From assembly GCF_003991135.1 (NCBI RefSeq), contig NZ_CP016379.1, positions 2,728,001 to 2,792,000 on the forward strand: a DNA stretch of 64,000 bases, in the 5' to 3' direction. The notes under the pieces are model-generated. The model had not been told where the DNA came from, did not search any database, and was given only the letters and a program-made list of their open reading frames with translations. The position numbers and the translations under genes were made by a program. Source of the stretch: Anoxybacter fermentans. Lineage in GTDB: Bacteria > Bacillota > Halanaerobiia > DY22613. Below are positions 1 through 64,000 of this stretch, in pieces. Numbering within the stretch: position 1 is the stretch's first letter; every line of letters begins with the position of its first letter.

Positions 1-33
1 TAGTCTTCTTATATTAACATACTTAAGATTTTA

Positions 34-240
34 CTGCAAAAAGCTAATTTTTCGCTCCAAAAGAAATTTTTCGAACCATCTAAAGCTCGATTTCCGCCGA
101 AATAAGGCTTCCTAATCAAAGGGCCCTCCTGGCCCTTGATTAGCTCATCACCTCCTGTGATGAGGCTTTATTTCGACTGAAATCTCACTAAGATGGCTTA
201 ACGAAAAATTTCTATGGCACTCAAAATTAGCTTTTTGCAG
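34..240 (+). repeat. Three-way-junction MITE-like element, copy 1 (full)
   Basis: A 207-bp element starting CTGCAAAAAGCTAATTTT and ending with its complement. The two arms, about 75 bp each, are imperfect inverted repeats. Between them lie two hairpins: TAATCAAAGGGCC with GGCCCTTGATTA, then CTCATCAC with GTGATGAG. The similarity continues a few bases outward (ATGATTnnA on the left, its complement on the right). No coding capacity. Defined here as forward orientation (GGGCC hairpin first). Confidence 0.9.
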
Positions 241-261
241 TTTAATCATAGATATATAAAT

Positions 262-458
262 TCTGACTCTGAGGAGTTATCAATTCTCCCCTATATCAAA
301 CCGTATAAAATTACCACCGGTTCACTTTCATTGTGTTCCAGATTCCCCCTTCAGCTTCCTTCAGACCCCACCGTTACCAATAATGCCCTTGCTTACAGGT
401 TGTCTTCCCGCTGGTTAGGCGACAGGGTTTTTTCAGCCCATCGGCTCAGCAAACATGA
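262..458 (-). other. Truncated group II intron RNA (domain I-like remnant)
   Basis: Read on the minus strand, this stretch has the look of bacterial group II intron domain I. It contains AACCAGCGGGAAGACAACC, then GTAAGCAAGGGC, GGTAACGG, TCTGAAGGAAGC and finally AATGAAAGTGAACCGG. The TGAAGGAAGC block and the GTAAGCAAGGGC block are what I recognise from clostridial introns. There is no reverse transcriptase ORF, no domain V, and the stretch stops at the neighbouring MITE-like element, so it is a dead fragment. Identification is from memory of the family and not from an alignment. Confidence 0.6.
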
Positions 459-474
459 TAGACTAACAAAAATA

Positions 475-503
475 GCTGTTGACATTTTAAACTTGTCAAC
501 AGC
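475..503 (-). terminator. Intrinsic terminator of the FG-GAP-like gene
   Basis: A 10-bp perfect stem (GCTGTTGACA / TGTCAACAGC) with a 9-nt loop lies 11 bp past the stop of the minus-strand gene and is followed on that strand by TATTTTTG. The same stem, GGCTGTTGACA, ends the hydrogenase operon at 20225-20255, so this is a reused terminator hairpin. Confidence 0.75.
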
Positions 504-513
504 CTATCTGTAC

Positions 514-1677
514 TCAATATTTAATCATCCAAAATTCTACTTTATAAACTTCATCACTTAAATTCGTATTTTCGCGTAAAAACATTGTTTCTAACAATCC
601 ATCATTATCAATATCTTCATTTACAAAATCATGTATAAAAACATCATCAGTATAACTCAAACTCAATTCTTCTATCCATGGTTTATAAACATATCTCCCT
701 TCTTCCCAAAATATTGCATAACCATTGGTCAATAGAATTCTTGGCCCAACCCCGGATTGAGAAGGAATATATCCTTCAATTCCAATCCTGGAAGAAAGTT
801 TAATACGGAATTTCTCACGCCCTGATTCAATACCATATATTAAATAAATATGTTCCACATAATTATCTACTTTTTTTATCGTCTCCAGCTCTTCATCATC
901 ATCCAAATCTACTAACCCAATATACTCATATTTATTTAATCTTTTGAATAATTCTGGATTTATTAACATTTTCGTTGAAGATTCTGGAAAAGCAATCTCA
1001 TTATTGACTATTTGCATGTGCTTCCATTCACCATATTTTGTTTCTACATAAATTTTTCTTTCATCAACTATCATAAATCTTTTGTGTAAAAAATCTCTAA
1101 TATCATCTTCATACATTAACTCCCATTTCTTTTTTATACCACCTTCATCATATCCAAAAACATACATATACGATTCACCTACATTTTCTACTTGAACAAG
1201 CAAATTATAGTTGTCTAATTTAATCGCATCAAACACACGACCTGGAATGTCTTCATTCCATATCAAATTTGCTTTTCCTTTCTCCAACTGAATTTTATAA
1301 ATATATATTTCTCCTAAGAATATATTTTCAAAATTCCTTACAACAAATAATTCATCATTTCCATCTTGATCAAAATCACAAAACCTAGCTAAAATATAAC
1401 CGTTAAACTCTGGTATAGAACTCCACTCAATCTCTATTTTTTTTACATTTTGAAAACTTAATTCATAAAGATTAAAAATATACCCATTAGGTGATAAATC
1501 ATCAGGAAATTTAGAAAGTCCTACCGTAAACAATAGTTTTCTATCCCCATAATTTCCAACTGCAAAACTACTGTCTGAATTTGTCCAAAATAATTCATAA
1601 TATGATTGTAAAGCATTCACCGGTACTGCAACTATAACCAACAGTGCAAGAAAAGCGATAATTACTTTAAATTTCAT
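514..1677 (-). CDS. Secreted FG-GAP/VCBS-like protein of unknown function
   Basis: 387 residues. The start is ATG behind AGGAGG. Residues 1-22 form a classical signal peptide (basic MKFK, hydrophobic core, then VNALQ), so the product is exported. The body holds at least three calcium-loop-like motifs of the FG-GAP/VCBS type: DFDQDGNDELFVV, DLDDDEELETI and DIDNDGLLETMFL. These typify beta-propeller blades of secreted proteins. No enzymatic motif is seen. The gene is the last minus-strand gene of the RHS/secretin region, separated from the orphan RHS tip by about 630 bp with no convincing gene. An extracellular ligand-binding or structural role is possible but not shown. Confidence 0.8.
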   Translation of the reverse strand: MKFKVIIAFLALLVIVAVPVNALQSYYELFWTNSDSSFAVGNYGDRKLLFTVGLSKFPDDLSPNGYIFNLYELSFQNVKKIEIEWSSIPEFNGYILARFCDFDQDGNDELFVVRNFENIFLGEIYIYKIQLEKGKANLIWNEDIPGRVFDAIKLDNYNLLVQVENVGESYMYVFGYDEGGIKKKWELMYEDDIRDFLHKRFMIVDERKIYVETKYGEWKHMQIVNNEIAFPESSTKMLINPELFKRLNKYEYIGLVDLDDDEELETIKKVDNYVEHIYLIYGIESGREKFRIKLSSRIGIEGYIPSQSGVGPRILLTNGYAIFWEEGRYVYKPWIEELSLSYTDDVFIHDFVNEDIDNDGLLETMFLRENTNLSDEVYKVEFWMIKY

Positions 1678-2160
1678 TTGTAAAACCTCCTCGCATATAA
1701 TTAATTAAGCAAAGTTTTATAACTGAAAACATTGTAACTTAAAAGTTTCTTCTTTCTAATTTTTCAAATTGTTGTCCAGGTAATTTTAAAGCCATGTTTT
1801 TCCAAAAACCTGAATTTATCTTACACACTCCTTTATAGCCCTTATAGGAATCAGTGATAATTCTTTTTCTCATTATTCCCTTTATTCAAATATCTTCTAA
1901 CTAAAGGTGTATCTCTTTTCATAACAGATAATTCTACCTCTATTTATTTTTTTTGAGTCTAATTCCAAATAAATTATTAAACCTATTAAATTTTCTTGAT
2001 AAAAACAATCTCTTGACCTTCATAAACAATAATAATTTTAAATAACTAACCACTGATATAGAAACTACATCTCTTCTATTCACTTGCTTCCATTGTTTTA
2101 AACTAATTGTTTTTATTAAAGTTAAATTTATTACTTTAAAACATCCTATCAATAGAAACA
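1678..2160. other. Gene-poor AT-rich spacer
   Basis: No convincing gene. Two small minus-strand frames are open. One is 44 codons (1739-1873, product beginning MRKRIITDSYKGYKG). The other is 73 codons (1940-2161, rich in Lys, Leu and Phe). Neither has a strong ribosome binding site or a recognisable domain. They may be decayed coding sequence, since the RHS locus next door shows other signs of rearrangement. Confidence 0.4.
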
Positions 2161-2227
2161 TTGGTAGTGATTGGCATGAATTTCTCTATATCCTGGCAAA
2201 AACCAACATCCTGTCAATCACTACCAA
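2161..2227. repeat. 13-bp perfect inverted repeat
   Basis: TTGGTAGTGATTG (2161-2173) is matched perfectly by CAATCACTACCAA (2215-2227) around a 41-bp spacer. It lies about 85 bp past the orphan RHS stop on the minus strand and could act as a transcription terminator, although the following T-run is weak. It could also be the ends of a small relic element. Confidence 0.6.
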
Positions 2228-2312
2228 TTTAATTTTTTATTATTAATTAAATCAATTCACCCCCTTCATTAATCTTTCTATATAATCCATAAATTACTTA
2301 TTGCTTATATCA

Positions 2313-4307
2313 TTAAAATAATGCATTCTCAGAATAAGGAGGTTGTGGGTCAGTACCATATTTATATGCTTCAAAAACTCTTTTTGCATAATTGAAGGCT
2401 TTTTCACCTGATCCATTATATGCCAATACTGGTCCAAACCACTCTGTTCCATAATACTTGGTACCTTCATCTATATATTCCTTATTCTTATCATACCATT
2501 TTGTTTTGTTATCCCTATTCCATTGAACATGACCAACCTTCTCATATAACCATCTAATTCCACCAGCTATATTCTGATTTACATCTGACCAGTCTTTAAC
2601 GTTTACTGGTAATATTTTTCGATTCCGTAATTCATCTATAGACCTACCTTCTTCTAATTGCATCAAACCTCTTCCTGGCCCACCTCCATCCTCCTCAAGA
2701 TTCGGAACAAAATTACGATTTTCACGTGCAATTAATGCCTTAACCAAACTTGGATCCAATGGTTCAATTTCATAATTAGACTTCTTTTTCCATCTATCAT
2801 TAAAATAATTTGTCCAGGCAATTATTTCACGGTCAAACCTATTAAGTTTTTCATCCTTATATTTTTGAATATTGGTATTCTCACCATATATACTGACATA
2901 ATTAATCGCCATTTGTAAATCCTGGTCAGAAACACTATCTGGATCTTCTCTATATTTATCCATTGTCTTATAGTGGTATTCAATGTCAAAATATTTTTCA
3001 AATTCTTGCATATATTCTTCCTGCTTCTGTCTATCAATTCTTATCACAGGTATGTCTAATCCATCTTTAATACCTGCAGCTGTAGTAAATCCAATATCAT
3101 TATTTATTCTCTTTATTTGTAATTCCAGATTCAACATACTATCCACTTCTTCTACTGCTTTTTCAACTTCCTTATCGATAATTTCTAAAGTTTCCTCTTG
3201 TTTTGAATTCAACTTCATCCTCATCGCTCTTAAAGTCTCCTGGCCAACAATACCATCTACTGTAACTCCTAACTCAGCCTGGACTTCCTCTACTGCCATT
3301 TTAGTCTCCTGACCATATATGCCATCTACTTTGACATCCTTTCCAAACCCCTCATTAAGTATCGTCTGAATTTCTTTTACCTCTTCTCCCTGAGATCCAA
3401 AGCCATATATCTTTCCACTTTCATTAATCAGTTCATCTAAATCATCCAACATATCCCGTATTCCTGCTTCTGGATCTTCAGGAATTCCTACTACTGGCTC
3501 TATCGGATCTGTAACATAAACGTCGATATCATACCCCAATGGATCTTCAAATCTTACTGGATTCTGATATGCATACATATATCCATGTAGGGTTCGGGGA
3601 TCACTTAAACGACCCCTGTAACGATCTCTCTGAATCCATTGACCTGTCACTGGATCATAATCTCTTGCTTTGAAGTGATACAATTTTACCTTTGTATCAT
3701 AAAACTTCTCTGTCAATCCATGATGATTGTATGGCTCCATCACTCCTGCATAAACTTCTCCAAAAGCATCATACCTGTACTTAAATAAACTGTTACCTGA
3801 TCTATCAGTTATATCCATCACATTCCTGTTTACATCATGATGGTAAAAGAACAGAAATCCTCTTGTATTGGGCTGATAACCCTTAAGTTTCCTATCATGA
3901 TAACCATACATCTTCCTGGCAATAATATTGCCATTACCGGTAAAATATTCTGCTAATGGTTGAATGCCTCCACCATGCTGATCATATTCTGCCAAAAGTC
4001 TATTACCATCATATACATACACCGTCTTCTCCCATCTTAATTGATTCGATGTATGCCAGTAACTCTCCTCTCTTTTTATTCTCCTCCCTAAAGCATCATA
4101 GCTATACTTAACCTCTGTTCCATCATCAAATAGTACCTGGCTCAATCTATTCGCATAGTCATACTTGTAGGTAACTGTCCCTTCAGGAGAAATCTTCTGT
4201 ATTCGATTCCCTAACTTGTCATAACTAAATATCTGCACAAATTGGGTCTCTCCTTCAATATCAAATGAAAGAGAGACCCACTTATAATTAATTCTTATTT
4301 TGTTCAC
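2313..4307 (-). CDS. Orphan RHS tip: RHS core, peptidoglycan-binding domain and lytic transglycosylase-like domain
   Basis: 664 codons from a GTG with no good ribosome binding site. Residues 1-14 look accidental. Residues about 22-255 are the end of an RHS protein: a few YD repeats and the RHS-associated core ending FEDPLGYD. This part is almost identical at DNA level to 5836-6520 of the giant RHS gene upstream. After the core the sequence is unique. Residues about 300-372 form a PG_binding_1-like domain with two copies of a VDGIxGQET motif. Residues about 515-655 resemble a lytic transglycosylase: ALIARENRN with a candidate catalytic Glu, then GRGLMQL, NIAGGIRWLY and LAYNGSGEKA. This is typical of an orphan toxin tip cassette. 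It could enter the full-length gene by recombination in the shared core. Whether it is expressed on its own is doubtful. Confidence 0.8.
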   Translation of the reverse strand: MNKIRINYKWVSLSFDIEGETQFVQIFSYDKLGNRIQKISPEGTVTYKYDYANRLSQVLFDDGTEVKYSYDALGRRIKREESYWHTSNQLRWEKTVYVYDGNRLLAEYDQHGGGIQPLAEYFTGNGNIIARKMYGYHDRKLKGYQPNTRGFLFFYHHDVNRNVMDITDRSGNSLFKYRYDAFGEVYAGVMEPYNHHGLTEKFYDTKVKLYHFKARDYDPVTGQWIQRDRYRGRLSDPRTLHGYMYAYQNPVRFEDPLGYDIDVYVTDPIEPVVGIPEDPEAGIRDMLDDLDELINESGKIYGFGSQGEEVKEIQTILNEGFGKDVKVDGIYGQETKMAVEEVQAELGVTVDGIVGQETLRAMRMKLNSKQEETLEIIDKEVEKAVEEVDSMLNLELQIKRINNDIGFTTAAGIKDGLDIPVIRIDRQKQEEYMQEFEKYFDIEYHYKTMDKYREDPDSVSDQDLQMAINYVSIYGENTNIQKYKDEKLNRFDREIIAWTNYFNDRWKKKSNYEIEPLDPSLVKALIARENRNFVPNLEEDGGGPGRGLMQLEEGRSIDELRNRKILPVNVKDWSDVNQNIAGGIRWLYEKVGHVQWNRDNKTKWYDKNKEYIDEGTKYYGTEWFGPVLAYNGSGEKAFNYAKRVFEAYKYGTDPQPPYSENALF
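4244..4279 (-). terminator. Hairpin at the RHS recombination joint
   Basis: GGGTCTCTC and GAGAGACCC pair around an 18-nt loop. On the minus strand the hairpin follows a 28-codon fragment and is followed by a short AT-rich stretch. It sits at the point where similarity to the giant RHS gene begins, so it probably ended an older upstream gene. Confidence 0.45.
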
Positions 4308-4374
4308 TCAGTTTTCTTTCTATTACTCTTTGGAGTTCAATGATTTCTTCATCACTTGAATCATATTGCTTCAA
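4288..4374 (-). pseudogene. Possible 3' fragment of a small Spo0E-like gene
   Basis: A 28-codon frame preceded by a stop encodes DSSDEEIIELQRVIERKLSE. It vaguely resembles the C-terminal helix of Spo0E-like small regulators (SDPEVIELSQ-type). A MITE-like element lies 18 bp upstream and the orphan RHS frame overlaps its end. It has no proper start or ribosome site, so I read it as a remnant. The family assignment is weak. Confidence 0.25.
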
Positions 4375-4391
4375 CTAATATAAAGGCCAAA

Positions 4392-4598
4392 CTGCAAAAA
4401 GTTAATTTTTCGCTCCTTGAGAAATTTTTCGAACCATCTAAAGCTCGATTTCCGCCGAAATAAGGCTTCCTAATCAAAGGGCCCTCCTGGCCCTTGATTA
4501 GCTCATCACTTCCTGTGATGAGGCCTTATTTCGGCGGAAATCTCGCTAAGATGGTTTAGCGAAAAATTTCTATGTCGCTCAAAATTAGCTTTTTGCAG
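4392..4598 (+). repeat. Three-way-junction MITE-like element, copy 2 (full)
   Basis: 207 bp, forward orientation, complete with both inner hairpins. It lies 39 bp beyond the stop of the small membrane protein gene, between that gene and the orphan RHS tip, so it may mark where the orphan cassette was separated from the main operon. Confidence 0.9.
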
Positions 4599-4637
4599 TT
4601 TTATCATTAAAAAATAATATAAATCACCTATTTAAAT

Positions 4638-5108
4638 TTATAATTTTATTCCTATATCTTGTAATAATTTATATATTTCATCATCTACCTTTAATAATAA
4701 ACCTTGAATTTTTGCTTTATAAATATCTTTTTCATCTTTTGATACAAACCAATACTTATAAAAATATAACTCCCGACTCTTATGCGAATATCCTATTATT
4801 AACTTTTCATCATAAATTCGGACATGAAAAACAACTGGAAATATACTACTATTATAATATTCAACTTTATATTTCTTTTGTTCATAATTATTTAAAATTA
4901 TTCGCTTCAGCCTAGTTATTTCATCCAAATTCAAAGTACGAAAAGTACTCCATTTTTGTACTTTTACATAATCTATTTTATTCACCCTTTGAATAAACAA
5001 TTTTTCACTATCTAATTGTTTATTTCTATTATTAATATATAATACAGATAATAAACAAACTACAATCAAAATAATCAACATACTTATAATACTTCTTTTT
5101 CCATTCAT
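4638..5108 (-). CDS. Small membrane-anchored protein downstream of the giant RHS gene
   Basis: About 156 residues from the ATG at 5108, which has AGAGGTGAT just upstream. A GTG three codons earlier overlaps that ribosome site and is less likely. One N-terminal membrane segment follows a basic NGKRS (SMLIILIVVCLLSVLYI). The rest is a charged extracytoplasmic domain with no family I recognise. It starts 25 bp after the RHS stop and is surely co-transcribed. Position suggests an immunity protein or partner for the RHS tip, but no sequence feature proves that. Confidence 0.65.
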   Translation of the reverse strand: MNGKRSIISMLIILIVVCLLSVLYINNRNKQLDSEKLFIQRVNKIDYVKVQKWSTFRTLNLDEITRLKRIILNNYEQKKYKVEYYNSSIFPVVFHVRIYDEKLIIGYSHKSRELYFYKYWFVSKDEKDIYKAKIQGLLLKVDDEIYKLLQDIGIKL

Positions 5109-5133
5109 CAGTATCACCTCTTAAATAATTCAA

Positions 5134-8100
5134 TTATTGTGCAGGTTTTATTATAATTATATCTTTTATTACTGAATAAGAAAGTGGTATTATTAGTCCT
5201 TTATCAGTTGCAGGCATTGGAGGTGCAAAAAATACTTCTAACTTAGTTGGTTCTTTCACCTCGATAGTTATTCGTTTTTCCCATATTATAGTTTTTTTTG
5301 GTAATGTTAAATATTGCCTTTCTAAATCTTCTTTTACAAACCACAAACCTTCTATTTTATTTTCATCAATACTTAACTCTATCATGGGAAGGTCCCCCTC
5401 CTTAGGATTATAATCAGAGCTACTTGCATAAGCATTAACCCAAATATCTACTTTGCTTTCTTCCAAATAATCAATTTCTACAGAAAATCTCATAGGTTTA
5501 CTAGATATTAATATACTTCCTCCGATAATTGTCTTCTCTGGGACTACTCCTGATCTGTTATCTGTTGTATGACTATCAAGATTTATTCCCAATAATGTTT
5601 GCCCTATCTCTTTTTCATAATAAATTTTATCTCCTGGTTTAGGTTGATTATCTACTATTGTCGAATAAACTTGAACTAATGAATTTCCATCATCACTTAA
5701 CTCATCATCTTCATTCGCCCCATTTTCGTATATATCCCCTTTATCTACCTGAATTTGATTATCATCCATCTCGCAAATAGCAGCCTCTGGATCCTGAATT
5801 GAAACTGTCGGATCTGTAATAGGTTTATCAACATCATACCCCAATGGATCTTCAAATCTTACTGGATTCTGATATGCATACATATATCCATGTAAGGTCC
5901 GGGGATCACTTAAACGACCCCTGTAACGATCTCTCTGAATCCATTGACCTGTCACTGGATCATAATCTCTTGCTTTGAAGTGATACAATTTTACCTTTGT
6001 ATCATAAAACTTCTCTGTCAATCCATGATGATTGTATGGCTCCATCACTCCTGCATAAACTTCTCCAAAAGCATCATACCTGTACTTAAATAGACTGTTA
6101 CCTGATCTATCAGTTATATCCATCACATTCCTGTTTACATCATGATGGTAAAAGAATAGAAATCCTCTTGTATTGGGCTGATAACCCTTAAGTTTCCTAT
6201 CATGATAACCATACATCTTCCTGGCAATAATATTGCCATTACCGGAAAAATATTCTGCTAATGGTTGAATGCCTCCACCATGCTGATCATATTCTGCTAA
6301 AAGTCTATTACCATCATATACATACACCGTCTTCTCCCATCTTAATTGATTCGATGTATGCCAGTAACTCTCCTCTCTCTTTACTCTCCTCCCTAAAGCA
6401 TCATAGCTATACTTAACCTCTGTTCCATCATCAAATAGTACCTGGCTCAATCTATTCGCATAGTCATACTTGTAGGTAACTGTTCCTTCAGGAGAAATCT
6501 TCTGTATTCGATTCCCTAACCTGTCATAAATATATCTCACATCCCCTGCCTGAATCAACTGGTTTGCTGCATTATATTGATACAATGTCTCTACCCCATC
6601 CTGACTCTTTCTTATCATATTTCCTACTGCATCATATTCATAAGTCACTACATTAAATGGCAATGCCAGATAATCAAAGTTTTCTGCCGGGTCTGGTTGA
6701 TTATCATTATCTTTCTGATTTTTACCCTTACCTTTTTCTTTCTCATTTCCACCTATAGGTTGAGTTATCAACTGAGCGTCCCTGATCGCTGTAATCTTCT
6801 CTACTGGATAAATTACTTTTGTTAATCGATAATTTGCATCATATCTGTATAAAGTCACTGCCCCATCCTCTTCTGTACATTTTAAGATATTCCCTACTAA
6901 ATCCCTTTCGTAAGTAAAACTTGAAAGAACTCCATATGGGCCACGGGTAACTATGCTTTTTATCTGGTTCATTTCATCATAACTGTACTCTGTCACTACT
7001 CCATTGGAATATTTCATACGTGTCAAATTGTTGTTTGCATCATACTCATATTCTGCATAATGATTCGTCGGTAGATTGGCCTTGACTAATCTGTTCAAAG
7101 CATCATACTCATAGGAAATTACTGAGCCTTTTGGTGTTGTCAATGTCTTTAAGTTCCCTACAGCATCATAACTGTACTGAATCTCTGTTCCCAATGTCTC
7201 ATTTCTGGCCTTTATCTTCCGCCCTAACTTATCATAACTGAATGTCTGTACAAATTCTGGACTTTCAGCTCGAATTATACGACCCAATGGATCATATTCA
7301 AATTTCTCTTTCTCTCCTGTCTGATATTCAATTTGAATTAGCCTATCTAGCGGGTCATAAGTGTAACTCGTCCTTCTACCCTCTGCATCAATCTTAAAGG
7401 CCAAATTACCTACCGGGTCATAGTCATATCTTGTCTCATTTCCCAATGGGTCTATCTCCAGAATCAATCGATCAAGGGCATCATATTGATACTCTTTTGT
7501 ATGACCATTGGCATCTACAATCCTGGTCAGCATTCCCTCTGGATCATATTGATATACCGTAGTATATCCCATTGCATCGGTTACTTCTATGAGTTTATTT
7601 AGAGAGTTATAGCTCATCTTTTTCACATTCTCCAATGGGTCAATAACTTTTACCAGATTTCCTATCTTATCATATTCATATTCATACTCCCCACCATTAG
7701 CCTCAATTATCTTTGTCAAACGATCAAGCTCATCATATTGATAGACTGTTATATTCCCTTTCGGATCTTTAACCTGAATCAGGTTTCCTACAGCATTATA
7801 CTGATAATCTGTTACATAACCAAGAGCATTTATCTCTGCAATTCTACGATTTAAACTGTCATATTCATATTCCGTCTTCCTGCCCAATGGATCAATCCTG
7901 GCTATCAGGTTTCCGTTTGGATCATACTCATATCTTGTCTTATATCCCATTGCATCTGTTTTAGCTACCAAAAGCTGCCGGGCATCATATTCGTATTCTG
8001 TTACATTACCCAATGGGTCGATAACTTTTGCTAAATCACCCAATGGTGTATATTGATACTCTGTCCTATAATCCATTGGATCTGTGATACTTATCAACTC

Positions 8101-11100
8101 CCCTGCAAGGTTATATTCATACCTATAGGCATAACCCCTTGCATTGATCTTTTTAACCGGTAGTCCCAGAGCATTATATTCCCAGCAGGTCTCATTACCC
8201 AGTGGATCAATCTTTTTAATCAATTCTCCTACCCTGTTATAGCTATAACTGGTCTTTTCACCGCCGAAGTCAACCATTTCTATAATGCGATCCAATTGAT
8301 CATAAGCATAGCTCTTGGTATAACCTGCCGGATTGGTGATCTGTACCAGGCGATTGAGCTTATCATATTGATATTTTGTCTTTTGACCATTATAATCAAT
8401 TACTTCCGTTACTTTACCGGCCCAGTTGTAAGAAAATTTCTTCTCATCTCCCAATGGATTTATAATCTTTGTAACCCTATCTAGTGGATCATATTCATAT
8501 CTGGTTATCCGCTGTAGTGGATCAATAACTTCAATAATGTTTCCTACAGCATCATATTTATACCGGGTTTCATTTCCTTTCGGGTCAATCTTTTTTACCA
8601 ACCTGTTAAGTGGGTCATATTGATATTCATACTTAAAGCCTCTCGGATCTACTTTAGCAATCAGATTTCCTACCGGGTCATATTCAAAAACTGTCTTATA
8701 ACCGGCCCTATCTACTTTCTCTACTAACCGTCCCAATGGGTCATATTTGTATGTTACTGCATTCCCTAAATGATCTTTGACTTCTATAAGTTCTCCCCGC
8801 AAATTATATCTATAGTGAGTCTCTCTACCCAATGGATCTATCTCTTTTACAACCTGATCCATTGGATTGTATGCATATTTATACTTCCCTCCTGAAGGAT
8901 TTATCTTTTCAATTAACTTATTAACATCATTATAGGTATATTGTGTAACCCGCCCTTCAGGATCAACTTTTTTAATCAGATTTCCTACTTTGTCATAAAT
9001 ATAGGTCGTAATACCCCCCAGAGGATCTTCTATCCTGGTAATTTGGCCCCGATAGTTGTAACTAATATTTGTCTTTGCACCGTAAGGATTAATTATACTG
9101 ATTACACGGTCCAGCGGATCATAAATATATTCATATACCCCACCATCTGGATTAATCTTTTTTACAATCTTTCCTGTTCCATTATATTCATATTTATAAA
9201 CATAATTTGCAAAATCCTGCCTCTCTATCAGATTTCCCAATGGATCATATTTGTATCTGGCTACATTTCCACGGGGATTTATCTCTTCAATCAAATTTCC
9301 TAATTGATCATATTTATATTCAGTACTATATCCCTTTGCATCAGTAACTTTTACCAATCTATTTAAAAGGTCATATTGATAGATAGTCTTATTATTGGCA
9401 GCATCGGTCTTTTCGATCAAATTGCCAACTTTATCATAACGGTATTGAACTCTGCTGCCTAATGGATCTATTTCTCTGATTAGCCTGTCCAACTGATCAT
9501 ATTCATACTGATAATGATAACCTAAAGGATCAGTTGCTCTGATAAGATTGCCTGCCTTATCATATTGATATACATACTCTCCTCCATCTGGCTGAATCTT
9601 CTTTATCAGCCGGCCTACCGGATCATATTCAAACCGTATCTCGCGACCCAGTGGATCTTTTATCAAAGTTTGATTTCCCAAAGGATCATACCGATATTCT
9701 TCTTTTCGACCCAATTCATCAATCACCTGAACCAACTGCTGTATTTCGTTATATTTATAATGTTTTACATTCCCGTCCGGATCTGTGACTGATGCCAGTT
9801 TTCCCTGTGGTGTATAAGTATATTTCGTTGTCTGGCCCAATGGATCAATTATACTGATTAACTGCCCTTTTTTATCGTAAATATAACGGGTTACATGTCC
9901 TTCTTCATCTATAACTTTCTCAATCTGACCAAGTGCATTGTAACTATACTGCTTTTTCTTACTCAATGGGTTTATTTCAGCAACCAGATCCCCTCTCTTG
10001 TTATACTGCATCTGATATTCATTACCGGCTGGGTCAATATACTTCACCAGATTTCCAACTGCATCATACTGATAACTTTCTTTCTGCTTCAGTGGATTTA
10101 TCTTTTCAACTAACTGCTGCCGTCTGTTATATTTATAAGTGGTAATTCCACCGTTTAAATCAACTTTTTTAACAATCTTTCCGGCATAATTATATTTATA
10201 GCTCATCTGATCACCCATTGGATTTATAATTGCCGTTACCCTACCCAGAGGGTCATATTGATATTGGGTAATTCTTCCCAATGGGTCTATCTCTTTTATT
10301 TTTTCACCATACCTATTATACTCATAACGCATAGCTTCATTTAATGGGTTAATTTCCTGAATCAGATTATCCATCTCATCATACTTATACCGGGTGAAAT
10401 TTCCCAATGGATCTACTTTTTTAATCAACCTTCCAGCAATATCATATTCGTAAGTAACTTCGTTGTTCTCAGGATCTATCTCTTTTATTAAACGTCCCAT
10501 AGCATCATAAATGTATTGATAAATATTTCCCTCTGGATCAATCTTTTTGATCATCTTACCTACCGCATTATACTCATACCTGGTTGTATAGTTTAACGGG
10601 TCAATGATTTTTACCGGCAAATCTCTGCTGTTATAGACAATTCTGGTCTCTCCTCCCAAAGGATTGATCTCACTTATAACATTTCCAACTTTATCATATC
10701 TATACTGGGTAACTTCTCCTTCAGGGCCAGTCTTTTTGATCAAATTGCCATTTTTATCATATTCCATTATAATAGTACCGCCCGATGGCTGAATAATCTT
10801 TTTCACCTGCCCGAGAGGAGTATATTCATATCTGGTAACAGCCTGTAAAGGATCAATTTCTTGAATTAACCGATTTAATGCATCATATTTAAACTGGATT
10901 ATTCCTCCATCAGGATTATGAACTTTCAATAGGTTACCATTCTTATCATATTCATAAGTATATTTATAGCCCGCAGGATCTATTTTTTCGATTAAATTTC
11001 CAACCCTGTCATATTTCATAGTAGTAATCCTTTCCCCATCCTGAATCTTAATCAGTTGATCCAGTTCATTATAGGTATAGACAATATTCCTGCCATTTGG

Positions 11101-14100
11101 CAGGCTTTTACATTTCAATCTACCGCCAGCGTCATACTGATAACTGGTTTTTCTACCCAGAGCATCTATCTCTTTGATCAGTTCTCCATACTGGTTATAA
11201 GTATAAGTAATCTTCCCACCAACTGGATCCTGTTCTGTCAGAAGATTACCTGAATTATCATAGGTATAGATAAACTTATTGCCTGCCGGATCCATTTTCT
11301 GTACCAATCGATCATTGGCATCATAACTGTATTGTTCAATTGTACCATCGGGCAATATTTTCTTGACCAATCGATCCAACAAATCATATTCGTATCGGGT
11401 AACCCGACCTAAAGCATCTGTTTTAGTTTTTACTTTACCGGAATATGGATCATAAGTGTAAGTGGTACTATTCCCTAACGGATCTGTTTCTTTAATTACA
11501 TTTCCTTTCAAATCATATTCATATGTAATTACTCCACCATCAGATCTGGTAATTGTTAAAAGATGGCCCATTTGATCATAGGTATATCTGGTCTCGTTGC
11601 CCAGTGGATCTACTTTACGGATTAAATCACCTGCCTGGTTGTAATAATACCTGGTTACATTTCCTAAAGGATCTACTTCTGTCTCAATCAAACCAGAACC
11701 GTTATAGGTGTATTGGGTTTCAGCCCCTTCAGCATTGATCTTTTTTATGAGACGTCCGCTGGCATCGTATTGATATCTGGTTACAACTCCGCCAGGCTTT
11801 CTTTCTTCTAAAAGTCTTCCCATCGCATCATATTGATAATGGGTTTTTCTTAAAAGTGGATCAATTTTTAAGATAACCTTATCCTGAGCATTATATTGAT
11901 AACTGGTCTTTCTATTCCCTATAATTCTCTCTATAACATTTCCTACTTTGTCATATTTATAGACCGTTTTTAAACCTGAAGGATCTATTTTTTCTATTAA
12001 TCTATTTAAACGGTCATAGTTATACGAAGTTCGTCCTCCATCTTTTCCAATTTTAGTGATTAAATTACCATTAGCATCATAAAAATATTGGATAGTTTGA
12101 CCTAATGGGTCAATTTCTTTTATCAGCCTACCACAGGCATCATATTGATAGCTATATACTCTTCCACCAGGTTTTACTTTTTCAATAAGATTTCCTTTTC
12201 CATCATATTTGTAGGTTGTAATCTGACCATTAACATCAACTTTTTGAATCAGACGGTTATGTTGGTCATAACTGTATTTTTCTACTCCTCCATCGGGAAA
12301 ATGCTTTTCTTTTAAGTTCCCTTTCTGATCATAAATCATGGTGGTAATTCCGCCCCGGGGATCTTTAATTGAGGTGACCCGTCCCTCAGGATCATAGGTA
12401 TAAGTAGTAACTCCACCCAAAGGATTGGTTTCTCTTATCTTTCTTCCTAAAATATCATACTCATAACTCCATTTTTCTCCTGTCGGTTTAACAACTTCAA
12501 TTTTATTGCCATATTGATCATAACGGTAAGTCTCTATACTTCCATCAGGATATTGAATGGAAGTTAGATTGCCATACTGATCATAATGGCGGATTGTCGT
12601 TCCTGAAGGATCTGTAGTTTGAATTAAACGATCCTTATCATCGTAAACATATGTAGTAATCCGACCCATGGGATCAACTTTTTTAATCAAATTTCTTCCA
12701 TTATATTCATAGCGGGTTGAATTCCCATATGGATCAATTTCTTCAACCAGGTTACCCAATTGGTCATACCGATACCGTATGGTAAAACCTTTCGGATCAG
12801 TAACACTTGTCTTTTTACCATTTTCCCAGGTGTATAAAGTTGTATTGCCCAGTGGATCTACTTCTTTAATAATATAACCTGCTTCATCGTAATAATAATG
12901 AGTTATCTGATTATTTAAATCTTTAACAATAGTATGACGATTTGTTTCGTCATAAGTATAAGACCAATTCCTTCCATTCCCATATCTCTGTTCTCTGGTT
13001 CTGCCCTTCTCATCATAAACTATGGAAAATACTTCACCCGCTGGATTAATAATGCTTACCAACTTATGTTGACTGTTATACCTATATTCAGTTGTTCTAC
13101 CGGAACGGTCGGTAAAAGAAACCAGACACAACTGGTTATCATAGTTGTAGCGCAAACTCTGGCCCATTGGGTCAATAATCTGGATAATCTGTCCTTTGTT
13201 GTTATAAAGGAATTGTAACCGCCTTTGACTGGCATCTGTGACTTCGATTAACCGATTTCCTTCATAACGAAAACTCAATGTATTACCATTTTTATCCCGG
13301 ATTTTACTGATCTTTAAATTTGAATTGAATTCATAAATCTGTCCGTCTGTCTTTTCAAGAATATAAATTGCTCCATTTTTCTTAAGACGTTCATGTGTAA
13401 CAGGATTTATGTATTCTCCATTATTTACCTTTTCAAAATTTGCTTTACCTCCATCACCTTTACATAAAACCATAATACCTAGTTCAGAATACTCCTCAAG
13501 ATAGATATTATAGTTAAATGTCCATCCTCTTCCCAATACTGATGGGATATGGTCTGAATTAGTATTGTAGGAACGTTTGATTTCCAGATCTATACCCTTA
13601 CCAGGAACCTGTAAATCAACTATTTTATAATGCCAATTCCCATTCGCAATATTAACCGGATCTCCCCTTAAATTCTCAGTTTCTCCTAGATTATATATAG
13701 GCTTATTGGCATCAACTGGAGGCTCTTTTTCTTCTTTTTTGTCTTCTTTTCTATTATCATTTTTTTCATCTTTTTTATCTTCTCCATCATCATTTTCATC
13801 ATCTTTTCCATCTTTATTATCTTCTCCATCTTCATCTTCATCATCTTCTCCATCTTCTCCACCACCTTCATTATCTCCTCCATCTTCATCTTCACCATCT
13901 TCTTCATCTTCTCCATCATCTTCATTATCTTCTCTATCTCCATCTTCATCATCTTCTTCATCTTCTCCACCATTATTATCTCCTCCACCATTATCTGTAT
14001 CCCCGCCAGTACCACCACCATTAATCGGAATTAAAAGAATAGATATAATAGTCTCTTCTTCATCCTGATTATTTTGAAATATAAAAGTATTTTTGGCAAA

Positions 14101-14181
14101 TATAAAATCTGGTAAATTAACTATAAAAATAAAACATAAAATTAATAACACCCATTTTGGAAAGCCTTTCTTTTTAATCAC
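5134..14181 (-). CDS. Giant secreted RHS/YD-repeat protein (about 3,000 residues)
   Basis: The likely start is the GTG at 14181 (GTGATTAAAAAG) with GAGAGG eight bases upstream; an in-frame GTG at 14190 is also possible. A signal peptide (KKKGFPKWVLLILCFIF...FAKN) is followed by a strongly acidic Asp/Glu/Gly/Asn-rich linker (about residues 55-165). Next comes a DUF6531-like entry domain (GDPVNIANGNWHYKIVDLQV, RSYNTNSD, GRGWTFNYN). Then more than 2,200 residues of YD repeats follow (YxYDxxGNLxxxxDPxG, about 21 residues each, on the order of 100 copies) and the RHS-associated core ending FEDPLGYD. The last 230 residues form a variable tip rich in beta-strands, with no nuclease or other toxin motif I recognise. 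RHS proteins form a cocoon-like shell around their C-terminal tip. The gene overlaps the Cna-B-like gene and follows a secretin gene, suggesting export by that route. The frame is fully intact. Confidence 0.93.
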   Translation of the reverse strand: MIKKKGFPKWVLLILCFIFIVNLPDFIFAKNTFIFQNNQDEEETIISILLIPINGGGTGGDTDNGGGDNNGGEDEEDDEDGDREDNEDDGEDEEDGEDEDGGDNEGGGEDGEDDEDEDGEDNKDGKDDENDDGEDKKDEKNDNRKEDKKEEKEPPVDANKPIYNLGETENLRGDPVNIANGNWHYKIVDLQVPGKGIDLEIKRSYNTNSDHIPSVLGRGWTFNYNIYLEEYSELGIMVLCKGDGGKANFEKVNNGEYINPVTHERLKKNGAIYILEKTDGQIYEFNSNLKISKIRDKNGNTLSFRYEGNRLIEVTDASQRRLQFLYNNKGQIIQIIDPMGQSLRYNYDNQLCLVSFTDRSGRTTEYRYNSQHKLVSIINPAGEVFSIVYDEKGRTREQRYGNGRNWSYTYDETNRHTIVKDLNNQITHYYYDEAGYIIKEVDPLGNTTLYTWENGKKTSVTDPKGFTIRYRYDQLGNLVEEIDPYGNSTRYEYNGRNLIKKVDPMGRITTYVYDDKDRLIQTTDPSGTTIRHYDQYGNLTSIQYPDGSIETYRYDQYGNKIEVVKPTGEKWSYEYDILGRKIRETNPLGGVTTYTYDPEGRVTSIKDPRGGITTMIYDQKGNLKEKHFPDGGVEKYSYDQHNRLIQKVDVNGQITTYKYDGKGNLIEKVKPGGRVYSYQYDACGRLIKEIDPLGQTIQYFYDANGNLITKIGKDGGRTSYNYDRLNRLIEKIDPSGLKTVYKYDKVGNVIERIIGNRKTSYQYNAQDKVILKIDPLLRKTHYQYDAMGRLLEERKPGGVVTRYQYDASGRLIKKINAEGAETQYTYNGSGLIETEVDPLGNVTRYYYNQAGDLIRKVDPLGNETRYTYDQMGHLLTITRSDGGVITYEYDLKGNVIKETDPLGNSTTYTYDPYSGKVKTKTDALGRVTRYEYDLLDRLVKKILPDGTIEQYSYDANDRLVQKMDPAGNKFIYTYDNSGNLLTEQDPVGGKITYTYNQYGELIKEIDALGRKTSYQYDAGGRLKCKSLPNGRNIVYTYNELDQLIKIQDGERITTMKYDRVGNLIEKIDPAGYKYTYEYDKNGNLLKVHNPDGGIIQFKYDALNRLIQEIDPLQAVTRYEYTPLGQVKKIIQPSGGTIIMEYDKNGNLIKKTGPEGEVTQYRYDKVGNVISEINPLGGETRIVYNSRDLPVKIIDPLNYTTRYEYNAVGKMIKKIDPEGNIYQYIYDAMGRLIKEIDPENNEVTYEYDIAGRLIKKVDPLGNFTRYKYDEMDNLIQEINPLNEAMRYEYNRYGEKIKEIDPLGRITQYQYDPLGRVTAIINPMGDQMSYKYNYAGKIVKKVDLNGGITTYKYNRRQQLVEKINPLKQKESYQYDAVGNLVKYIDPAGNEYQMQYNKRGDLVAEINPLSKKKQYSYNALGQIEKVIDEEGHVTRYIYDKKGQLISIIDPLGQTTKYTYTPQGKLASVTDPDGNVKHYKYNEIQQLVQVIDELGRKEEYRYDPLGNQTLIKDPLGREIRFEYDPVGRLIKKIQPDGGEYVYQYDKAGNLIRATDPLGYHYQYEYDQLDRLIREIDPLGSRVQYRYDKVGNLIEKTDAANNKTIYQYDLLNRLVKVTDAKGYSTEYKYDQLGNLIEEINPRGNVARYKYDPLGNLIERQDFANYVYKYEYNGTGKIVKKINPDGGVYEYIYDPLDRVISIINPYGAKTNISYNYRGQITRIEDPLGGITTYIYDKVGNLIKKVDPEGRVTQYTYNDVNKLIEKINPSGGKYKYAYNPMDQVVKEIDPLGRETHYRYNLRGELIEVKDHLGNAVTYKYDPLGRLVEKVDRAGYKTVFEYDPVGNLIAKVDPRGFKYEYQYDPLNRLVKKIDPKGNETRYKYDAVGNIIEVIDPLQRITRYEYDPLDRVTKIINPLGDEKKFSYNWAGKVTEVIDYNGQKTKYQYDKLNRLVQITNPAGYTKSYAYDQLDRIIEMVDFGGEKTSYSYNRVGELIKKIDPLGNETCWEYNALGLPVKKINARGYAYRYEYNLAGELISITDPMDYRTEYQYTPLGDLAKVIDPLGNVTEYEYDARQLLVAKTDAMGYKTRYEYDPNGNLIARIDPLGRKTEYEYDSLNRRIAEINALGYVTDYQYNAVGNLIQVKDPKGNITVYQYDELDRLTKIIEANGGEYEYEYDKIGNLVKVIDPLENVKKMSYNSLNKLIEVTDAMGYTTVYQYDPEGMLTRIVDANGHTKEYQYDALDRLILEIDPLGNETRYDYDPVGNLAFKIDAEGRRTSYTYDPLDRLIQIEYQTGEKEKFEYDPLGRIIRAESPEFVQTFSYDKLGRKIKARNETLGTEIQYSYDAVGNLKTLTTPKGSVISYEYDALNRLVKANLPTNHYAEYEYDANNNLTRMKYSNGVVTEYSYDEMNQIKSIVTRGPYGVLSSFTYERDLVGNILKCTEEDGAVTLYRYDANYRLTKVIYPVEKITAIRDAQLITQPIGGNEKEKGKGKNQKDNDNQPDPAENFDYLALPFNVVTYEYDAVGNMIRKSQDGVETLYQYNAANQLIQAGDVRYIYDRLGNRIQKISPEGTVTYKYDYANRLSQVLFDDGTEVKYSYDALGRRVKREESYWHTSNQLRWEKTVYVYDGNRLLAEYDQHGGGIQPLAEYFSGNGNIIARKMYGYHDRKLKGYQPNTRGFLFFYHHDVNRNVMDITDRSGNSLFKYRYDAFGEVYAGVMEPYNHHGLTEKFYDTKVKLYHFKARDYDPVTGQWIQRDRYRGRLSDPRTLHGYMYAYQNPVRFEDPLGYDVDKPITDPTVSIQDPEAAICEMDDNQIQVDKGDIYENGANEDDELSDDGNSLVQVYSTIVDNQPKPGDKIYYEKEIGQTLLGINLDSHTTDNRSGVVPEKTIIGGSILISSKPMRFSVEIDYLEESKVDIWVNAYASSSDYNPKEGDLPMIELSIDENKIEGLWFVKEDLERQYLTLPKKTIIWEKRITIEVKEPTKLEVFFAPPMPATDKGLIIPLSYSVIKDIIIIKPAQ
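5836..6520 (-). repeat. RHS core segment duplicated at 3531-4215
   Basis: About 685 bp encoding the RHS-associated core of the giant protein is nearly identical, with only scattered silent changes, to the same region of the orphan tip. The similarity stops sharply at FEDPLGYD on the 3' side. It ends just inside the last YD repeat on the other side. This is the expected substrate for tip exchange by homologous recombination. Confidence 0.85.
13715..14030 (-). repeat. Simple-sequence region encoding the acidic linker
   Basis: Read on the plus strand this is built of CATCTTC/CATCATC/TTCTCC units and encodes runs of Asp, Glu, Gly and Asn on the minus strand. Long low-complexity DNA of this kind is prone to length change, so the linker between signal peptide and shell may vary between strains. 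Confidence 0.8.
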
Positions 14182-15166
14182 TCTTATCACCTCTCTTTAT
14201 AGTAAAATTCAAATTCCTTATATTCTTACCATCCACCCAAACTTCCAATCTCCATATTCCCTTTAATTCTTCCATTCGATGATATCTTATATCCAACCAT
14301 ACATATGAATATTTCTGGCCTGATTTTAATATATAAGGAAGTTCATGATATTTCTCTCCATTAGGAGCAAAAAATTTATATACGAGAGTATGCTTTCCCT
14401 CAATGTGACCCCATTTTAATAACACTACAACCTTCTCTTCATCAGTCAAAAAAATATCTCGCTGTTCTGTAAGTTCACCGTTTTTTAAATCTGGTCCAAT
14501 AGCGACGGATAACAAAATTGGTTCAACACCAGGATTACCAATTGTAAATAACCTCCGTCTCTTTGAAAATGGAGTCATAGCTATTTTCTGATTTTTATGG
14601 TTATATGCATTAACCTGCCAGCTATAAATTCCCTCATCTAAAACAGGGCCTTGAAATTCAGTGGAATATAAATTTGGACTCTCATAAATCATATTTCCAT
14701 CAACATCATAAATTTGTAACTTAAAATGATCAGCTTCTAAAAATGATTCCCATTTAAAAATTGGAGCAGATTTTGATAATACTTGACCATTAAATGGCGC
14801 TATAACTTCAAATTTCTTATATAAATTGAGATCATTTAGTCTATAACGAACATCTTTCTTTAATTCTAAAACGTCTGTGGATGAACCCCAGAATTCCTTT
14901 AAAGTACAATAATAGGTATTGGAATGTTCACCAAATGTCCTCAAAATGTAAGTCCCTTCCTCCAGGTCAGAAAAATAATATACTCCTTTAGAATCTGTAA
15001 TTGACCTGGGTTCAAAACCTGTTAACTCATTACCATCAGAAATAGCAAAAACACTAAGTCCCGAAACAGGCTCCCCATTATAAAGAAACCTTCCTGTTAA
15101 TTCAGCCGTTTTTCCAATATCATTTAACAAAATTACTAGCAAGAGCAAGAAAAAAAACTTTCTCAT
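14174..15166 (-). CDS. Secreted Cna-B/carboxypeptidase-regulatory-like protein
   Basis: 330 residues, ATG behind GGGAGG. It has a signal peptide (MRKFFFLLLLVILLNDIGKT). Residues about 21-100 form a prealbumin-like or Cna-B fold: LTGRFLYNGEPVSGLSVFA, then TDSKGVYYFSDLEEGTYIL. A fibronectin-III-like segment follows (APIFKWESFLEADHFKLQIY, EGIYSWQVNAYN). The last 100 residues form another beta domain. No catalytic residues are evident. It is the middle gene of the secretin/RHS operon, 16 bp behind the secretin gene. Its 3' end carries the ribosome site of the RHS gene, so translation is coupled. An accessory or scaffold role in RHS export or display is inferred from position only. Confidence 0.8.
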   Translation of the reverse strand: MRKFFFLLLLVILLNDIGKTAELTGRFLYNGEPVSGLSVFAISDGNELTGFEPRSITDSKGVYYFSDLEEGTYILRTFGEHSNTYYCTLKEFWGSSTDVLELKKDVRYRLNDLNLYKKFEVIAPFNGQVLSKSAPIFKWESFLEADHFKLQIYDVDGNMIYESPNLYSTEFQGPVLDEGIYSWQVNAYNHKNQKIAMTPFSKRRRLFTIGNPGVEPILLSVAIGPDLKNGELTEQRDIFLTDEEKVVVLLKWGHIEGKHTLVYKFFAPNGEKYHELPYILKSGQKYSYVWLDIRYHRMEELKGIWRLEVWVDGKNIRNLNFTIKRGDKSD

Positions 15167-15182
15167 AAGTTATAACCTCCCT

Positions 15183-16514
15183 TTACTGTCCTGTCTCATC
15201 ATCTTGACCAGTCTCTACTGATTCAGAAACAGAAGGTAATGTTACATTTAAAACATCCTTATGATTAACCAGATATGGCGTAATAAAAATATATAAATCA
15301 CTTCTCTTAGTCTCATCCCGCACAGTTCTAAACAATCGTCCTAAAATAGGGATATCCCCTAAAAGAGGAATTCGATTCTCATACTGAATCACACTCTCTC
15401 TTGCCAATCCCCCTATTACAATAGTCTCGCCTGCCTTACAGCGAATAATGGTTTCCGCCTCCCTACTGCTGGTTGTAGGATACCCATCGGCTGTTGTACC
15501 TGTCACAGAAGTAACATTTGTATATATTTCCGAAATAATCTCACCATATTTATTAACCCTTGGTTTAATCTTCAACTGAATTCCTGCCACAATATCCTGT
15601 TTTATTCGATAATTCTGACCACTTACATTTTCAGAAATAAATATCGGAATCCGCTCTTGTGTAATTACTTTTGCTTCCACTCCACTAACTGTAGCAATAC
15701 GCGGATTTGCTAATACCCGGGCCTGTCCTTTTCCCTTCAACAGATTAATAGCAGCCATTAGATTTAACGGTGTTCTTACAAATGTCTGTAAATTTAAATC
15801 CACTTCACCATAAGTCGATGTCTTTTCTTTAAACATAACACCGAAACTATCACTAAAATCTAAACCCAATGTGGAATTATCATCCACATTTATTTCTATA
15901 ATCTTTGCATCAATTAAAATCTGCTCCCGTGGAAAGTCTAACTCTTTAATCAATTTTTCAATCTCATCCAGATCCTCTACTTCCCTACTTATGATTAAAG
16001 CTTGCTGTTCCTCATTAATCTGAATTGCCCGATCACCAAAAGGAATCATCTTTTTTAAAATATTTGCAACTTCTTTTAGATCAGCATATTCCAAAAAGAA
16101 AACTTTGTATTTTTTATCAGCTCGTGTTTCTTCATCCTTAATAGAACTCAAACTTAAAACTATAGATTTTTGATCAGGAGTCAAAGAACTTCTTAAAATA
16201 ACTGAATCAGAATATTTAACATAAAAAATAACTCCATCCATCTTCTCCTGTACTACAACCTCTTTAATAGGATCAGTAAGGTTTTCAGGAATTGCAAATC
16301 CTTTAGCAAGTTGACCTTTTAAATAAACCTCTACCACTCCATCACCTTCACGTAAACGATAATCCAGAACTTTATCAGTCTGAATGACAATCTGAGTTAA
16401 AGAGTTTAAATAAATAACATCAAAACTCAAAATATTCATCTCTTCTTGAGTCATTCCAGGATTTGATAAACCTATTACCATAACTATTAATATAATCCAT
16501 GTTTTTCTAATCAT
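15183..16514 (-). CDS. Secretin (GspD/PilQ family) encoded with the RHS protein
   Basis: 443 residues, ATG behind AAGGAGG, signal peptide at residues 1-22. Residues about 27-123 resemble an AMIN domain. Residues about 133-200 are a secretin N1-type ring (VFFLEYADLKEVANILKK...ALIISREVEDLDEIEKLI). Residues about 205-425 are the secretin barrel region (RVLANPRIATVSGVEAKV, then VIGGLARES, RIPLLGDIPILGRLF and LYIFITPYLV). These motifs are diagnostic. Secretins form gated channels in the outer membrane, which implies a two-membrane envelope. It is shorter than a typical GspD and no other type II or type IV pilus gene is nearby. It heads the RHS operon. Confidence 0.93.
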   Translation of the reverse strand: MIRKTWIILIVMVIGLSNPGMTQEEMNILSFDVIYLNSLTQIVIQTDKVLDYRLREGDGVVEVYLKGQLAKGFAIPENLTDPIKEVVVQEKMDGVIFYVKYSDSVILRSSLTPDQKSIVLSLSSIKDEETRADKKYKVFFLEYADLKEVANILKKMIPFGDRAIQINEEQQALIISREVEDLDEIEKLIKELDFPREQILIDAKIIEINVDDNSTLGLDFSDSFGVMFKEKTSTYGEVDLNLQTFVRTPLNLMAAINLLKGKGQARVLANPRIATVSGVEAKVITQERIPIFISENVSGQNYRIKQDIVAGIQLKIKPRVNKYGEIISEIYTNVTSVTGTTADGYPTTSSREAETIIRCKAGETIVIGGLARESVIQYENRIPLLGDIPILGRLFRTVRDETKRSDLYIFITPYLVNHKDVLNVTLPSVSESVETGQDDETGQ

Positions 16515-16582
16515 AAAATGTTTCCTCCTTTTTTTGATTTGTTATTTCTTCTTTTTTCTGTTAATTTATCTTGATAATTATT

Positions 16583-16611
16583 ATTTTAAAATATATAGTA
16601 ATTTTAGTCAA
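16583..16611 (-). promoter_or_regulatory. Sigma-A-like promoter of the secretin/RHS operon
   Basis: On the minus strand TTGACT (16606-16611) and TAAAAT (16583-16588) are separated by exactly 17 bp, about 70 bp before the secretin start codon. The surrounding DNA is very AT-rich. Confidence 0.6.
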
Positions 16612-16665
16612 TAATTTTTCACCTGAGTTTAATACAACTCTATCTGACTGTATGAAATGACTTTA

Positions 16666-16740
16666 CTGCAAAAAGCTAATTTTTCACTTCAAGAGAAATT
16701 TTTCGAACCATCTAAAGTTCGATTTCAGTTGAAATAAGGA
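16666..16740 (+). repeat. MITE-like element, copy 3 (left arm only)
   Basis: 75 bp matching only the left arm in forward orientation, ending at GAAATAAGGA. Both inner hairpins and the right arm are missing and unrelated sequence follows. Confidence 0.8.
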
Positions 16741-16820
16741 CTGATCAGAAAATGTGGTGATTACTGAAAAGCACCACTCTAAGGTGCCTTCAAATATTAA
16801 ATGAGAGTCTTTAAAACAAA

Positions 16821-16852
16821 AAAATCTCCTCATGTCTTTATGAGGAGATTTT
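16821..16852 (-). terminator. Terminator of the sigma-54 activator gene
   Basis: AAAATCTCCTCAT and ATGAGGAGATTTT form a 13-bp stem with a 6-nt loop just past the stop codon at 16857. It is flanked by A/T runs, so it can work in both directions. Confidence 0.85.
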
Positions 16853-16856
16853 TGTC

Positions 16857-18602
16857 TCAAGATAATCCATATTTCTTCATTTTTCGCACAATCGTTGGTT
16901 GACTTACTCCCAGCACTTTTGCTACTTCACGGGTAGTAGAATATTTTTGTAAAGCTTTTGCAATGATCTGTTTTTCTACTTCTTCCACTGCATCTTTTAA
17001 AGGCATCAGACTGGGTACAATAATATTTGAGGGAGTTTTTACATACTCATCAGACCGAATATATTCTGGTAAATCATCAATCCCAATTAGATCATTATTG
17101 GTCAATACTACCAATCGCTCAACGGTGTTCTCGAGTTCCCGTACATTTCCCGGCCAATCATACCGTTCCAGTGCCTTTAACGCTTCCGGATCAAACCTCT
17201 TATTCGTTTTAAATTGAGTATTAAACCGTTCCAGGAAATGATAAATTAGCGGAATAATGTCCTCTCGCCGTTCACGTAAAGGTGGAACATAAATTGGTAC
17301 CACATTTAAACGATAATAAAGGTCTTCCCGGAACTTACCTTCTTTAACCATCTGTTCTAAGTTTCGATTGGTGGCAGCAATAATCCGGACCTGAATTTTT
17401 ATTGGATTGACACCTCCAACCCGAACAATCTCCTTCTCCTGAATGGCGCGAAGAAGCTTCACCTGCAAATTCAACGAAAGTTCACTAATCTCATCTAAAA
17501 AAAGGGTCCCTCCTTCAGCCAGCTCAAAAAGTCCGGGCTTCCCCTCTTTTCTTGCTCCGGTAAAGGCTCCCTTTTCATAACCAAACAGTTCAGATTCCAG
17601 AAGATTCTCAGGAATAGCACCACAATTCACTTTAATTAATGATCCTTCATGCCCCTGGCCCGTGCGGTGAATAATCTTGGCAACGATCTCTTTACCCACT
17701 CCTGATTCACCTGTAATTAGAACTGTTGAGTTCACCTCTCCCAGTCGGAGAGCTAATTTAATCACCTTTTGCATCGCCTCACTCTGGATGACCACATCAT
17801 CTAATTCCAACTGCTGCAACCGCAGTTGGGCCAGTTCTGAATGATAACGCTGGCTTAACTTCCGGGTCTCTGCCAATTGCTGTTTTAATGAATTCAATTC
17901 CGCCAGATCACGTACAGTAGTCACAACCCGGACAATATTTCCTTCTTCATCAAAGACAGGGTTACCCGTAATTAAAACTTCTTTCCCTGTTTTAATCTCA
18001 TGGGTGATGGTGACAGGTTCCCGTTCTTCCAATACCAATAAAGTAACAGACTGAGAATAAACTCCTTCTTCCACCAATTCTTTCATATTCCGACCAATGA
18101 CCTCTTCTGCTTTAATTCCACTAATTCGCTCATAGGCACTATTAACCCGTAAAGTGTTTCCTTCACCATCGGTGATATAAACACCATCGGAGATAGACTC
18201 AATAATTGTATCCAACTCCCGATTTAATTCCTTAATTGATTTTAATTCCTGACTGATCGACTCCAATTCTGAAATATCCTGAAAGATTGCTACAGCTCCC
18301 ACAATCTTTCCATCTTTGATAATGGGGGTGCGATTGGTCAGTACCATCACATCTCCAATTTTCATCTTTTGCGAATACTCAGCCTGGCCAGTTTTTAACA
18401 CGGTTAAAAGTCCAGTAGTGGGAATTACCTCATCTACTGGTTGACCCATAACCTCTTCTGCGTTGACTCCCACAATTTTTTCAGCAGCATGATTGAAAAT
18501 GGTTATAAACCCCTGTTCATCAACAGCGACAATGGCATTATGGGCTGCATCCAAAATAGTTTTTAATTTTTCTTCATTGTAATTTCTGGTCGTCACCATC
18601 AT
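16857..18602 (-). CDS. Sigma-54-dependent activator with two PAS domains
   Basis: About 581 residues from one of the ATG codons at 18602/18599, behind GGGGGG; a TTG at 18614 precedes that ribosome site and is unlikely. There are two PAS domains (about residues 12-110 and 132-235: VAVDEQGFITIFNHAAEKIVG and ISDGVYITDGEGNTLRVNS), then a coiled linker. The AAA+ domain has Walker A GESGVGKE, the sigma-54 contact loop GAFTGA, Walker B GTLFLDEI and an arginine-finger region. The C-terminal helix-turn-helix is TyrR-like (REVAKVLGVSQPTIVRKMKKYG). It opens promoters with sigma-54 in response to a PAS-sensed signal. The divergent chromate transporter pair has an ordinary sigma-A-like promoter. No -24/-12 promoter was spotted nearby, so its target is probably elsewhere. 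Confidence 0.93.
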   Translation of the reverse strand: MMVTTRNYNEEKLKTILDAAHNAIVAVDEQGFITIFNHAAEKIVGVNAEEVMGQPVDEVIPTTGLLTVLKTGQAEYSQKMKIGDVMVLTNRTPIIKDGKIVGAVAIFQDISELESISQELKSIKELNRELDTIIESISDGVYITDGEGNTLRVNSAYERISGIKAEEVIGRNMKELVEEGVYSQSVTLLVLEEREPVTITHEIKTGKEVLITGNPVFDEEGNIVRVVTTVRDLAELNSLKQQLAETRKLSQRYHSELAQLRLQQLELDDVVIQSEAMQKVIKLALRLGEVNSTVLITGESGVGKEIVAKIIHRTGQGHEGSLIKVNCGAIPENLLESELFGYEKGAFTGARKEGKPGLFELAEGGTLFLDEISELSLNLQVKLLRAIQEKEIVRVGGVNPIKIQVRIIAATNRNLEQMVKEGKFREDLYYRLNVVPIYVPPLRERREDIIPLIYHFLERFNTQFKTNKRFDPEALKALERYDWPGNVRELENTVERLVVLTNNDLIGIDDLPEYIRSDEYVKTPSNIIVPSLMPLKDAVEEVEKQIIAKALQKYSTTREVAKVLGVSQPTIVRKMKKYGLS

Positions 18603-18638
18603 CCCCCCTATCAAACCTTTTTATATTATATAATTAAG

Positions 18639-18845
18639 CTGCAAAAAGCTAATTTTGAGCGTCATAGAAATTTTTCGTTAAACCATCTTAGTGAAATTTT
18701 GGTCGAAATAAGGCCTCATCACAGGATGTGATGAGCTAATCAAAAACCAGGAGGGCCCATTGATTAGTGTGCCTTATTTCGACTGAAATCGAACTTTAGA
18801 TGGTTCGAAAAATTTCTTTTGAAGTGAAAAATTAGCTTTTTGCAG
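18639..18845 (-). repeat. Three-way-junction MITE-like element, copy 4 (full)
   Basis: 207 bp, reverse orientation (the CATCACAGGATGTGATG hairpin comes first, then the one with GGCCC/GGGCC-type arms). It sits in the divergent intergenic region, between the activator start and the promoter of the chromate transporter pair. Confidence 0.9.
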
Positions 18846-18932
18846 TAAAATCATATATATTTTCGGCAAACCCTTCTCCTGTTCCTTCAGCCACTATTTA
18901 TTCAGATTTAGTTTTAAAAGTAACTGGATAAC

Positions 18933-18961
18933 TTGACATTCTTAAGAAAAACCAATATATT
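18933..18961 (+). promoter_or_regulatory. Sigma-A-like promoter of the chromate transporter pair
   Basis: TTGACA (18933-18938), 17 bp, TATATT (18956-18961), about 50 bp before the first ATG. It is a near-consensus vegetative promoter. Confidence 0.7.
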
Positions 18962-19009
18962 TGTAAATAGCTATCTTCCTATGATCAAAATTAAAAAGGG
19001 GTAATAACT

Positions 19010-19591
19010 ATGAAAAAAAATTTTAATGTTCGTTTTTTAATAAAGCTTTTTACAACCTTTTTCAAAATCGGTATGTTCACTTTTGGCGGCGGTTTTGCCA
19101 TGATTCCTTTAATGGAAAAAGAGCTGGTAGAAAGACACGGGTGGCTTGATAAAAAACAATTTATTGATTCAATATCACTGACCCAGACCATACCGGGAGC
19201 TGTTGCCATAAATTTAGCCATCTTTCTTGGGTACAATCTAGCTGGATTGCCGGGTGCTCTAGCTGCCACCGTCGGTGTTGCTCTTCCATCTTTTTTAATC
19301 ATCCTGCTTATTGCCATAAGTTTTAACCGTTTTCGTAATAACCAAATTATCGAAAATGTCTTTAAAGGAATTAGACCCACCGTTGTTGCTTTAATTGCTT
19401 ATGCCGGGGTCAAGCTTATAAGAACCATTGATTGGTCAGTTTTATTAATTATTGTTTTGATTGTTACTCTAATTGCCAGAATTCTGTTTGACATCAATCC
19501 GGTTATATTAATTGTTGCCGCCAGTATGGCCGGATTAATCAATTATTTTTTAAACCGCAAAACATTCTTTAAAGACCAATCAGAAGAATGA
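19010..19591 (+). CDS. Chromate transporter, short CHR protein (first half)
   Basis: 193 residues, ATG behind AAAGGGG. Single CHR (ChrA-type) domain with the N-terminal signature FFKIGMFTFGGGFAMIPLMEKE, then GWLDKKQFIDSISLTQTIPGAVAINLAIFLGY and several membrane helices. Full-length ChrA proteins carry two such domains; here each is a separate gene. The second overlaps its end, so they likely form a heterodimer. The family includes chromate exporters. Many short CHR pairs have an untested substrate, so chromate itself is not assured. Confidence 0.9.
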   Translation: MKKNFNVRFLIKLFTTFFKIGMFTFGGGFAMIPLMEKELVERHGWLDKKQFIDSISLTQTIPGAVAINLAIFLGYNLAGLPGALAATVGVALPSFLIILLIAISFNRFRNNQIIENVFKGIRPTVVALIAYAGVKLIRTIDWSVLLIIVLIVTLIARILFDINPVILIVAASMAGLINYFLNRKTFFKDQSEE

Positions 19592-19608
19592 ATAATGAGG
19601 TGATAATA

Positions 19609-20130
19609 TTGCAAATATTACTTAGTCTCTTTTTATCCTTTTTTAAAATCGGACTTTTTGGATTTGGTGGAGGTTATGCAATGATCTCTTTAATTCAAGA
19701 AGAATTAAAATCACACGGCTGGTTAGCAATAAAAGATTTCATTAATATTATCGCAATTGCTGAGATGACTCCAGGGCCAATTGCCATTAATAGCGCTACC
19801 TTTGTCGGATTTAAAGTCTCCTCTATATTAGGTTCAATATTTGCAACCTTTGGGGTAATTACTCCTTCATTTATCCTTGTAATTATTGTGGCCCACTTTT
19901 TTAAAAAAGCTCAAAAATCCCCTTATATAAATGCAATTCTGAAATTTTTGCGCCCTGTAGTGATTGGATTGATTTTGACTGCAGCATTTACTATCTCTGA
20001 ATCCAGTTTTATTGATTTAAAAAGCCTGATAATTGGGAGTGCTGTTTTTATTGTCATGTTGAAGACTAAAGTGAGTCCGATTTTTATTATAATACTCTCC
20101 GGTCTAGCAGGAATTATCCTCTATGGATAA
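19609..20130 (+). CDS. Chromate transporter, short CHR protein (second half)
   Basis: About 173 residues. A TTG at 19609 with GAGGTGAT five bases upstream is the best start; an ATG at 19588 overlaps the previous gene but has no ribosome site. CHR domain: FFKIGLFGFGGGYAMISLIQEE, then GWLAIKDFINIIAIAEMTPGPIAINSATFVG. Hydrophobic helices run to the end. It is homologous to the preceding protein but clearly diverged, as expected for paired inverted-topology CHR subunits. A strong terminator follows. Confidence 0.88.
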   Translation: MQILLSLFLSFFKIGLFGFGGGYAMISLIQEELKSHGWLAIKDFINIIAIAEMTPGPIAINSATFVGFKVSSILGSIFATFGVITPSFILVIIVAHFFKKAQKSPYINAILKFLRPVVIGLILTAAFTISESSFIDLKSLIIGSAVFIVMLKTKVSPIFIIILSGLAGIILYG

Positions 20131-20135
20131 AATTA

Positions 20136-20161
20136 GTGCCAGATCTTCTGGCACTTTTTTC
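20136..20161 (+). terminator. Terminator of the chromate transporter pair
   Basis: GTGCCAGA and TCTGGCAC with a 3-nt loop, followed by seven T residues, 5 bp past the stop codon. Confidence 0.95.
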
Positions 20162-20224
20162 TCAGGAGCAAAATGCCCTTTGAGTACTACAAAAAGTATA
20201 ATTTTCTTGATCAAAAAAACTTAA

Positions 20225-20255
20225 GGCTGTTGACATTCTAACTTTGTCAACAGCC
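20225..20255 (-). terminator. Terminator of the hydrogenase operon
   Basis: GGCTGTTGACA and TGTCAACAGCC form an 11-bp stem about 50 bp past the hydA stop; on the minus strand TTAAGTTTTTTT follows. The same stem sequence ends the FG-GAP-like gene at 475-503. Confidence 0.8.
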
Positions 20256-20304
20256 TAACCATTCTACTATATCAAAAGAGTAGGTAGTTCCAGTTTAAAA
20301 CTCT

Positions 20305-22308
20305 TTAAACTCTCAACTTTGCTTTAATCTTTTCAAGAATCTCCTCAGTATCTTCAGCAGTCATATTATTTAAAAGCTCATCATCCACTTTAACTGTTGG
20401 ACCGTTCTTACAATTTTCAAAGCAGAAAGTAGCCTCAATCTTCACCCGTTCTTTAAGAACAGGATCTTTTTCAACTGCTTTCATTAGACTTTGCAAAAGA
20501 TCATAGGAACCTCCAAGATAACAGCAGGTACCTACACAGACAGCAACAGAAATTTCTTCTAAACCGCTGCCAGTTAAGTGAATTTCTTCACCCCGGATCC
20601 GGCGCCGATTGCCATAGTTGGTGTGGAGTAGATGGTGAATTTCATCATGCGAAAGTTTCGCTAAATGCTTTTGATAAAATTCATTAATTACAGGGCTATC
20701 CTGGGATTTGTGAATCTGAAGCATCCTATCAGCTCGATAAATTCCAGCTGCCCTTTCCTTACGAGCTTCGGTATCATTGGGGAATGGTTGACCAGCACCT
20801 CCAACACATCCACCCGGACAGGCCATTACTTCCACCAGATGATACTCAACTTCACCGGACTTAATCTTTTTAAGAAGTTTTTTAACATTACCCAGACCAT
20901 GAACAACAGCAATCTTTACATCGGTACCGTTCAGGTTAACAGTAGCTTCTTTAATTCCTTCCATGCCCCGGACAGCTTTAAAGTTTACATCTTCCAGAGT
21001 TTTATCGGTAAGCATTTCATAAGCCGCCCTTAATGCAGCCTCAGCAACCCCACCAGTAGCACCAAAGATTACACCAGCACCGGTAGCAAAACCGAAGGGC
21101 AGATCCAGTGATTCAATTTCCAGTTCATCAAAAATAATACCTGCTTCTTTGATCATTCGGGCGATCTCCTGGGTAGTTAATACATAATCTACATCTCTTA
21201 CACCATTATGGCTAAATTCTTTACGTCTTGCTTCAAACTTCTTAGCAGAGCATGGCATTAAGGAGACCACAATTAAATCTTTAGGTTCAATGCCCAGTTC
21301 TTTAGCATAGAACCTTTTTACCACTGCTCCAAACATCTGCTGTGGAGATTTACAGCTAGATAGGTTATCCAAAAGATCAGAATGATATTGTTCAGCATAC
21401 TTAACCCAGGCCGGACAACAGGAAGTAAAAATAGGCAGCCGTTCATTATTTTTAAAACGAGCGATAAATTCCCTGGTCTCTTCCATTACTGTTAAATCAG
21501 CTGCAAAACTGGTATCAAATACTTTGTCAAAACCTAAACGGCGTAAAGCTGCAGCTAATTTTCCTAATTCAATATCACCAGGTTTACCACCGAACTCTTC
21601 ACCAATAGCCACCCTGACAGCTGGAGCTATCTGCACAATAACAGTCTTGCTCTCATCCTGAAGAGCTTCCCAAACCTCTTCGCGTTCTGACTTAACAACC
21701 AGAGCACCAGTCGGGCAGACAGAAGCACATTGACCGCAGTTAACACAATCTACTTCAGCCAGTTGTTTATTGAATGCCGGGGTTACCATTACTTTTGAAC
21801 CTCGATTAGCAAAATCCAATACACCAATTCCCTGTACTTCCTGGCACATCCGCACACAGTCACCACAAAGAATACATTTGTTAGGATCACGTACTAAAGA
21901 AGGACTGCTATCATCAATAGGTAGCTTCTGATCCCTCTGACCGAAACGAATTTCTTTAATTCCAAACCGTTCTGCCAGATCCTGTAGTTTACAGCTACCA
22001 CTCCGTTCACAGGTAGTACATTCCCGATCGTGATTAGCCAGTAATAATTCTAAAGCCATTTTACGAATATGCTGTAAACGTTTTGTGTGAGTTTTAATTT
22101 TCATTCCCGGACGTGGAGCGGTGGAACAGGCAGCAACAATTCCCTGCCCCTCTACTTCTACAAGACACATCCGACATGCACCGTAAACACTCAGTTCAGA
22201 ATGATAACAGAATGTGGGTAACTCAATACCAGCCTTACGAATCACCTTCAACAGATTCTCTTCACCGTTTAATTCATAACTATGATTATTAATAATAATT
22301 TGATTCAT
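20305..22308 (-). CDS. hydA: NADH-linked [FeFe]-hydrogenase catalytic subunit HydA
   Basis: 667 residues from the ATG at 22308, behind GGAGGTGG; a frame opening 8 codons earlier lies inside the hydB end. The N-terminus is a plant-type [2Fe-2S] domain (CYHSELSVYGACRMC, then C), followed by the His-Cys3 cluster (HDRECTTCERSGSC) and two [4Fe-4S] motifs (CILCGDCVRMC, CVNCGQCASVC). The H-cluster domain carries all three signatures: TSCCPAW, MPCSAKK and MACPGGCVGG. The C-terminal 100 residues are a thioredoxin-like [2Fe-2S] domain (CVGTCCYLGG, CFENCKNG), as in Thermotoga-type HydA. It produces or consumes H2 in a trimer with HydB and HydC, probably by electron bifurcation between NADH and ferredoxin. 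It is the last gene of the operon, 1 bp behind hydB. Confidence 0.97.
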   Translation of the reverse strand: MNQIIINNHSYELNGEENLLKVIRKAGIELPTFCYHSELSVYGACRMCLVEVEGQGIVAACSTAPRPGMKIKTHTKRLQHIRKMALELLLANHDRECTTCERSGSCKLQDLAERFGIKEIRFGQRDQKLPIDDSSPSLVRDPNKCILCGDCVRMCQEVQGIGVLDFANRGSKVMVTPAFNKQLAEVDCVNCGQCASVCPTGALVVKSEREEVWEALQDESKTVIVQIAPAVRVAIGEEFGGKPGDIELGKLAAALRRLGFDKVFDTSFAADLTVMEETREFIARFKNNERLPIFTSCCPAWVKYAEQYHSDLLDNLSSCKSPQQMFGAVVKRFYAKELGIEPKDLIVVSLMPCSAKKFEARRKEFSHNGVRDVDYVLTTQEIARMIKEAGIIFDELEIESLDLPFGFATGAGVIFGATGGVAEAALRAAYEMLTDKTLEDVNFKAVRGMEGIKEATVNLNGTDVKIAVVHGLGNVKKLLKKIKSGEVEYHLVEVMACPGGCVGGAGQPFPNDTEARKERAAGIYRADRMLQIHKSQDSPVINEFYQKHLAKLSHDEIHHLLHTNYGNRRRIRGEEIHLTGSGLEEISVAVCVGTCCYLGGSYDLLQSLMKAVEKDPVLKERVKIEATFCFENCKNGPTVKVDDELLNNMTAEDTEEILEKIKAKLRV

Positions 22309-22309
22309 T

Positions 22310-24187
22310 TTATACCACCTCCACTGCATCAAATGGGCAGGCCTCTACACAGGCACCGCACTTGATACATTTCTCAGTATCCAAAATAAAAGGCTTTTTA
22401 ATCTCACCGGAAATAGCACCAACAGGACAAACTCGTGAACATTTGCTGCAACCTTTACATTTATCGGCATTAATACCATAAACTTTAAGAGCCTCACAAA
22501 TACCAGCAGGACATTTCTTATCAACAACATGCGCAATATATTCGTCTCTGAAGTATTTAAGTGTAGTCAAAACTGGATTAGGAGCAGTTTTACCTAAACC
22601 ACAGAGAGAACCATCTTTTACTGCAGAAGCGATATCCTCCAATTTTTCGATATCCTTAAGTTCTCCCTTACCATCTACAATCCGCTGTAAGATTTCTAAC
22701 ATCCGCTTGGTTCCTTCACGGCAAAGAACACATTTACCGCAAGACTCATTTTGGGTAAACTCCATGAAGAAACGTGCCACCTCAACAATACAGGTGTCTT
22801 CATCCATAACTACTAGACCACCTGAACCGATCATAGCACCAACTTGACTCAAAGAGTCAAAATCAAGGGTGAGATCCAGATGTTCTTCTGTCAAACAACC
22901 ACCAGACGGACCGCCAATCTGTACAGCTTTAAATTTTTTATTATCTTTAATTCCACCACCAACATCATAGATAACTTCTCTTAAAGTAAGACCCATTGGA
23001 ACCTCAATCAGACCAGTATTAGCAACATCACCCGTGATAGCAAAGGTTTTGGTTCCTGGACTATTTTCAGTTCCAAGTTTTCTAAACCAGTCTGCACCTT
23101 TTAAGATAATGTTAGGTACATTAGCCAGTGTTTCCACATTGTTAATGGTAGTTGGGCAACCCCAGAGACCTCTTTGAGCAGGGAATGGTGGCTTAGGTCT
23201 TGGCATACCCCGTTCACCTTCAATGGAAGCCATTAGTGCTGTCTCTTCACCACAGACAAAGGCACCTGCACCTTCTTTAATAATTACTTTAAAACTGAAA
23301 TCAGTACCTAAAATATTCTCTCCCAAAAGACCATAAGCTTGAGCATCAGAAATAGCTTTCTTAAGACGTTTCACTGCCAATGGATATTCAGCACGTACAT
23401 AGATATAACCGGTATCAGCACCAGTAGCATAACCGGCAATCATAAGACCTTCAATAACTTTGTGTGGATCCCCTTCCATAATACTGCGGTCCATAAATGC
23501 ACCTGGGTCTCCCTCATCTCCATTACAGATAACATACTTCTGCTCTCTCTCTTCATCTAAAGCAAACTGCCACTTAAGGCCAGTTGGGAAACCGCCACCA
23601 CCGCGGCCACGCAGACCAGAAGCTTTGATAATATCCACAACTTCCTGTTGACTCATGGTCAAAGCTTTAGCAATAGCTTGATAACCATCACGAGCCAGAT
23701 ATTCCTCTAAATCCTCAGGATCAATCACACCACAGTTCATCAAACCAATTCGGGTTTGATTTTTATAGAAAGGAATTTCCTTTTCAATTGGATAAATTTC
23801 TCCACTAACCGGATGTTTATAAGCTAAACGCTCAATGATCTCACCTTTTTTAATAGTAGTCTCAACAATTTCTTCCACATCATCAACAGTTACCTTTGTA
23901 TACAAAACTCCTAAAGGTTCAATTCGTACTAATGGACCCATAGCACAAAAACCGTGACAGCCGCTGGTCTTTACAGCAATACTCTTACAACCATCTTCGA
24001 TAAAGGTAACTTCAGCCTTTATATCTTTAGTTGCTTCCTTTAAAGCAGCAGCAATATCCAGTGAACCGCTGGCTACACAACCTGTACCGGCACAGATTAA
24101 AATCCGGATGGTCTCATTTTCCATCCTTTGCCGTGCTTTTTCTTTAGCAGCATCCAGGGCTTTCTTACTATCGATTTTCAGTCCCAT
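22310..24187 (-). CDS. hydB: Hydrogenase flavoprotein subunit HydB (NuoF-like)
   Basis: 625 residues, ATG behind GAGGAGG and overlapping the hydC stop by one base. The N-terminal thioredoxin-like [2Fe-2S] domain has CAGTGCVASGS and GCHGFC. The NuoF core binds FMN and NADH (GLRGRGGGGFPTGLKW, ICNGDEGDPGAFMDR). A [4Fe-4S] motif follows (ESCGKCVLCREG). The C-terminus adds two ferredoxin clusters (CKGCSKCSRVCP and CIKCGACVEACP). This is the NAD(H) site of the trimeric hydrogenase and the likely place of electron bifurcation. Length and domain order match known HydB proteins. Confidence 0.97.
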   Translation of the reverse strand: MGLKIDSKKALDAAKEKARQRMENETIRILICAGTGCVASGSLDIAAALKEATKDIKAEVTFIEDGCKSIAVKTSGCHGFCAMGPLVRIEPLGVLYTKVTVDDVEEIVETTIKKGEIIERLAYKHPVSGEIYPIEKEIPFYKNQTRIGLMNCGVIDPEDLEEYLARDGYQAIAKALTMSQQEVVDIIKASGLRGRGGGGFPTGLKWQFALDEEREQKYVICNGDEGDPGAFMDRSIMEGDPHKVIEGLMIAGYATGADTGYIYVRAEYPLAVKRLKKAISDAQAYGLLGENILGTDFSFKVIIKEGAGAFVCGEETALMASIEGERGMPRPKPPFPAQRGLWGCPTTINNVETLANVPNIILKGADWFRKLGTENSPGTKTFAITGDVANTGLIEVPMGLTLREVIYDVGGGIKDNKKFKAVQIGGPSGGCLTEEHLDLTLDFDSLSQVGAMIGSGGLVVMDEDTCIVEVARFFMEFTQNESCGKCVLCREGTKRMLEILQRIVDGKGELKDIEKLEDIASAVKDGSLCGLGKTAPNPVLTTLKYFRDEYIAHVVDKKCPAGICEALKVYGINADKCKGCSKCSRVCPVGAISGEIKKPFILDTEKCIKCGACVEACPFDAVEVV

Positions 24188-24687
24188 TATTGACCATCCT
24201 CCTCTTTCATAAGTTGATCAAGAATCAGTTCAATAGCTTCTGGAGTCATCTGACCATAAACCTTGTCATTAATGGTAACAACAGGAGCAAGACCGCATGC
24301 ACCCAAACAGGAAACAGTTTCAACAGTAAAATTCAAATCATCAGTGGTTTTGCGATCTCCCTTAAGACCAACTTTTTTACGGATAGCATTATATACCGGC
24401 ATTGAGCCCCGTACGTGACATGCAGTTCCATCACAAACTCTGATAATATATTTTCCTTTAGGCTCTAAAGAAAACTGAGCATAGAAAGTAGCTACTCCAA
24501 AAACCGTCGCAGGAGAAAGATCCATTGCTGTAGCAACATAAGTTAAAATTTCTTCTGGAAGATAACGATATTCTTCCTGAATTTCCTGCAGAATAGCAAT
24601 TAAAGAAGATTTCTTTTTCCCATACTTCTCGATAATTTCATTTACTTTTTCAAATTTCCGTTGTAAAGCAGACATTGTCAATGCCAT
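24187..24687 (-). CDS. hydC: Hydrogenase subunit HydC (NuoE-like, [2Fe-2S])
   Basis: 166 residues, ATG behind AGGAGGG. NuoE/HydC family: an N-terminal helical part (LPEEILTYVATAMDLSPATVFGVATFYAQF) and a thioredoxin-fold [2Fe-2S] domain with ligands in CDGTACHVRGS and CLGACGLAP. It transfers electrons within the HydABC complex. It ends at the start of hydB, indicating translational coupling. Confidence 0.96.
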   Translation of the reverse strand: MALTMSALQRKFEKVNEIIEKYGKKKSSLIAILQEIQEEYRYLPEEILTYVATAMDLSPATVFGVATFYAQFSLEPKGKYIIRVCDGTACHVRGSMPVYNAIRKKVGLKGDRKTTDDLNFTVETVSCLGACGLAPVVTINDKVYGQMTPEAIELILDQLMKEEDGQ

Positions 24688-24699
24688 AATCTATCCCTC

Positions 24700-25851
24700 C
24701 TAATAATATTCAATCTCGACAGTTTTCCCCTGATCCAACAAAATATCTTTCAGCGACTCAACAAGCCGCATCTTAAATCCAAAATCAATGGGAAGATCAG
24801 GATTCTGATAGACCGGATTAATGGCCTTACCCACAAGGAAACGAATTTGATCAGATTCCAACAGAATTCTGGCCAACTCAGACGCACCATCTTTACCCTG
24901 AATCTCTTCTATTAAACTACTCTGCTTTAAGAGTTCCAGTGTACGAGATAAAGTTAAAACTCCTTCTGTTACCAGATCCACCCCATCAATCTCACCACAG
25001 GGCGGAACCTTAGAATCCAGACTGGACAATTTAACCTTCAACTCCCGATTCATTTCACGGGCAATGATTTTACTTGTAGTTCCGCCACAGATGACTTTTT
25101 TACCTTCTGAAGCAAACAACTCCTGAGAGACATATCGATCCTTTGAGGGATCTTCAGGTGGTCCAACAACAATAGTTGCTTTTTTTGGATAACGAGCTTT
25201 TACTGCTAACACTGTTGTATCATCTCCTGGTTGATCAGCATATAATCTTTGACATACATTTGTCAGCCAAAAGGCAATGGATGAAGCATCTGGATAATCA
25301 TCAACTATTTTTTCCAGATATTTAACCACATTTTTTCTCTGCCAACCGAGATTAAGAACCCCGCCCACACCTGCATGGATTACCCCATCACTTACTGCCA
25401 CAAGAATATCTCCTTCTTTTAACTTAAAATGGCATTCTTTAATTTCTTTTTCAACAATTTTACGGGTTTTCATCTTAAGTGGAACAGCTTTATTCCCACG
25501 AAGAAAAATGATTCCAGGATTATCAAACTCTACTACATAGGCTTCTTCCTTCTCATAATCTATCTGAACGATGGTGAAAGTGGAGTAAGCAAGATTACGC
25601 ACTTTACAGATGGGTAATGTTCTACCAATAGTATCCAGCACATCTTCTAATTTTGCACCATTTTTTAACATGGTAACAATAATTTTAGTAGTTAAAGTAG
25701 CAAGAATATTGGCCTTAACTCCACTTCCTAAACCATCGGAAAGAACAGCGATTAAACTTTTATCGGTCCTTACAATTTCAACTTTGTCTCCACAGAGTTC
25801 CTCTCCAGCCTTATTTAAACTGGAAACTCCTGTTTCAAAAATCAAACCCAC
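24700..25851 (-). CDS. PP2C/SpoIIE-type serine phosphatase of the hydrogenase operon
   Basis: 383 residues from a GTG behind AGGAGAG. Residues about 1-205 form a SpoIIE/RsbU-like phosphatase domain: the metal-binding LSDGLGSGVKA, GILVAVSDGV-type GDILVAVSDGVIHAG and GDDTTVLAVKA. The C-terminal 170 residues form a second, uncharacterised domain (GGTTSKIIAREMNRELKV). Genes of this type sit beside hydrogenase genes in several clostridia, which suggests regulation through protein dephosphorylation, but the substrate is unknown. It lies 12 bp upstream of hydC and 12 bp behind the sensory hydrogenase gene. Confidence 0.88.
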   Translation of the reverse strand: MGLIFETGVSSLNKAGEELCGDKVEIVRTDKSLIAVLSDGLGSGVKANILATLTTKIIVTMLKNGAKLEDVLDTIGRTLPICKVRNLAYSTFTIVQIDYEKEEAYVVEFDNPGIIFLRGNKAVPLKMKTRKIVEKEIKECHFKLKEGDILVAVSDGVIHAGVGGVLNLGWQRKNVVKYLEKIVDDYPDASSIAFWLTNVCQRLYADQPGDDTTVLAVKARYPKKATIVVGPPEDPSKDRYVSQELFASEGKKVICGGTTSKIIAREMNRELKVKLSSLDSKVPPCGEIDGVDLVTEGVLTLSRTLELLKQSSLIEEIQGKDGASELARILLESDQIRFLVGKAINPVYQNPDLPIDFGFKMRLVESLKDILLDQGKTVEIEYY

Positions 25852-25863
25852 CGCTATCTCTCC

Positions 25864-27549
25864 TTATTTCTTTTTCATTAAATCCATTAATTTAGTTAAA
25901 GTAACTTTGGTTTCTGCGGTAGTTTCACCTAAAAGACCAGCAATTTCCTGAGCCACCCTCATCTGTTTATCTATAACCTCCTGGGCTTTCTTAAAAGTCT
26001 CTTCCCGCATCTTATCAAACTCATCTTTTTGTTTTTCTTCCCTCGTCACATCATAAAAAATTCCAATGATTAAATCATGTTTATCAACATAAAAAATATA
26101 TTGTCGAACAATAAGAGAATCAGAATATTTTATCAGCCTGGTTATAAGTTCCTTTTTTAATGCCACCTCTTTAAAAAGAGTGTCATCTATAATTGTCGAT
26201 AGCTCTCTGCCTTTTACCTGCTGACAACTAACCTTAAACATTTTCTCAGCTGCTGGGTTTATCTCGACAATTTTAAGTTGGTTATCGGTAACAATAATCC
26301 CACTAGGAGTTGAACGTATAATAAGATTAGACATGGATTCAGCTCTTGAACGCATATAGGGAAGGCACATTTCCAATTCTGCCAGACCATTATAAACAGC
26401 TATAGCTTTCTCACGGCAGGAATCATAACCACACGAGCCACAATTGAGTTCATCCTCAGATGATGTTTTACCAATTTTTGAAAGAATTGTACGAATCTCT
26501 TCCTCTGATGGTATTTTATAAGTTCCCATTCGAGGATAAAAATTTCGCTTTACTGAAAAGTTTAATGAAGAAAGTTTTTTCTTATTTTCTTTCCTTACCT
26601 GCTGTAACTTTAATAACTTCTGACGTCGTTCAAGCAGGGTAATGGATGTGGCAATACCTACACCACCAATACAGCCACCTTTACAGGCCATCATTTCAAT
26701 CAACTGTAAATAATCCCATCGTGAAAAATCTTTAAGCACTTCAATAACCTCTTCTAAACCGGTTACAGACAAAAATTTATCTGCAAGTAGATCTGTAGAA
26801 AAGCCAGCTGTCTTTAATAAGCCGCCACCTACAGGAAATAATCTGGCAACATTAGGTTTTTCACCATCGAATTCTACAGCACCGACCTCTTTAGATAAAA
26901 CTCCAGCTTCTTCAATCAATTCCTGTAATTCTTTAAAGGTAAGAACCGCATCTATCTGGCCCTTAACTCCAGGCTGTTCCATCTCTTCTTTTTTGGCAAT
27001 ACACGGGCCAATAAAGACTACCCGTTCAAATTTTTCTTTTAACATTCTGCCATGCAGGGCCATCGGTGAAAGTACAGGTGCCAGATGATCAATCAAATGT
27101 GGATAGTGTTTTTCCACCAGATCAACTATTACTGGACAACAGCTGGTTAAAAGCGGCAAAGGTCGATCATCTTTTAACAAATCCAGATATTGTTTAGCCA
27201 CATACTCCGCTGCCCAGGCTGTTTCCTGAATATAAGAAAATCCTAATTTTCGTAATATGAGAACTATTTCACAAGTAGTATCAAACTTTATACCAACAGG
27301 ATAGGAGGGTGCTAGACTTACTGCAATCCTTTCACCACTTGCAAGCCATTGACGAACCTGTTCTAAATCAGTCTTTCGTACCTGTTTGGCTCCCTGAGGA
27401 CACACGTGAATACACTTTCCATCATTAATACAACGTTCTTCTACAATCCTGGCCCGCCCCTCATTAATCTGAATAGCTTTCATTGGACAAGAGCGTACAC
27501 ACTTATAACAGTCTTTACAATCGGTTTTTATAGTTGAAATTACACTCAT
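25864..27549 (-). CDS. Sensory-type [FeFe]-hydrogenase with ferredoxin and PAS domains (HydS-like)
   Basis: 561 residues from the ATG at 27549 behind GGAGGAAG; an earlier ATG at 27588 lies within the preceding gene. Two N-terminal ferredoxin motifs (CKDCYKCVRSCP, CINDGKCIHVCPQ) are followed by an H-cluster domain with TSCCP, GPCIAKK and MACKGGCIGG. Next is a Fe-S domain (CGSCGYDSCREKA), then a PAS domain (STPSGIIVTDNQLKIVEINPAAEKMF) and a C-terminal helix. This is the architecture of group C, sensory hydrogenases thought to read H2 or redox state and pass the signal on. There is no kinase or GGDEF output; the adjacent phosphatase is the obvious partner. Function is inferred from family and context. 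Confidence 0.9.
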   Translation of the reverse strand: MSVISTIKTDCKDCYKCVRSCPMKAIQINEGRARIVEERCINDGKCIHVCPQGAKQVRKTDLEQVRQWLASGERIAVSLAPSYPVGIKFDTTCEIVLILRKLGFSYIQETAWAAEYVAKQYLDLLKDDRPLPLLTSCCPVIVDLVEKHYPHLIDHLAPVLSPMALHGRMLKEKFERVVFIGPCIAKKEEMEQPGVKGQIDAVLTFKELQELIEEAGVLSKEVGAVEFDGEKPNVARLFPVGGGLLKTAGFSTDLLADKFLSVTGLEEVIEVLKDFSRWDYLQLIEMMACKGGCIGGVGIATSITLLERRQKLLKLQQVRKENKKKLSSLNFSVKRNFYPRMGTYKIPSEEEIRTILSKIGKTSSEDELNCGSCGYDSCREKAIAVYNGLAELEMCLPYMRSRAESMSNLIIRSTPSGIIVTDNQLKIVEINPAAEKMFKVSCQQVKGRELSTIIDDTLFKEVALKKELITRLIKYSDSLIVRQYIFYVDKHDLIIGIFYDVTREEKQKDEFDKMREETFKKAQEVIDKQMRVAQEIAGLLGETTAETKVTLTKLMDLMKKK

Positions 27550-27550
27550 T

Positions 27551-27808
27551 TTATCTTCCTCCAATCTGTGGAAGAACCTGATCAACAAACAACTTTTTCA
27601 GCTCAGTCAAATCAAAAACCGTAATTGGTCCTCCTTCACCAATCCGGATGGTTATACCAGAACTACAATTTTCCATACAAAAACTTGCCTTTAACTCAAC
27701 TTTATTCTCCAATTGATATAATTTAATTAGCTCTTCAAGTCTTTCAATTACCTGATATGACCCTCTTAAATGGCACGAGCTACCCACGCAAACTGTAATA
27801 ACCAACAA
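27551..27808 (-). CDS. Small thioredoxin-like [2Fe-2S] protein
   Basis: About 85 residues. The annotated-looking ATG at 27823 overlaps the ribosome site GGGAGGGAG, so a TTG at 27808 or 27805 is the more likely start. The ligands are in CVGSSCHLRGS and CMENCSSG, the same pattern as the C-terminal domain of HydA and the N-terminal domain of HydB. It is the first gene of the hydrogenase operon and the gap to the sensory hydrogenase is 1 bp. It probably shuttles electrons to that protein. Confidence 0.85.
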   Translation of the reverse strand: MLVITVCVGSSCHLRGSYQVIERLEELIKLYQLENKVELKASFCMENCSSGITIRIGEGGPITVFDLTELKKLFVDQVLPQIGGR

Positions 27809-27935
27809 TAAACTCCCTCCCATAAAAATAAAAACCCAATTTTTGTGATTAATTTCACTTATATTGACCTTCTTTACCTTTCAATGATACATTGATAAAG
27901 AGATTGAAGCCAGACCACAAATCCATCTTTACTAC

Positions 27936-27951
27936 TGTGAAAACATTCACA
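27936..27951. promoter_or_regulatory. Rex- or CRP/FNR-like operator before the hydrogenase operon
   Basis: TGTGAAAACATTCACA is a perfect 6-bp palindrome with a 4-bp spacer, centred about 40 bp downstream of the predicted start of transcription. It fits the Gram-positive Rex box (TTGTGAAnnnnTTCACAA) except at the outermost base pair. It also fits TGTGA-N6-TCACA of CRP/FNR proteins. Rex would tie expression to NADH/NAD+ ratio, fitting an NADH-linked hydrogenase. Confidence 0.6.
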
Positions 27952-27991
27952 TTAAAAGACGAAAAAATTTTTTATTTTATTTTTCATTTTT

Positions 27992-28020
27992 ATGATAATA
28001 CACACCACTTACAATGTCAA
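27992..28020 (-). promoter_or_regulatory. Promoter of the hydrogenase operon
   Basis: On the minus strand TTGACA (28015-28020) and TATCAT (27992-27997) are 17 bp apart. The -35 region is duplicated: TTGACATTGT occurs twice in tandem, 11 bp apart, giving a second TTGACA at 28026-28031. The remainder of the 540-bp gap up to the decarboxylase gene is AT-rich and shows no gene. Confidence 0.7.
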
Positions 28021-28349
28021 GACAATGTCAAGTTTTTTTAAAATTAAATAATTTAATGCACTTTTAGGTTAAAATTTTCTTAATGATATAAAACCCTGAT
28101 TTTCTTTGATACATAAACTACATAATTATGCAGGACTTTAGCTTACTTTATAGAATATAACAGATGAGTGTTAAGTAGGTTTTATTTTATTTTATATCCA
28201 TAATTGGTTAATACTTTGATTATAAATTCTTCTGTACCTAAGAAGGAATTTAATGTCTTTTGTAGAATTTTATTCCTATAAAAACCCTAGTTTCCAGATG
28301 TTTTTTGGGGTGAGCTAATTCTTTAAAATAAAGAAAGGAGTTGATTAAA

Positions 28350-29999
28350 ATGGACGTTTATTCTTTATTTCCCAGCGCAGGAGGAGAAGCTGAAAAACGT
28401 AAATTTTTTCTAGAACAAATCGAAAAACTTCTCTGTAATATTGATGCTCGTAAGGACCCCGAATTAGCCATATTGGATGGCCCTATAGAGCGTAATTATT
28501 CTAAGTTAATCGATGAATCAAAAGTACCAGAAAAAGGTCAAGATTTAGAGACACTACATCAATATCTAGATCAATTTGCTGCTGGTAATCCCTATTCCAC
28601 TAAATATCTGATGTTTAACGCCGATTGTCTTCCAAGTATTCCCTCCCTTCTTGGAATGTTAACCGCTGCTCTATTGAACAGTAATGCAATCTGGGACATA
28701 AGTTCCCCTGCAGCAGCTGAAGCAGAAGTTAGAACCATTGCCATGATGGCAGATATAATCGGATATAACCCCCGTCTTGCAAGTGGTTATTTTACTTATG
28801 GAGGACAAGGTGGAATTTTTAGTGGATTAAGGATCGGAATTGAAAAAGCCGCTCCCGGTTCACGAGTAAATGGAATTCCAAATAACCTTTATTGTTTCAC
28901 CTCCAAACTTGCTCATTTTTCATTGTATAAAGCAGTAGAAACAGGAATAGGCACAGAAAAAGTTATCTCTATAAGTACAAACAAAGATAACTCTATGAAT
29001 CTAAATGAGTTAAAGGAGCGAATGTGTGAAGTTATAGAAAATGGTGGTAAAATTGCATTGGTACTTGCCACCGCCGGTACTACTGACGCTTTTGGTATTG
29101 ATGATGTTCGCGGCATAAAAAAAATTATTGATGACCTTGTGCAAACTTATAAATTAGATTACGTTCCACACTTACATGCAGATGGTGCAATGGGAGGTCT
29201 CTATATTTTCTTTACCAAATACGATTTTGATAAAAATCCATTACAGTTTAATTTCAGAACTCTTCAAGCTCTCCGTAAAATTACAGAAAGAATCAGTGGT
29301 ATAAAGGAAGCCGATAGTATTTCTATAGATTTCCATAAACTAGGGCAGACACCATACAATAATTCTCTCTTTATGGTCAAAGATTCCAGGGATTTAAATC
29401 TGGTTAATTTAAAATTAGATCTCTGCCCATATATTGGAGAAAAAGGATATGGGGATTACTTCACTGGCTATACCTTTGAATGTTCCCGAATGGCATCTGC
29501 GATTGCAGCTTTTGCCAATCTGATTACTTTTGGCATAGAAGGTTTTCAAAAAATTTTGGGGAATTATGTAAATCTAACCGTTAAACTAAGAGAACAACTC
29601 AAAACCAAATGCCCTCTAATCAAAATTGTTAACCACAAAAATTATGGTCCAATTTCTCTGCTTAGAATTTATAACAATGAAGTTGAGGCTGTTAATGAAC
29701 TTAAAAACCGCGCTAAAAAGGAAGAAATTATTAAAATTAATAAACTTAATGAAGAATTCTATTCATTGCTAAGGGAAAACAGAAGAAGAATGATGTTTGG
29801 AGATACCAAAAAATGCGCTTTGTTAACTGCTCACGATACAAAAGAACAGATTCCTATTAACGGAACTAAAGCATTTATCATTTCTCCTTATACTACCATT
29901 GAAGATATAGATGAGATTACCACTTATCTAAAAAATACCTATCAACAGTTAATGGCTACCAAAAATCAAAAATATATTACAGTGGATAGTGTTGGTTAA
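28350..29999 (+). CDS. PLP-dependent group II decarboxylase
   Basis: 549 residues from the ATG at 28350, with AAAGGAG upstream; a TTG three codons earlier is less likely. The fold-type I decarboxylase signatures are present: GYFTYGGQGGIFSGL (phosphate/PLP binding), HLHADGAMGG (Asp that binds the pyridine nitrogen) and DFHKLGQTPY (Schiff-base Lys about residue 328). This places it with glutamate, diaminobutyrate and aromatic amino acid decarboxylases. The substrate cannot be read from sequence. The gene stands alone with its own terminator and no adjacent antiporter, so an acid-resistance pairing is not evident. Confidence 0.85.
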   Translation: MDVYSLFPSAGGEAEKRKFFLEQIEKLLCNIDARKDPELAILDGPIERNYSKLIDESKVPEKGQDLETLHQYLDQFAAGNPYSTKYLMFNADCLPSIPSLLGMLTAALLNSNAIWDISSPAAAEAEVRTIAMMADIIGYNPRLASGYFTYGGQGGIFSGLRIGIEKAAPGSRVNGIPNNLYCFTSKLAHFSLYKAVETGIGTEKVISISTNKDNSMNLNELKERMCEVIENGGKIALVLATAGTTDAFGIDDVRGIKKIIDDLVQTYKLDYVPHLHADGAMGGLYIFFTKYDFDKNPLQFNFRTLQALRKITERISGIKEADSISIDFHKLGQTPYNNSLFMVKDSRDLNLVNLKLDLCPYIGEKGYGDYFTGYTFECSRMASAIAAFANLITFGIEGFQKILGNYVNLTVKLREQLKTKCPLIKIVNHKNYGPISLLRIYNNEVEAVNELKNRAKKEEIIKINKLNEEFYSLLRENRRRMMFGDTKKCALLTAHDTKEQIPINGTKAFIISPYTTIEDIDEITTYLKNTYQQLMATKNQKYITVDSVG

Positions 30000-30002
30000 T
30001 AA

Positions 30003-30036
30003 AAAAAGGCCTGGTTCTAAATAAACAGGCCTTTTT
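30003..30036 (+). terminator. Terminator of the decarboxylase gene
   Basis: AAAAAGGCCTG and CAGGCCTTTTT pair around a 12-nt loop directly after the stop codon. Confidence 0.95.
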
Positions 30037-30044
30037 CATGTCTG

Positions 30045-30262
30045 CAGGCTGTTATACACATAACTTGCTCCTACAGGGAAACAGAAACCGCAACCGAACA
30101 CTCCACCATCCTGGCTGCGCGTCCTTAAAAGTCAAAGCTTCCGCTCCCCTGGCTTTAGCCTTGACTTATACGCTTCAGGAATTATATTTAGTTTTTCTGG
30201 TTTCTAAAGCTGAATACCTGTGTACGGGCAAATCTCTAAAAAAATAAATATTTGTTAATAAT
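30045..30262. repeat. Second repeat family, copy A (diverged)
   Basis: Starts CAGGCTGTT and shares ACACATAACTTGCTCC, the CATCCTGGCTGCGCGTCC block, CCTTGACTTATACGCTTCAG and AATTATATTTAGTTTTTCTGG with copies at 33.2, 47.5 and 59.1 kb. It lies right behind a terminator. A 69-codon frame inside it is not a gene. Confidence 0.75.
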
Positions 30263-30282
30263 TTGCAGATTTTTATACCTAT

Positions 30283-31401
30283 TTATTCAGCCAATGTTGC
30301 ATGGGCCTCTTTTAACTGTCTGATAATCGGAAGATTCTGGGGACATTTTTTCTCACAGGCTCCACATTCAACACAATAAGATGCATCATATTTATCTTTC
30401 AAATGGCCCTGTCCAAAATCATTATAGGCTTTTTTAGCATAATCCTTTAGATCATATATACGATAATAGTTCATCAAAGTAAAGATACGTGAAATATCAA
30501 CCTTCTGTGGACATGGCATACAGTAATTGCATCCAGTACAGTATAGATCAGCTAGTTTCTTCTTCTCTTCCATCACCTGTAATAACTTCTCTTTTTCTTC
30601 TGGAGTTAACTGAACATCCCTACATGCAGTCTTTACATTCTCCTCTACCATCTCAATCGTACTCATTCCAGAAATGGCAGTAGAGACATTTGGATTAGAA
30701 AAAACAAAGCGAAGAGCTAACTCAGGTGTACTGACAGCATTAGAAACCAGGCTACTGATCTCTTTAGAAGGATAACCTAGTCGTCCGCCACCGACAGGTC
30801 CCATAATCACAACTCCCATACCTTTTTTGCGAGCATAGGCAATAGCTTCTTCATTACTCCGATCTAATAGATTATACTGAACTGTCATTGATGCAAAATA
30901 ACCTGTATCAATAAGCTTGAAAAGATCTTTTGGATCACCATGAAATGAGAAGGAAAGATGGCGAATTAACCCTTCATCCTTCGCTTTCAGGGCTGCTTGA
31001 AGAGGCCCATCAGCTACATCAATTTTTTCAGTGTACTTCTCCCAATTGATAGCCCACATGTGATAAAAATCAATATAATCTACATCCAATTTTTTTAAAG
31101 AATTTTCCAGACGTTTTCGCCAGTTAGCTCCAGAATCATCCTCAATAGGATTTTTAGTTGAAAGATATATTTTATCACGCCAACCTTTGATAGCTTTACC
31201 AACAATAACTTCACTTTCTTTATTACAATAATAAGGTGCAGTATCTACATAATTTACACCCAGTTCCAGCGCCCGACGAATAACTCTAACTCCTTCTTCA
31301 TGGTCATAATTTTTACCATCTGGAGTTTTAGGGAGTCGCATTGCACCAAATCCCAATAATGAAACCTCAATTCCTGTGTTACCAAATTTCCGGTATTGCA
31401 T
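30283..31401 (-). CDS. Aldo/keto reductase with C-terminal ferredoxin domain
   Basis: About 372 residues from the ATG at 31401, nine bases after GGGAGG; an ATG three codons earlier touches that site. The TIM-barrel aldo/keto reductase part has LGFGAMRLP, DTAPYY with the catalytic Tyr, STKNP with the catalytic Lys, and HMW in place of the usual His region. NADPH-type motifs follow. The C-terminus carries two iron-sulfur motifs: CTGCNYCMPCPQ and CVECGACEKKCPQ. Such fusions are common in anaerobes and may accept electrons from ferredoxin; the carbonyl substrate is unknown. It is monocistronic. Confidence 0.9.
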   Translation of the reverse strand: MQYRKFGNTGIEVSLLGFGAMRLPKTPDGKNYDHEEGVRVIRRALELGVNYVDTAPYYCNKESEVIVGKAIKGWRDKIYLSTKNPIEDDSGANWRKRLENSLKKLDVDYIDFYHMWAINWEKYTEKIDVADGPLQAALKAKDEGLIRHLSFSFHGDPKDLFKLIDTGYFASMTVQYNLLDRSNEEAIAYARKKGMGVVIMGPVGGGRLGYPSKEISSLVSNAVSTPELALRFVFSNPNVSTAISGMSTIEMVEENVKTACRDVQLTPEEKEKLLQVMEEKKKLADLYCTGCNYCMPCPQKVDISRIFTLMNYYRIYDLKDYAKKAYNDFGQGHLKDKYDASYCVECGACEKKCPQNLPIIRQLKEAHATLAE

Positions 31402-31610
31402 ACAAAACATCCTCCCTTCAATTACTACCGACTTTCATTTTTTTATTTCTGTTAAAATAATTCGCGATACAAAATAATTTTCCTTTAAAGATAACAGAAC
31501 TAATTCTAAAAAAACTGTGGTAATCTACAATAAAAGAATATTATTAAAAGGATTTTTATTTCAAAAAACGAAATAAATTAATGCCAAAAATTTTATAAAG
31601 GAGTGGTAAC

Positions 31611-33197
31611 ATGGAAAAAATAGTTTTGGATTTTTTACAGAACCGTATTAACAAGTTGCAAGAGATGACCAGTGCCTTGTTTAAAGCCCATTGGGAGTTC
31701 TCCACAACAGGAACTGAAGAACTACAAAAACAATTGATAAGTTTAAAAGAAAAACTGGCCCATTTTCTCTCTAATGAAGAAGATTTTCAAAAAATTAAAG
31801 ATTTCCTTAATTCCAAAATTGACAATGATTTGATAGTCCGCCAGTTAACTGTCCTCTATAACGCCTATCTTAAGCACCAGATAGATTCCGAACTTATCCA
31901 GCAGATTGTAAAATTGGAAGCTGAAATAGAAAGTGAATTTACTAACTTCCGTGCAAATTATAATGGCAAACGCATTACTAATAATCAAATTCTTGATATA
32001 TTACAAACTTCAACAGATGAAATTGAAAGAAAATCTGTATGGCTTTCCAGTAAACAAATCGGCCAGAGGGTAGCACCACTTTTATTAAAATTGGTCAAAT
32101 TGAGAAATCAGGTTGCTAATAAGTTAGGATACGCTAATTATTACTCTCTGGCTTTACAAACTGATGAAATTAACGAAAAAGAACTTTTTGAAATCCTGGA
32201 TCGGTTAAAAGAGCTAACGGATGAACCATTCCGTAAAGTCAAAGAAAAAATTGATTATAATTTAGCCCAAAAGTTCGGTATCTCAACCGAAAAACTAATG
32301 CCCTGGCATTATAGTGACCCATTCTTTCAGGAGATACCAAACAGTGATGATATCGATTTAAATAAATTTTTTAAAGATCAGGATATAGTAGAATTGAGTA
32401 AGAAATATTATGCTGGAATCGGTCTTAACGTTGAAGACATCCTGGCCCGGAGTGATCTCTATGAAAGGGAAGGTAAAGATCAGCATGCCTACTGTATCCA
32501 TATCGATGGTGAAGGAGATATAAGGATTCTATGCAATCTTAGAAATACTGAATATTGGATGAACACTTTACTACATGAACTGGGACACGGTGTATATGAT
32601 AAATATCTGGATTTTAATTTACCCTTTATTCTACGACAACCGGCCCATACATTTCTTACAGAAGCAATAGCAATGATGTTTGGCCGTCTCTCCCGTGATC
32701 CCCAGTGGTTAAAAGAAATTGCCGGCGCTAGTCCAAAACTGGTTGACTGTTTACAGGATCAACTCCGCTGGCAGGAACAATTAGCTTTACTTATCTTTAT
32801 CCGTTGGGGACTTGTAATGGTCTATTTTGAACGGGAATTATATAAAAATCCTGAACAAAACTTAAACAGACTCTGGTGGGATTTAGTCAAAGAGTTACAG
32901 CTATTAAAATGTCCTGCAAATCGTGAAAACCATCCTGACTGGGCCGCTAAGATCCATCTGGGTACAGCACCTGTATACTATCACAATTATATTCTGGGAT
33001 ATCTAGCTGCCTACCAGATAGAAGCTACCATTAAAGAATCACTGCAAATTCCACATTTGATCAATGAACCAAAAATTGGTTCCTTTTTGATTGAAAAAAT
33101 CTTTAAACCGGGAGCTAGATATCACTGGAATACATTATTAGAAAAAGCTACAGGCAGAAAATTGACACCTGATTTTGCCGTCCAGGTATTTAAATAA
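31611..33197 (+). CDS. Zinc metallopeptidase, M2/M3-like (gluzincin)
   Basis: 528 residues, ATG behind AAAGGAG. Zinc motif HELGH (about residue 321, in WMNTLLHELGHGVYD) and a downstream Glu ligand in TEAIAMMFGR, about 28 residues on. The long helical N-terminus is like oligopeptidases and bacterial M2 (ACE-like) peptidases. The preceding GDIRILCNLR is typical of the bacterial M2-type group. There is no signal peptide, so it probably trims peptides in the cytoplasm. It stands alone and converges on nadE with a shared terminator. Confidence 0.85.
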   Translation: MEKIVLDFLQNRINKLQEMTSALFKAHWEFSTTGTEELQKQLISLKEKLAHFLSNEEDFQKIKDFLNSKIDNDLIVRQLTVLYNAYLKHQIDSELIQQIVKLEAEIESEFTNFRANYNGKRITNNQILDILQTSTDEIERKSVWLSSKQIGQRVAPLLLKLVKLRNQVANKLGYANYYSLALQTDEINEKELFEILDRLKELTDEPFRKVKEKIDYNLAQKFGISTEKLMPWHYSDPFFQEIPNSDDIDLNKFFKDQDIVELSKKYYAGIGLNVEDILARSDLYEREGKDQHAYCIHIDGEGDIRILCNLRNTEYWMNTLLHELGHGVYDKYLDFNLPFILRQPAHTFLTEAIAMMFGRLSRDPQWLKEIAGASPKLVDCLQDQLRWQEQLALLIFIRWGLVMVYFERELYKNPEQNLNRLWWDLVKELQLLKCPANRENHPDWAAKIHLGTAPVYYHNYILGYLAAYQIEATIKESLQIPHLINEPKIGSFLIEKIFKPGARYHWNTLLEKATGRKLTPDFAVQVFK

Positions 33198-33206
33198 GAT
33201 CAAATA

Positions 33207-33395
33207 CAGGCTATTGAAAAAGGGGAAGCACGCATAACTTGTTCCTACAGGGAAACAGAAAAAACTAAATATAATTTCTTCCGCAACCGAACACTCCACC
33301 ATTCTGGCTGCGCGTCCTTAAAAGTCAAGGCTTCCGCACCCCTGGCTTTAGCCTTGACTTATAGTCCACAGCATGCAAAAAACATAATTCCTGGA
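33207..33395. repeat. Second repeat family, copy B
   Basis: Begins CAGGCTATTGAAAAAGG 10 bp past the peptidase stop. It keeps the AAACTAAATATAATTTCTTCCG arm and the CTGGCTGCGCGTCC centre but has lost the matching right arm. Confidence 0.8.
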
Positions 33396-33402
33396 CAAAG
33401 AA

Positions 33403-33432
33403 AAAGCGCCCTCGATTTAAAAAGGGCGCTTT
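33403..33432. terminator. Bidirectional terminator between peptidase gene and nadE
   Basis: AAAGCGCCCT and AGGGCGCTTT form a 10-bp stem flanked by A- and T-rich tracts between two convergent genes. Confidence 0.9.
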
Positions 33433-33440
33433 CTTACTTT

Positions 33441-34178
33441 TTATTCAACACCAAAATTCGGTATTGGAGGAGGTTGTAGTTTATGTAAACTGCGGGCATG
33501 TAAACGATCCACAACCTCTTTTACTCTTGGTTCTGCCTCTCCTGTGAGAATATAATGGTCTAGCTCTTCATAGGTAATACCCATCTCAGCTTCATCAGTT
33601 TGATTTTCCCAAAGTCCAGCAGAAGGAGCTTTGGTAATAATTCTTTCAGGAATTCCCAGATGACGCGCCAACTCTCTAACCTGTGTCTTAACCAAATTAC
33701 CTAAAGGCGCAAGATCTATTCCACCATCTCCATATTTAGTAAAATACCCCACTGTCAGCTCACTACGATTATCTGTGCCGACCACCAGAGCATTATAAAG
33801 ACTGGCAAAGTAATATAAAGTTGTCATCCGTAAACGCGGTTTAATATTAGCCAGAGCCAGGTTATCTTGAGAAAGTTTTTCCGTTCCACCGATAGCATCT
33901 CTTAATGCATCAAAGGTTTTTTCCAGATGAACCACTTTATATGGTATATCAAAGGTCTCGGCCACAAGCCGGGCATCTTCCTCATCCTGTGGATTACTAT
34001 AACATGGCATAATAATTCCCAAAGTACTATCGGGGAAAGCTTTTTTACAAAGGACAGCCGTTACTGAAGAATCAATTCCTCCACTTAAACCTACCACTGC
34101 CCCTTTGGCATGAGCATCCCGTACCTTATTTCGAATCCAATCAACTAATTTTTCTGTTAATTTCTCGTAATTTGCCAC
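33441..34178 (-). CDS. nadE: NH3-dependent NAD+ synthetase
   Basis: 245 residues, ATG behind AAAGGAGG. Adenine-nucleotide alpha-hydrolase fold with the P-loop GLSGGIDSS near residue 29, GTDNRSELTVGYFTKYGDGG and KAPSAGLWENQTDE, all diagnostic of NadE. It amidates nicotinic acid adenine dinucleotide to NAD+. It lacks the N-terminal glutaminase domain, so ammonia is the nitrogen source. Monocistronic, with a terminator shared with the convergent peptidase gene. Confidence 0.97.
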   Translation of the reverse strand: MANYEKLTEKLVDWIRNKVRDAHAKGAVVGLSGGIDSSVTAVLCKKAFPDSTLGIIMPCYSNPQDEEDARLVAETFDIPYKVVHLEKTFDALRDAIGGTEKLSQDNLALANIKPRLRMTTLYYFASLYNALVVGTDNRSELTVGYFTKYGDGGIDLAPLGNLVKTQVRELARHLGIPERIITKAPSAGLWENQTDEAEMGITYEELDHYILTGEAEPRVKEVVDRLHARSLHKLQPPPIPNFGVE

Positions 34179-34231
34179 TTAAAAACCTCCTTTCTATTAG
34201 CAGAATTCCTTAAAACAGATTATATGATTTT

Positions 34232-34320
34232 ACTACAAAGAGCAAATTTTTCCCTTGATTAGCTCATTATCTCCCAATTTCTCCTTCTGTCTCATTTAAA
34301 ATGGTTTTAGCTTTTTGCAG
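34232..34320 (+). repeat. MITE-like element, copy 5 (decayed, internally deleted)
   Basis: About 90 bp: ends resembling CTGCAAAAAGC and AGCTTTTTGCAG are kept, with the CCCTTGATTAGCTCAT piece of the centre. Most of both arms is gone. Forward orientation. Confidence 0.65.
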
Positions 34321-34373
34321 TTTAACTATTATATTATATTGTAACATCCAACCACTTTTAATGCAAGAAAAAA

Positions 34374-34398
34374 GATAACCCTCTAAAAAAGGGTTATC
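34374..34398 (-). terminator. Terminator of spoVT
   Basis: GATAACCCT and AGGGTTATC pair; on the minus strand TTTTTTCTTG follows, 35 bp past the spoVT stop. Confidence 0.9.
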
Positions 34399-34431
34399 CT
34401 TAATTTGTAAAAAAATATGAATTATATCCTT

Positions 34432-34962
34432 TTATACACGAGCCTGCTTAGCGAGGATGTTCGCAGCTGCCCTTGCTATAGTCATTTCATACTCACCAAG
34501 GGTTTTATCAGCAGAAGATAATATTACTGCACCAAAAATATCGCCATGCCGTATAATAGGACTAATTACAGCAGATTGGATTGGACAATCATCATGACCG
34601 CAATCTTTACAAATTTCTTCAGCCCCAGCCTTTTCAATAAGAATTGTTTTCCGCTGCTCTAAAGCCTCTAATGTTCCTTTACCCAACTTATGATTAAGAT
34701 TATTAATAGATGAAGCAATAACTTTTTCTGTATCAACAACCATTGCATCACATTCAGTAGTTTTTGCCAAAGTTTCTACATAATCATCAAGCAGCTCAAT
34801 TTCAGCTAGTGGTGAATATTTTTTTAAAATAACCTTACCTTTTCGATCAACAAAAATCTCTAAATTAGTGCCTTCATCAATATTCAAATTCCTTCTAAGT
34901 TCTTTGGGAATAACTACCCGCCCTAAATTGTCTATCTTTCTAACGATTCCAGTTGCTTTCAT
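34432..34962 (-). CDS. spoVT: Stage V sporulation protein T
   Basis: 176 residues, ATG behind AAGGAGG. N-terminal AbrB/SpoVT swapped-hairpin DNA-binding domain (MKATGIVRKIDNLGRVVIPKEL...). The C-terminal GAF domain has CKDCGHDDCPIQSAVISPI. Length and both domains match SpoVT, the forespore transcription regulator that modulates sigma-G genes, including germination genes of the kind found at 40.9-44.7 and 52.3-56.0 kb. The GAF ligand is unknown. Confidence 0.96.
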   Translation of the reverse strand: MKATGIVRKIDNLGRVVIPKELRRNLNIDEGTNLEIFVDRKGKVILKKYSPLAEIELLDDYVETLAKTTECDAMVVDTEKVIASSINNLNHKLGKGTLEALEQRKTILIEKAGAEEICKDCGHDDCPIQSAVISPIIRHGDIFGAVILSSADKTLGEYEMTIARAAANILAKQARV

Positions 34963-35187
34963 ATTATCGCCTCCTTACCCCTATTTTACTCACTTTTTAT
35001 AATTATTATGTAATATTTGACCTTCAAAAAGGCTTTTTTAAAAACATAATAATTTGATTTCCTCTAATATCTATCTTTGTAAAATTTTAATTTTTATACG
35101 TCTTTACCTATACAGGAATATTTTACTTATTCTAATTGACTGATTGTGTACAACAGGATATAATTTAAGTAAGCATTCATGGTTAAA

Positions 35188-35308
35188 CTGCAAAAAGCTA
35201 ATTTTGAGCGCCATAGAAATTTTTCGTTTAACCATCTTGGTGAGATTTCAGTCGAACTTTAAATGGTTCGAAAAATTTCTTTTAAAGTGAAAAATTAGCT
35301 TTTTGCAG
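35188..35308 (-). repeat. MITE-like element, copy 6 (both inner hairpins deleted)
   Basis: 121 bp. Both arms are present with reverse-orientation signature. The left arm ends at TTTCAGTCGAA and passes directly into the right arm, so the two inner hairpins are cleanly missing. It lies between divergent spoVT and the lipoprotein gene. Confidence 0.9.
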
Positions 35309-35374
35309 CAAAATCATTTATAGATTGTTGGTTGTAATTATTTATTTTAAAATTTTATTAAAGGAGTGAAATTT

Positions 35375-37519
35375 ATGAAATTTAGCAGGTTAATCCTTGC
35401 TGTTGTGGTAGTCACTTTATTTTTATCAGGTTGTTCGATGCCAGCTTTTAAAGATTTTTCAGAAATTAAACCTCCATCCTGGAAAGTAAATGTAGCAGTA
35501 CCTGTATATAAAGGAGAATCACTTTTAAAAAAAGCAATTGATGAAAGTAAGTTGTCAAACCCAGAAAAGGGTATCACTTTTGGAGTTGAAGGTGATACAT
35601 ACGTATATACTTATGAAAATAATATTAATCCTTACAGCCTTGAAGGAGCTTTAGGTGAGATAGATACTGCTTCCTTCAATTTTGAATATACAAAAGAATT
35701 GGGAGCACTTAAAGTCACTACTAATATTTTAGCAAACTACTTTAATAGTTATGGAGATACGTTAACCCAAGATACCCTGGTTATTCCATCATTTGAAAAA
35801 AACTGGACAACCAATACTGGATATATACCCCTTCCTTTTACCAGAGCTAGAATATCTAACTATTTTAATGAGTTAGATGAAAATGATAAAACAAATAAAC
35901 TTATATTTACTTTGAAAACTACAGAACCCATTGATTATTTAAATATCAAAATTTTGGGAATAGTAGATGCTAACGGTAATCCCCTTACATGTCAATTTGG
36001 AAAAATTGGAGGGGATAACGATACAGTAGTACCCGAGGTAACATTAACAAAAACAATTTCTCTGGCCGGATCTGTGATAACAGAAAATATTGATTTAGAC
36101 ATTACATTAGGAGTTCATAGTTCAAAAGGTTCCATCAGTTTAGACATCGAATTACAGGAAATTGAAATTGTTGAACTTGAAGGTTTTCTTGGGGACGTTT
36201 CCCTTGATGAATCTACATTTCAAATTTCTGGACTTAATCCTTTAAGGGACAATAACCTGGGAATTGACAGTATCACATTTGAATCTGGAAAAATAGAGAT
36301 CACTACAACCTATAGTGGTCCAGACAATAATTTTCCATTCCAGGTTACTATTCAAGAAATTAAACTAGGTAATAATCTCTTTCAGAACGATATCAATAAC
36401 AATCTATATATCGACCTAACTAATATGACCCTGGATTTAAATGCTGATTTTTCAGGAACTATTACAATAAACCCTACATCTATCAATACCTATGATGTAT
36501 GGGATGAAAACACTAACCAATTAATTCCTTATAAATATACCATTAAATTCTCCATGGCTAATGTTAAAGTAAAATCAATCACAGGGAATGTTGCAAAATT
36601 AACTGAACTTATATATGACCCTAATCCAGCCACTCCTGAATGGGACTTTTTAATTGAAGAAAGCAGTCCAGGTAAAGAAGAAATTCCTTATCCTGAAGAG
36701 TTAAAAGAATTTGAATTTGGACTCCCAGGTATATACATTGAATTGACTATTAATAATAATACAGACTTTGCAGGTGATCTAACTTTGACAGTTACACCTT
36801 ATGCTGATGCAACAGGAACTCCTGCTACAGACAAAGATGGAAACGTGCTTCCAGAAGCTGTCATAAATATTCAGATACCAGCAAGAACAGGTAATGAGGG
36901 TTATATAGAAAAAATTAATACCGAACCCATTCTTGATATGTTTAATAATAGAGTGCCCTATATGTCCTTCTCTATTTCCGGTAATCTTTATATCGCAGGA
37001 GAAAAAGTAACTATTTCCACTGACGATTCTATAGCAGTATCCATGAAAGTATCTGTACCGATACTCTTAAAAATACCTGCAGGTGGTTCAATCTTTAATA
37101 TTTTAAATAATGAAAAGATCACCCTATCAGCTGATGATATTAATACTATAGAACAAATAGCCGAATTCATTGAAGAAGCTTATATTCATATTCCTTACCA
37201 AAATGGAAGTACTCTTGGTTTTGGCCCAATCTTTACCTTCTCTGATGGTGTCAACAAAGTTACACTGAATGAAAAAAATACCGTCCTTTATCCTAAGGAG
37301 GATAATCAAGAATTTTATGAAGGTGAATTAATCTTTGGTATAAACAAAGAATTAATTGACATCATTAAAAATGAAAATGGATTCTATTTAACTGTTGATT
37401 TAAAAATTCCTAATGAGAGCGATAAAGAGCGGGAAATGAAATTAGAACCAGATGCCTTTATAAAGTATAATATCTATCTAACAGGCAAGATCAATGCCCA
37501 TGTACCGGAAGATATTTAA
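35375..37519 (+). CDS. Large lipoprotein of unknown function
   Basis: 714 residues from the ATG at 35375, eight bases after AAAGGAG; a GTG at 35366 overlaps that site. Lipoprotein signal peptide: FSRLILAVVVVTLFLSGCS with the lipobox Cys. The mature part is rich in Asn, Ile, Thr and Asp and alternates like beta-sheet throughout. No domain is recognised. The next gene, 18 bp on, encodes a barrel-like outer membrane protein, so the two probably work together on the cell surface. Confidence 0.8.
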   Translation: MKFSRLILAVVVVTLFLSGCSMPAFKDFSEIKPPSWKVNVAVPVYKGESLLKKAIDESKLSNPEKGITFGVEGDTYVYTYENNINPYSLEGALGEIDTASFNFEYTKELGALKVTTNILANYFNSYGDTLTQDTLVIPSFEKNWTTNTGYIPLPFTRARISNYFNELDENDKTNKLIFTLKTTEPIDYLNIKILGIVDANGNPLTCQFGKIGGDNDTVVPEVTLTKTISLAGSVITENIDLDITLGVHSSKGSISLDIELQEIEIVELEGFLGDVSLDESTFQISGLNPLRDNNLGIDSITFESGKIEITTTYSGPDNNFPFQVTIQEIKLGNNLFQNDINNNLYIDLTNMTLDLNADFSGTITINPTSINTYDVWDENTNQLIPYKYTIKFSMANVKVKSITGNVAKLTELIYDPNPATPEWDFLIEESSPGKEEIPYPEELKEFEFGLPGIYIELTINNNTDFAGDLTLTVTPYADATGTPATDKDGNVLPEAVINIQIPARTGNEGYIEKINTEPILDMFNNRVPYMSFSISGNLYIAGEKVTISTDDSIAVSMKVSVPILLKIPAGGSIFNILNNEKITLSADDINTIEQIAEFIEEAYIHIPYQNGSTLGFGPIFTFSDGVNKVTLNEKNTVLYPKEDNQEFYEGELIFGINKELIDIIKNENGFYLTVDLKIPNESDKEREMKLEPDAFIKYNIYLTGKINAHVPEDI

Positions 37520-37537
37520 AAAAGGAGTGACTTTTAA

Positions 37538-38887
37538 GTGAAAAGAGCATATCTCTTGCTTGGACTGTTGCTTTTAACAATGATATTTTCTGGAACTGTA
37601 AATGCTTCTGCAGATATAAAGGGAATGGGAAATGCCCCTGGCGCAGCAGCTATAGGTGATAATGCTATTGAATGGAATCCTGCTGCACTTAATGTAGAAA
37701 AAGGCATTTTTAAATTAGATCTGGCACTTCTAGATACTACCCTCTGGACCAACTCTTTTAGCATTATCGATATTCTTAATTATGGTGGACTTGTAGAAGG
37801 TAGTGATGCTAATTGGGATGAGGAAGAAATCGAAGAGATTCTAAATCTAATTCCCAAAACAGGGTTCAGTATCAATATGGATCATACTACCCGGCCAAAG
37901 CTGATCATTGGCCCTGTGGGATTTTCTACAGGTATTAATGTCCATGCCAGAGGTAGATTGGATAAAGACCTTTTTGAGCTATTTTTAAAGGGAAATACAC
38001 CTTATGTTGATTTGAAAGGAACTAACGAACCAGAAAAGATTCTTGATCTTACAGATACCGAACTTGACTTTCTAGCTACCGCCGATATAGGCTTAGCATT
38101 TGGTATTCCACTTCATAAATTTAAGTTTATCAAAGATAAAATCAGTAAATATTTTGACACATTATATTTTGGTACTGGTTATCATTACGTAACAGGTTTC
38201 CATGCTAATATAACCCTTACTGATGAGACTAAATTTTATCTTGGTTATGATGATGAAGGAATCCCTACTATCCGTTTCGAGGATAACAAAACCTTTAAAG
38301 AGAAACTGGATGAATTAGAAGAAGGCGCTTTATATCCATTGATCGAAGCTATTTATCCCACTGACTTTTCACATATAGGAACTGGATCAGCCCTTGACTT
38401 TGGACTATTTGCTCAACGAGATAAACTCTCTTTTGGCGTAAGTTTAATGAACCTTGGCTCCATTACTATTAAAGATGGAGAAATAATGCAATACGGATTA
38501 ATTAAAGACTCCGGAACTGAAGAAGGCTTTAGATTCTCAGAAGAACCTGTAATTACAAAATTAACTGAACCCCGCAAAGTTATGCTTCCTTCAAAGTTTA
38601 ACTTAGGAGTATCTTATAAATTCAGACGCTGGCTTTTGTTGGGCGCTCAGTTTTCCAGTACTAAAGCCGGCGAGAATTTACGCTACAATGAAATTGGCGC
38701 AGGATTAGAATTTAATCCTCTAAGAATTCTCCCCCTTCGGCTTGGTATAATTAGATCTTTTGCTAAAAATAGTACTACTTATACCGGAGGTCTGGGAATA
38801 CATTTAGGTCCTCTTAAGACTGATCTGGCAGCAACATTTGATTATAAAAGTATTTCTATGGGTGTCAATACTTCTATTGAATTTTAA
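37538..38887 (+). CDS. Outer-membrane beta-barrel-like protein
   Basis: 449 residues from a GTG ten bases after AAAGGAG. It has a signal peptide (KRAYLLLGLLLLTMIFSGTVNA), then a PorV/TraF-like N-terminus (GMGNAPGAAAIGDNAIEWNPAAL), amphipathic strands and a C-terminal strand ending in SMGVNTSIEF. The Gly-Asn-Ala, WNPAAL motif and terminal Phe are features of outer membrane barrels recognised by the BAM machinery. It follows the lipoprotein gene in an operon. Substrate unknown. Confidence 0.8.
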   Translation: MKRAYLLLGLLLLTMIFSGTVNASADIKGMGNAPGAAAIGDNAIEWNPAALNVEKGIFKLDLALLDTTLWTNSFSIIDILNYGGLVEGSDANWDEEEIEEILNLIPKTGFSINMDHTTRPKLIIGPVGFSTGINVHARGRLDKDLFELFLKGNTPYVDLKGTNEPEKILDLTDTELDFLATADIGLAFGIPLHKFKFIKDKISKYFDTLYFGTGYHYVTGFHANITLTDETKFYLGYDDEGIPTIRFEDNKTFKEKLDELEEGALYPLIEAIYPTDFSHIGTGSALDFGLFAQRDKLSFGVSLMNLGSITIKDGEIMQYGLIKDSGTEEGFRFSEEPVITKLTEPRKVMLPSKFNLGVSYKFRRWLLLGAQFSSTKAGENLRYNEIGAGLEFNPLRILPLRLGIIRSFAKNSTTYTGGLGIHLGPLKTDLAATFDYKSISMGVNTSIEF

Positions 38888-38910
38888 AAGAACAAAATGC
38901 CCTTCGGGCA

Positions 38911-39118
38911 CTGCACAAAGCTAATTTTTCGCTTCACAGTGAAATTTTTCGAACCATCTAAAGTTCGATCTCAATCGAAATAAGGCATACTAATCAACGG
39001 GCTCTCCTGGCCTTTGATTAGCTCATCACTTCCTGTGATGAGGCCTTATTTCTCCTTCGATCTCACTAAGATGGTTTAACGAAAAATTTCAACATCGCTC
39101 AAAATTAGCATTGTGCAG
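38911..39118 (+). repeat. MITE-like element, copy 7 (full, with compensatory end change)
   Basis: 208 bp, forward orientation. The ends read CTGCACAAAGCTAA and TTAGCATTGTGCAG: position 6 is changed from A to C on the left and from T to G on the right, so pairing is kept. A tight hairpin TGCCC-TTC-GGGCA (38898-38910) abuts its left end. Confidence 0.9.
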
Positions 39119-39130
39119 TTTGATTATAAT

Positions 39131-39178
39131 GTTATCCACAAACTGCAAAAAAGTATAATTTCCTAAACATTTAAAAAA
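39131..39178 (+). repeat. Third repeat family, copy A
   Basis: About 47 bp beginning GTTATCCACAAA and containing AAAAAGTATAATTTCCTAAA. It matches 59335-59382 in opposite orientation. Both copies sit next to a MITE-like element and a terminator. Confidence 0.75.
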
Positions 39179-39209
39179 TATCGACCCTTTTACAGGGTCG
39201 ATATTTTTT
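39173..39209. terminator. Bidirectional terminator between the outer-membrane and BMP genes
   Basis: A 15-bp stem AAAAAATATCGACCC with GGGTCGATATTTTTT and a 7-nt loop, between two convergent genes. Confidence 0.95.
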
Positions 39210-39232
39210 AACTTTATAAATATTTTTTCATT

Positions 39233-40231
39233 TTAGTTGCCAAACATTTCTTTTAATTCTTCCCGGGTAGAAGGAACTTTTATTTCACCAGCGATAATTT
39301 GCATCTTATATCCTTCTACGATATCAAGAGTATCTTTATCAAACATTTTCTTTGCATGTTCACTATAACCTACACCATTTTCCGCTAAACCAAGAACAAT
39401 GTGACCAGCTTTCCACTCACCTTTAATCAAAGCCTTAGATACGGTATAAACACCAACATCAACCCGCTTCAGCATACTGGTCAGTACGCTATCTGGTGCT
39501 AAGTGGAATTGAGGACTGTCAACGCCAATGGCAAAGTACTCAGGACCTTTTTCTTCAGCAGCCTTAATAACACCAATACCACAAGCACCGGAAGCGTGAT
39601 AAATAATATCAGCACCCTGAGAATATTGGGTCAGAGCCAATTCCTTACCCTTGTTTGGATCATCAAACACACCAGTATAACCAACAATAACTTCTGCATC
39701 TGGATTTACTGTTTTTACACCAGCAATAAAGCCAGCCTCAAACTTGTGAATCAATGGGAAGTCCATACCACCAATAAAACCAACTTTATTGGTCTTTGTT
39801 TTCAGACCAGCTAAAACCCCTACCAGAAAAGAACCTTCATGTTCCTTAAATGTTACAGAAGCTACATTTGGAGCATCCACAACAGAGTCAATCAGACCAA
39901 ATCTGGTATCAGGATATAATTCAGCAACTTCAGCCAGAGCATCTTGCATCAAAAAACCGATAGCCCAAACCAGGTCATATCCCTGCTCTGCAAGACTACT
40001 TAAGTTTACAACATAATCAGTCATCATAGCAGATTCAACAACAGTAACTTTTACTCCAAATTCTTCTTCTAGCCACTTCAAACCCCGATAAGCTGCATCA
40101 TTAAAGGATTGGTCTCCCAGTCCGCCAACATCTGTAACCATACCAATTTTGATTTCATCTTTGGCCAAAACCATAACTGAAAGACTTAAAAGACAAACTA
40201 CAGTTAACATAAGTACCAATAGTTTTTTCAT
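39233..40231 (-). CDS. BMP-family ABC transporter substrate-binding protein
   Basis: 332 residues from the ATG at 40231, behind GGAGG; a frame opening 8 codons earlier precedes that site. Signal peptide (KKLLVLMLTVVCLLSLSVMVLA) with no lipobox Cys. BMP/Med domain: IGMVTDVGGLGDQSFND, GYDLVWAIGFLMQDAL, GFIGGMDFPLIHKFEAGF and GVDSPQ. The family binds nucleosides or similar ligands for import. The permease and ATPase genes are not adjacent, so it either serves a transporter encoded elsewhere or lies outside the usual operon. Confidence 0.93.
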   Translation of the reverse strand: MKKLLVLMLTVVCLLSLSVMVLAKDEIKIGMVTDVGGLGDQSFNDAAYRGLKWLEEEFGVKVTVVESAMMTDYVVNLSSLAEQGYDLVWAIGFLMQDALAEVAELYPDTRFGLIDSVVDAPNVASVTFKEHEGSFLVGVLAGLKTKTNKVGFIGGMDFPLIHKFEAGFIAGVKTVNPDAEVIVGYTGVFDDPNKGKELALTQYSQGADIIYHASGACGIGVIKAAEEKGPEYFAIGVDSPQFHLAPDSVLTSMLKRVDVGVYTVSKALIKGEWKAGHIVLGLAENGVGYSEHAKKMFDKDTLDIVEGYKMQIIAGEIKVPSTREELKEMFGN

Positions 40232-40255
40232 AAAAAGCACCCTCCTGTCATTCAT

Positions 40256-40536
40256 TTTTTTATAATTATTAATTCTACAATCCGCAGCAATTCTCCTGCT
40301 TCTAATTAAATAGGTATTATATTAATTTTTTGCTTTAATTAAAAATTATCTTCCTAATTCATTTTTCTGATTCACTAACCCTGTTACAATCAAAAAAATT
40401 ATTCCCTTACTATAGCAGGAACCATATATTCCCGACCAACTACCTAAATCATTCCTGCTTTCTGGGAAAAAGCCCATCTTGAATGAAAGATTATCACAGA
40501 GCCATCGGTAAAGGAAGAATCTAGACTAATCTTCAA
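40256..40536. other. Intergenic leader upstream of the BMP gene
   Basis: No recognisable gene. On the minus strand the stretch contains GC-richer patches and several short inverted repeats (AGGAATGATT, GGTTCCTGC), and a short frame without start. A structured leader is possible but I cannot assign it to a known riboswitch class. Confidence 0.3.
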
Positions 40537-40612
40537 ACGATAGTGAAATTTCAGTCGAACTTTAGACGGTTCGAAAAATTTCTTTATAAAGCGAAAAATT
40601 AGCTTTTTACAG
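40537..40612 (-). repeat. MITE-like element, copy 8 (right arm only)
   Basis: About 76 bp matching the right part of the shortened copy 6 (TTTCAGTCGAACTTTAGA to AGCTTTTTACAG). The left arm is replaced by unrelated sequence. It lies 81 bp from full copy 9. Confidence 0.75.
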
Positions 40613-40693
40613 TAAAATCATCCTATACATTTTATTAAATATCCTTTGAAATTACCCTAAAGGAAGCTATAAAATAATCTATAAATGATTATA

Positions 40694-40900
40694 CTGCAAA
40701 AAGCTAATTTTGAGCGACATAGAAATTTTTCGCCAAATCATCTTAGCGAGATTTCCGACGAAATAAGGCTTCATTAAAGGATGTGATGAGCTAATCAAGG
40801 GCCAGGAGAGCCCTTTGATTAGGAAGCCTTATTTCAGCAGAAATCAAGCTTTAGATAATTCGAAAAATTTCTCAAGAAGCAAAAAATTAGCTTTTTGCAG
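40694..40900 (-). repeat. Three-way-junction MITE-like element, copy 9 (full)
   Basis: 207 bp, reverse orientation, 36 bp past the stop of the GerC-like gene. The first hairpin is the CATTAAAGGATGTGATG variant, also found inverted in copies 10 and 11. Confidence 0.9.
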
Positions 40901-40936
40901 TTTAACCATAAATCAAATATTGAAATAAAAATTCTT

Positions 40937-42046
40937 TTAACTTTCAATACCTATCCTCCTGATATTAACTTTAATCTTTACATGAACTACTGCCCGGGGA
41001 AATTCTTCTTCCCAGTTATGGGATTTCCAATAAGCAGGATAATATGCACGAAAATACTCACCAAAACCAAATACATCTGATTTAAACTCATGCTGAACTT
41101 TATCAATAGTTTTGGCGAATTCCCGCTCCAAACGTGCTTTTAATGCTCTTTCCGTCCTTTTGATGGTTTGAACATTGATAGCAGGAATAAGGGATGTCTG
41201 TTCAGTTAGATCTCCTTCTATTTCCAGGTTAAGATAAACATGAGGTATGTCATCTTTTACTTCTGTTTTTACATCAGTAAAAACATTACGAAAAGAAAAA
41301 GTAATTGACTCCTCATCCGGCCAGGTAGCCTGTCCGATAGTTATTGTACCATGCTTAGATTTTCCAATAATCATCTGATAAATCTGAACTTCTATATTAT
41401 CAATAGTGCCTATAAACTTATCTTTTTTAAATATAGCAATACTAAAAGCGGTAATAGTCCTTTTATCTTTAGACATGCGTAAATAGGTTGTAACCGGTTC
41501 TTTTCCTTCACGGCTTAAAGCTTCAAAAAAATCACGGAAGGAAAAATCAAGGGCCCTGGAAAATTGACTATTGGTTTTGATCAAATTAACTACATAGTCA
41601 ACTGGGAGAGGATTACTGGGATTTTTAAGTTTCCAGATATCAGCAGCCCTCCCCTCAACTACTGCAATTAAGGTCTTACGGTTAACTCTGGGATTTCGGC
41701 CTAAAGAATCCAGGTGCTTTTGAATCCCCTTTCTGGCAAAATCTTCACCTATTACTAGAATACGAAGATGACCAAACTCTATTGAACGATACAAATGAGC
41801 CTGAGCATTCATCCTGGCTTCTTCTACAGAATGGCCGGTAGATGCTACTACAGTAATAGGTTCTTTTGCTCCTTCAGCTGTAGAAGGCGAACTTAAATTC
41901 AGAGTCAAAAGATGAGGGTCATCTTTTGAAACATCCCAACTCATCCCCCATACCAGAAACTGCTCTTCAATCTCTTTTGCATCCCAACACCCTGAAAATA
42001 ATAACAATACCATAATAAGTACAACCCATATTTTAATAGTTTTCAT
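40937..42046 (-). CDS. Germinant receptor C subunit, Ger(x)C lipoprotein (operon 1)
   Basis: 369 residues. Lipoprotein signal with lipobox LFSGC, then WDAKEIEEQFLVWGMSWD, the standard Ger(x)C opening. The C-terminal domain has QHEFKSDVFGFGEYFRAYYPAYWK. It is the membrane-anchored outer subunit of a spore germinant receptor in the inner spore membrane. Third gene of a gerA-gerB-gerC operon, starting 14 bp before the end of the B-subunit gene. Confidence 0.95.
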   Translation of the reverse strand: MKTIKIWVVLIMVLLLFSGCWDAKEIEEQFLVWGMSWDVSKDDPHLLTLNLSSPSTAEGAKEPITVVASTGHSVEEARMNAQAHLYRSIEFGHLRILVIGEDFARKGIQKHLDSLGRNPRVNRKTLIAVVEGRAADIWKLKNPSNPLPVDYVVNLIKTNSQFSRALDFSFRDFFEALSREGKEPVTTYLRMSKDKRTITAFSIAIFKKDKFIGTIDNIEVQIYQMIIGKSKHGTITIGQATWPDEESITFSFRNVFTDVKTEVKDDIPHVYLNLEIEGDLTEQTSLIPAINVQTIKRTERALKARLEREFAKTIDKVQHEFKSDVFGFGEYFRAYYPAYWKSHNWEEEFPRAVVHVKIKVNIRRIGIES

Positions 42047-43145
42047 TATTATTCACCTTTCTTCGAATAATTGCTACTCCAAATACAATAGCAATAGCTG
42101 ACCAGATAACACTATTTCCTATATATCCCATTAATTCTACATATTTAAATACTTCTCCCGCGTTTTGAGGAACTATCGTTAAAAAATAAATAGGTATAGC
42201 CAGAAATAGCCCGGTATTTTTATAACCCTCTATTTTTAATATTTGTTCGATAGAGAGATTGGCCATATAGTAAAATAAAGCAATAGAACTGAAGATAATA
42301 AAAATCAAAAAATACATCAGAAAAAACTCAACCCGTTCGATGACTGGAAAGGTAAGCATTTTAAAATATTGAAGCAATGGATAAAGAAAAAATCCAATCT
42401 CAATATGTCCAAAAACAGCAATATTACTAAAAACAACAAAGGTCTTTAGAAGTACAATTATAAGTACAGCAAAATTTGAAATCTTAACTATCTCTTTATG
42501 AGAAGTATCTTCTCGTACATAGGGATACAAAAACAATAGGCTTTCAAAACCAAGATAGGCATAATAACCGGGTAAAACTGCTTTTAAAATCAGCTTTAAA
42601 CCCGCTCCTCCTACTGGCATTAGAAGCAGATCATCTCGATATAATATAAAAGGAACTAAAAATAAAGGAAGTACAGGCACAACAATCCACAGAATTGTCT
42701 GATGAAAACGCCCCAGAACTTTTATTCCATTTCGGGTTAAATAATATAGTAACCCCAGAGTAGAGATCATGATAATCTCTATTGGAGTTTTAGGCAAAAA
42801 CCAGACCGACCCAAGATCGGCTAGAGTTCGAATCGCAATAGAAGAGTAAGCCAAATAGAAGAAAAAAATCATTAATCCAGGTATTTTACCCAAATATTTT
42901 CCCAAAACCAGTTCACTAATTTGAATAAAAGTTTTATCAGGGAAATATTTCATTAAAAATAATATTATATTTACAGTGATAAAGGACAATAATCCACCTA
43001 AAAGTGTAGAGATCCACCCATCCTGAAGAGCAATTTCTGTAACAAATCTGGTTAGATCAATTAAACCTGTTCCACCCACTCCGACAACTAAAATAGCAAA
43101 TAACTGTTTAGTAGACAAAACCTTTCTACTCTTCCCTCTATTCAT
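42033..43145 (-). CDS. Germinant receptor B subunit, GerAB/APC family (operon 1)
   Basis: 370 residues with about ten membrane helices, LSTKQLFAILVVGVGGTGLIDL at the N-terminus and FHQTILWIVVPVLPLFLVPF in the middle. It belongs to the spore germination GerB branch of the amino acid/polyamine transporter superfamily and is taken to bind the germinant. It overlaps the A-subunit gene by 8 bp and the C-subunit gene by 14 bp. Confidence 0.95.
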   Translation of the reverse strand: MNRGKSRKVLSTKQLFAILVVGVGGTGLIDLTRFVTEIALQDGWISTLLGGLLSFITVNIILFLMKYFPDKTFIQISELVLGKYLGKIPGLMIFFFYLAYSSIAIRTLADLGSVWFLPKTPIEIIMISTLGLLYYLTRNGIKVLGRFHQTILWIVVPVLPLFLVPFILYRDDLLLMPVGGAGLKLILKAVLPGYYAYLGFESLLFLYPYVREDTSHKEIVKISNFAVLIIVLLKTFVVFSNIAVFGHIEIGFFLYPLLQYFKMLTFPVIERVEFFLMYFLIFIIFSSIALFYYMANLSIEQILKIEGYKNTGLFLAIPIYFLTIVPQNAGEVFKYVELMGYIGNSVIWSAIAIVFGVAIIRRKVNNNENY

Positions 43146-44727
43146 CTTCTCGATCCCCCTTCTGACCTGTCATTCTATCCACATCCTCCGGTTCCGGCGT
43201 AGATGAGCGAGTCTTCATCATCCAGAGAGGTAGTCGTAAGATGAGATCTTTAACATCATTCCATCTAAAAGGCGCAGCACCAGCCAGATAGGGTTCTCCA
43301 AACGACTCCAAAGTACAGAGATGAATCAAAAGCCAGATCCAAACCATAGCGATTCCAAATGCCCCAAAAGTTCCTGCCGCAAAAATCATGGGAAACCGCA
43401 TAAAGCGGATGGAGTAAGAAGTACTAAATTGTGGAACTATATAAGCTGAAATAGAAGAAATAGCCACAATAATTATCAAAATAGGACTGGCAAGTTTGGC
43501 CTGAACTGCAGATTGTCCAATAACCAAAGCACCAACAATACCAATAATTTGACCGATACTACCAGGAAGTCGTATACTGGCCTCCCGTATTAATTCAATA
43601 ATCGACTCCATAAAGATAGCTTCCATGATAGTAGGAAAAGGCACCCCTACCCTCGATTTGGCAACTGAAAGAATAATATCACTGGGTATAAGATATGGAT
43701 GAAAGGCCACTAAAGCTACATAGAGAGAAGTTGCCGTCATAGCTGTTAAAAAACTAACTAAACGTACAATCCTTAGTGCACTTCCAAAGATGGCCCGTTC
43801 ATAATAGTCTTCTGGGGATTGATAAAATTGGATAAAGACCCCCGGTACAATTGTAACCTGTGGGGTACCATCAACGATTATAGCCACTTTTCCCTCTAAT
43901 AAGTTTCCTGCCACCCGGTCGGGACGTTCTGTAATTATAATCTGTGGGAATGGCGAATATATATTGTCTTCTATAAATTCTTCCAAATGACCGCTCTCAA
44001 AAACCCCATCTATATTAACAGTTTTAAGTCGTTTTTCTACCTCTTCTATCAATTCATCTTTGGCAATCCCCTGAATATACATAATAGCTACATCAGTATT
44101 GGTTTTCTTTCCTAGTTGAACCATCTTCAATTTCAGATTTGGATCCTTAATTCTCCGCCGTATTAAAGCAGTATTAAAACGTAAAGTTTCCACAAAACCT
44201 TCTCTAGAACCCCGGATAATACTTTCAGCTTCGGGTTCCTGTACATTCCTGGCCTCCCAGCCACGGCTATTAATAATTAAAGCTAAATCACATTTTTCCA
44301 ATAAAAGAATGACTTCTCCAGATAAAACCCCATTAATCAATTTATACATATCACGTTCTTCTTTAACCTCACCTACAAAAAGGTCTAAATTTTTTAGACG
44401 TTTTAATCTTTCAATAGGAGTAAGTTCATCAGAATAATTTTCTTTTTTAATTTTCATAATGGAATGAAGGATATGATTGTTCAAGGTTACCCTATCTACC
44501 AATCCATCCAAATAAATGATCGTAGCAGCCACTGGTTTGTCCATATTAAGTTTAAGTTCGCGGAAGATAACATCAGAACAGTCCTGAAAAACTTTTTTCA
44601 TCCGGCAGAGATTATCTTTATAATTTTCTGTAAGAAAACTTTCTCCTTCAACGATATATGTATCAGCAACAAGCCCTTTATCAGGCTGAAATCTCTTTTT
44701 GATCCTTCTTAAAAAATTCCTGAACAT
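43138..44727 (-). CDS. Germinant receptor A subunit, GerAA family (operon 1)
   Basis: 529 residues, ATG behind AGGAGGTGGGG. The soluble N-terminal half contains GWEARNVQEPEAESIIRGSREGFVETL and LIRRRIKDPNLK. The membrane half contains FYQSPEDYYERAIFGSALRIVR, PFPTIMEAIFMESIIELIREA and LPGSIGQIIGIVGALVIGQ. These are hallmarks of the A subunit, which oligomerises into an ion channel on germinant binding. It is the first gene of the operon. Confidence 0.96.
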   Translation of the reverse strand: MFRNFLRRIKKRFQPDKGLVADTYIVEGESFLTENYKDNLCRMKKVFQDCSDVIFRELKLNMDKPVAATIIYLDGLVDRVTLNNHILHSIMKIKKENYSDELTPIERLKRLKNLDLFVGEVKEERDMYKLINGVLSGEVILLLEKCDLALIINSRGWEARNVQEPEAESIIRGSREGFVETLRFNTALIRRRIKDPNLKLKMVQLGKKTNTDVAIMYIQGIAKDELIEEVEKRLKTVNIDGVFESGHLEEFIEDNIYSPFPQIIITERPDRVAGNLLEGKVAIIVDGTPQVTIVPGVFIQFYQSPEDYYERAIFGSALRIVRLVSFLTAMTATSLYVALVAFHPYLIPSDIILSVAKSRVGVPFPTIMEAIFMESIIELIREASIRLPGSIGQIIGIVGALVIGQSAVQAKLASPILIIIVAISSISAYIVPQFSTSYSIRFMRFPMIFAAGTFGAFGIAMVWIWLLIHLCTLESFGEPYLAGAAPFRWNDVKDLILRLPLWMMKTRSSTPEPEDVDRMTGQKGDREDE

Positions 44728-44866
44728 AACCCCACCTCCTACTTTTCAGCTTTCCCATTTTTGAGTCATACATAACCGGTAAAGATTACCTGTAATCTGG
44801 CAGGGGCTGAGTGGTTAAAACTAATTCCGTTTTACATTCTTCTTTGCTAAATCATATATAATTTTA

Positions 44867-45074
44867 CTGCAAAAAGCTAATTTTTCGCTTCTTGAGAAAT
44901 TTTTAGAATCATCTAAAGCTCGATTTCCGTCGAAATAAGGCTTCCTAATTAAAGGGCCATCCTGGCCCTTGATTAGCTCATCACATCCTTTAATGAGGCC
45001 TTATTTCGTCGGAAATCTCACTAAGATGATTTGGCAAAAAATTTCTATGTCGCTCAAAATTAGCTTTTTTGCAG
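44867..45074 (+). repeat. Three-way-junction MITE-like element, copy 10 (full)
   Basis: 208 bp, forward orientation, between the start of germinant operon 1 and the terminator of the coat operon. It has the CATCACATCCTTTAATGAG variant of the second hairpin and one extra T in the right end. Confidence 0.9.
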
Positions 45075-45106
45075 TATAATCATGAATTTATTCTAAAAAA
45101 ATCCTA

Positions 45107-45135
45107 AAGCGGTCAGGAAAAATTCCCGACCGCTT
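45107..45135 (-). terminator. Terminator of the CotJ operon
   Basis: AAGCGGTC and GACCGCTT pair, with GG/CC extending inward; on the minus strand TAGGATTTTTTT follows. Confidence 0.85.
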
Positions 45136-45152
45136 CTATTATATCATTCAAC

Positions 45153-45443
45153 CTAATCATGTAAGTAATCTTCATCTTCTTTATAATCCATCATTGGAAA
45201 CATCGGATACATCATTGGCATATGCCCCATCATATAAGGATGCATTGGATAATACATTGGGTAAGGTCTTGGATAATGATACATGTGGTACATAGGATAC
45301 ATATGTTTGCAATAATTAGGCATATGACAGTAATAAGGCATGTGATAATGATGAGCCATATGACCATAATAGGGCATATGACTATGATAAGACATATTGC
45401 CATAATAAGGCATATGGTAGTAATCATATTTATATTTTTGCAT
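45153..45443 (-). CDS. His/Tyr/Met/Pro-rich spore coat-like protein
   Basis: About 96 residues from the ATG at 45443, nine bases after AAAGG. Composition is extreme: repeated HMPYYGHM, HYHMPYYCHMPNYCKHMYPM and MYYPMHPYMM blocks, with an acidic tail (DYKEDEDYLHD). Tyr-, His- and Met-rich low-complexity proteins are typical of spore coat or crust layers, and His/Met/Cys could bind metal. It is the last gene behind cotJA, cotJB and cotJC, 35 bp after its neighbour. The coat assignment is from context and composition. Confidence 0.7.
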   Translation of the reverse strand: MQKYKYDYYHMPYYGNMSYHSHMPYYGHMAHHYHMPYYCHMPNYCKHMYPMYHMYHYPRPYPMYYPMHPYMMGHMPMMYPMFPMMDYKEDEDYLHD

Positions 45444-45487
45444 AAACATCATCCTTTCTGTATTTTAAATAATCTTTTTAAATAATC

Positions 45488-45871
45488 TTATAGAACCGGA
45501 CAATTGATTATAATATCCGTTTTTTTAATTTTATAGTCGGATTCCATAATCTGTTTAACCGAACGAATAGATTGAGGAATAAAATTCTTTGGTACTATAA
45601 CATATACAACTTTCCATAAGGGTGTATAATCTTCGTCTATTGGAACTACATCAATCACATTATCCTGCCCTTTAACTCTTATGGGATTTCCTTCATCATC
45701 AAAACCATATATAAATTGATAAATGTCTTTGACCAAATTTTTTTCTTCACTTAGAATTACTGGGCCAAGATTTAAATAATAAACTCTTTTGTAATTATAC
45801 CAACCACCATTAAATTTCTGATTAAAAGGGTTATTATAAATAAGATATAGAGGATATCTCTTATACTTCAT
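45488..45871 (-). CDS. Conserved-looking hypothetical protein in the CotJ operon
   Basis: 127 residues, ATG behind AAAGGAGGG. No signal peptide, no membrane segment. The C-terminal half, DVVPIDEDYTPLWKVVYVIVP and PQSIRSVKQIMESDYKI, then INCPVL, looks like a compact conserved domain that I cannot name. The N-terminus is Tyr/Asn-rich. It lies between cotJC and the His/Tyr-rich gene, so a coat role is likely by position. Confidence 0.7.
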   Translation of the reverse strand: MKYKRYPLYLIYNNPFNQKFNGGWYNYKRVYYLNLGPVILSEEKNLVKDIYQFIYGFDDEGNPIRVKGQDNVIDVVPIDEDYTPLWKVVYVIVPKNFIPQSIRSVKQIMESDYKIKKTDIIINCPVL

Positions 45872-45971
45872 GAAGTCCCTCCTTTCTTAATAGTATTTAC
45901 ACATTACAATAATACTTATTTTATAGCCTTATCTGGCCATTAAAGACCCCTTAAAGAATACTGGCAAGAAA

Positions 45972-46544
45972 TTAATAAAATCTTTTACTTTCCTGATATT
46001 CAAATACTTTCCTAAGAGTCTCACCAAAACGTTGGAAATGTACAATTTCTCTTTCACGGAGGAATTTGAGAGTATCCTTAACTCCCGGATCATCTGTCAT
46101 TCTAATCAGATGTTCATAAGTAGCCCGGGCCTTCTGCTCAGCCGCCATATCCTCATGTAAGTCAGCAATAGGATCACCTTTAGCCTGAATATAGGCAGCT
46201 GTCCAGGCATTTCCGGATGCATCATGCGGAAAAAGAGCTTCCCCATGATTAACATAATGGGCTGCCAGTGGAGATTTTTTGATCTCCTCTTCACTCACAC
46301 CACGTGTTAACTTAAAAATAAGGGTTGCAATAATTTCCCAGTGAGCAAATTCTTCCGTTCCAATATCAGTTAAGATCCCTTCTGCTTCCTTAATAGGCAT
46401 ATAATATCTCTGGTTCAGATACCGGACTCCAGCAGAGAGTTCTCCATCTGGCCCACCGTATTGCTCATATAAAATAAATGCCAATCGCAGGTCAGGACCA
46501 TCAACATGAACCGGATATTGCAATTTCTTTTCATAAATCCACAT
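45972..46544 (-). CDS. cotJC: Spore coat protein CotJC (manganese catalase-like)
   Basis: 190 residues, ATG behind GGGGGA. Ferritin-like four-helix bundle of the manganese catalase family: FILYEQYGGPDGELSAGVRYLNQRYYMP, then ILTDIGTEEFAHWEII and AAEQKARATYEHLI. The Glu and His ligands (GTEEFAHWE, EDMAAEQKA, REREIVHFQRF) appear to be present. It is a coat-associated protein, possibly with catalase activity protecting the spore. It starts 13 bp after cotJB. Confidence 0.95.
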   Translation of the reverse strand: MWIYEKKLQYPVHVDGPDLRLAFILYEQYGGPDGELSAGVRYLNQRYYMPIKEAEGILTDIGTEEFAHWEIIATLIFKLTRGVSEEEIKKSPLAAHYVNHGEALFPHDASGNAWTAAYIQAKGDPIADLHEDMAAEQKARATYEHLIRMTDDPGVKDTLKFLREREIVHFQRFGETLRKVFEYQESKRFY

Positions 46545-46557
46545 ATTCTTTCCCCCT

Positions 46558-47157
46558 TTAAAATTCTATTCTCCAGGGCCAGGGTTGATTCAACCAGGCC
46601 CACGGATAATCTGCCTGTGTAAAATGGGTAAGTGGTCCATATAATTCTTTAAGTTTCCTGACCAGCGGATATCTCATCCGGACATATCTATTATGCTGTA
46701 TCAAAGCTCTTTGATCCATTGGATGAGTATCCAGATAAAGACTAAGCTCAAGTATAGTAAAATCAAGAGCCATCAGTTCTTTTAAGATATTTTTGGCTTC
46801 ATCAGATAATTCGGGATATTCTTTATCCATTATATCCATGTAATTCTCATAATCTTCACATTCTTTCTCATGTTTATCTTTATAATACTCCTCAATACCT
46901 GCACACTCCTCATAATCACCCATTTCATGCTTTTCTTCATAATCATCATAATACATTTCAGGCATATGAGACATGTAAGGCATATGCATATACGGCATAT
47001 AAGGCATTTTTTCCATCTCATACATTAACATGCACGGCATAGGCATGTGTGGCATATAATAGGGATATAATCCCATTTCCATATCATATTCTTCATTGTA
47101 TATCTCTTTATCATGTTTGTAATCATCATAATGATCGTAGTTATGACCATTCCTCAT
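46558..47157 (-). CDS. cotJB: CotJB with a long Met/Tyr/Pro/His-rich N-terminal extension
   Basis: 199 residues, ATG behind AAAGGAGG. The C-terminal 90 residues are CotJB: LKELMALDFTILELSLYLDT, then HPMDQRALIQHNRYV and YGPLTHFTQADYPWAWLNQPWPW. Usual CotJB proteins are about 90 residues. Here about 110 residues precede, acidic and Tyr/Asp-rich, with a YMPYMHMPYMSHMPEM-type segment resembling the His/Tyr/Met-rich protein at the end of the same operon. The frame is continuous, so it is a true fusion. The extension might self-assemble or bind metal. Confidence 0.92.
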   Translation of the reverse strand: MRNGHNYDHYDDYKHDKEIYNEEYDMEMGLYPYYMPHMPMPCMLMYEMEKMPYMPYMHMPYMSHMPEMYYDDYEEKHEMGDYEECAGIEEYYKDKHEKECEDYENYMDIMDKEYPELSDEAKNILKELMALDFTILELSLYLDTHPMDQRALIQHNRYVRMRYPLVRKLKELYGPLTHFTQADYPWAWLNQPWPWRIEF

Positions 47158-47182
47158 ATAGAAATCCTCCTTTCAGTATCTC

Positions 47183-47398
47183 TCAATCTTTACAGTGTTC
47201 CTCCATCATAGGGCACGGAGGATAGGGACGGTACAATTCTGGAAAGATGGTTCCACGTTTAAGACCATCTTCCGGACTATATTGCTGAGTGTACATTTGA
47301 ATCGGTACATAAGCTCTGGCCAGTTCATATTCAGGACCCATCTTAGGGTAATCCATAGTCCCCATAATAGACAGTTTCTTTTGATGACGTTTACTCAT
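47183..47398 (-). CDS. cotJA: Spore coat protein CotJA
   Basis: About 71 residues from the ATG at 47398, 11 bases after AAGGAGGT; an ATG at 47428 precedes that site. Family signature: ARAYVPIQMYTQQYSPEDGL followed by KRGTIFPELYRPYPP. First gene of the coat operon, 25 bp before cotJB. CotJA is needed to place CotJC in the coat. Confidence 0.92.
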   Translation of the reverse strand: MSKRHQKKLSIMGTMDYPKMGPEYELARAYVPIQMYTQQYSPEDGLKRGTIFPELYRPYPPCPMMEEHCKD

Positions 47399-47482
47399 AC
47401 TATTGAAATACCTCCTTGTGGATATCATGGTAATAACATCATATTCTTTTATTCATAAAGAGGTTCATAAATAATAAAAAAA

Positions 47483-47513
47483 AGGGAAGGATTTAATTTA
47501 AAAATCCTTCCCT
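47483..47513 (-). terminator. Terminator downstream of the CstA gene and its trailing repeats
   Basis: AGGGAAGGATTT and AAATCCTTCCCT pair; on the minus strand TTTTTTTTATT follows. The transporter stop at 47980 is about 470 bp away, with a MITE-like element and a second-family repeat inserted between. Confidence 0.9.
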
Positions 47514-47746
47514 CAGGCTGTTGAAAAAGGGGAGGTGCACATAACTTGTTCCCACAGAGGAACACAAAAACTAAATATAATTTCTTCCGCTACCGGACGC
47601 TCCGCCATCCTGGCTGCGCGTCCTTAAAAGTCAAAGCTTCCACCCTACTGGATTTAAGCCTTGACTTATACGCTTCAGAAATTATATTTAGTTTTTCTGG
47701 CAGCGCACGGGCAAGTCTTTAAAAAAGAAAGGTTTGCCAACAAGCT
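47514..47746. repeat. Second repeat family, copy C (most complete)
   Basis: Starts CAGGCTGTTGAAAAAGG and ends CCAACAAGCTC, an imperfect terminal inverted repeat. Inside, AAAAACTAAATATAATTTCT is matched by AGAAATTATATTTAGTTTTT about 110 bp later, giving a hairpin capped by the GCTGCGCGTCC region. No ORF. MITE-like. Confidence 0.85.
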
Positions 47747-47767
47747 CCCCTAAAAAATATGGTTTTA

Positions 47768-47955
47768 CTGCAAAAAGCTAATTTTTCGAATCATCTAAAG
47801 CTCGATTTCCGCCGAAATAAGGCTTCCTAATCAAAGGGCCCTCCTGGCCTTTGATTAGTTCATCACATCCTTTAATGAGGCCTTATTTCGTCGGAAATCT
47901 CGCTAAGATGATTTAGCGAAAAATTTCTATGTCGCTCAAAATTAGCTTTTTGCAG
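47768..47955 (+). repeat. MITE-like element, copy 11 (short deletion in left arm)
   Basis: 188 bp, forward orientation; about 20 bp after CTAATTTTTCG are missing from the left arm, while both inner hairpins and the right arm are complete. It begins 22 bp after the second-family copy C. Confidence 0.9.
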
Positions 47956-47979
47956 TTTAATCATTTATTCAAAGAAGAA

Positions 47980-49374
47980 TCATTGTAAAGATTTTTGTTT
48001 ATAAAGAAAGCTTCCCAAAGCTATAAGAGCAGTCAATACTCCTATAGTTGTACCAAGACCTATACTTTGTTGGAATCCTTCAGGAGCAACGATAATATAA
48101 CTTACAGATACAGCAGTCATAAAGGTAGCGGGTATTGTAGCAATCCAGTGGAAACGTCCATTTTTCAACAGATATGCTGCACCGGCCCAGAGAGCCATCA
48201 TAGCCAGAGTTTGATTAGACCAAGCGAAATATCTCCAGATGATGGAAAAATCCATTTGAGATAGTGTGACTCCGATAGCAAACAATGGGAAAGCCAGCTT
48301 CAAACGGCTTGAAACAGAACGTTGACTCATTTTTAACATATCAGCTAACTGAAGCCGAGCACTTCTAAAAGCAGTATCACCTGAACTGATTGGCAGTGCA
48401 ATTACACCCAGCATTGCCAATATACCACCTACAAGTCCCAGCATACTTCCGGTAATTTCATTAACTACACCAGCAGGACCTCCATTTGCTAAAGCTTCCT
48501 GTAAACCACCAGTACCACCAAAGAAGGTCATAGCTGCTGCAGCCCAGATCAAAGCTACAATACCTTCAGCAATCATTGCGCCATAGAAAATTCTTCTACC
48601 ATATTTCTCATTGGTTGCACATCTGGCCATCATTGGGGACTGGGTAGCATGGAAACCGCTAATTGCACCGCAAGCAATAGTTACAAAAAGCATCGGCCAG
48701 ATTGATAATCCTTTAGGATGCAGATTAGCAAAAACAAGTTCTGGAATATCAAAATCACCAAAGATTAATCCTCCACCTACACCTATAGCCATAATTATCA
48801 GAGAAGCTCCGAAAAGTGGATACAACCGACCAATAATTTTATCCACAGGAAGAATAGTAGCCAGAAAATAGTAGAAAATAATGATTACTAACCAGACATT
48901 GGTAGAGAGTGAAGTTAAATTAGCCAGCAACTTAGCAGGGCCAGTCATAAATACAGTACCAACTAAAATCAGCAAAATCAGTGAAAATATACGCATTACT
49001 TGACGTGCATTATTGCCCAGATAATCTCCAATAATCTCCGAAATAGTTGCACCTTTATGACGCATGGAAATCATACCAGACAGATAGTCATGAACGGCAC
49101 CTGCAAAAATAGCTCCAAAGACAATCCATAGAAAAGCTACAGGTCCCCACAAAGCACCGGCAATGGCACCAAAAATGGGACCAAGACCAGCAATATTCAG
49201 GAATTGGATCAAGAAAATCTTATACCACGGCATTGGTACAAAGTCCACACCGTCTTCCAATTCCTTTGCAGGGGTAATTCTCTTCTCGTCAGCTCCAAAA
49301 ACCCGTTCTACAACAGTACCATAAATAAAATAGCCCACAATGAGTAAGATAATAGCTCCAATGAAAGTGATCAT
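47980..49374 (-). CDS. cstA: CstA-family carbon starvation/pyruvate transporter
   Basis: 464 residues, ATG behind AAAGGAGG, with about 13 membrane helices. CstA domain motifs: PMPWYKIFLIQFLNIAGLGP, GAIFAGAVHDYLSGMISMRH, CGAISGFHATQSPMMARC and SGDTAFRSARL. It is shorter than E. coli CstA and BtsT (about 700 residues), as usual for the Firmicute type. The family takes up pyruvate or peptides. The LytS/LytR pair encoded just upstream is the expected regulator. It has its own promoter behind the lytR terminator. Confidence 0.93.
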   Translation of the reverse strand: MITFIGAIILLIVGYFIYGTVVERVFGADEKRITPAKELEDGVDFVPMPWYKIFLIQFLNIAGLGPIFGAIAGALWGPVAFLWIVFGAIFAGAVHDYLSGMISMRHKGATISEIIGDYLGNNARQVMRIFSLILLILVGTVFMTGPAKLLANLTSLSTNVWLVIIIFYYFLATILPVDKIIGRLYPLFGASLIIMAIGVGGGLIFGDFDIPELVFANLHPKGLSIWPMLFVTIACGAISGFHATQSPMMARCATNEKYGRRIFYGAMIAEGIVALIWAAAAMTFFGGTGGLQEALANGGPAGVVNEITGSMLGLVGGILAMLGVIALPISSGDTAFRSARLQLADMLKMSQRSVSSRLKLAFPLFAIGVTLSQMDFSIIWRYFAWSNQTLAMMALWAGAAYLLKNGRFHWIATIPATFMTAVSVSYIIVAPEGFQQSIGLGTTIGVLTALIALGSFLYKQKSLQ

Positions 49375-49431
49375 TAATGTTACCTCCTTTAAAGTTTTTG
49401 GATCAAACGAAATCTTTTATTGAACAAATTC

Positions 49432-49460
49432 ATTATAAAAGAAGGTATCACAGGTCACAA
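49432..49460 (-). promoter_or_regulatory. Promoter of the CstA gene
   Basis: On the minus strand TTGTGA (49455-49460), 17 bp, TATAAT (49432-49437). The -35 box lies just past the T-run of the lytR terminator. A LytR-type activator would be expected to bind here, but I could not identify a repeat. Confidence 0.6.
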
Positions 49461-49466
49461 TAAAAA

Positions 49467-49511
49467 AGGGCCAAAATGCAACTTATCCAATCCCAGTTGC
49501 AATATGGCCCT
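49467..49511 (-). terminator. Terminator of the lytSR operon
   Basis: AGGGCC...ATGCAACT pairs with AGTTGCAAT..GGCCCT, followed on the minus strand by TTTTTTATT. It lies 10 bp beyond the response regulator stop. Confidence 0.9.
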
Positions 49512-49521
49512 GTTAATTGTA

Positions 49522-50271
49522 CTAGAGTTTAAAAATTTCGCAAAGTTCTTTAATATAGGTCCGGCTTACAGGAACCTCACTTTTAGTCGGATCATCCATA
49601 ATCAAAAGATATTTTCCTTTAAACCAGGGAATTACTTCAGCCACCCGGTTTAAATTAACAAGAAAGCTTCTATGGCTGCGGAAAAAGCCATAATCTTTTA
49701 GGTTTCTCTCTAGTTCGGTAAGATTTGCATTTACAGTATAAGAACCCTTTTTGGTCTTTGCTACTACGCCTTCTTCGCCTGTAGAGAAATATAAAATTTC
49801 TTCAATAGGGAGCATTTTATACCTCCCTTTATAATTCACCGGAACTTTTTTCACACCCTGAAGAGGAGCTTCTGCTTGTCTTTTATTAAAGTTATTAACC
49901 AACCGCTCTATAGTAGTCTTAAGTCTTTCCTCTGAAATCGGCTTTAAAAGATAATCAAGAGCCTCTACCTCAAAAGCCTGAAGAGCAAACTCGTCATAAG
50001 CGGTAGTAAATACAATACTGGGCTGAATCAAATCACGCATTTTATAAAGCTTATTAGCAAGTTCTAGACCATCCATCACAGGCATCTCAATATCTATAAA
50101 AACCAGATCAGGCCTTTTTTCTAAAATCACTTCTAACCCTTGTTGACCATGTTCGGCAGTTCCTACTATCTCTATTTCAGGAAATTGTTCTAAAAGAAAC
50201 ATAAGTTCTTCCCTTGCAGGTTTCTCATCTTCAACAATGACAGTTCTAATTTTCATATCTTTACCTTTCAT
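49522..50271 (-). CDS. LytTR-type response regulator (LytR/BtsR/YpdB-like)
   Basis: 249 residues; an ATG five codons in (50256), behind AAAGG, is an equally good start. Receiver domain: VIVEDEKPAREEL, LVFIDIEMPVMDGLEL with the phospho-acceptor Asp, FTTAYDEFALQAFEVEALDYLLKP. The C-terminal LytTR DNA-binding domain: YKMLPIEEILYFSTGEEGVVA, FFRSHRSFLVNLNRVAEVIPWF. Pairs with the kinase 28 bp upstream. Together with CstA this matches the BtsSR/YpdAB pyruvate-sensing arrangement. Confidence 0.95.
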   Translation of the reverse strand: MKGKDMKIRTVIVEDEKPAREELMFLLEQFPEIEIVGTAEHGQQGLEVILEKRPDLVFIDIEMPVMDGLELANKLYKMRDLIQPSIVFTTAYDEFALQAFEVEALDYLLKPISEERLKTTIERLVNNFNKRQAEAPLQGVKKVPVNYKGRYKMLPIEEILYFSTGEEGVVAKTKKGSYTVNANLTELERNLKDYGFFRSHRSFLVNLNRVAEVIPWFKGKYLLIMDDPTKSEVPVSRTYIKELCEIFKL

Positions 50272-50299
50272 AACCTACTTTCCCTTCCTTGCAAACTCT

Positions 50300-51997
50300 T
50301 TAAGCTGTTCTTTCCAAATCCTTTTTCGGGATAACAAAAGAGAGCAAGGTCCCGACTCCGACCTGACTTTCCACTTTTATTCTTGATTTCTGGCCAAAAA
50401 TATTAATCAAACGTTGATTAACATTGGAAAGACCAATACCCATATTATTGCCATGCCCTGGATTGAGTATCTTATCAATCTGTTCAGCTTCAATTCCCAC
50501 TCCATTATCTTTAACTTTAATTTCTACTCCTGCATCTATTTCCCGGGCTTTAATCTCTATTTTTCCCGTTTCAGCCAATCTGGATACTCCATGCCGGATA
50601 GCATTTTCTACCAGAGGCTGAAGAGAAAGACGGGGAATTTTTATATCTAAAAGTTCTGATGGAACATCAATGATTAATTGAATTCTATCCCCAAAACGAG
50701 CTTTTTCAATGGACATATAATCCTGAACCAGTTTCAGTTCATCTTTCAATGTGCAGAGATAACCTTGACTTTGCAGAGTATAGCGAAAAACTTCTGAAAG
50801 CTTTAAAAGGAGTCTTCTAGCTATCATAGGTTGAGTACGGCAATATGATACAATTGTATTGATGGCATTAAAGAGAAAATGTGGATTAATCTGGTTCTGG
50901 AGTGCTTTCAATTCGGCCTGAATAGTCAGTTGAGCCTGTTCAGTAAGTCGGGCAATCTCCATTTGATTGGAGAGAAGGCTACTAATTCCACGAGCCAGTT
51001 CAATATCCGCTGCTGAAATAGTTTTCCCCTTAGTCCGATATAGTTTCAACACACCAGATATCTGATCCCGATTACGTAAAGGTACAACCACTGCTGAACT
51101 AAGAGGACATTTATCTTCATTACAACCAATCTCTTCTTTACTTAGAACAACCACCATCTCACCACCCTCTAAAGTACGTTTAGTAACCCGGGTCAAAACT
51201 TCACCATGTGGCAAATGGTGGTCTGAACCTTCACCTTTAAAAGCTAAAATTTGCTCATTATCTGTAATGGCTACAGCATCAACATCTGTTTCGTTATAGA
51301 TAATTTCCACCACTCTAGCAGCCGATTCAAAGTCCAATCCCTTTCTTAAATATGGCAAAGTCTGATTGGCAATATTTAAAGCTTTCCTGGCTTGAAGAGC
51401 TTTAACATGATCTATCTCTTCCCGCGCATTTTCCAAAATATTAACAAAAATACCTACTCCCAACACATTACTTAATGTCATAGGGATGGTAATTATCTTC
51501 ACCAGATCAATTGCTTGAGAGTAAGGACGACTGAGTAGTACAACAAGAGCCATTTCTATAAGCAGTGCCACACAGGTTACAGCCATAGCACCAAAAGTAG
51601 TAGGCTCTTTTTCTTTACGATACTTATGATATAATCCACCTATAAATCCGGAAGAAACAACTCCCACACCACAAGCAAAAGCAGTAAAACCTCCAAGTGT
51701 CCAACGATGAAAACCAGATACAATTCCAACTATAATTCCTACAATAGGACCACCGTAAATACCTCCAACTATGGCCCCAATTGAGCGAATATTAGCTAAA
51801 GCACCGAGAATATGAATACTTAAAAAAGTCCCAGCAATAGAGAGAGGAATACAAAATAGGATTAGATATATTTTTGAACTTCGGGTCTGGCGATTGATAA
51901 TATGATCAAAGGTATAATTCCTGCTCAATATATAGGCAAAAGTAACAATAACACTCATGTTTTTTATTAGAGAAAAAAGAATATTATCTTTTATCAT
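50300..51997 (-). CDS. LytS-type sensor histidine kinase
   Basis: 565 residues from the ATG at 51997 (AGGGGTGAT upstream); an in-frame start at 52084 adds 29 unlikely residues. Six or so membrane helices form the 5TM-5TMR_LYT sensor (IRSIGAIVGGIYGGPIVGIIVG, GFIGGLYHKY). A GAF domain follows (KCPLSSAVVVPLRNRDQISGVLKLYR). The His kinase domain has ALQNQINPHFLFNAINTIVSYCR with the phospho-His, then an ATPase domain (LVENAIRHG, DNGVGI, GIGLSNVNQRL). The likely signal is extracellular pyruvate, by analogy with BtsS. Confidence 0.94.
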   Translation of the reverse strand: MIKDNILFSLIKNMSVIVTFAYILSRNYTFDHIINRQTRSSKIYLILFCIPLSIAGTFLSIHILGALANIRSIGAIVGGIYGGPIVGIIVGIVSGFHRWTLGGFTAFACGVGVVSSGFIGGLYHKYRKEKEPTTFGAMAVTCVALLIEMALVVLLSRPYSQAIDLVKIITIPMTLSNVLGVGIFVNILENAREEIDHVKALQARKALNIANQTLPYLRKGLDFESAARVVEIIYNETDVDAVAITDNEQILAFKGEGSDHHLPHGEVLTRVTKRTLEGGEMVVVLSKEEIGCNEDKCPLSSAVVVPLRNRDQISGVLKLYRTKGKTISAADIELARGISSLLSNQMEIARLTEQAQLTIQAELKALQNQINPHFLFNAINTIVSYCRTQPMIARRLLLKLSEVFRYTLQSQGYLCTLKDELKLVQDYMSIEKARFGDRIQLIIDVPSELLDIKIPRLSLQPLVENAIRHGVSRLAETGKIEIKAREIDAGVEIKVKDNGVGIEAEQIDKILNPGHGNNMGIGLSNVNQRLINIFGQKSRIKVESQVGVGTLLSFVIPKKDLERTA

Positions 51998-52135
51998 AAT
52001 AATCACCCCTTTGTTATAGCTTATCATAAATACCTCATATTTGCAATCATAATCAATTTGAGAGAAAAAATCTTTATAGACCATAATAATTTACAGATTT
52101 AATGGCTACATTATGATAAAAAGGGGGGATTTACA

Positions 52136-52315
52136 GTGAATAAGATACTTCTCAGTATTCTAATCACAATTCTAATAGGTTTTGCTCTTTTATTTTATAA
52201 CATATACTTCGACTGGAGTATTGGGATCTCCAAAACTTTTAATTTTTCAATTCTAATCATTACTTTTGGATTTTTTATTCTCATCCTTTATGGAATACTA
52301 AAATATCAGAATTGA
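52136..52315 (+). CDS. 59-residue two-helix membrane protein
   Basis: GTG start nine bases after AAGGGGGG. The product begins MNKILLSILITILIGFALLF, has a short polar middle (DWSIGISKTF) and a second hydrophobic helix (SILIITFGFFILILYGILKY). The stop codon abuts the stop of the convergent GerC-like gene, without any spare base. It is divergent from the LytS gene. Very good ribosome site and clean two-helix hairpin argue for a real gene; no family is recognised. Confidence 0.7.
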   Translation: MNKILLSILITILIGFALLFYNIYFDWSIGISKTFNFSILIITFGFFILILYGILKYQN

Positions 52316-53404
52316 CTACGATGTAGTTTTAAACAAACGAATCCTGGATTCAACTTTAACCCGAAAAGTAATATTTTTAAATTCATCATACCAATCAATT
52401 TTAGCAAAATACTTTGGATATCTGGCTCTCATAATCTTTCCAATCCCAATGGGATCTACTTTAAATTCATGCTGTAATTTTTTGAGTAAAAGATAAGTCT
52501 GGTTTTCCAGATAATCATTTAATTTATTTTCTAATTCTGAGACTTTCTTCTTATCTTCTGAAATATTAATTGTAAAGGGTGCTTCTATAAGATCACAATT
52601 TATTTTAATCTTTATCGAAGTAGTTATTTTACCCTTCACCAACTTAGGTTTTATTTCTGTTTTTTCCAATCGAACAAAATACGAAACTTTATCATCAGGA
52701 AGAGTTATACAGCCTATCGAATTAACACTCTGAATCATTAATAATACCTGAGTTAAATTTTCATCTAATATACCGACCATTTTATCATTTCGAAAAAGTA
52801 CAACACCCACCAGACTAAAATCTTTATCCCCACCCCGGATATAAGGCAAATAGGGATCAATTCCTTTTGTTAAAATCCTAACATAAAATTCAAATAAAGT
52901 CTGATCCGGAATCTGAAATGATACTGAACTATTATTGGTGATAATATCGCGTAATACCTTACCAAATTGATTATCTTTGCTAATTTCACTTTTGTAAAGA
53001 TCATCTAACTTATTTTGAACCACCGCTAAAATTACAGTACCCGGGACAATAGGGTCACGCCAAAAATAATTTAGATATGGTTTTAAACCTCTTCTGGATA
53101 GATTTTCATCGAAAAAAAGTGCTGCAAGTTGAGCATGTACAATCTTCCCATTTACTCTTCTTTCAAAGTTATTAATTCCCTCCTGAACTGTACTTGCTAA
53201 TGTTACAATTGAAATCCTTTTTAACTTTTCAGGACTAATAGAACTATATTCTATAAAAAATCTAAATTTATTAAGGTCATCAGGTAAACTGGTAAAACCA
53301 TACGAAACGGGTAAAACCGAATTTTCAATTTCAACTAAATCCCAACACCCTGAAAGCAAAAGACATCCTAATATTATAATAATAAAAATTTTTCTCTTCA
53401 TCAT
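52316..53404 (-). CDS. Germinant receptor C subunit, Ger(x)C lipoprotein (operon 2)
   Basis: 362 residues from the ATG at 53404, nine bases after GGAGGG; a GTG at 53410 is too close to that site. Lipobox LLLSGC followed by WDLVEIENSVLPVSYGF. C-terminal Ger(x)C domain with LQHEFKVDPIGIGKIMRARYPKYF. Outer lipoprotein of the second germinant receptor. It starts just after the B-subunit gene ends. Confidence 0.95.
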   Translation of the reverse strand: MMKRKIFIIIILGCLLLSGCWDLVEIENSVLPVSYGFTSLPDDLNKFRFFIEYSSISPEKLKRISIVTLASTVQEGINNFERRVNGKIVHAQLAALFFDENLSRRGLKPYLNYFWRDPIVPGTVILAVVQNKLDDLYKSEISKDNQFGKVLRDIITNNSSVSFQIPDQTLFEFYVRILTKGIDPYLPYIRGGDKDFSLVGVVLFRNDKMVGILDENLTQVLLMIQSVNSIGCITLPDDKVSYFVRLEKTEIKPKLVKGKITTSIKIKINCDLIEAPFTINISEDKKKVSELENKLNDYLENQTYLLLKKLQHEFKVDPIGIGKIMRARYPKYFAKIDWYDEFKNITFRVKVESRIRLFKTTS

Positions 53405-53409
53405 TATCA

Positions 53410-54495
53410 CTAACCCTCCTGAAATCCTCTTATTCTAGCAATTATCAATAATATTAGTGGAATAAAAAATCCAAAAATGACCGAAAAAATTCCAGCATAT
53501 TGGGATAATTCAAAAATTTCTATTAAGTTTTTCGGTATTTGGGTAATAACATATATAACCGGTATAAGAAACAGGTTTAATTTTCTCTTATCTTTAACCG
53601 GTATTTTCTGTTGCAAGCCAAAAACTAATAGATAATATAGACCAGAAACTGTAGTAAAAGCAAAAATGACCCATAATAAAACAAATGTAAATTCCAATCT
53701 ACCTAAAAAGGGGACCCTAATTACTTTTGAAAGATTAATAGTAGGCCAAATAACTTCAGCAATAACATCTTCTCCATAGTATCCCAAATTTATAATTACA
53801 ATATAGACATAAAGTAAAACAACCATTGCTACACTAAGATAGGCGAATTTCTGTATATTTTTTTTTTCTTTAACCAGTGGATACATAACTAAAAAGCTTT
53901 CCAGACCTGCCAGACTGAAAAGAGAAACCTGGGTACCCTTCAATAGTTTTGAAAATTCTATTTCAAAAAATAAATTATACCTATCAATTCTAAAAATAAT
54001 AGGTAACAAAACTCCAAAACCCAGACTTAATAGAAAAAAAAGATGTTCAAAAACTCTACCAATGTTTTTTAACTGTTTTTCTGCTAGATAACCTACAACT
54101 ACTAACATGCTAAAAAGTAAAACCGGAATTGGAGTCTTTGGGAGCAAAAAAGAATTTAATATAGCTGCAAACTGACTCAATATTAAACTAATGATAAATA
54201 AAAGATAAACAAAATATAGAAAGACAATTATTTTTCCCAAAATCTTACCAACAATAATTTCTACATAATTAAAAACCAGCTGATCTGGAAATATTCTGGC
54301 CAACTTACCCATAATATAAATAGCACCTATCCAGAATATTCCAGCCAAAAGAACAGTAATCCATCCTCCTCTCCCACCTTCAGTTACTATACTACGAGCA
54401 ATACTTAAAAACCCCACTCCTACAGCGATATGAATCAAAATAAATGTCATCTGACGGCCTGTAATAAGATTTTCTCTTATATCAATTTCCTTCAT
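53410..54495 (-). CDS. Germinant receptor B subunit, GerAB/APC family (operon 2)
   Basis: 361 residues from the ATG at 54495, behind GGAGGTG; a longer frame to 54531 would run 50 bp into the A-subunit gene. About ten membrane helices, with LITGRQMTFILIHIAVGVGFL at the start. Spore germination branch of the APC superfamily. It overlaps the A-subunit gene by 14 bp. Confidence 0.94.
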   Translation of the reverse strand: MKEIDIRENLITGRQMTFILIHIAVGVGFLSIARSIVTEGGRGGWITVLLAGIFWIGAIYIMGKLARIFPDQLVFNYVEIIVGKILGKIIVFLYFVYLLFIISLILSQFAAILNSFLLPKTPIPVLLFSMLVVVGYLAEKQLKNIGRVFEHLFFLLSLGFGVLLPIIFRIDRYNLFFEIEFSKLLKGTQVSLFSLAGLESFLVMYPLVKEKKNIQKFAYLSVAMVVLLYVYIVIINLGYYGEDVIAEVIWPTINLSKVIRVPFLGRLEFTFVLLWVIFAFTTVSGLYYLLVFGLQQKIPVKDKRKLNLFLIPVIYVITQIPKNLIEIFELSQYAGIFSVIFGFFIPLILLIIARIRGFQEG

Positions 54496-56047
54496 CTTTC
54501 TCACCTCCATATTTAAATCTATCATTATCATGATGCGGTATAGATCTGGGTCTTTTTCTCAGATATTGATAAGGTGCTCTAATCAAAACATCTTTAAGAT
54601 CCTTAAAATTTAACGGTGCTAAGGGAGTAAAATAGGGTACATCAAAAGATTCCAGGCTGGTTAAGTGAATTATAATAAACAAATAGCCCAGAATAACACC
54701 ATATAGGCTAAGAATTGAAGCCAATATCATCATAAAAAATCGAAATAAACGTAAAGGTACGCCTATAGAACTGATAGGTACAGTAAAGGAAGCTATAGCT
54801 GTAACGGCTACCACAATTACCATAGGGGCGCTGACAAGATTTGCCCTGACTGCTGCTTCACCGATAACCAACCCGCCGACAATACTTATAGTCTGTCCGA
54901 TTGGCCCTGGAAGTCTCGCTCCTGCTTCTCGAATTACCTCCAAAAGCCCCTCCATCAAAAATGCTTCAATAAAAGAGGGAAAAGGAACCTTACTTCTGGC
55001 AATAGCAAGAGGTATAATCAGGTCAATTGGTAAAAGCTCAGGATGAAATGTTACCAGAGAAATATAAATGGCCGGTAAAAATATTGCAAATATAGCTGAT
55101 AATATTCTTATAAAACGTACAAAAGTGGCAACAAAGGGTTTATCATAATAATCTTCAGGAGATTGAAAAAAGTGCATCAACAATGCAGGAACCAGATAAA
55201 CATAAGGAGTATGTTCCAACATCAATGCAATCTGTCCCTCCATTAAACCAGCTGAAATCTTATCCGGTCTCTCTGTCTTTAATAACTGGGGGAATGGTGT
55301 TAAATGATTATCTGAAATAAAATCTTCTAAAATTCCTATATCCAATACCAGATCAATATCAATCTGATCTAGCCTTTCTTCCACTTTATACAACAATTCT
55401 TGATTGATAATATCATCTATATAGAGAAGGGCCAGTTTAGCTTTTCCGCGCCTACCAATTGTTTTATATTTAACTTTTAAATGGGGATCACGAATCCTTT
55501 TGCGAATCATTGAGATATTGGTCTGAAGATTTTCTACAAATGCCTCCTGGGGGCCATAAGTTGTGATTTCATTAGTTGCAGGAGCGACACTTCTTTCTTG
55601 CCATCCTTTGATATCTAAAATAAAAGCTCTGGGTACTTTCTCTACCAGTAAAACTCCATTACCTTCCAAAATACTATCCATAATCTTTTTAAAGGAATCT
55701 GTCTCATCTACTATACTGATAGATAAGAATTTGGATGCTAGATCTTTAAGTATAACCTGATCAATCTTTTCTTCACAATAATCACCATCCATAAACATTA
55801 AAGGACGTAAAATACTTTCATTAATTAATTCCTTTTCCACCAGTGGTTCTACAAAAATGAGCGTGGCCCTATTTTCTTTGATAAAAAACTCCCGGAATTT
55901 TATATCCTGTGAACCATCAAAAATCTTTTTTAGTTTCTTAATGTTTTTATAATAATCGCTACTAAATTTTTTCTCAATAATTTCTTTCCTGATCGATTTG
56001 CTAGATTGGTTATTTTTTTTGAATAAATTTTTTAATTTATCCCACAT
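54482..56047 (-). CDS. Germinant receptor A subunit, GerAA family (operon 2)
   Basis: 521 residues, ATG behind GAAGGG. Hallmarks: SMIRKRIRDPHLKVKYKTIG, FFQSPEDYYDKPFVATFVRFIR, PFPSFIEAFLMEGLLEVIREAG, ARLPGPIGQTISIVGGLVIGE. The N-terminus is Lys/Asn-rich. It is clearly paralogous to the A subunit at 43.1-44.7 kb but diverged, so the two receptors probably answer different germinants. Confidence 0.96.
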   Translation of the reverse strand: MWDKLKNLFKKNNQSSKSIRKEIIEKKFSSDYYKNIKKLKKIFDGSQDIKFREFFIKENRATLIFVEPLVEKELINESILRPLMFMDGDYCEEKIDQVILKDLASKFLSISIVDETDSFKKIMDSILEGNGVLLVEKVPRAFILDIKGWQERSVAPATNEITTYGPQEAFVENLQTNISMIRKRIRDPHLKVKYKTIGRRGKAKLALLYIDDIINQELLYKVEERLDQIDIDLVLDIGILEDFISDNHLTPFPQLLKTERPDKISAGLMEGQIALMLEHTPYVYLVPALLMHFFQSPEDYYDKPFVATFVRFIRILSAIFAIFLPAIYISLVTFHPELLPIDLIIPLAIARSKVPFPSFIEAFLMEGLLEVIREAGARLPGPIGQTISIVGGLVIGEAAVRANLVSAPMVIVVAVTAIASFTVPISSIGVPLRLFRFFMMILASILSLYGVILGYLFIIIHLTSLESFDVPYFTPLAPLNFKDLKDVLIRAPYQYLRKRPRSIPHHDNDRFKYGGEKDEGN

Positions 56048-56127
56048 AATCTATCCCTTCTCTAGTTATTTTTTTGATGTCTAAAATTATTCTAACCGTA
56101 AATATGTTAGATTATAATATGATTATA

Positions 56128-56336
56128 CTGCAAAAAGCTAATTTTGAGTGACATAGAAATTTTTCGCCAAATCATCTTAACGAGATTTCCGACGAAATAA
56201 AGCCTCATCACAGGAGGTGATGAGCTAGTTCTAAGGGCCAGAAGGACCCTTTGATTAAGAAGCCTTATTTCGGCGAAAATCGAGCTTTAGATAATTCGAA
56301 AAATTTCTCAAGAAGCGAAAAATTAGCTTTTTGCAG
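56128..56336 (-). repeat. Three-way-junction MITE-like element, copy 12 (full)
   Basis: 209 bp, reverse orientation, both inner hairpins intact. It sits in the divergent gap between germinant operon 2 and the Gln/Gly/Tyr-rich gene. Confidence 0.9.
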
Positions 56337-56608
56337 TTTGATCAGTTATTATTTTTTTTCCAATAAAGATTCCTACCTGTAATAATTTTTTTTTAAATTG
56401 AAAGAATAAAATTGAAAGCAATGACAGAAAGGAGGGTAAATTTTATTACCTCTATCTACCAAAGAATTTAACTATGTCATAAACCATCTTTTCTGGGAAC
56501 TATTAATGGTAAAAAAGTATTATAAATTACGCTTAACAGATAACAGACTCTCAATTAGAGCAAACTAAGACAACTATATTATTTACCTTAAAGGAGGCAA
56601 AAACAGAT
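56337..56608. other. Leader region of the Gln/Gly/Tyr-rich genes
   Basis: AT-rich, no protein-coding gene seen apart from a 16-codon frame around an AAAGGAGGG motif (56421-56471) that is probably chance. AAAGGAGG at about 56589 serves the next gene. A sporulation promoter is expected but not clear. Confidence 0.35.
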
Positions 56609-57451
56609 ATGAACAAAGCACACGGCGGTTATGGTATGACTGGTCAATATGGCGGCCAAAGCCAATATCAAGGAATGAATCAGGCCAACCAATATAGCTA
56701 CACCAATCAATATCGCGGCAACAATCCTCAACATTCTGAAGAACACGGCGGTTATGGTATGACCGGCTATACCGATTCCCAGTCTGGTGGTGGACAGGGC
56801 CAATATCAGGCCAACCAATATGGCTACACCAGTCAATATCGCGGCAACAACCCTCAACATTCTGAAGAACGCGGCGGTTATGGTATAACAAGTCAATATG
56901 GTGGTCAAAGCCAATATCAGGGTATGACTCAAGGTACTCAATATCAACAAACTAATATAACCAGCGGTTATGGTACTACCGGTCAGAGCGGTTCCCAGTC
57001 TGGTGGTGGACAGGGCCAATATCAGGCCAACCAATATGGCTACACCAGTCAATATCGCGGCAACAATCCTCAACACTCTGAAGAACGCGGTGGTTATGGT
57101 ATAACAAATCAATATGGTGGTCAAAGCCAATATCAAGGTATGACTCAAGGTACTCAATATCAACAAACTAATATAACCAGCGGTTATGGTACTACCGGTC
57201 AGAGCGGTTCCCAGTCTGGTGGTGGACAGGGCCAATATCAGGCCAACCAATATGGCTACACCAGTCAATATCGCGGCAACAACCCTCAACATTCTGAAGA
57301 ACACGGCGGTTATGGTATGGCAGGTCAATATAGTGGTCAAAGCCAATATCAGGGTATGAACCAGGCTAATCAATATGGCTATACCAACCAATATCGGGGT
57401 TATACAACTGAACACAGTGAAGAACCAACTTCCACTGGAGGCAGGATGTAA
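56609..57451 (+). CDS. Gln/Gly/Tyr-rich repetitive low-complexity protein
   Basis: 280 residues, ATG 12 bases after AAAGGAGG. Almost entirely Gly, Gln, Tyr, Asn, Ser and Thr. Units of GGYGMTGQYGGQSQYQGM, ANQYGYTSQYRGNNPQHSEE and QSGSQSGGGQGQYQ recur three to four times, with near-identical DNA blocks of about 230 bp. There is no signal peptide. Composition resembles spore coat or crust proteins and also prion-like, phase-separating domains with regularly spaced Tyr. It is next to germination genes and coupled to a second protein of similar composition, so a spore surface role is likely though unproven. Confidence 0.75.
   Translation: MNKAHGGYGMTGQYGGQSQYQGMNQANQYSYTNQYRGNNPQHSEEHGGYGMTGYTDSQSGGGQGQYQANQYGYTSQYRGNNPQHSEERGGYGITSQYGGQSQYQGMTQGTQYQQTNITSGYGTTGQSGSQSGGGQGQYQANQYGYTSQYRGNNPQHSEERGGYGITNQYGGQSQYQGMTQGTQYQQTNITSGYGTTGQSGSQSGGGQGQYQANQYGYTSQYRGNNPQHSEEHGGYGMAGQYSGQSQYQGMNQANQYGYTNQYRGYTTEHSEEPTSTGGRM
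56879..57330 (+). repeat. Tandem 230-bp repeats inside the low-complexity gene
   Basis: The block from GGTATAACAAGTCAATATGG to the next GGCGGTTATGG is repeated with only a few changes; the whole units start near 56879 and 57101. Recent tandem duplication; a third, partial unit lies upstream. Repeat number may vary between strains. Confidence 0.8.
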
Positions 57452-57747
57452 TGGATAATCAAAATAACTTAGGACGTCAATATACCAGTAATCCCAAATT
57501 TGGTACTATCTATCCCAATACTCAATATAAAGGATATACCGAAGAAGAAGGTACACCATATGGTGGACCTTCTAATATGCAGCAACAAAAAAATCAAATA
57601 TTAAGTAACGTAAAATATCATGGTGCTGATCAATACAGTCAGCAAAGAATTAAAAATCAATATCAAGGAATGAATCAGCAATCTGAAAATACCCTTAATG
57701 CAACCACTCCTAAACTGCATAACACTCTAGAAAATGAAATTAAGTAG
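57451..57747 (+). CDS. Small Gln/Asn-rich protein coupled to the repetitive protein
   Basis: 98 residues. The start ATG overlaps the preceding stop (TAATG) and GGAGGCAGG lies inside the end of that gene, so translation is coupled. The product is Gln/Asn/Tyr-rich (MDNQNNLGRQYTSNPKFGTI, then NQYQGMNQQSENT) and shares the QYQGMNQ motif with its neighbour. Unlike it, it is not tandemly repeated. Probable partner in the same spore or surface structure. Confidence 0.72.
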   Translation: MDNQNNLGRQYTSNPKFGTIYPNTQYKGYTEEEGTPYGGPSNMQQQKNQILSNVKYHGADQYSQQRIKNQYQGMNQQSENTLNATTPKLHNTLENEIK

Positions 57748-57850
57748 TGGTTGACGAATCTTAACTTACAAATCCCTCCATTCTGGATGTAGTAAGTTAG
57801 AGATTGGGTTAACTACTACTTACTCAGAAGGAGGGATTTGTTATTTTTTA
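57742..57850 (+). promoter_or_regulatory. Terminator with a competing hairpin, possible attenuator
   Basis: ACAAATCCCTCC (57768-57779) pairs perfectly with GGAGGGATTTGT (57830-57841), followed by TATTTTTT: a terminator with a 50-nt loop. Within it AACTTAC (57764-57770) can instead pair with GTAAGTT (57793-57799). AAGTAGTGGTTGAC can pair with GTTAACTACTACTT. The overlap of AACTTAC with the terminator arm suggests alternative folds. Simple termination of the upstream genes is the minimal reading. Confidence 0.5.
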
Positions 57851-57942
57851 AGAAAATTACGACCCTACAGAAAAATCAAGCTTTCCCTCTTGAAAAAGGA
57901 GGGAAATTTGAAAGAACATAAAATATCAAGGGAGGAATATAT

Positions 57943-59097
57943 GTGGAAAAAACATTTAGATTTTTTATGCCGCCAGTTAGTTTAATGGGGCCCGGATGTC
58001 TAAAAGACCTGGGGAAAGAAATAGTTAATTTAGGGCTAAAAAAAGCTTTAATAGTAACTGATAAGGTTTTAGTTCAAATAGGGTTGGTTAATCAATTAAC
58101 AGAAGTGTTAACTTCAGAAGGAATAGAGTACGTTATCTATGATGGAACCCAACCAAATCCGACAGTTAAAAATGTAGAAGATGGATTAAAGATGTTAAAA
58201 GAAAATAATTGTGATTTCTTAATTTCTTTTGGTGGAGGTTCTCCTCACGACTGCGCTAAAGGTATAGGTATAGTCGCTACAAATGGTGGTTCAATAAAAG
58301 ATTATGAAGGTGTAAACAAATCAACTAAACCTATGCTACCTTTAGTTGCAGTAAATACAACAGCTGGTACTGCTAGTGAAATGACTAGATTTTGTATCAT
58401 AACAGACGAAGAAAGACATGTTAAAATGGCTATTGTAGATTGGCATACAACTCCTATTTTAGCAGTAAACGACCCTCTTTTAATGGTAGGTATGCCTAAA
58501 TCATTAACAGCTGCAACAGGTATGGATGCCTTAACACATGCAATCGAAGCTTATGTTTCAACTGAAGCAACACCGGTTACAGATGCTTGTGCACTGATGG
58601 CAATCGAGCTAATTTCAAAATACTTAAGAAGAGCAGTTGAAAATGGTGAAGATTATGAAGCGAGAGATAAAATGGCATATGCTGAATTCTTAGCCGGTAT
58701 GGCATTTAACAATGCCAGTTTAGGATACGTTCATGCTATGGCACATCAATTAGGTGGATTCTATGATCTACCACATGGAGTATGTAATGCAGTATTGCTT
58801 CCACATGTTCAGAGATTCAATGCTAAAGTTGTACCTGAAAGATTTATTAATATAGCCAGAGCAATGGGAGAAAATGTAGAAGGCCTTTCAGCAGAGGAAG
58901 CTGCTAAAAAAGCGATTGAAGCTATTGTAAAATTAGCATCAGATATTGGAATCCCATCTGGATTAAAAGAACTAGGAGTTAAAGAAGAAGATATAAAAAC
59001 TCTTTCAGAAAACGCCTTGAAAGATGCATGTGGACTAACAAATCCAAAACAAGCTAGTTTAGAAGAAATAATGGAAATATATAAACAGGCAATGTAA
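57943..59097 (+). CDS. Iron-containing alcohol dehydrogenase
   Basis: 384 residues from a GTG eight bases after GGGAGG. Family motifs: [12 protein letters not shown] for NAD(P) binding, [24 protein letters not shown] and [25 protein letters not shown] with the iron-binding His residues. It is a cytoplasmic group III alcohol dehydrogenase, close in motif to ethanol, butanol or 1,3-propanediol dehydrogenases. As a sink for NADH it complements the hydrogenase. Its codon use differs a little from neighbours (more GCA, GGT, TTA), possibly reflecting high expression or transfer. Confidence 0.95.
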
Positions 59098-59123
59098 ATG
59101 TAAATATAAAATTTTAAAGGCTT

Positions 59124-59316
59124 CAGGCTGTTGAAAAAGGGGAGGTACACATAACTTGCTCCCATAAAGGAACAAAAACTAAATATAATTTCTTCCGCTA
59201 CCGGATGCTCCGCCATCCTAGCTTCAGCCTTGATTTATACGCTTCAGAAATTATATTTAGTTTTTCTGGCAGTGCACAGGCAAATCTCTAAAAAAGAAAG
59301 GTTTGTCAACAAGCTC
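59124..59316. repeat. Second repeat family, copy D
   Basis: Starts CAGGCTGTTGAAAAAGG 27 bp past the alcohol dehydrogenase stop and ends TCAACAAGCTC. Both AAAACTAAATATAATTTCT arms are kept, but about 40 bp of the centre (the GCTGCGCGTCC part) are missing compared with copy C. Confidence 0.85.
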
Positions 59317-59320
59317 AAGG

Positions 59321-59341
59321 GAGAATAGCTTCTCTTTTTTT
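59321..59341 (+). terminator. Terminator behind the alcohol dehydrogenase gene and repeat D
   Basis: GAGAA and TTCTC with a 4-nt loop followed by seven T residues. Confidence 0.65.
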
Positions 59342-59382
59342 AATGTTTAGGAAATTATACTTTTTCGTAAATTATGGATAAC
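59335..59382 (-). repeat. Third repeat family, copy B
   Basis: Inverted match to 39131-39178 over about 47 bp, with a perfect core AATGTTTAGGAAATTATACT. It directly overlaps the T-run of a terminator and precedes MITE-like copy 13. A partial relative with AAAAAGTATAATTT lies near 20190. Confidence 0.75.
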
Positions 59383-59398
59383 TATGAAATGAATTAAA

Positions 59399-59605
59399 CT
59401 GCAAAAAGCTAATTTTGAGCGACATAGAAATTTTTCGCCAAATCATCTTAGCGAGATTTCCGACAAAATAAGGCCTCATCACAGGAGGTGATGAGCTAAT
59501 CAAGGGCCAGGATGGCCCTTTGATTAGGAAACCTTATTTCGGCGAAAATCGAGCTTTAGATGATTCGAAAAATTTCTCAAGAAGCGAAAAATTAGCTTCT
59601 TGCAG
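59399..59605 (-). repeat. Three-way-junction MITE-like element, copy 13 (full)
   Basis: 207 bp, reverse orientation, both inner hairpins complete (CATCACAGGAGGTGATG and TAATCAAGGGCC...GGCCCTTTGATTA). It lies between two convergent genes, 20 bp past the GH13 stop. Confidence 0.92.
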
Positions 59606-59625
59606 TTTAACCATTAAATTTATAT

Positions 59626-61461
59626 TCATTTGACTAACAACACTGCACCAAAATTAGGCTTCAATTCTAACCTTGTTTTATCAGCATTATAAACTCCACC
59701 ATTCAAAAGATCATAAACCTCACCTTTGATACCCCACTCCTCAAAAGGAATAGTTAATGTATGAACATCATCACTATTATTGATCACAGAAATAATCCTT
59801 TCTCCTTCATATTCCCTCTCAAAAGCAAAGATTCTCCGCTTATCATCTGTATAAACAACTCTAAATGAACCTCTCTGTAAAGCCGGATAGGAACGACGGA
59901 TTTTTATCATCGTTTTATATAGATTTAAAAGATCCTGATTCTGTTTTTCAGGGTCCCAGATCATTGGCCGACGACAGTCGGGATCTTTACCACCTTCCAT
60001 CCCCACTTCATCACCATAATAAATTGCCGGTGCACCCAGATAAGTAAATTGGAAGATAACAAAAGGTTTAATTAAATCTACATTTCCCCGTGCCAGGGTT
60101 AAAAACCTCTCTACATCATGAGAACTAACCATGTTATAAAGCACATGGACAACTGGCTCAGGATAACGTGTAAGATCCATTCCCAATTCTTTTGCAAATC
60201 GGCTGGGCCTTTTAATACGCTCTATAAAGAATTTGATCATTAATTTCCTGTAAACATAATTCATCGTTGAATCAAATTCTTTATTATTAATCCATGGACT
60301 GGCGTCATCCCATATCTCACCAATGATTAAAACCTCAGGATCAATCTCTTTAGCCACCCTATATAACTCCTGCCAGAACTCATGGGGAACTTCCTTTGGT
60401 GCATCCAACCGGATCCCTTTAACACCTAAACTTAACCAATACCTGACCACATCAAGAATATATTCTCTTACTTCAGGATTTTTATAATTTAATTCCGGTA
60501 AACTACTAAAACCATTCCAGCAATCATAATTCCCTTTCTCAGGACTAACCGGAAAACTATAGATCCTATACCAATCTACATAAGGTGAATCCTCACCATT
60601 TTTTATAATATCCTGAAAAGCCCAGAACTCAGTTCCTGTATGGTTAAAAACACCATCAATGATTATGTAAATTCCCCGTTTTTTTGCTTCTTTAACCAAT
60701 TTTTTGAATAATTCATTGGTTCCAAAATTATCATCCACTTTCAAATAATCAGTCGCATCATATTTATGGTTAGAGATAGATTCATGAATCGGATTAAAAT
60801 AAATCGCTTGAACTCCTAACTCCTCTAAATAATCCAGTTTATCCAATACTCCCTGTAAGTCACCGCCAAAGAAATCTGAACCCCGGGGTGGATTTACAGG
60901 GTACTGATCCCAACTCCGTACCACTACTGGATTCCCATATACGTCCCATTCACCCGGCTTTGGATCATTGGATGGATCTCCGTTGTAAAAACGTTCAGGA
61001 AAAATCTGATATATAACCGCTCCTTTGGCCCAATCAGGTGTGGCAAACGTTTGCACAGAATTTGTATAAATAACAAATGGCTCTATTTCATCTACAGAAG
61101 TAACTGCGCCATTTTGACCTAGATAGGCCACTTCCTCACCAACCGTGACTTTAAAATAATAAGTAAACTCTTCCTTTTCAGGTTTAAACTGAATCGCATA
61201 AAACTGATAGAAATTATTCTCTGCATAAAACTTCATCGGCAATTTTTCTCTGCCATCTAAAATTAATTCAGCCCTATCCACACCCTGTCTTTGAACCTGT
61301 AGTCTAAGATTCAGTTCGCCATCTTTAGTCATATAACAGAACCTAACATTATCAGGCTCATGAACAAGATGCTTTATTTTCAACTTAGAAGCTGCAAAAA
61401 TATCTCCAGCCATTAATATAAAAAACATTACAAAAATTATCCCAATTACAATTTTTCGCAA
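59626..61461 (-). CDS. Secreted GH13 neopullulanase/cyclomaltodextrinase-like enzyme
   Basis: 611 residues. Signal peptide MRKIVIGIIFVMFFILMAGDIFA, so it acts outside the cytoplasmic membrane. Residues about 25-135 are the CBM34-like N-domain of this subfamily. The barrel carries GH13 regions: IDGVFNHTG, GIRLDAPKEV with the nucleophile Asp, IIGEIWDD with the acid/base Glu, and MVSSHDVERFL with the third Asp. A short C-terminal beta domain follows. The enzymes hydrolyse pullulan, cyclodextrins or short maltooligosaccharides. Most neopullulanases of this type are intracellular, so export is notable. Monocistronic. Confidence 0.93.
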   Translation of the reverse strand: MRKIVIGIIFVMFFILMAGDIFAASKLKIKHLVHEPDNVRFCYMTKDGELNLRLQVQRQGVDRAELILDGREKLPMKFYAENNFYQFYAIQFKPEKEEFTYYFKVTVGEEVAYLGQNGAVTSVDEIEPFVIYTNSVQTFATPDWAKGAVIYQIFPERFYNGDPSNDPKPGEWDVYGNPVVVRSWDQYPVNPPRGSDFFGGDLQGVLDKLDYLEELGVQAIYFNPIHESISNHKYDATDYLKVDDNFGTNELFKKLVKEAKKRGIYIIIDGVFNHTGTEFWAFQDIIKNGEDSPYVDWYRIYSFPVSPEKGNYDCWNGFSSLPELNYKNPEVREYILDVVRYWLSLGVKGIRLDAPKEVPHEFWQELYRVAKEIDPEVLIIGEIWDDASPWINNKEFDSTMNYVYRKLMIKFFIERIKRPSRFAKELGMDLTRYPEPVVHVLYNMVSSHDVERFLTLARGNVDLIKPFVIFQFTYLGAPAIYYGDEVGMEGGKDPDCRRPMIWDPEKQNQDLLNLYKTMIKIRRSYPALQRGSFRVVYTDDKRRIFAFEREYEGERIISVINNSDDVHTLTIPFEEWGIKGEVYDLLNGGVYNADKTRLELKPNFGAVLLVK

Positions 61462-61538
61462 AACTATCTACCTCCCTTTCCATTATTCCTTTATCTAATT
61501 ATAACAATTTAACTGCAAATAGTCCAGATAAAGAAAAA

Positions 61539-61566
61539 CTGGCCGGATATTAAAATACCCGACCAG
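61539..61566 (-). terminator. Terminator of the DUF1657 gene
   Basis: CTGGCCGGATA and TACCCGACCAG pair; TTTTTCTTT follows on the minus strand, 35 bp past the stop. Confidence 0.85.
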
Positions 61567-61600
61567 CCTTTCCGGGTGTTACACGACCTTTCCACTGCTT

Positions 61601-61843
61601 TTATTGTTGCTTCTGCTGTTGCCCGGACATCATCTGCTGCTCAACTTTATATTGAGGCTCCTCTTGCTCAATATAGTTTACCCTGTTTCTCAGGTCGGTG
61701 ATCAGAGATTCTAATTGCTGAGCACCGTTCTGAAACATTTGTTGAGCTAATTTGTCATCAGTGTCCTGAGCAAATTGCTCATAACTTGCCTTTGCGCTTT
61801 CTAAGGAAGTCAGAGTCTGATGCAGCTTTTTACCAACGGTCAT
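61601..61843 (-). CDS. DUF1657 spore-associated small protein
   Basis: 80 residues from the ATG at 61843, seven bases after GGAGGTG; the frame is open for 25 more codons upstream without a ribosome site. MTVGKKLHQTLTSLESAKAS, then RVNYIEQEEPQYK are the DUF1657 signature. The C-terminus is Gln-rich. Proteins of this family are short, helical and often encoded with SpoVA genes in spore-formers; function is unknown. Confidence 0.88.
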   Translation of the reverse strand: MTVGKKLHQTLTSLESAKASYEQFAQDTDDKLAQQMFQNGAQQLESLITDLRNRVNYIEQEEPQYKVEQQMMSGQQQKQQ

Positions 61844-61926
61844 TATAACACCTCCAAATGAGATTCTAGCTTTATTATGGAACATCTTCCGGTAAATTAG
61901 TCTAGTAGTTTTTAGCATAAAAAAAA

Positions 61927-61942
61927 ACCGACTAACGTCGGT
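61927..61942 (-). terminator. Terminator of the transporter operon
   Basis: ACCGAC-TAAC-GTCGGT followed by nine T residues on the minus strand, 9 bp past the transporter stop. Confidence 0.92.
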
Positions 61943-61950
61943 AATTCTAA

Positions 61951-63222
61951 CTAGATTAAATACCGCAAATAAATATAGATTTGACAGATTAATAAAGCTA
62001 ATAAAGTCAAAGGTAATCCGATCTTTAAATAATCCATAAAACTGATCTTTATCCCCTCTTTTTGAGCCATCCCAGTTACAATTACATTGGCAGAAGCTCC
62101 TATTACTGTCATATTACCACCTAAACAGGCACCCAGTGATAATGCCCACCAGAGAAATTGACTATTGTCAGATAACCCCTTAATTACGGGTATGGCAGTA
62201 GCTACAAAAGGAATATTATCCAAAAAACCTGAAATTAATCCAGCTCCCCAGAGTGTCAAAGCCGAAGTAACAGCCAGATTTCCCTGGGTAGCATGTAAAA
62301 TTCCCCGGGCCAACAGATCTAAAAGCCCGACTTTCTCCAATGCACCTACCAGAATAAATAATCCCGCAAAGAAGAAGATAGTTGCCCATTCTACTTCTCT
62401 AAAAGCTTCATCTGCATTCACTTTACTGATCAGCATCAATAAAAGCGCACCAATAATGGCAACAGCAGCAGTTTCAATTCCCAAAAGATCATGGAACATA
62501 AAGCCAATCAAGGTCAATCCCAAAATACTAAGAGATTTGTAAACCAATTCTTTATTTTTAAGGCTAATTTCGCAATTCAGGTTTTTAATTTGTTCCCGTA
62601 TTTCATCAGAAACCTCAAGCTGACGACGATAAAGCAGATAAATAATGGTAATGGTTACTATATAAATAATTAAGACAACCGGACCCAAATTAAGAATAAA
62701 ATCCATAAAACTTAATCCGGTAGCACTTCCAATCATAATATTGGGAGGGTCACCAATAAGAGTAGCAGTTCCTCCAATATTTGAAGAAAGAATTTCAGCA
62801 ATCAAATACGGAACAGGTGAAACATTTAAAGCCTTGCTAACTACCAATGTAATCGGTGCTATCATAACAACTGTTGTAACATTATCTAAAAGTGCTGAAA
62901 AAACAGCAGTCAAAGCAGAGAATAATACTAAAATTTTTACAGGACTACCCTCAACCCAATTTACCAATTTATAAGCAATATATTGAAATACACCAGTTTT
63001 CCGTGTAATGGAAACAAGAATCATCATAGAAACCAATAAGCTCAATGTATCAAAATCCACAAAATTAATAGCATCTGCCGCTGACAAAGGACCAAATAAG
63101 ACCACTATAGTTGCCCCAAGTAAAGTAATAACAGCTCTGTCTACTTTCTCAGAGATAATAAATCCATAAATGATTAAAAAAATACTTGATGCTTCAGTCA
63201 TTTCTGCAATAGAGAATTGCAT
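61951..63222 (-). CDS. ArsB/NhaD-family ion transporter
   Basis: 423 residues, ATG behind GAGGTGAT, with about eleven membrane helices. Family motifs: LLDNVTTVVMIAPIT, SSNIGGTATLIGDPPNIMIGSA and FLDNIPFVATAIPVI, i.e. two inverted repeats with the conserved DN pairs. Related proteins are Na+/H+ antiporters (NhaD), arsenite exporters (ArsB) or dicarboxylate carriers; sequence alone does not decide. It shares an operon with a DUF2294 protein behind a riboswitch-like leader, which favours a cation antiporter. Confidence 0.9.
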   Translation of the reverse strand: MQFSIAEMTEASSIFLIIYGFIISEKVDRAVITLLGATIVVLFGPLSAADAINFVDFDTLSLLVSMMILVSITRKTGVFQYIAYKLVNWVEGSPVKILVLFSALTAVFSALLDNVTTVVMIAPITLVVSKALNVSPVPYLIAEILSSNIGGTATLIGDPPNIMIGSATGLSFMDFILNLGPVVLIIYIVTITIIYLLYRRQLEVSDEIREQIKNLNCEISLKNKELVYKSLSILGLTLIGFMFHDLLGIETAAVAIIGALLLMLISKVNADEAFREVEWATIFFFAGLFILVGALEKVGLLDLLARGILHATQGNLAVTSALTLWGAGLISGFLDNIPFVATAIPVIKGLSDNSQFLWWALSLGACLGGNMTVIGASANVIVTGMAQKEGIKISFMDYLKIGLPLTLLALLICQIYIYLRYLI

Positions 63223-63239
63223 ATCTCATCACCTCACTT

Positions 63240-63590
63240 TTAATCGAATTTTCTATCCAGAATAAATATATCAATCCTTTCACCAGTTTTTGTACTTATA
63301 TCACAATGGATACTGATTACTCTTGCACCTGTAACCTGTTGAATTAAATGTTCTAATTGAGGACGACATACCTCCTCTAAATGATAGCGAAATTCTTTAA
63401 TCACCCGTTGACCTTCATGGTTTTGTGCCAGTTGCTTTTCTGCAGGAGTTAAAACACCTTTCAAACGAACAATCACCATATCATCTATGATATAAGTTTT
63501 AGCGGACTCTGCACCACGTCCAAACTGCTCTTTTTGAAATTTAACCATTAAGCTAGAAATCTTATCAGCCAATTCACCTTTAGTTGGCAT
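63240..63590 (-). CDS. DUF2294/MpsC-like protein
   Basis: 116 residues from the ATG at 63590, behind GGGGG. DUF2294 signature: MVKFQKEQFGRGAESAKTYI, IVRLKGVLTPAEKQLAQN, then VISIHCDISTKTGERIDIFIL. The family (Na+-translocating MpsC-like) is found near cation or bicarbonate transport genes. Here it precedes the ArsB/NhaD-type gene by 17 bp and follows a structured leader. Confidence 0.88.
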   Translation of the reverse strand: MPTKGELADKISSLMVKFQKEQFGRGAESAKTYIIDDMVIVRLKGVLTPAEKQLAQNHEGQRVIKEFRYHLEEVCRPQLEHLIQQVTGARVISIHCDISTKTGERIDIFILDRKFD

Positions 63591-63626
63591 TTTATAATTC
63601 CCCCTTTTACTTCTCATATTTTACCC

Positions 63627-63734
63627 AAAAAAGATAAAAACCAGCCGCATTCAGGGGGACAGAAATACCCAGAACACTAGCTGGTCTATCGGGCGACAAA
63701 GATCAAAAAGATCCCCTTCGCCCAATCTACCAAA
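63627..63734 (-). ncRNA. Riboswitch-like leader with terminator, possibly a Na+-sensing class
   Basis: On the minus strand, ACCA/TGGT and TCGCCC/GGGCGA form a stem with a 5-by-5 internal loop, capped by a GATC-TTTTT-GATC hairpin region. Downstream, GCTGG pairs with CCAGC around a 34-nt loop and is followed by TTTTTATCTTTTTT, a terminator. The GGGG of the first domain can pair with CCCC in the terminator loop, and TGG(T) is shared by the two stems, so they compete. This is the layout of a transcription-terminating riboswitch. Resemblance to the DUF1646/Na+-I class is a guess from the downstream transporter. Confidence 0.6.
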
Positions 63735-63847
63735 GAATATTCACTTTTTTATATTTATACTCCGATTTTGATTATAATACTTCTTTTTTAAACTGTCAAG
63801 AATTTATACTGAGAAAATACATTTTTGACATTAATTTAACCCAATAC

Positions 63848-64000
63848 TTACATTAAAGGGGTAAACGCCAGGTATTCATCATTGCTCTCCTCACTTAAGA
63901 AATCTCTTATCACCTGTGAAAGAATTTGAATACCTTTTAACATCTCCTCCTCTTCTACGGCGGCAATACTTAGTCTGAAAAACTGATTGGGCTGCCTATC
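63848..64000 (-). CDS. PLP-dependent aminotransferase, C-terminal fragment (cut by window edge)
   Basis: The last 50 codons of a gene entering from the right edge, ending at TAA. FFRLSIAAVEEEEMLKGIQI followed by LSQVIRDFL is the usual end of class I/II aminotransferases and of MocR-type GntR regulators with an aminotransferase domain. Which of the two it is cannot be told from this part. Confidence 0.7.
   Translation of the reverse strand, partial: DRQPNQFFRLSIAAVEEEEMLKGIQILSQVIRDFLSEESNDEYLAFTPLM

Follow-up and report, generated by a model that had tools for sequence, protein, structure and literature searches.

The 64-kb stretch of Anoxybacter fermentans DNA analyzed here (the window; the genome is complete, with 3.56 Mb) contains a locus which, by comparison with its counterpart in a related genus, is a reduced Coat_F operon: both Coat_F modules have been lost, while a Tyr/Gln/Gly-rich repeat protein has been kept intact. 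We think it probable that the repeat protein is a disordered matrix protein of the coat, taking all variants of a spore-layer location together. The initial annotation had described a prion-like repeat protein with a small partner and missed the decay of the two neighboring Coat_F modules. To our knowledge, little is known about coat proteins in the deeply branching anaerobic spore formers, and profile searches miss repeat proteins with fast turnover.

The repeat gene and its partner

The repeat gene (positions 56609 to 57451, plus strand), recognized by its open reading frame, by repeat finders and by a homologue in another genome, encodes a protein of 280 amino acids. The protein consists of five units of 41, 42, 72, 72, and 41 residues from the N to the C terminus, which end in QYRGNNPQHSEE or QYRGYTTEHSEE. 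The near-exact duplication of the unit at the DNA level, claimed in the initial annotation, was confirmed: the sole array found by TRF (56748 to 57359, plus strand) has a period of 216 bp and 2.8 copies with 94% matches and no indels, and units 3 and 4 differ at only 5 of 216 bases. Gly (22%), Gln (19%), Tyr (13%), Thr (9%), Ser (9%) and Asn (7.5%) dominate the composition. Leu, Val, Phe, Trp and Cys are absent, Lys occurs once (0.4%), and Arg (2.9%) is present in each unit. The 37 Tyr residues are indeed regularly spaced in a Gly/Gln/Asn/Ser background, as had been noticed before, the largest gap being 17 residues versus a mean of 29 in shuffled sequences (p = 0.006). With a charge-hydropathy index of −0.26, which predicts disorder, a share of 71% for Gly, Gln, Tyr, Asn and Ser, and no Tyr gap above 17, the protein has the sequence features of a prion-like low-complexity domain, and its composition makes it a candidate that may show prion-like or condensate behavior.

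Searches of Pfam and NCBIfam with the repeat protein and its partner gave no match, and for the repeat protein this includes any known coat family. A sequence search against solved structures and a phage search were likewise without a match, the repeat protein contains no folded domain, RNA-binding or otherwise, and no signal peptide or membrane segment is visible in either protein. An open frame of 275 codons (56588 to 57415, minus strand) overlaps the repeat gene, and is most likely a by-product of codon make-up and repetition; the homologous gene is likewise overlapped by an antisense frame of 272 codons.

The partner gene (57451 to 57747, plus strand) encodes 98 amino acids. It starts within the stop codon of the repeat gene, its ATG sharing the A of the TAA in a one-base overlap, and the motif QYQGMNQ is common to both proteins, exactly as the initial annotation stated. 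A 7-mer was shared with the repeat protein by only 1 of 2000 shuffled partners, and similarity beyond this motif is marginal (23 of 1000 shuffles in the window pair, 3 of 1000 in the homologous pair). Downstream lies a probable operon terminator (57763 to 57846, plus strand), an inverted repeat with 17-nt arms that are 88% complementary and 50 nt apart, followed by a T-rich stretch. The ribosome-binding site, the coupling and the terminator are intact.

An orthologous operon carries Coat_F domains

Both genes were found in 1 of 60 related genomes, namely G001, from a different genus of this family, and the best matches of the partner outside G001 had E-values of 0.1 or worse. With the G001 repeat protein as the query against 398 genomes of the phylum, the window genome was the only match; the repeat gene is known from these two genomes only. 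Two weak matches in the phylum to the front part of the partner look like low-complexity or chance similarity, as does the single match in a search for related loci, which came from Anaerolineales (28% over 47 residues).

The gene order in G001 is the same as in the window, and the flanks are syntenic, with genes for an alpha-amylase and a LytS/LytR-type two-component system. The G001 repeat protein has about seven units, mostly of 56 amino acids, which have the core GGYG...SQYQGxNQ...NQYGYTxQYRG...HSE in common with the window units. The G001 partner is much longer, with 281 amino acids, and its C-terminal part (residues 195 to 256) is a Coat_F domain (PF07875; E-value of 4e−22, 78.7 bits versus a cutoff of 25.7). 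Just upstream of the G001 repeat gene lies a 60-amino-acid gene that has a weak match to Coat_F (18.8 bits, below the cutoff) and shares 35 to 44% identity with the small members of Coat_F pairs. The initial annotation had considered a spore surface layer, and this idea gains indirect support from the syntenic orthologue of the partner, a Coat_F protein, and from the derivation of the locus from a Coat_F operon. About 6 kb from the operon, G001 also encodes a CotJB-domain protein (L014:15594-16286; PF12652, E-value of 6e−23). This is one more coat protein that has an extension of biased composition, here a long Met/His-rich low-complexity front part.

Within the class, Coat_F is limited to spore formers: 26 of the 29 genomes with SpoIVA have it, compared with 0 of the 32 genomes without SpoIVA (Fisher p = 3e−14). 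The SpoIVA-positive genomes without a match at an E-value of 0.001 are the window genome (G000), G006, which has a weak profile match, and G025. In five genomes (G010, G005, G022, G049, and G003) a small gene and a Coat_F gene are adjacent, the small one first, without a repeat gene. Because such pairs occur elsewhere in the class, the repeat gene looks, from gene order, as if it had been added in this family only, between the members of an older Coat_F pair. The second Coat_F proteins of G005 and G049, which belong to the same subfamily, have a Q/Y/G- or Q/H-rich front of their own, which suggests that low-complexity additions arose more than once, or were retained, at this locus.

Loss of both Coat_F modules in the window genome

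Immediately upstream of the repeat gene we identified the remnant of a small Coat_F-like gene (56446 to 56607, plus strand) by tblastn, DNA alignment and profile match. The remnant aligns with 25 of the 60 residues of the G001 gene at 80% identity (tblastn, E-value of 4.5e−12). TTA now occupies the position of the start codon, and beyond the first 25 codons the sequence diverges and contains an in-frame TAA and a deletion. A profile of the small genes had a single match in the whole window genome, at 56449 to 56526 (E-value of 5.6e−6).

The partner has been reduced twice, by an internal loss of the linker and the front of the Coat_F domain and then by a stop codon. Its low-complexity front part is conserved, 33 of the first 40 residues being identical to those of G001. 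After this front, the sequence jumps to LNATTPKLHNTLENEI, which corresponds to FEATTPELQNTLKNIL from the central part of the G001 Coat_F module, and then stops; these two stretches are paired in one tblastn alignment and split by a MAFFT alignment. The C-terminal stub, NATTPKLHNTLENEI, thus matches the middle of the module. Coat_F matches above the curated cutoff are absent from the window proteins and from the rest of the genome, which does contain SpoIVA and sigK. Hence, the window proteins are linked to the coat by orthology only, and we do not class the repeat protein as a Coat_F member, since these proteins lack the domain.

A gerA/gerB/gerC-type germination receptor operon (52316 to 56047; Pfam GerA, Spore_permease, and Spore_GerAC) adjoins the locus in divergent orientation; among the open reading frames listed near the G001 locus, we noticed none of the gerA type. 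Upstream of the operon, a search for sigE- or sigK-like promoters found none in the window genome or in G001. The upstream blocks TGTAATAA and GAATAAA are common to both and fit neither the SigE nor the SigK consensus spacing.

Between the receptor operon and the remnant lies a palindromic, MITE-like interspersed element (56125 to 56345), recognized by its genome copies, which is not part of the coat genes. The element is about 210 to 220 bp long and has the terminal sequence CTGCAAAAAGCTAATTTT. A second copy is located at 59398 to 59608, and about seven others lie elsewhere in the window, at approximately 34 to 240, 4392 to 4598, 18639 to 18845, 35188 to 35308, 38911 to 39118, 40694 to 40900, and 47768 to 47955. 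The end sequence has 21 matches in the 64-kb window versus 0.01 expected. The genome contains 657 candidates, and 40 near-full-length copies at 92 to 96% identity were found among those scored; this density suggests several hundred copies in the genome. The element had no match in G001, and an Rfam search of the window gave no family match.

The dead upstream gene, the doubly truncated partner, the lack of Coat_F elsewhere in the genome and a MITE-like element 100 bp upstream are what one would expect of a coat operon that is dying as a whole. In this case, the repeat gene and the stub partner would have lost all or nearly all function with the Coat_F genes and would still be open because little time has passed. 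We regard this as unlikely; the intact expression signals argue against it, and so does the pattern of substitutions in the repeats.

Purifying selection and turnover of the units

The five differences between units 3 and 4 are four synonymous changes and one non-synonymous change, and in simulations of five random mutations at most one amino acid change was obtained in 0.9% of the trials (a neutral chance of 0.009). Because the 72-amino-acid form of the unit is absent from G001, the window lineage is probably where this constraint operated, before or after the loss of Coat_F. Between the genera, the units differ by 0.53 to 0.93 synonymous changes per site, which is near saturation, versus 0.12 to 0.32 non-synonymous changes. 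By these comparisons, the repeat units are under purifying selection, and the sequence of the unit is kept while the number and arrangement of units turn over. The initial annotation called the repeat fast evolving, which holds for copy number and architecture (about seven mostly 56-amino-acid units in G001 versus 41- and 72-amino-acid units here) but not for the sequence of the unit. It also named frameshifted repeats in close relatives as evidence against its reading; in G001, the one relative with the gene, the repeats are in frame.

Discussion

Our preferred reading is that the repeat protein, disordered and cohesive, would have a structural role in the spore coat or in a spore layer further out. 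In G001, where the operon is intact, both the small Coat_F-like protein and the partner ending in Coat_F would be components of the coat. The latter could act as an adapter, with its Coat_F domain in the coat and its Tyr/Gln/Gly-rich front mixed with the repeat protein. Multivalent contacts between this front and the repeat protein (Tyr-Tyr and Tyr-Arg contacts, and hydrogen bonds of Gln and Asn) would then tie a flexible matrix to the coat, and oxidative Tyr-Tyr cross-links are possible. We infer expression in the mother cell, a location on the spore and this adhesive mode of action. Because the window organism no longer has either Coat_F module, its repeat protein and shortened partner would either build a layer without the anchor or be what is left of a coat layer being dismantled.

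Tyr/Gln/Gly-rich repeats are also known from adhesive and silk-like proteins that have nothing to do with spores, and the repeat protein might thus be a vegetative cell-surface, biofilm or outer-membrane-associated fiber. However, neither protein has a visible signal peptide or membrane segment, the repeat protein is devoid of Leu, Val, Phe and Trp, and the orthologous operon carries domains restricted to sporulators, which makes such a fiber highly improbable. We give hardly any credence to a cytoplasmic, prion-like protein that forms condensates (such as an RNA-binding or stress granule-like protein) and has no structural role on the spore: the composition, the regular Tyr residues and the Arg in each unit would suit it, but the repeat protein has no folded domain, has a Coat_F protein as its partner in G001, and has no similar protein in the SpoIVA-negative genomes.

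How does a spore-layer matrix protein of this kind compare with known systems? The Coat_F family includes B. subtilis CotF, YhcQ, YraD, YraF, and YusN (PMC3533761). In Bacilli and Clostridia, its members are well-established constituents of the coat, and CoatF-like proteins were also found in Moorella spores (PMC8745062). The window locus resembles these systems in that the partner's syntenic orthologue has Coat_F at its end, the layout of the gene pair is that of the other pairs of the class, and Gln-rich linkers are common in the Coat_F proteins examined. It differs in that its partner has lost the domain and that none of the other Coat_F loci examined has anything equivalent to the five-unit Tyr/Gln repeat protein. 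The C. difficile protein named CotF (PMC3789822) was not used for comparison because the name does not show Coat_F membership.

CotB and CotG of B. subtilis are disordered tandem-repeat proteins of the outer coat, for which a phase-separation-like assembly has been proposed (PMC7821199). The window protein likewise consists of disordered tandem repeats. However, the repeats of CotB and CotG are Ser/Lys/Arg-rich and phosphorylated by CotH, whereas the window repeats are Tyr/Gln/Gly-rich with a single Lys and little Arg, and no CotH-type kinase was recognized among the neighboring open reading frames. Biased composition is also a feature of B. subtilis GerQ and YeeK, and in this the window protein resembles them. 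Both are inner-coat substrates of transglutaminase and are cross-linked into the coat (PMC6490927). The Tgl enzyme (PF20085) had no match in the window genome or in G001, while the B. subtilis control was positive; without a Tgl gene and with one Lys in the repeat protein, cross-linking by transglutaminase is unlikely, and we rejected it.

Outside the bacteria, Tyr-rich prion-like low-complexity domains occur in eukaryotic RNA-binding proteins. The repeat protein resembles them in its regularly placed Tyr, its Gly/Gln/Ser/Asn background and its scattered Arg, but it lacks an RNA-binding domain or a match to a solved structure, and its genomic setting is different. We found no description in the literature searched of this type of Tyr/Gln/Gly repeat and its placement inside a Coat_F pair.

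In summary, a repeat protein of low complexity, itself an orphan, can be connected with the spore coat by comparing operons. The locus is a concrete test case for whether a spore layer can form by multivalent, phase-separation-like assembly, as proposed for CotB and CotG (PMC7821199). In its boldest form, which we advance as a long shot, a repeat protein with Tyr and Arg "stickers" would self-assemble a spore layer by condensation and would have outlived its Coat_F anchors. If this were true, a spore layer could be built by a disordered matrix alone.
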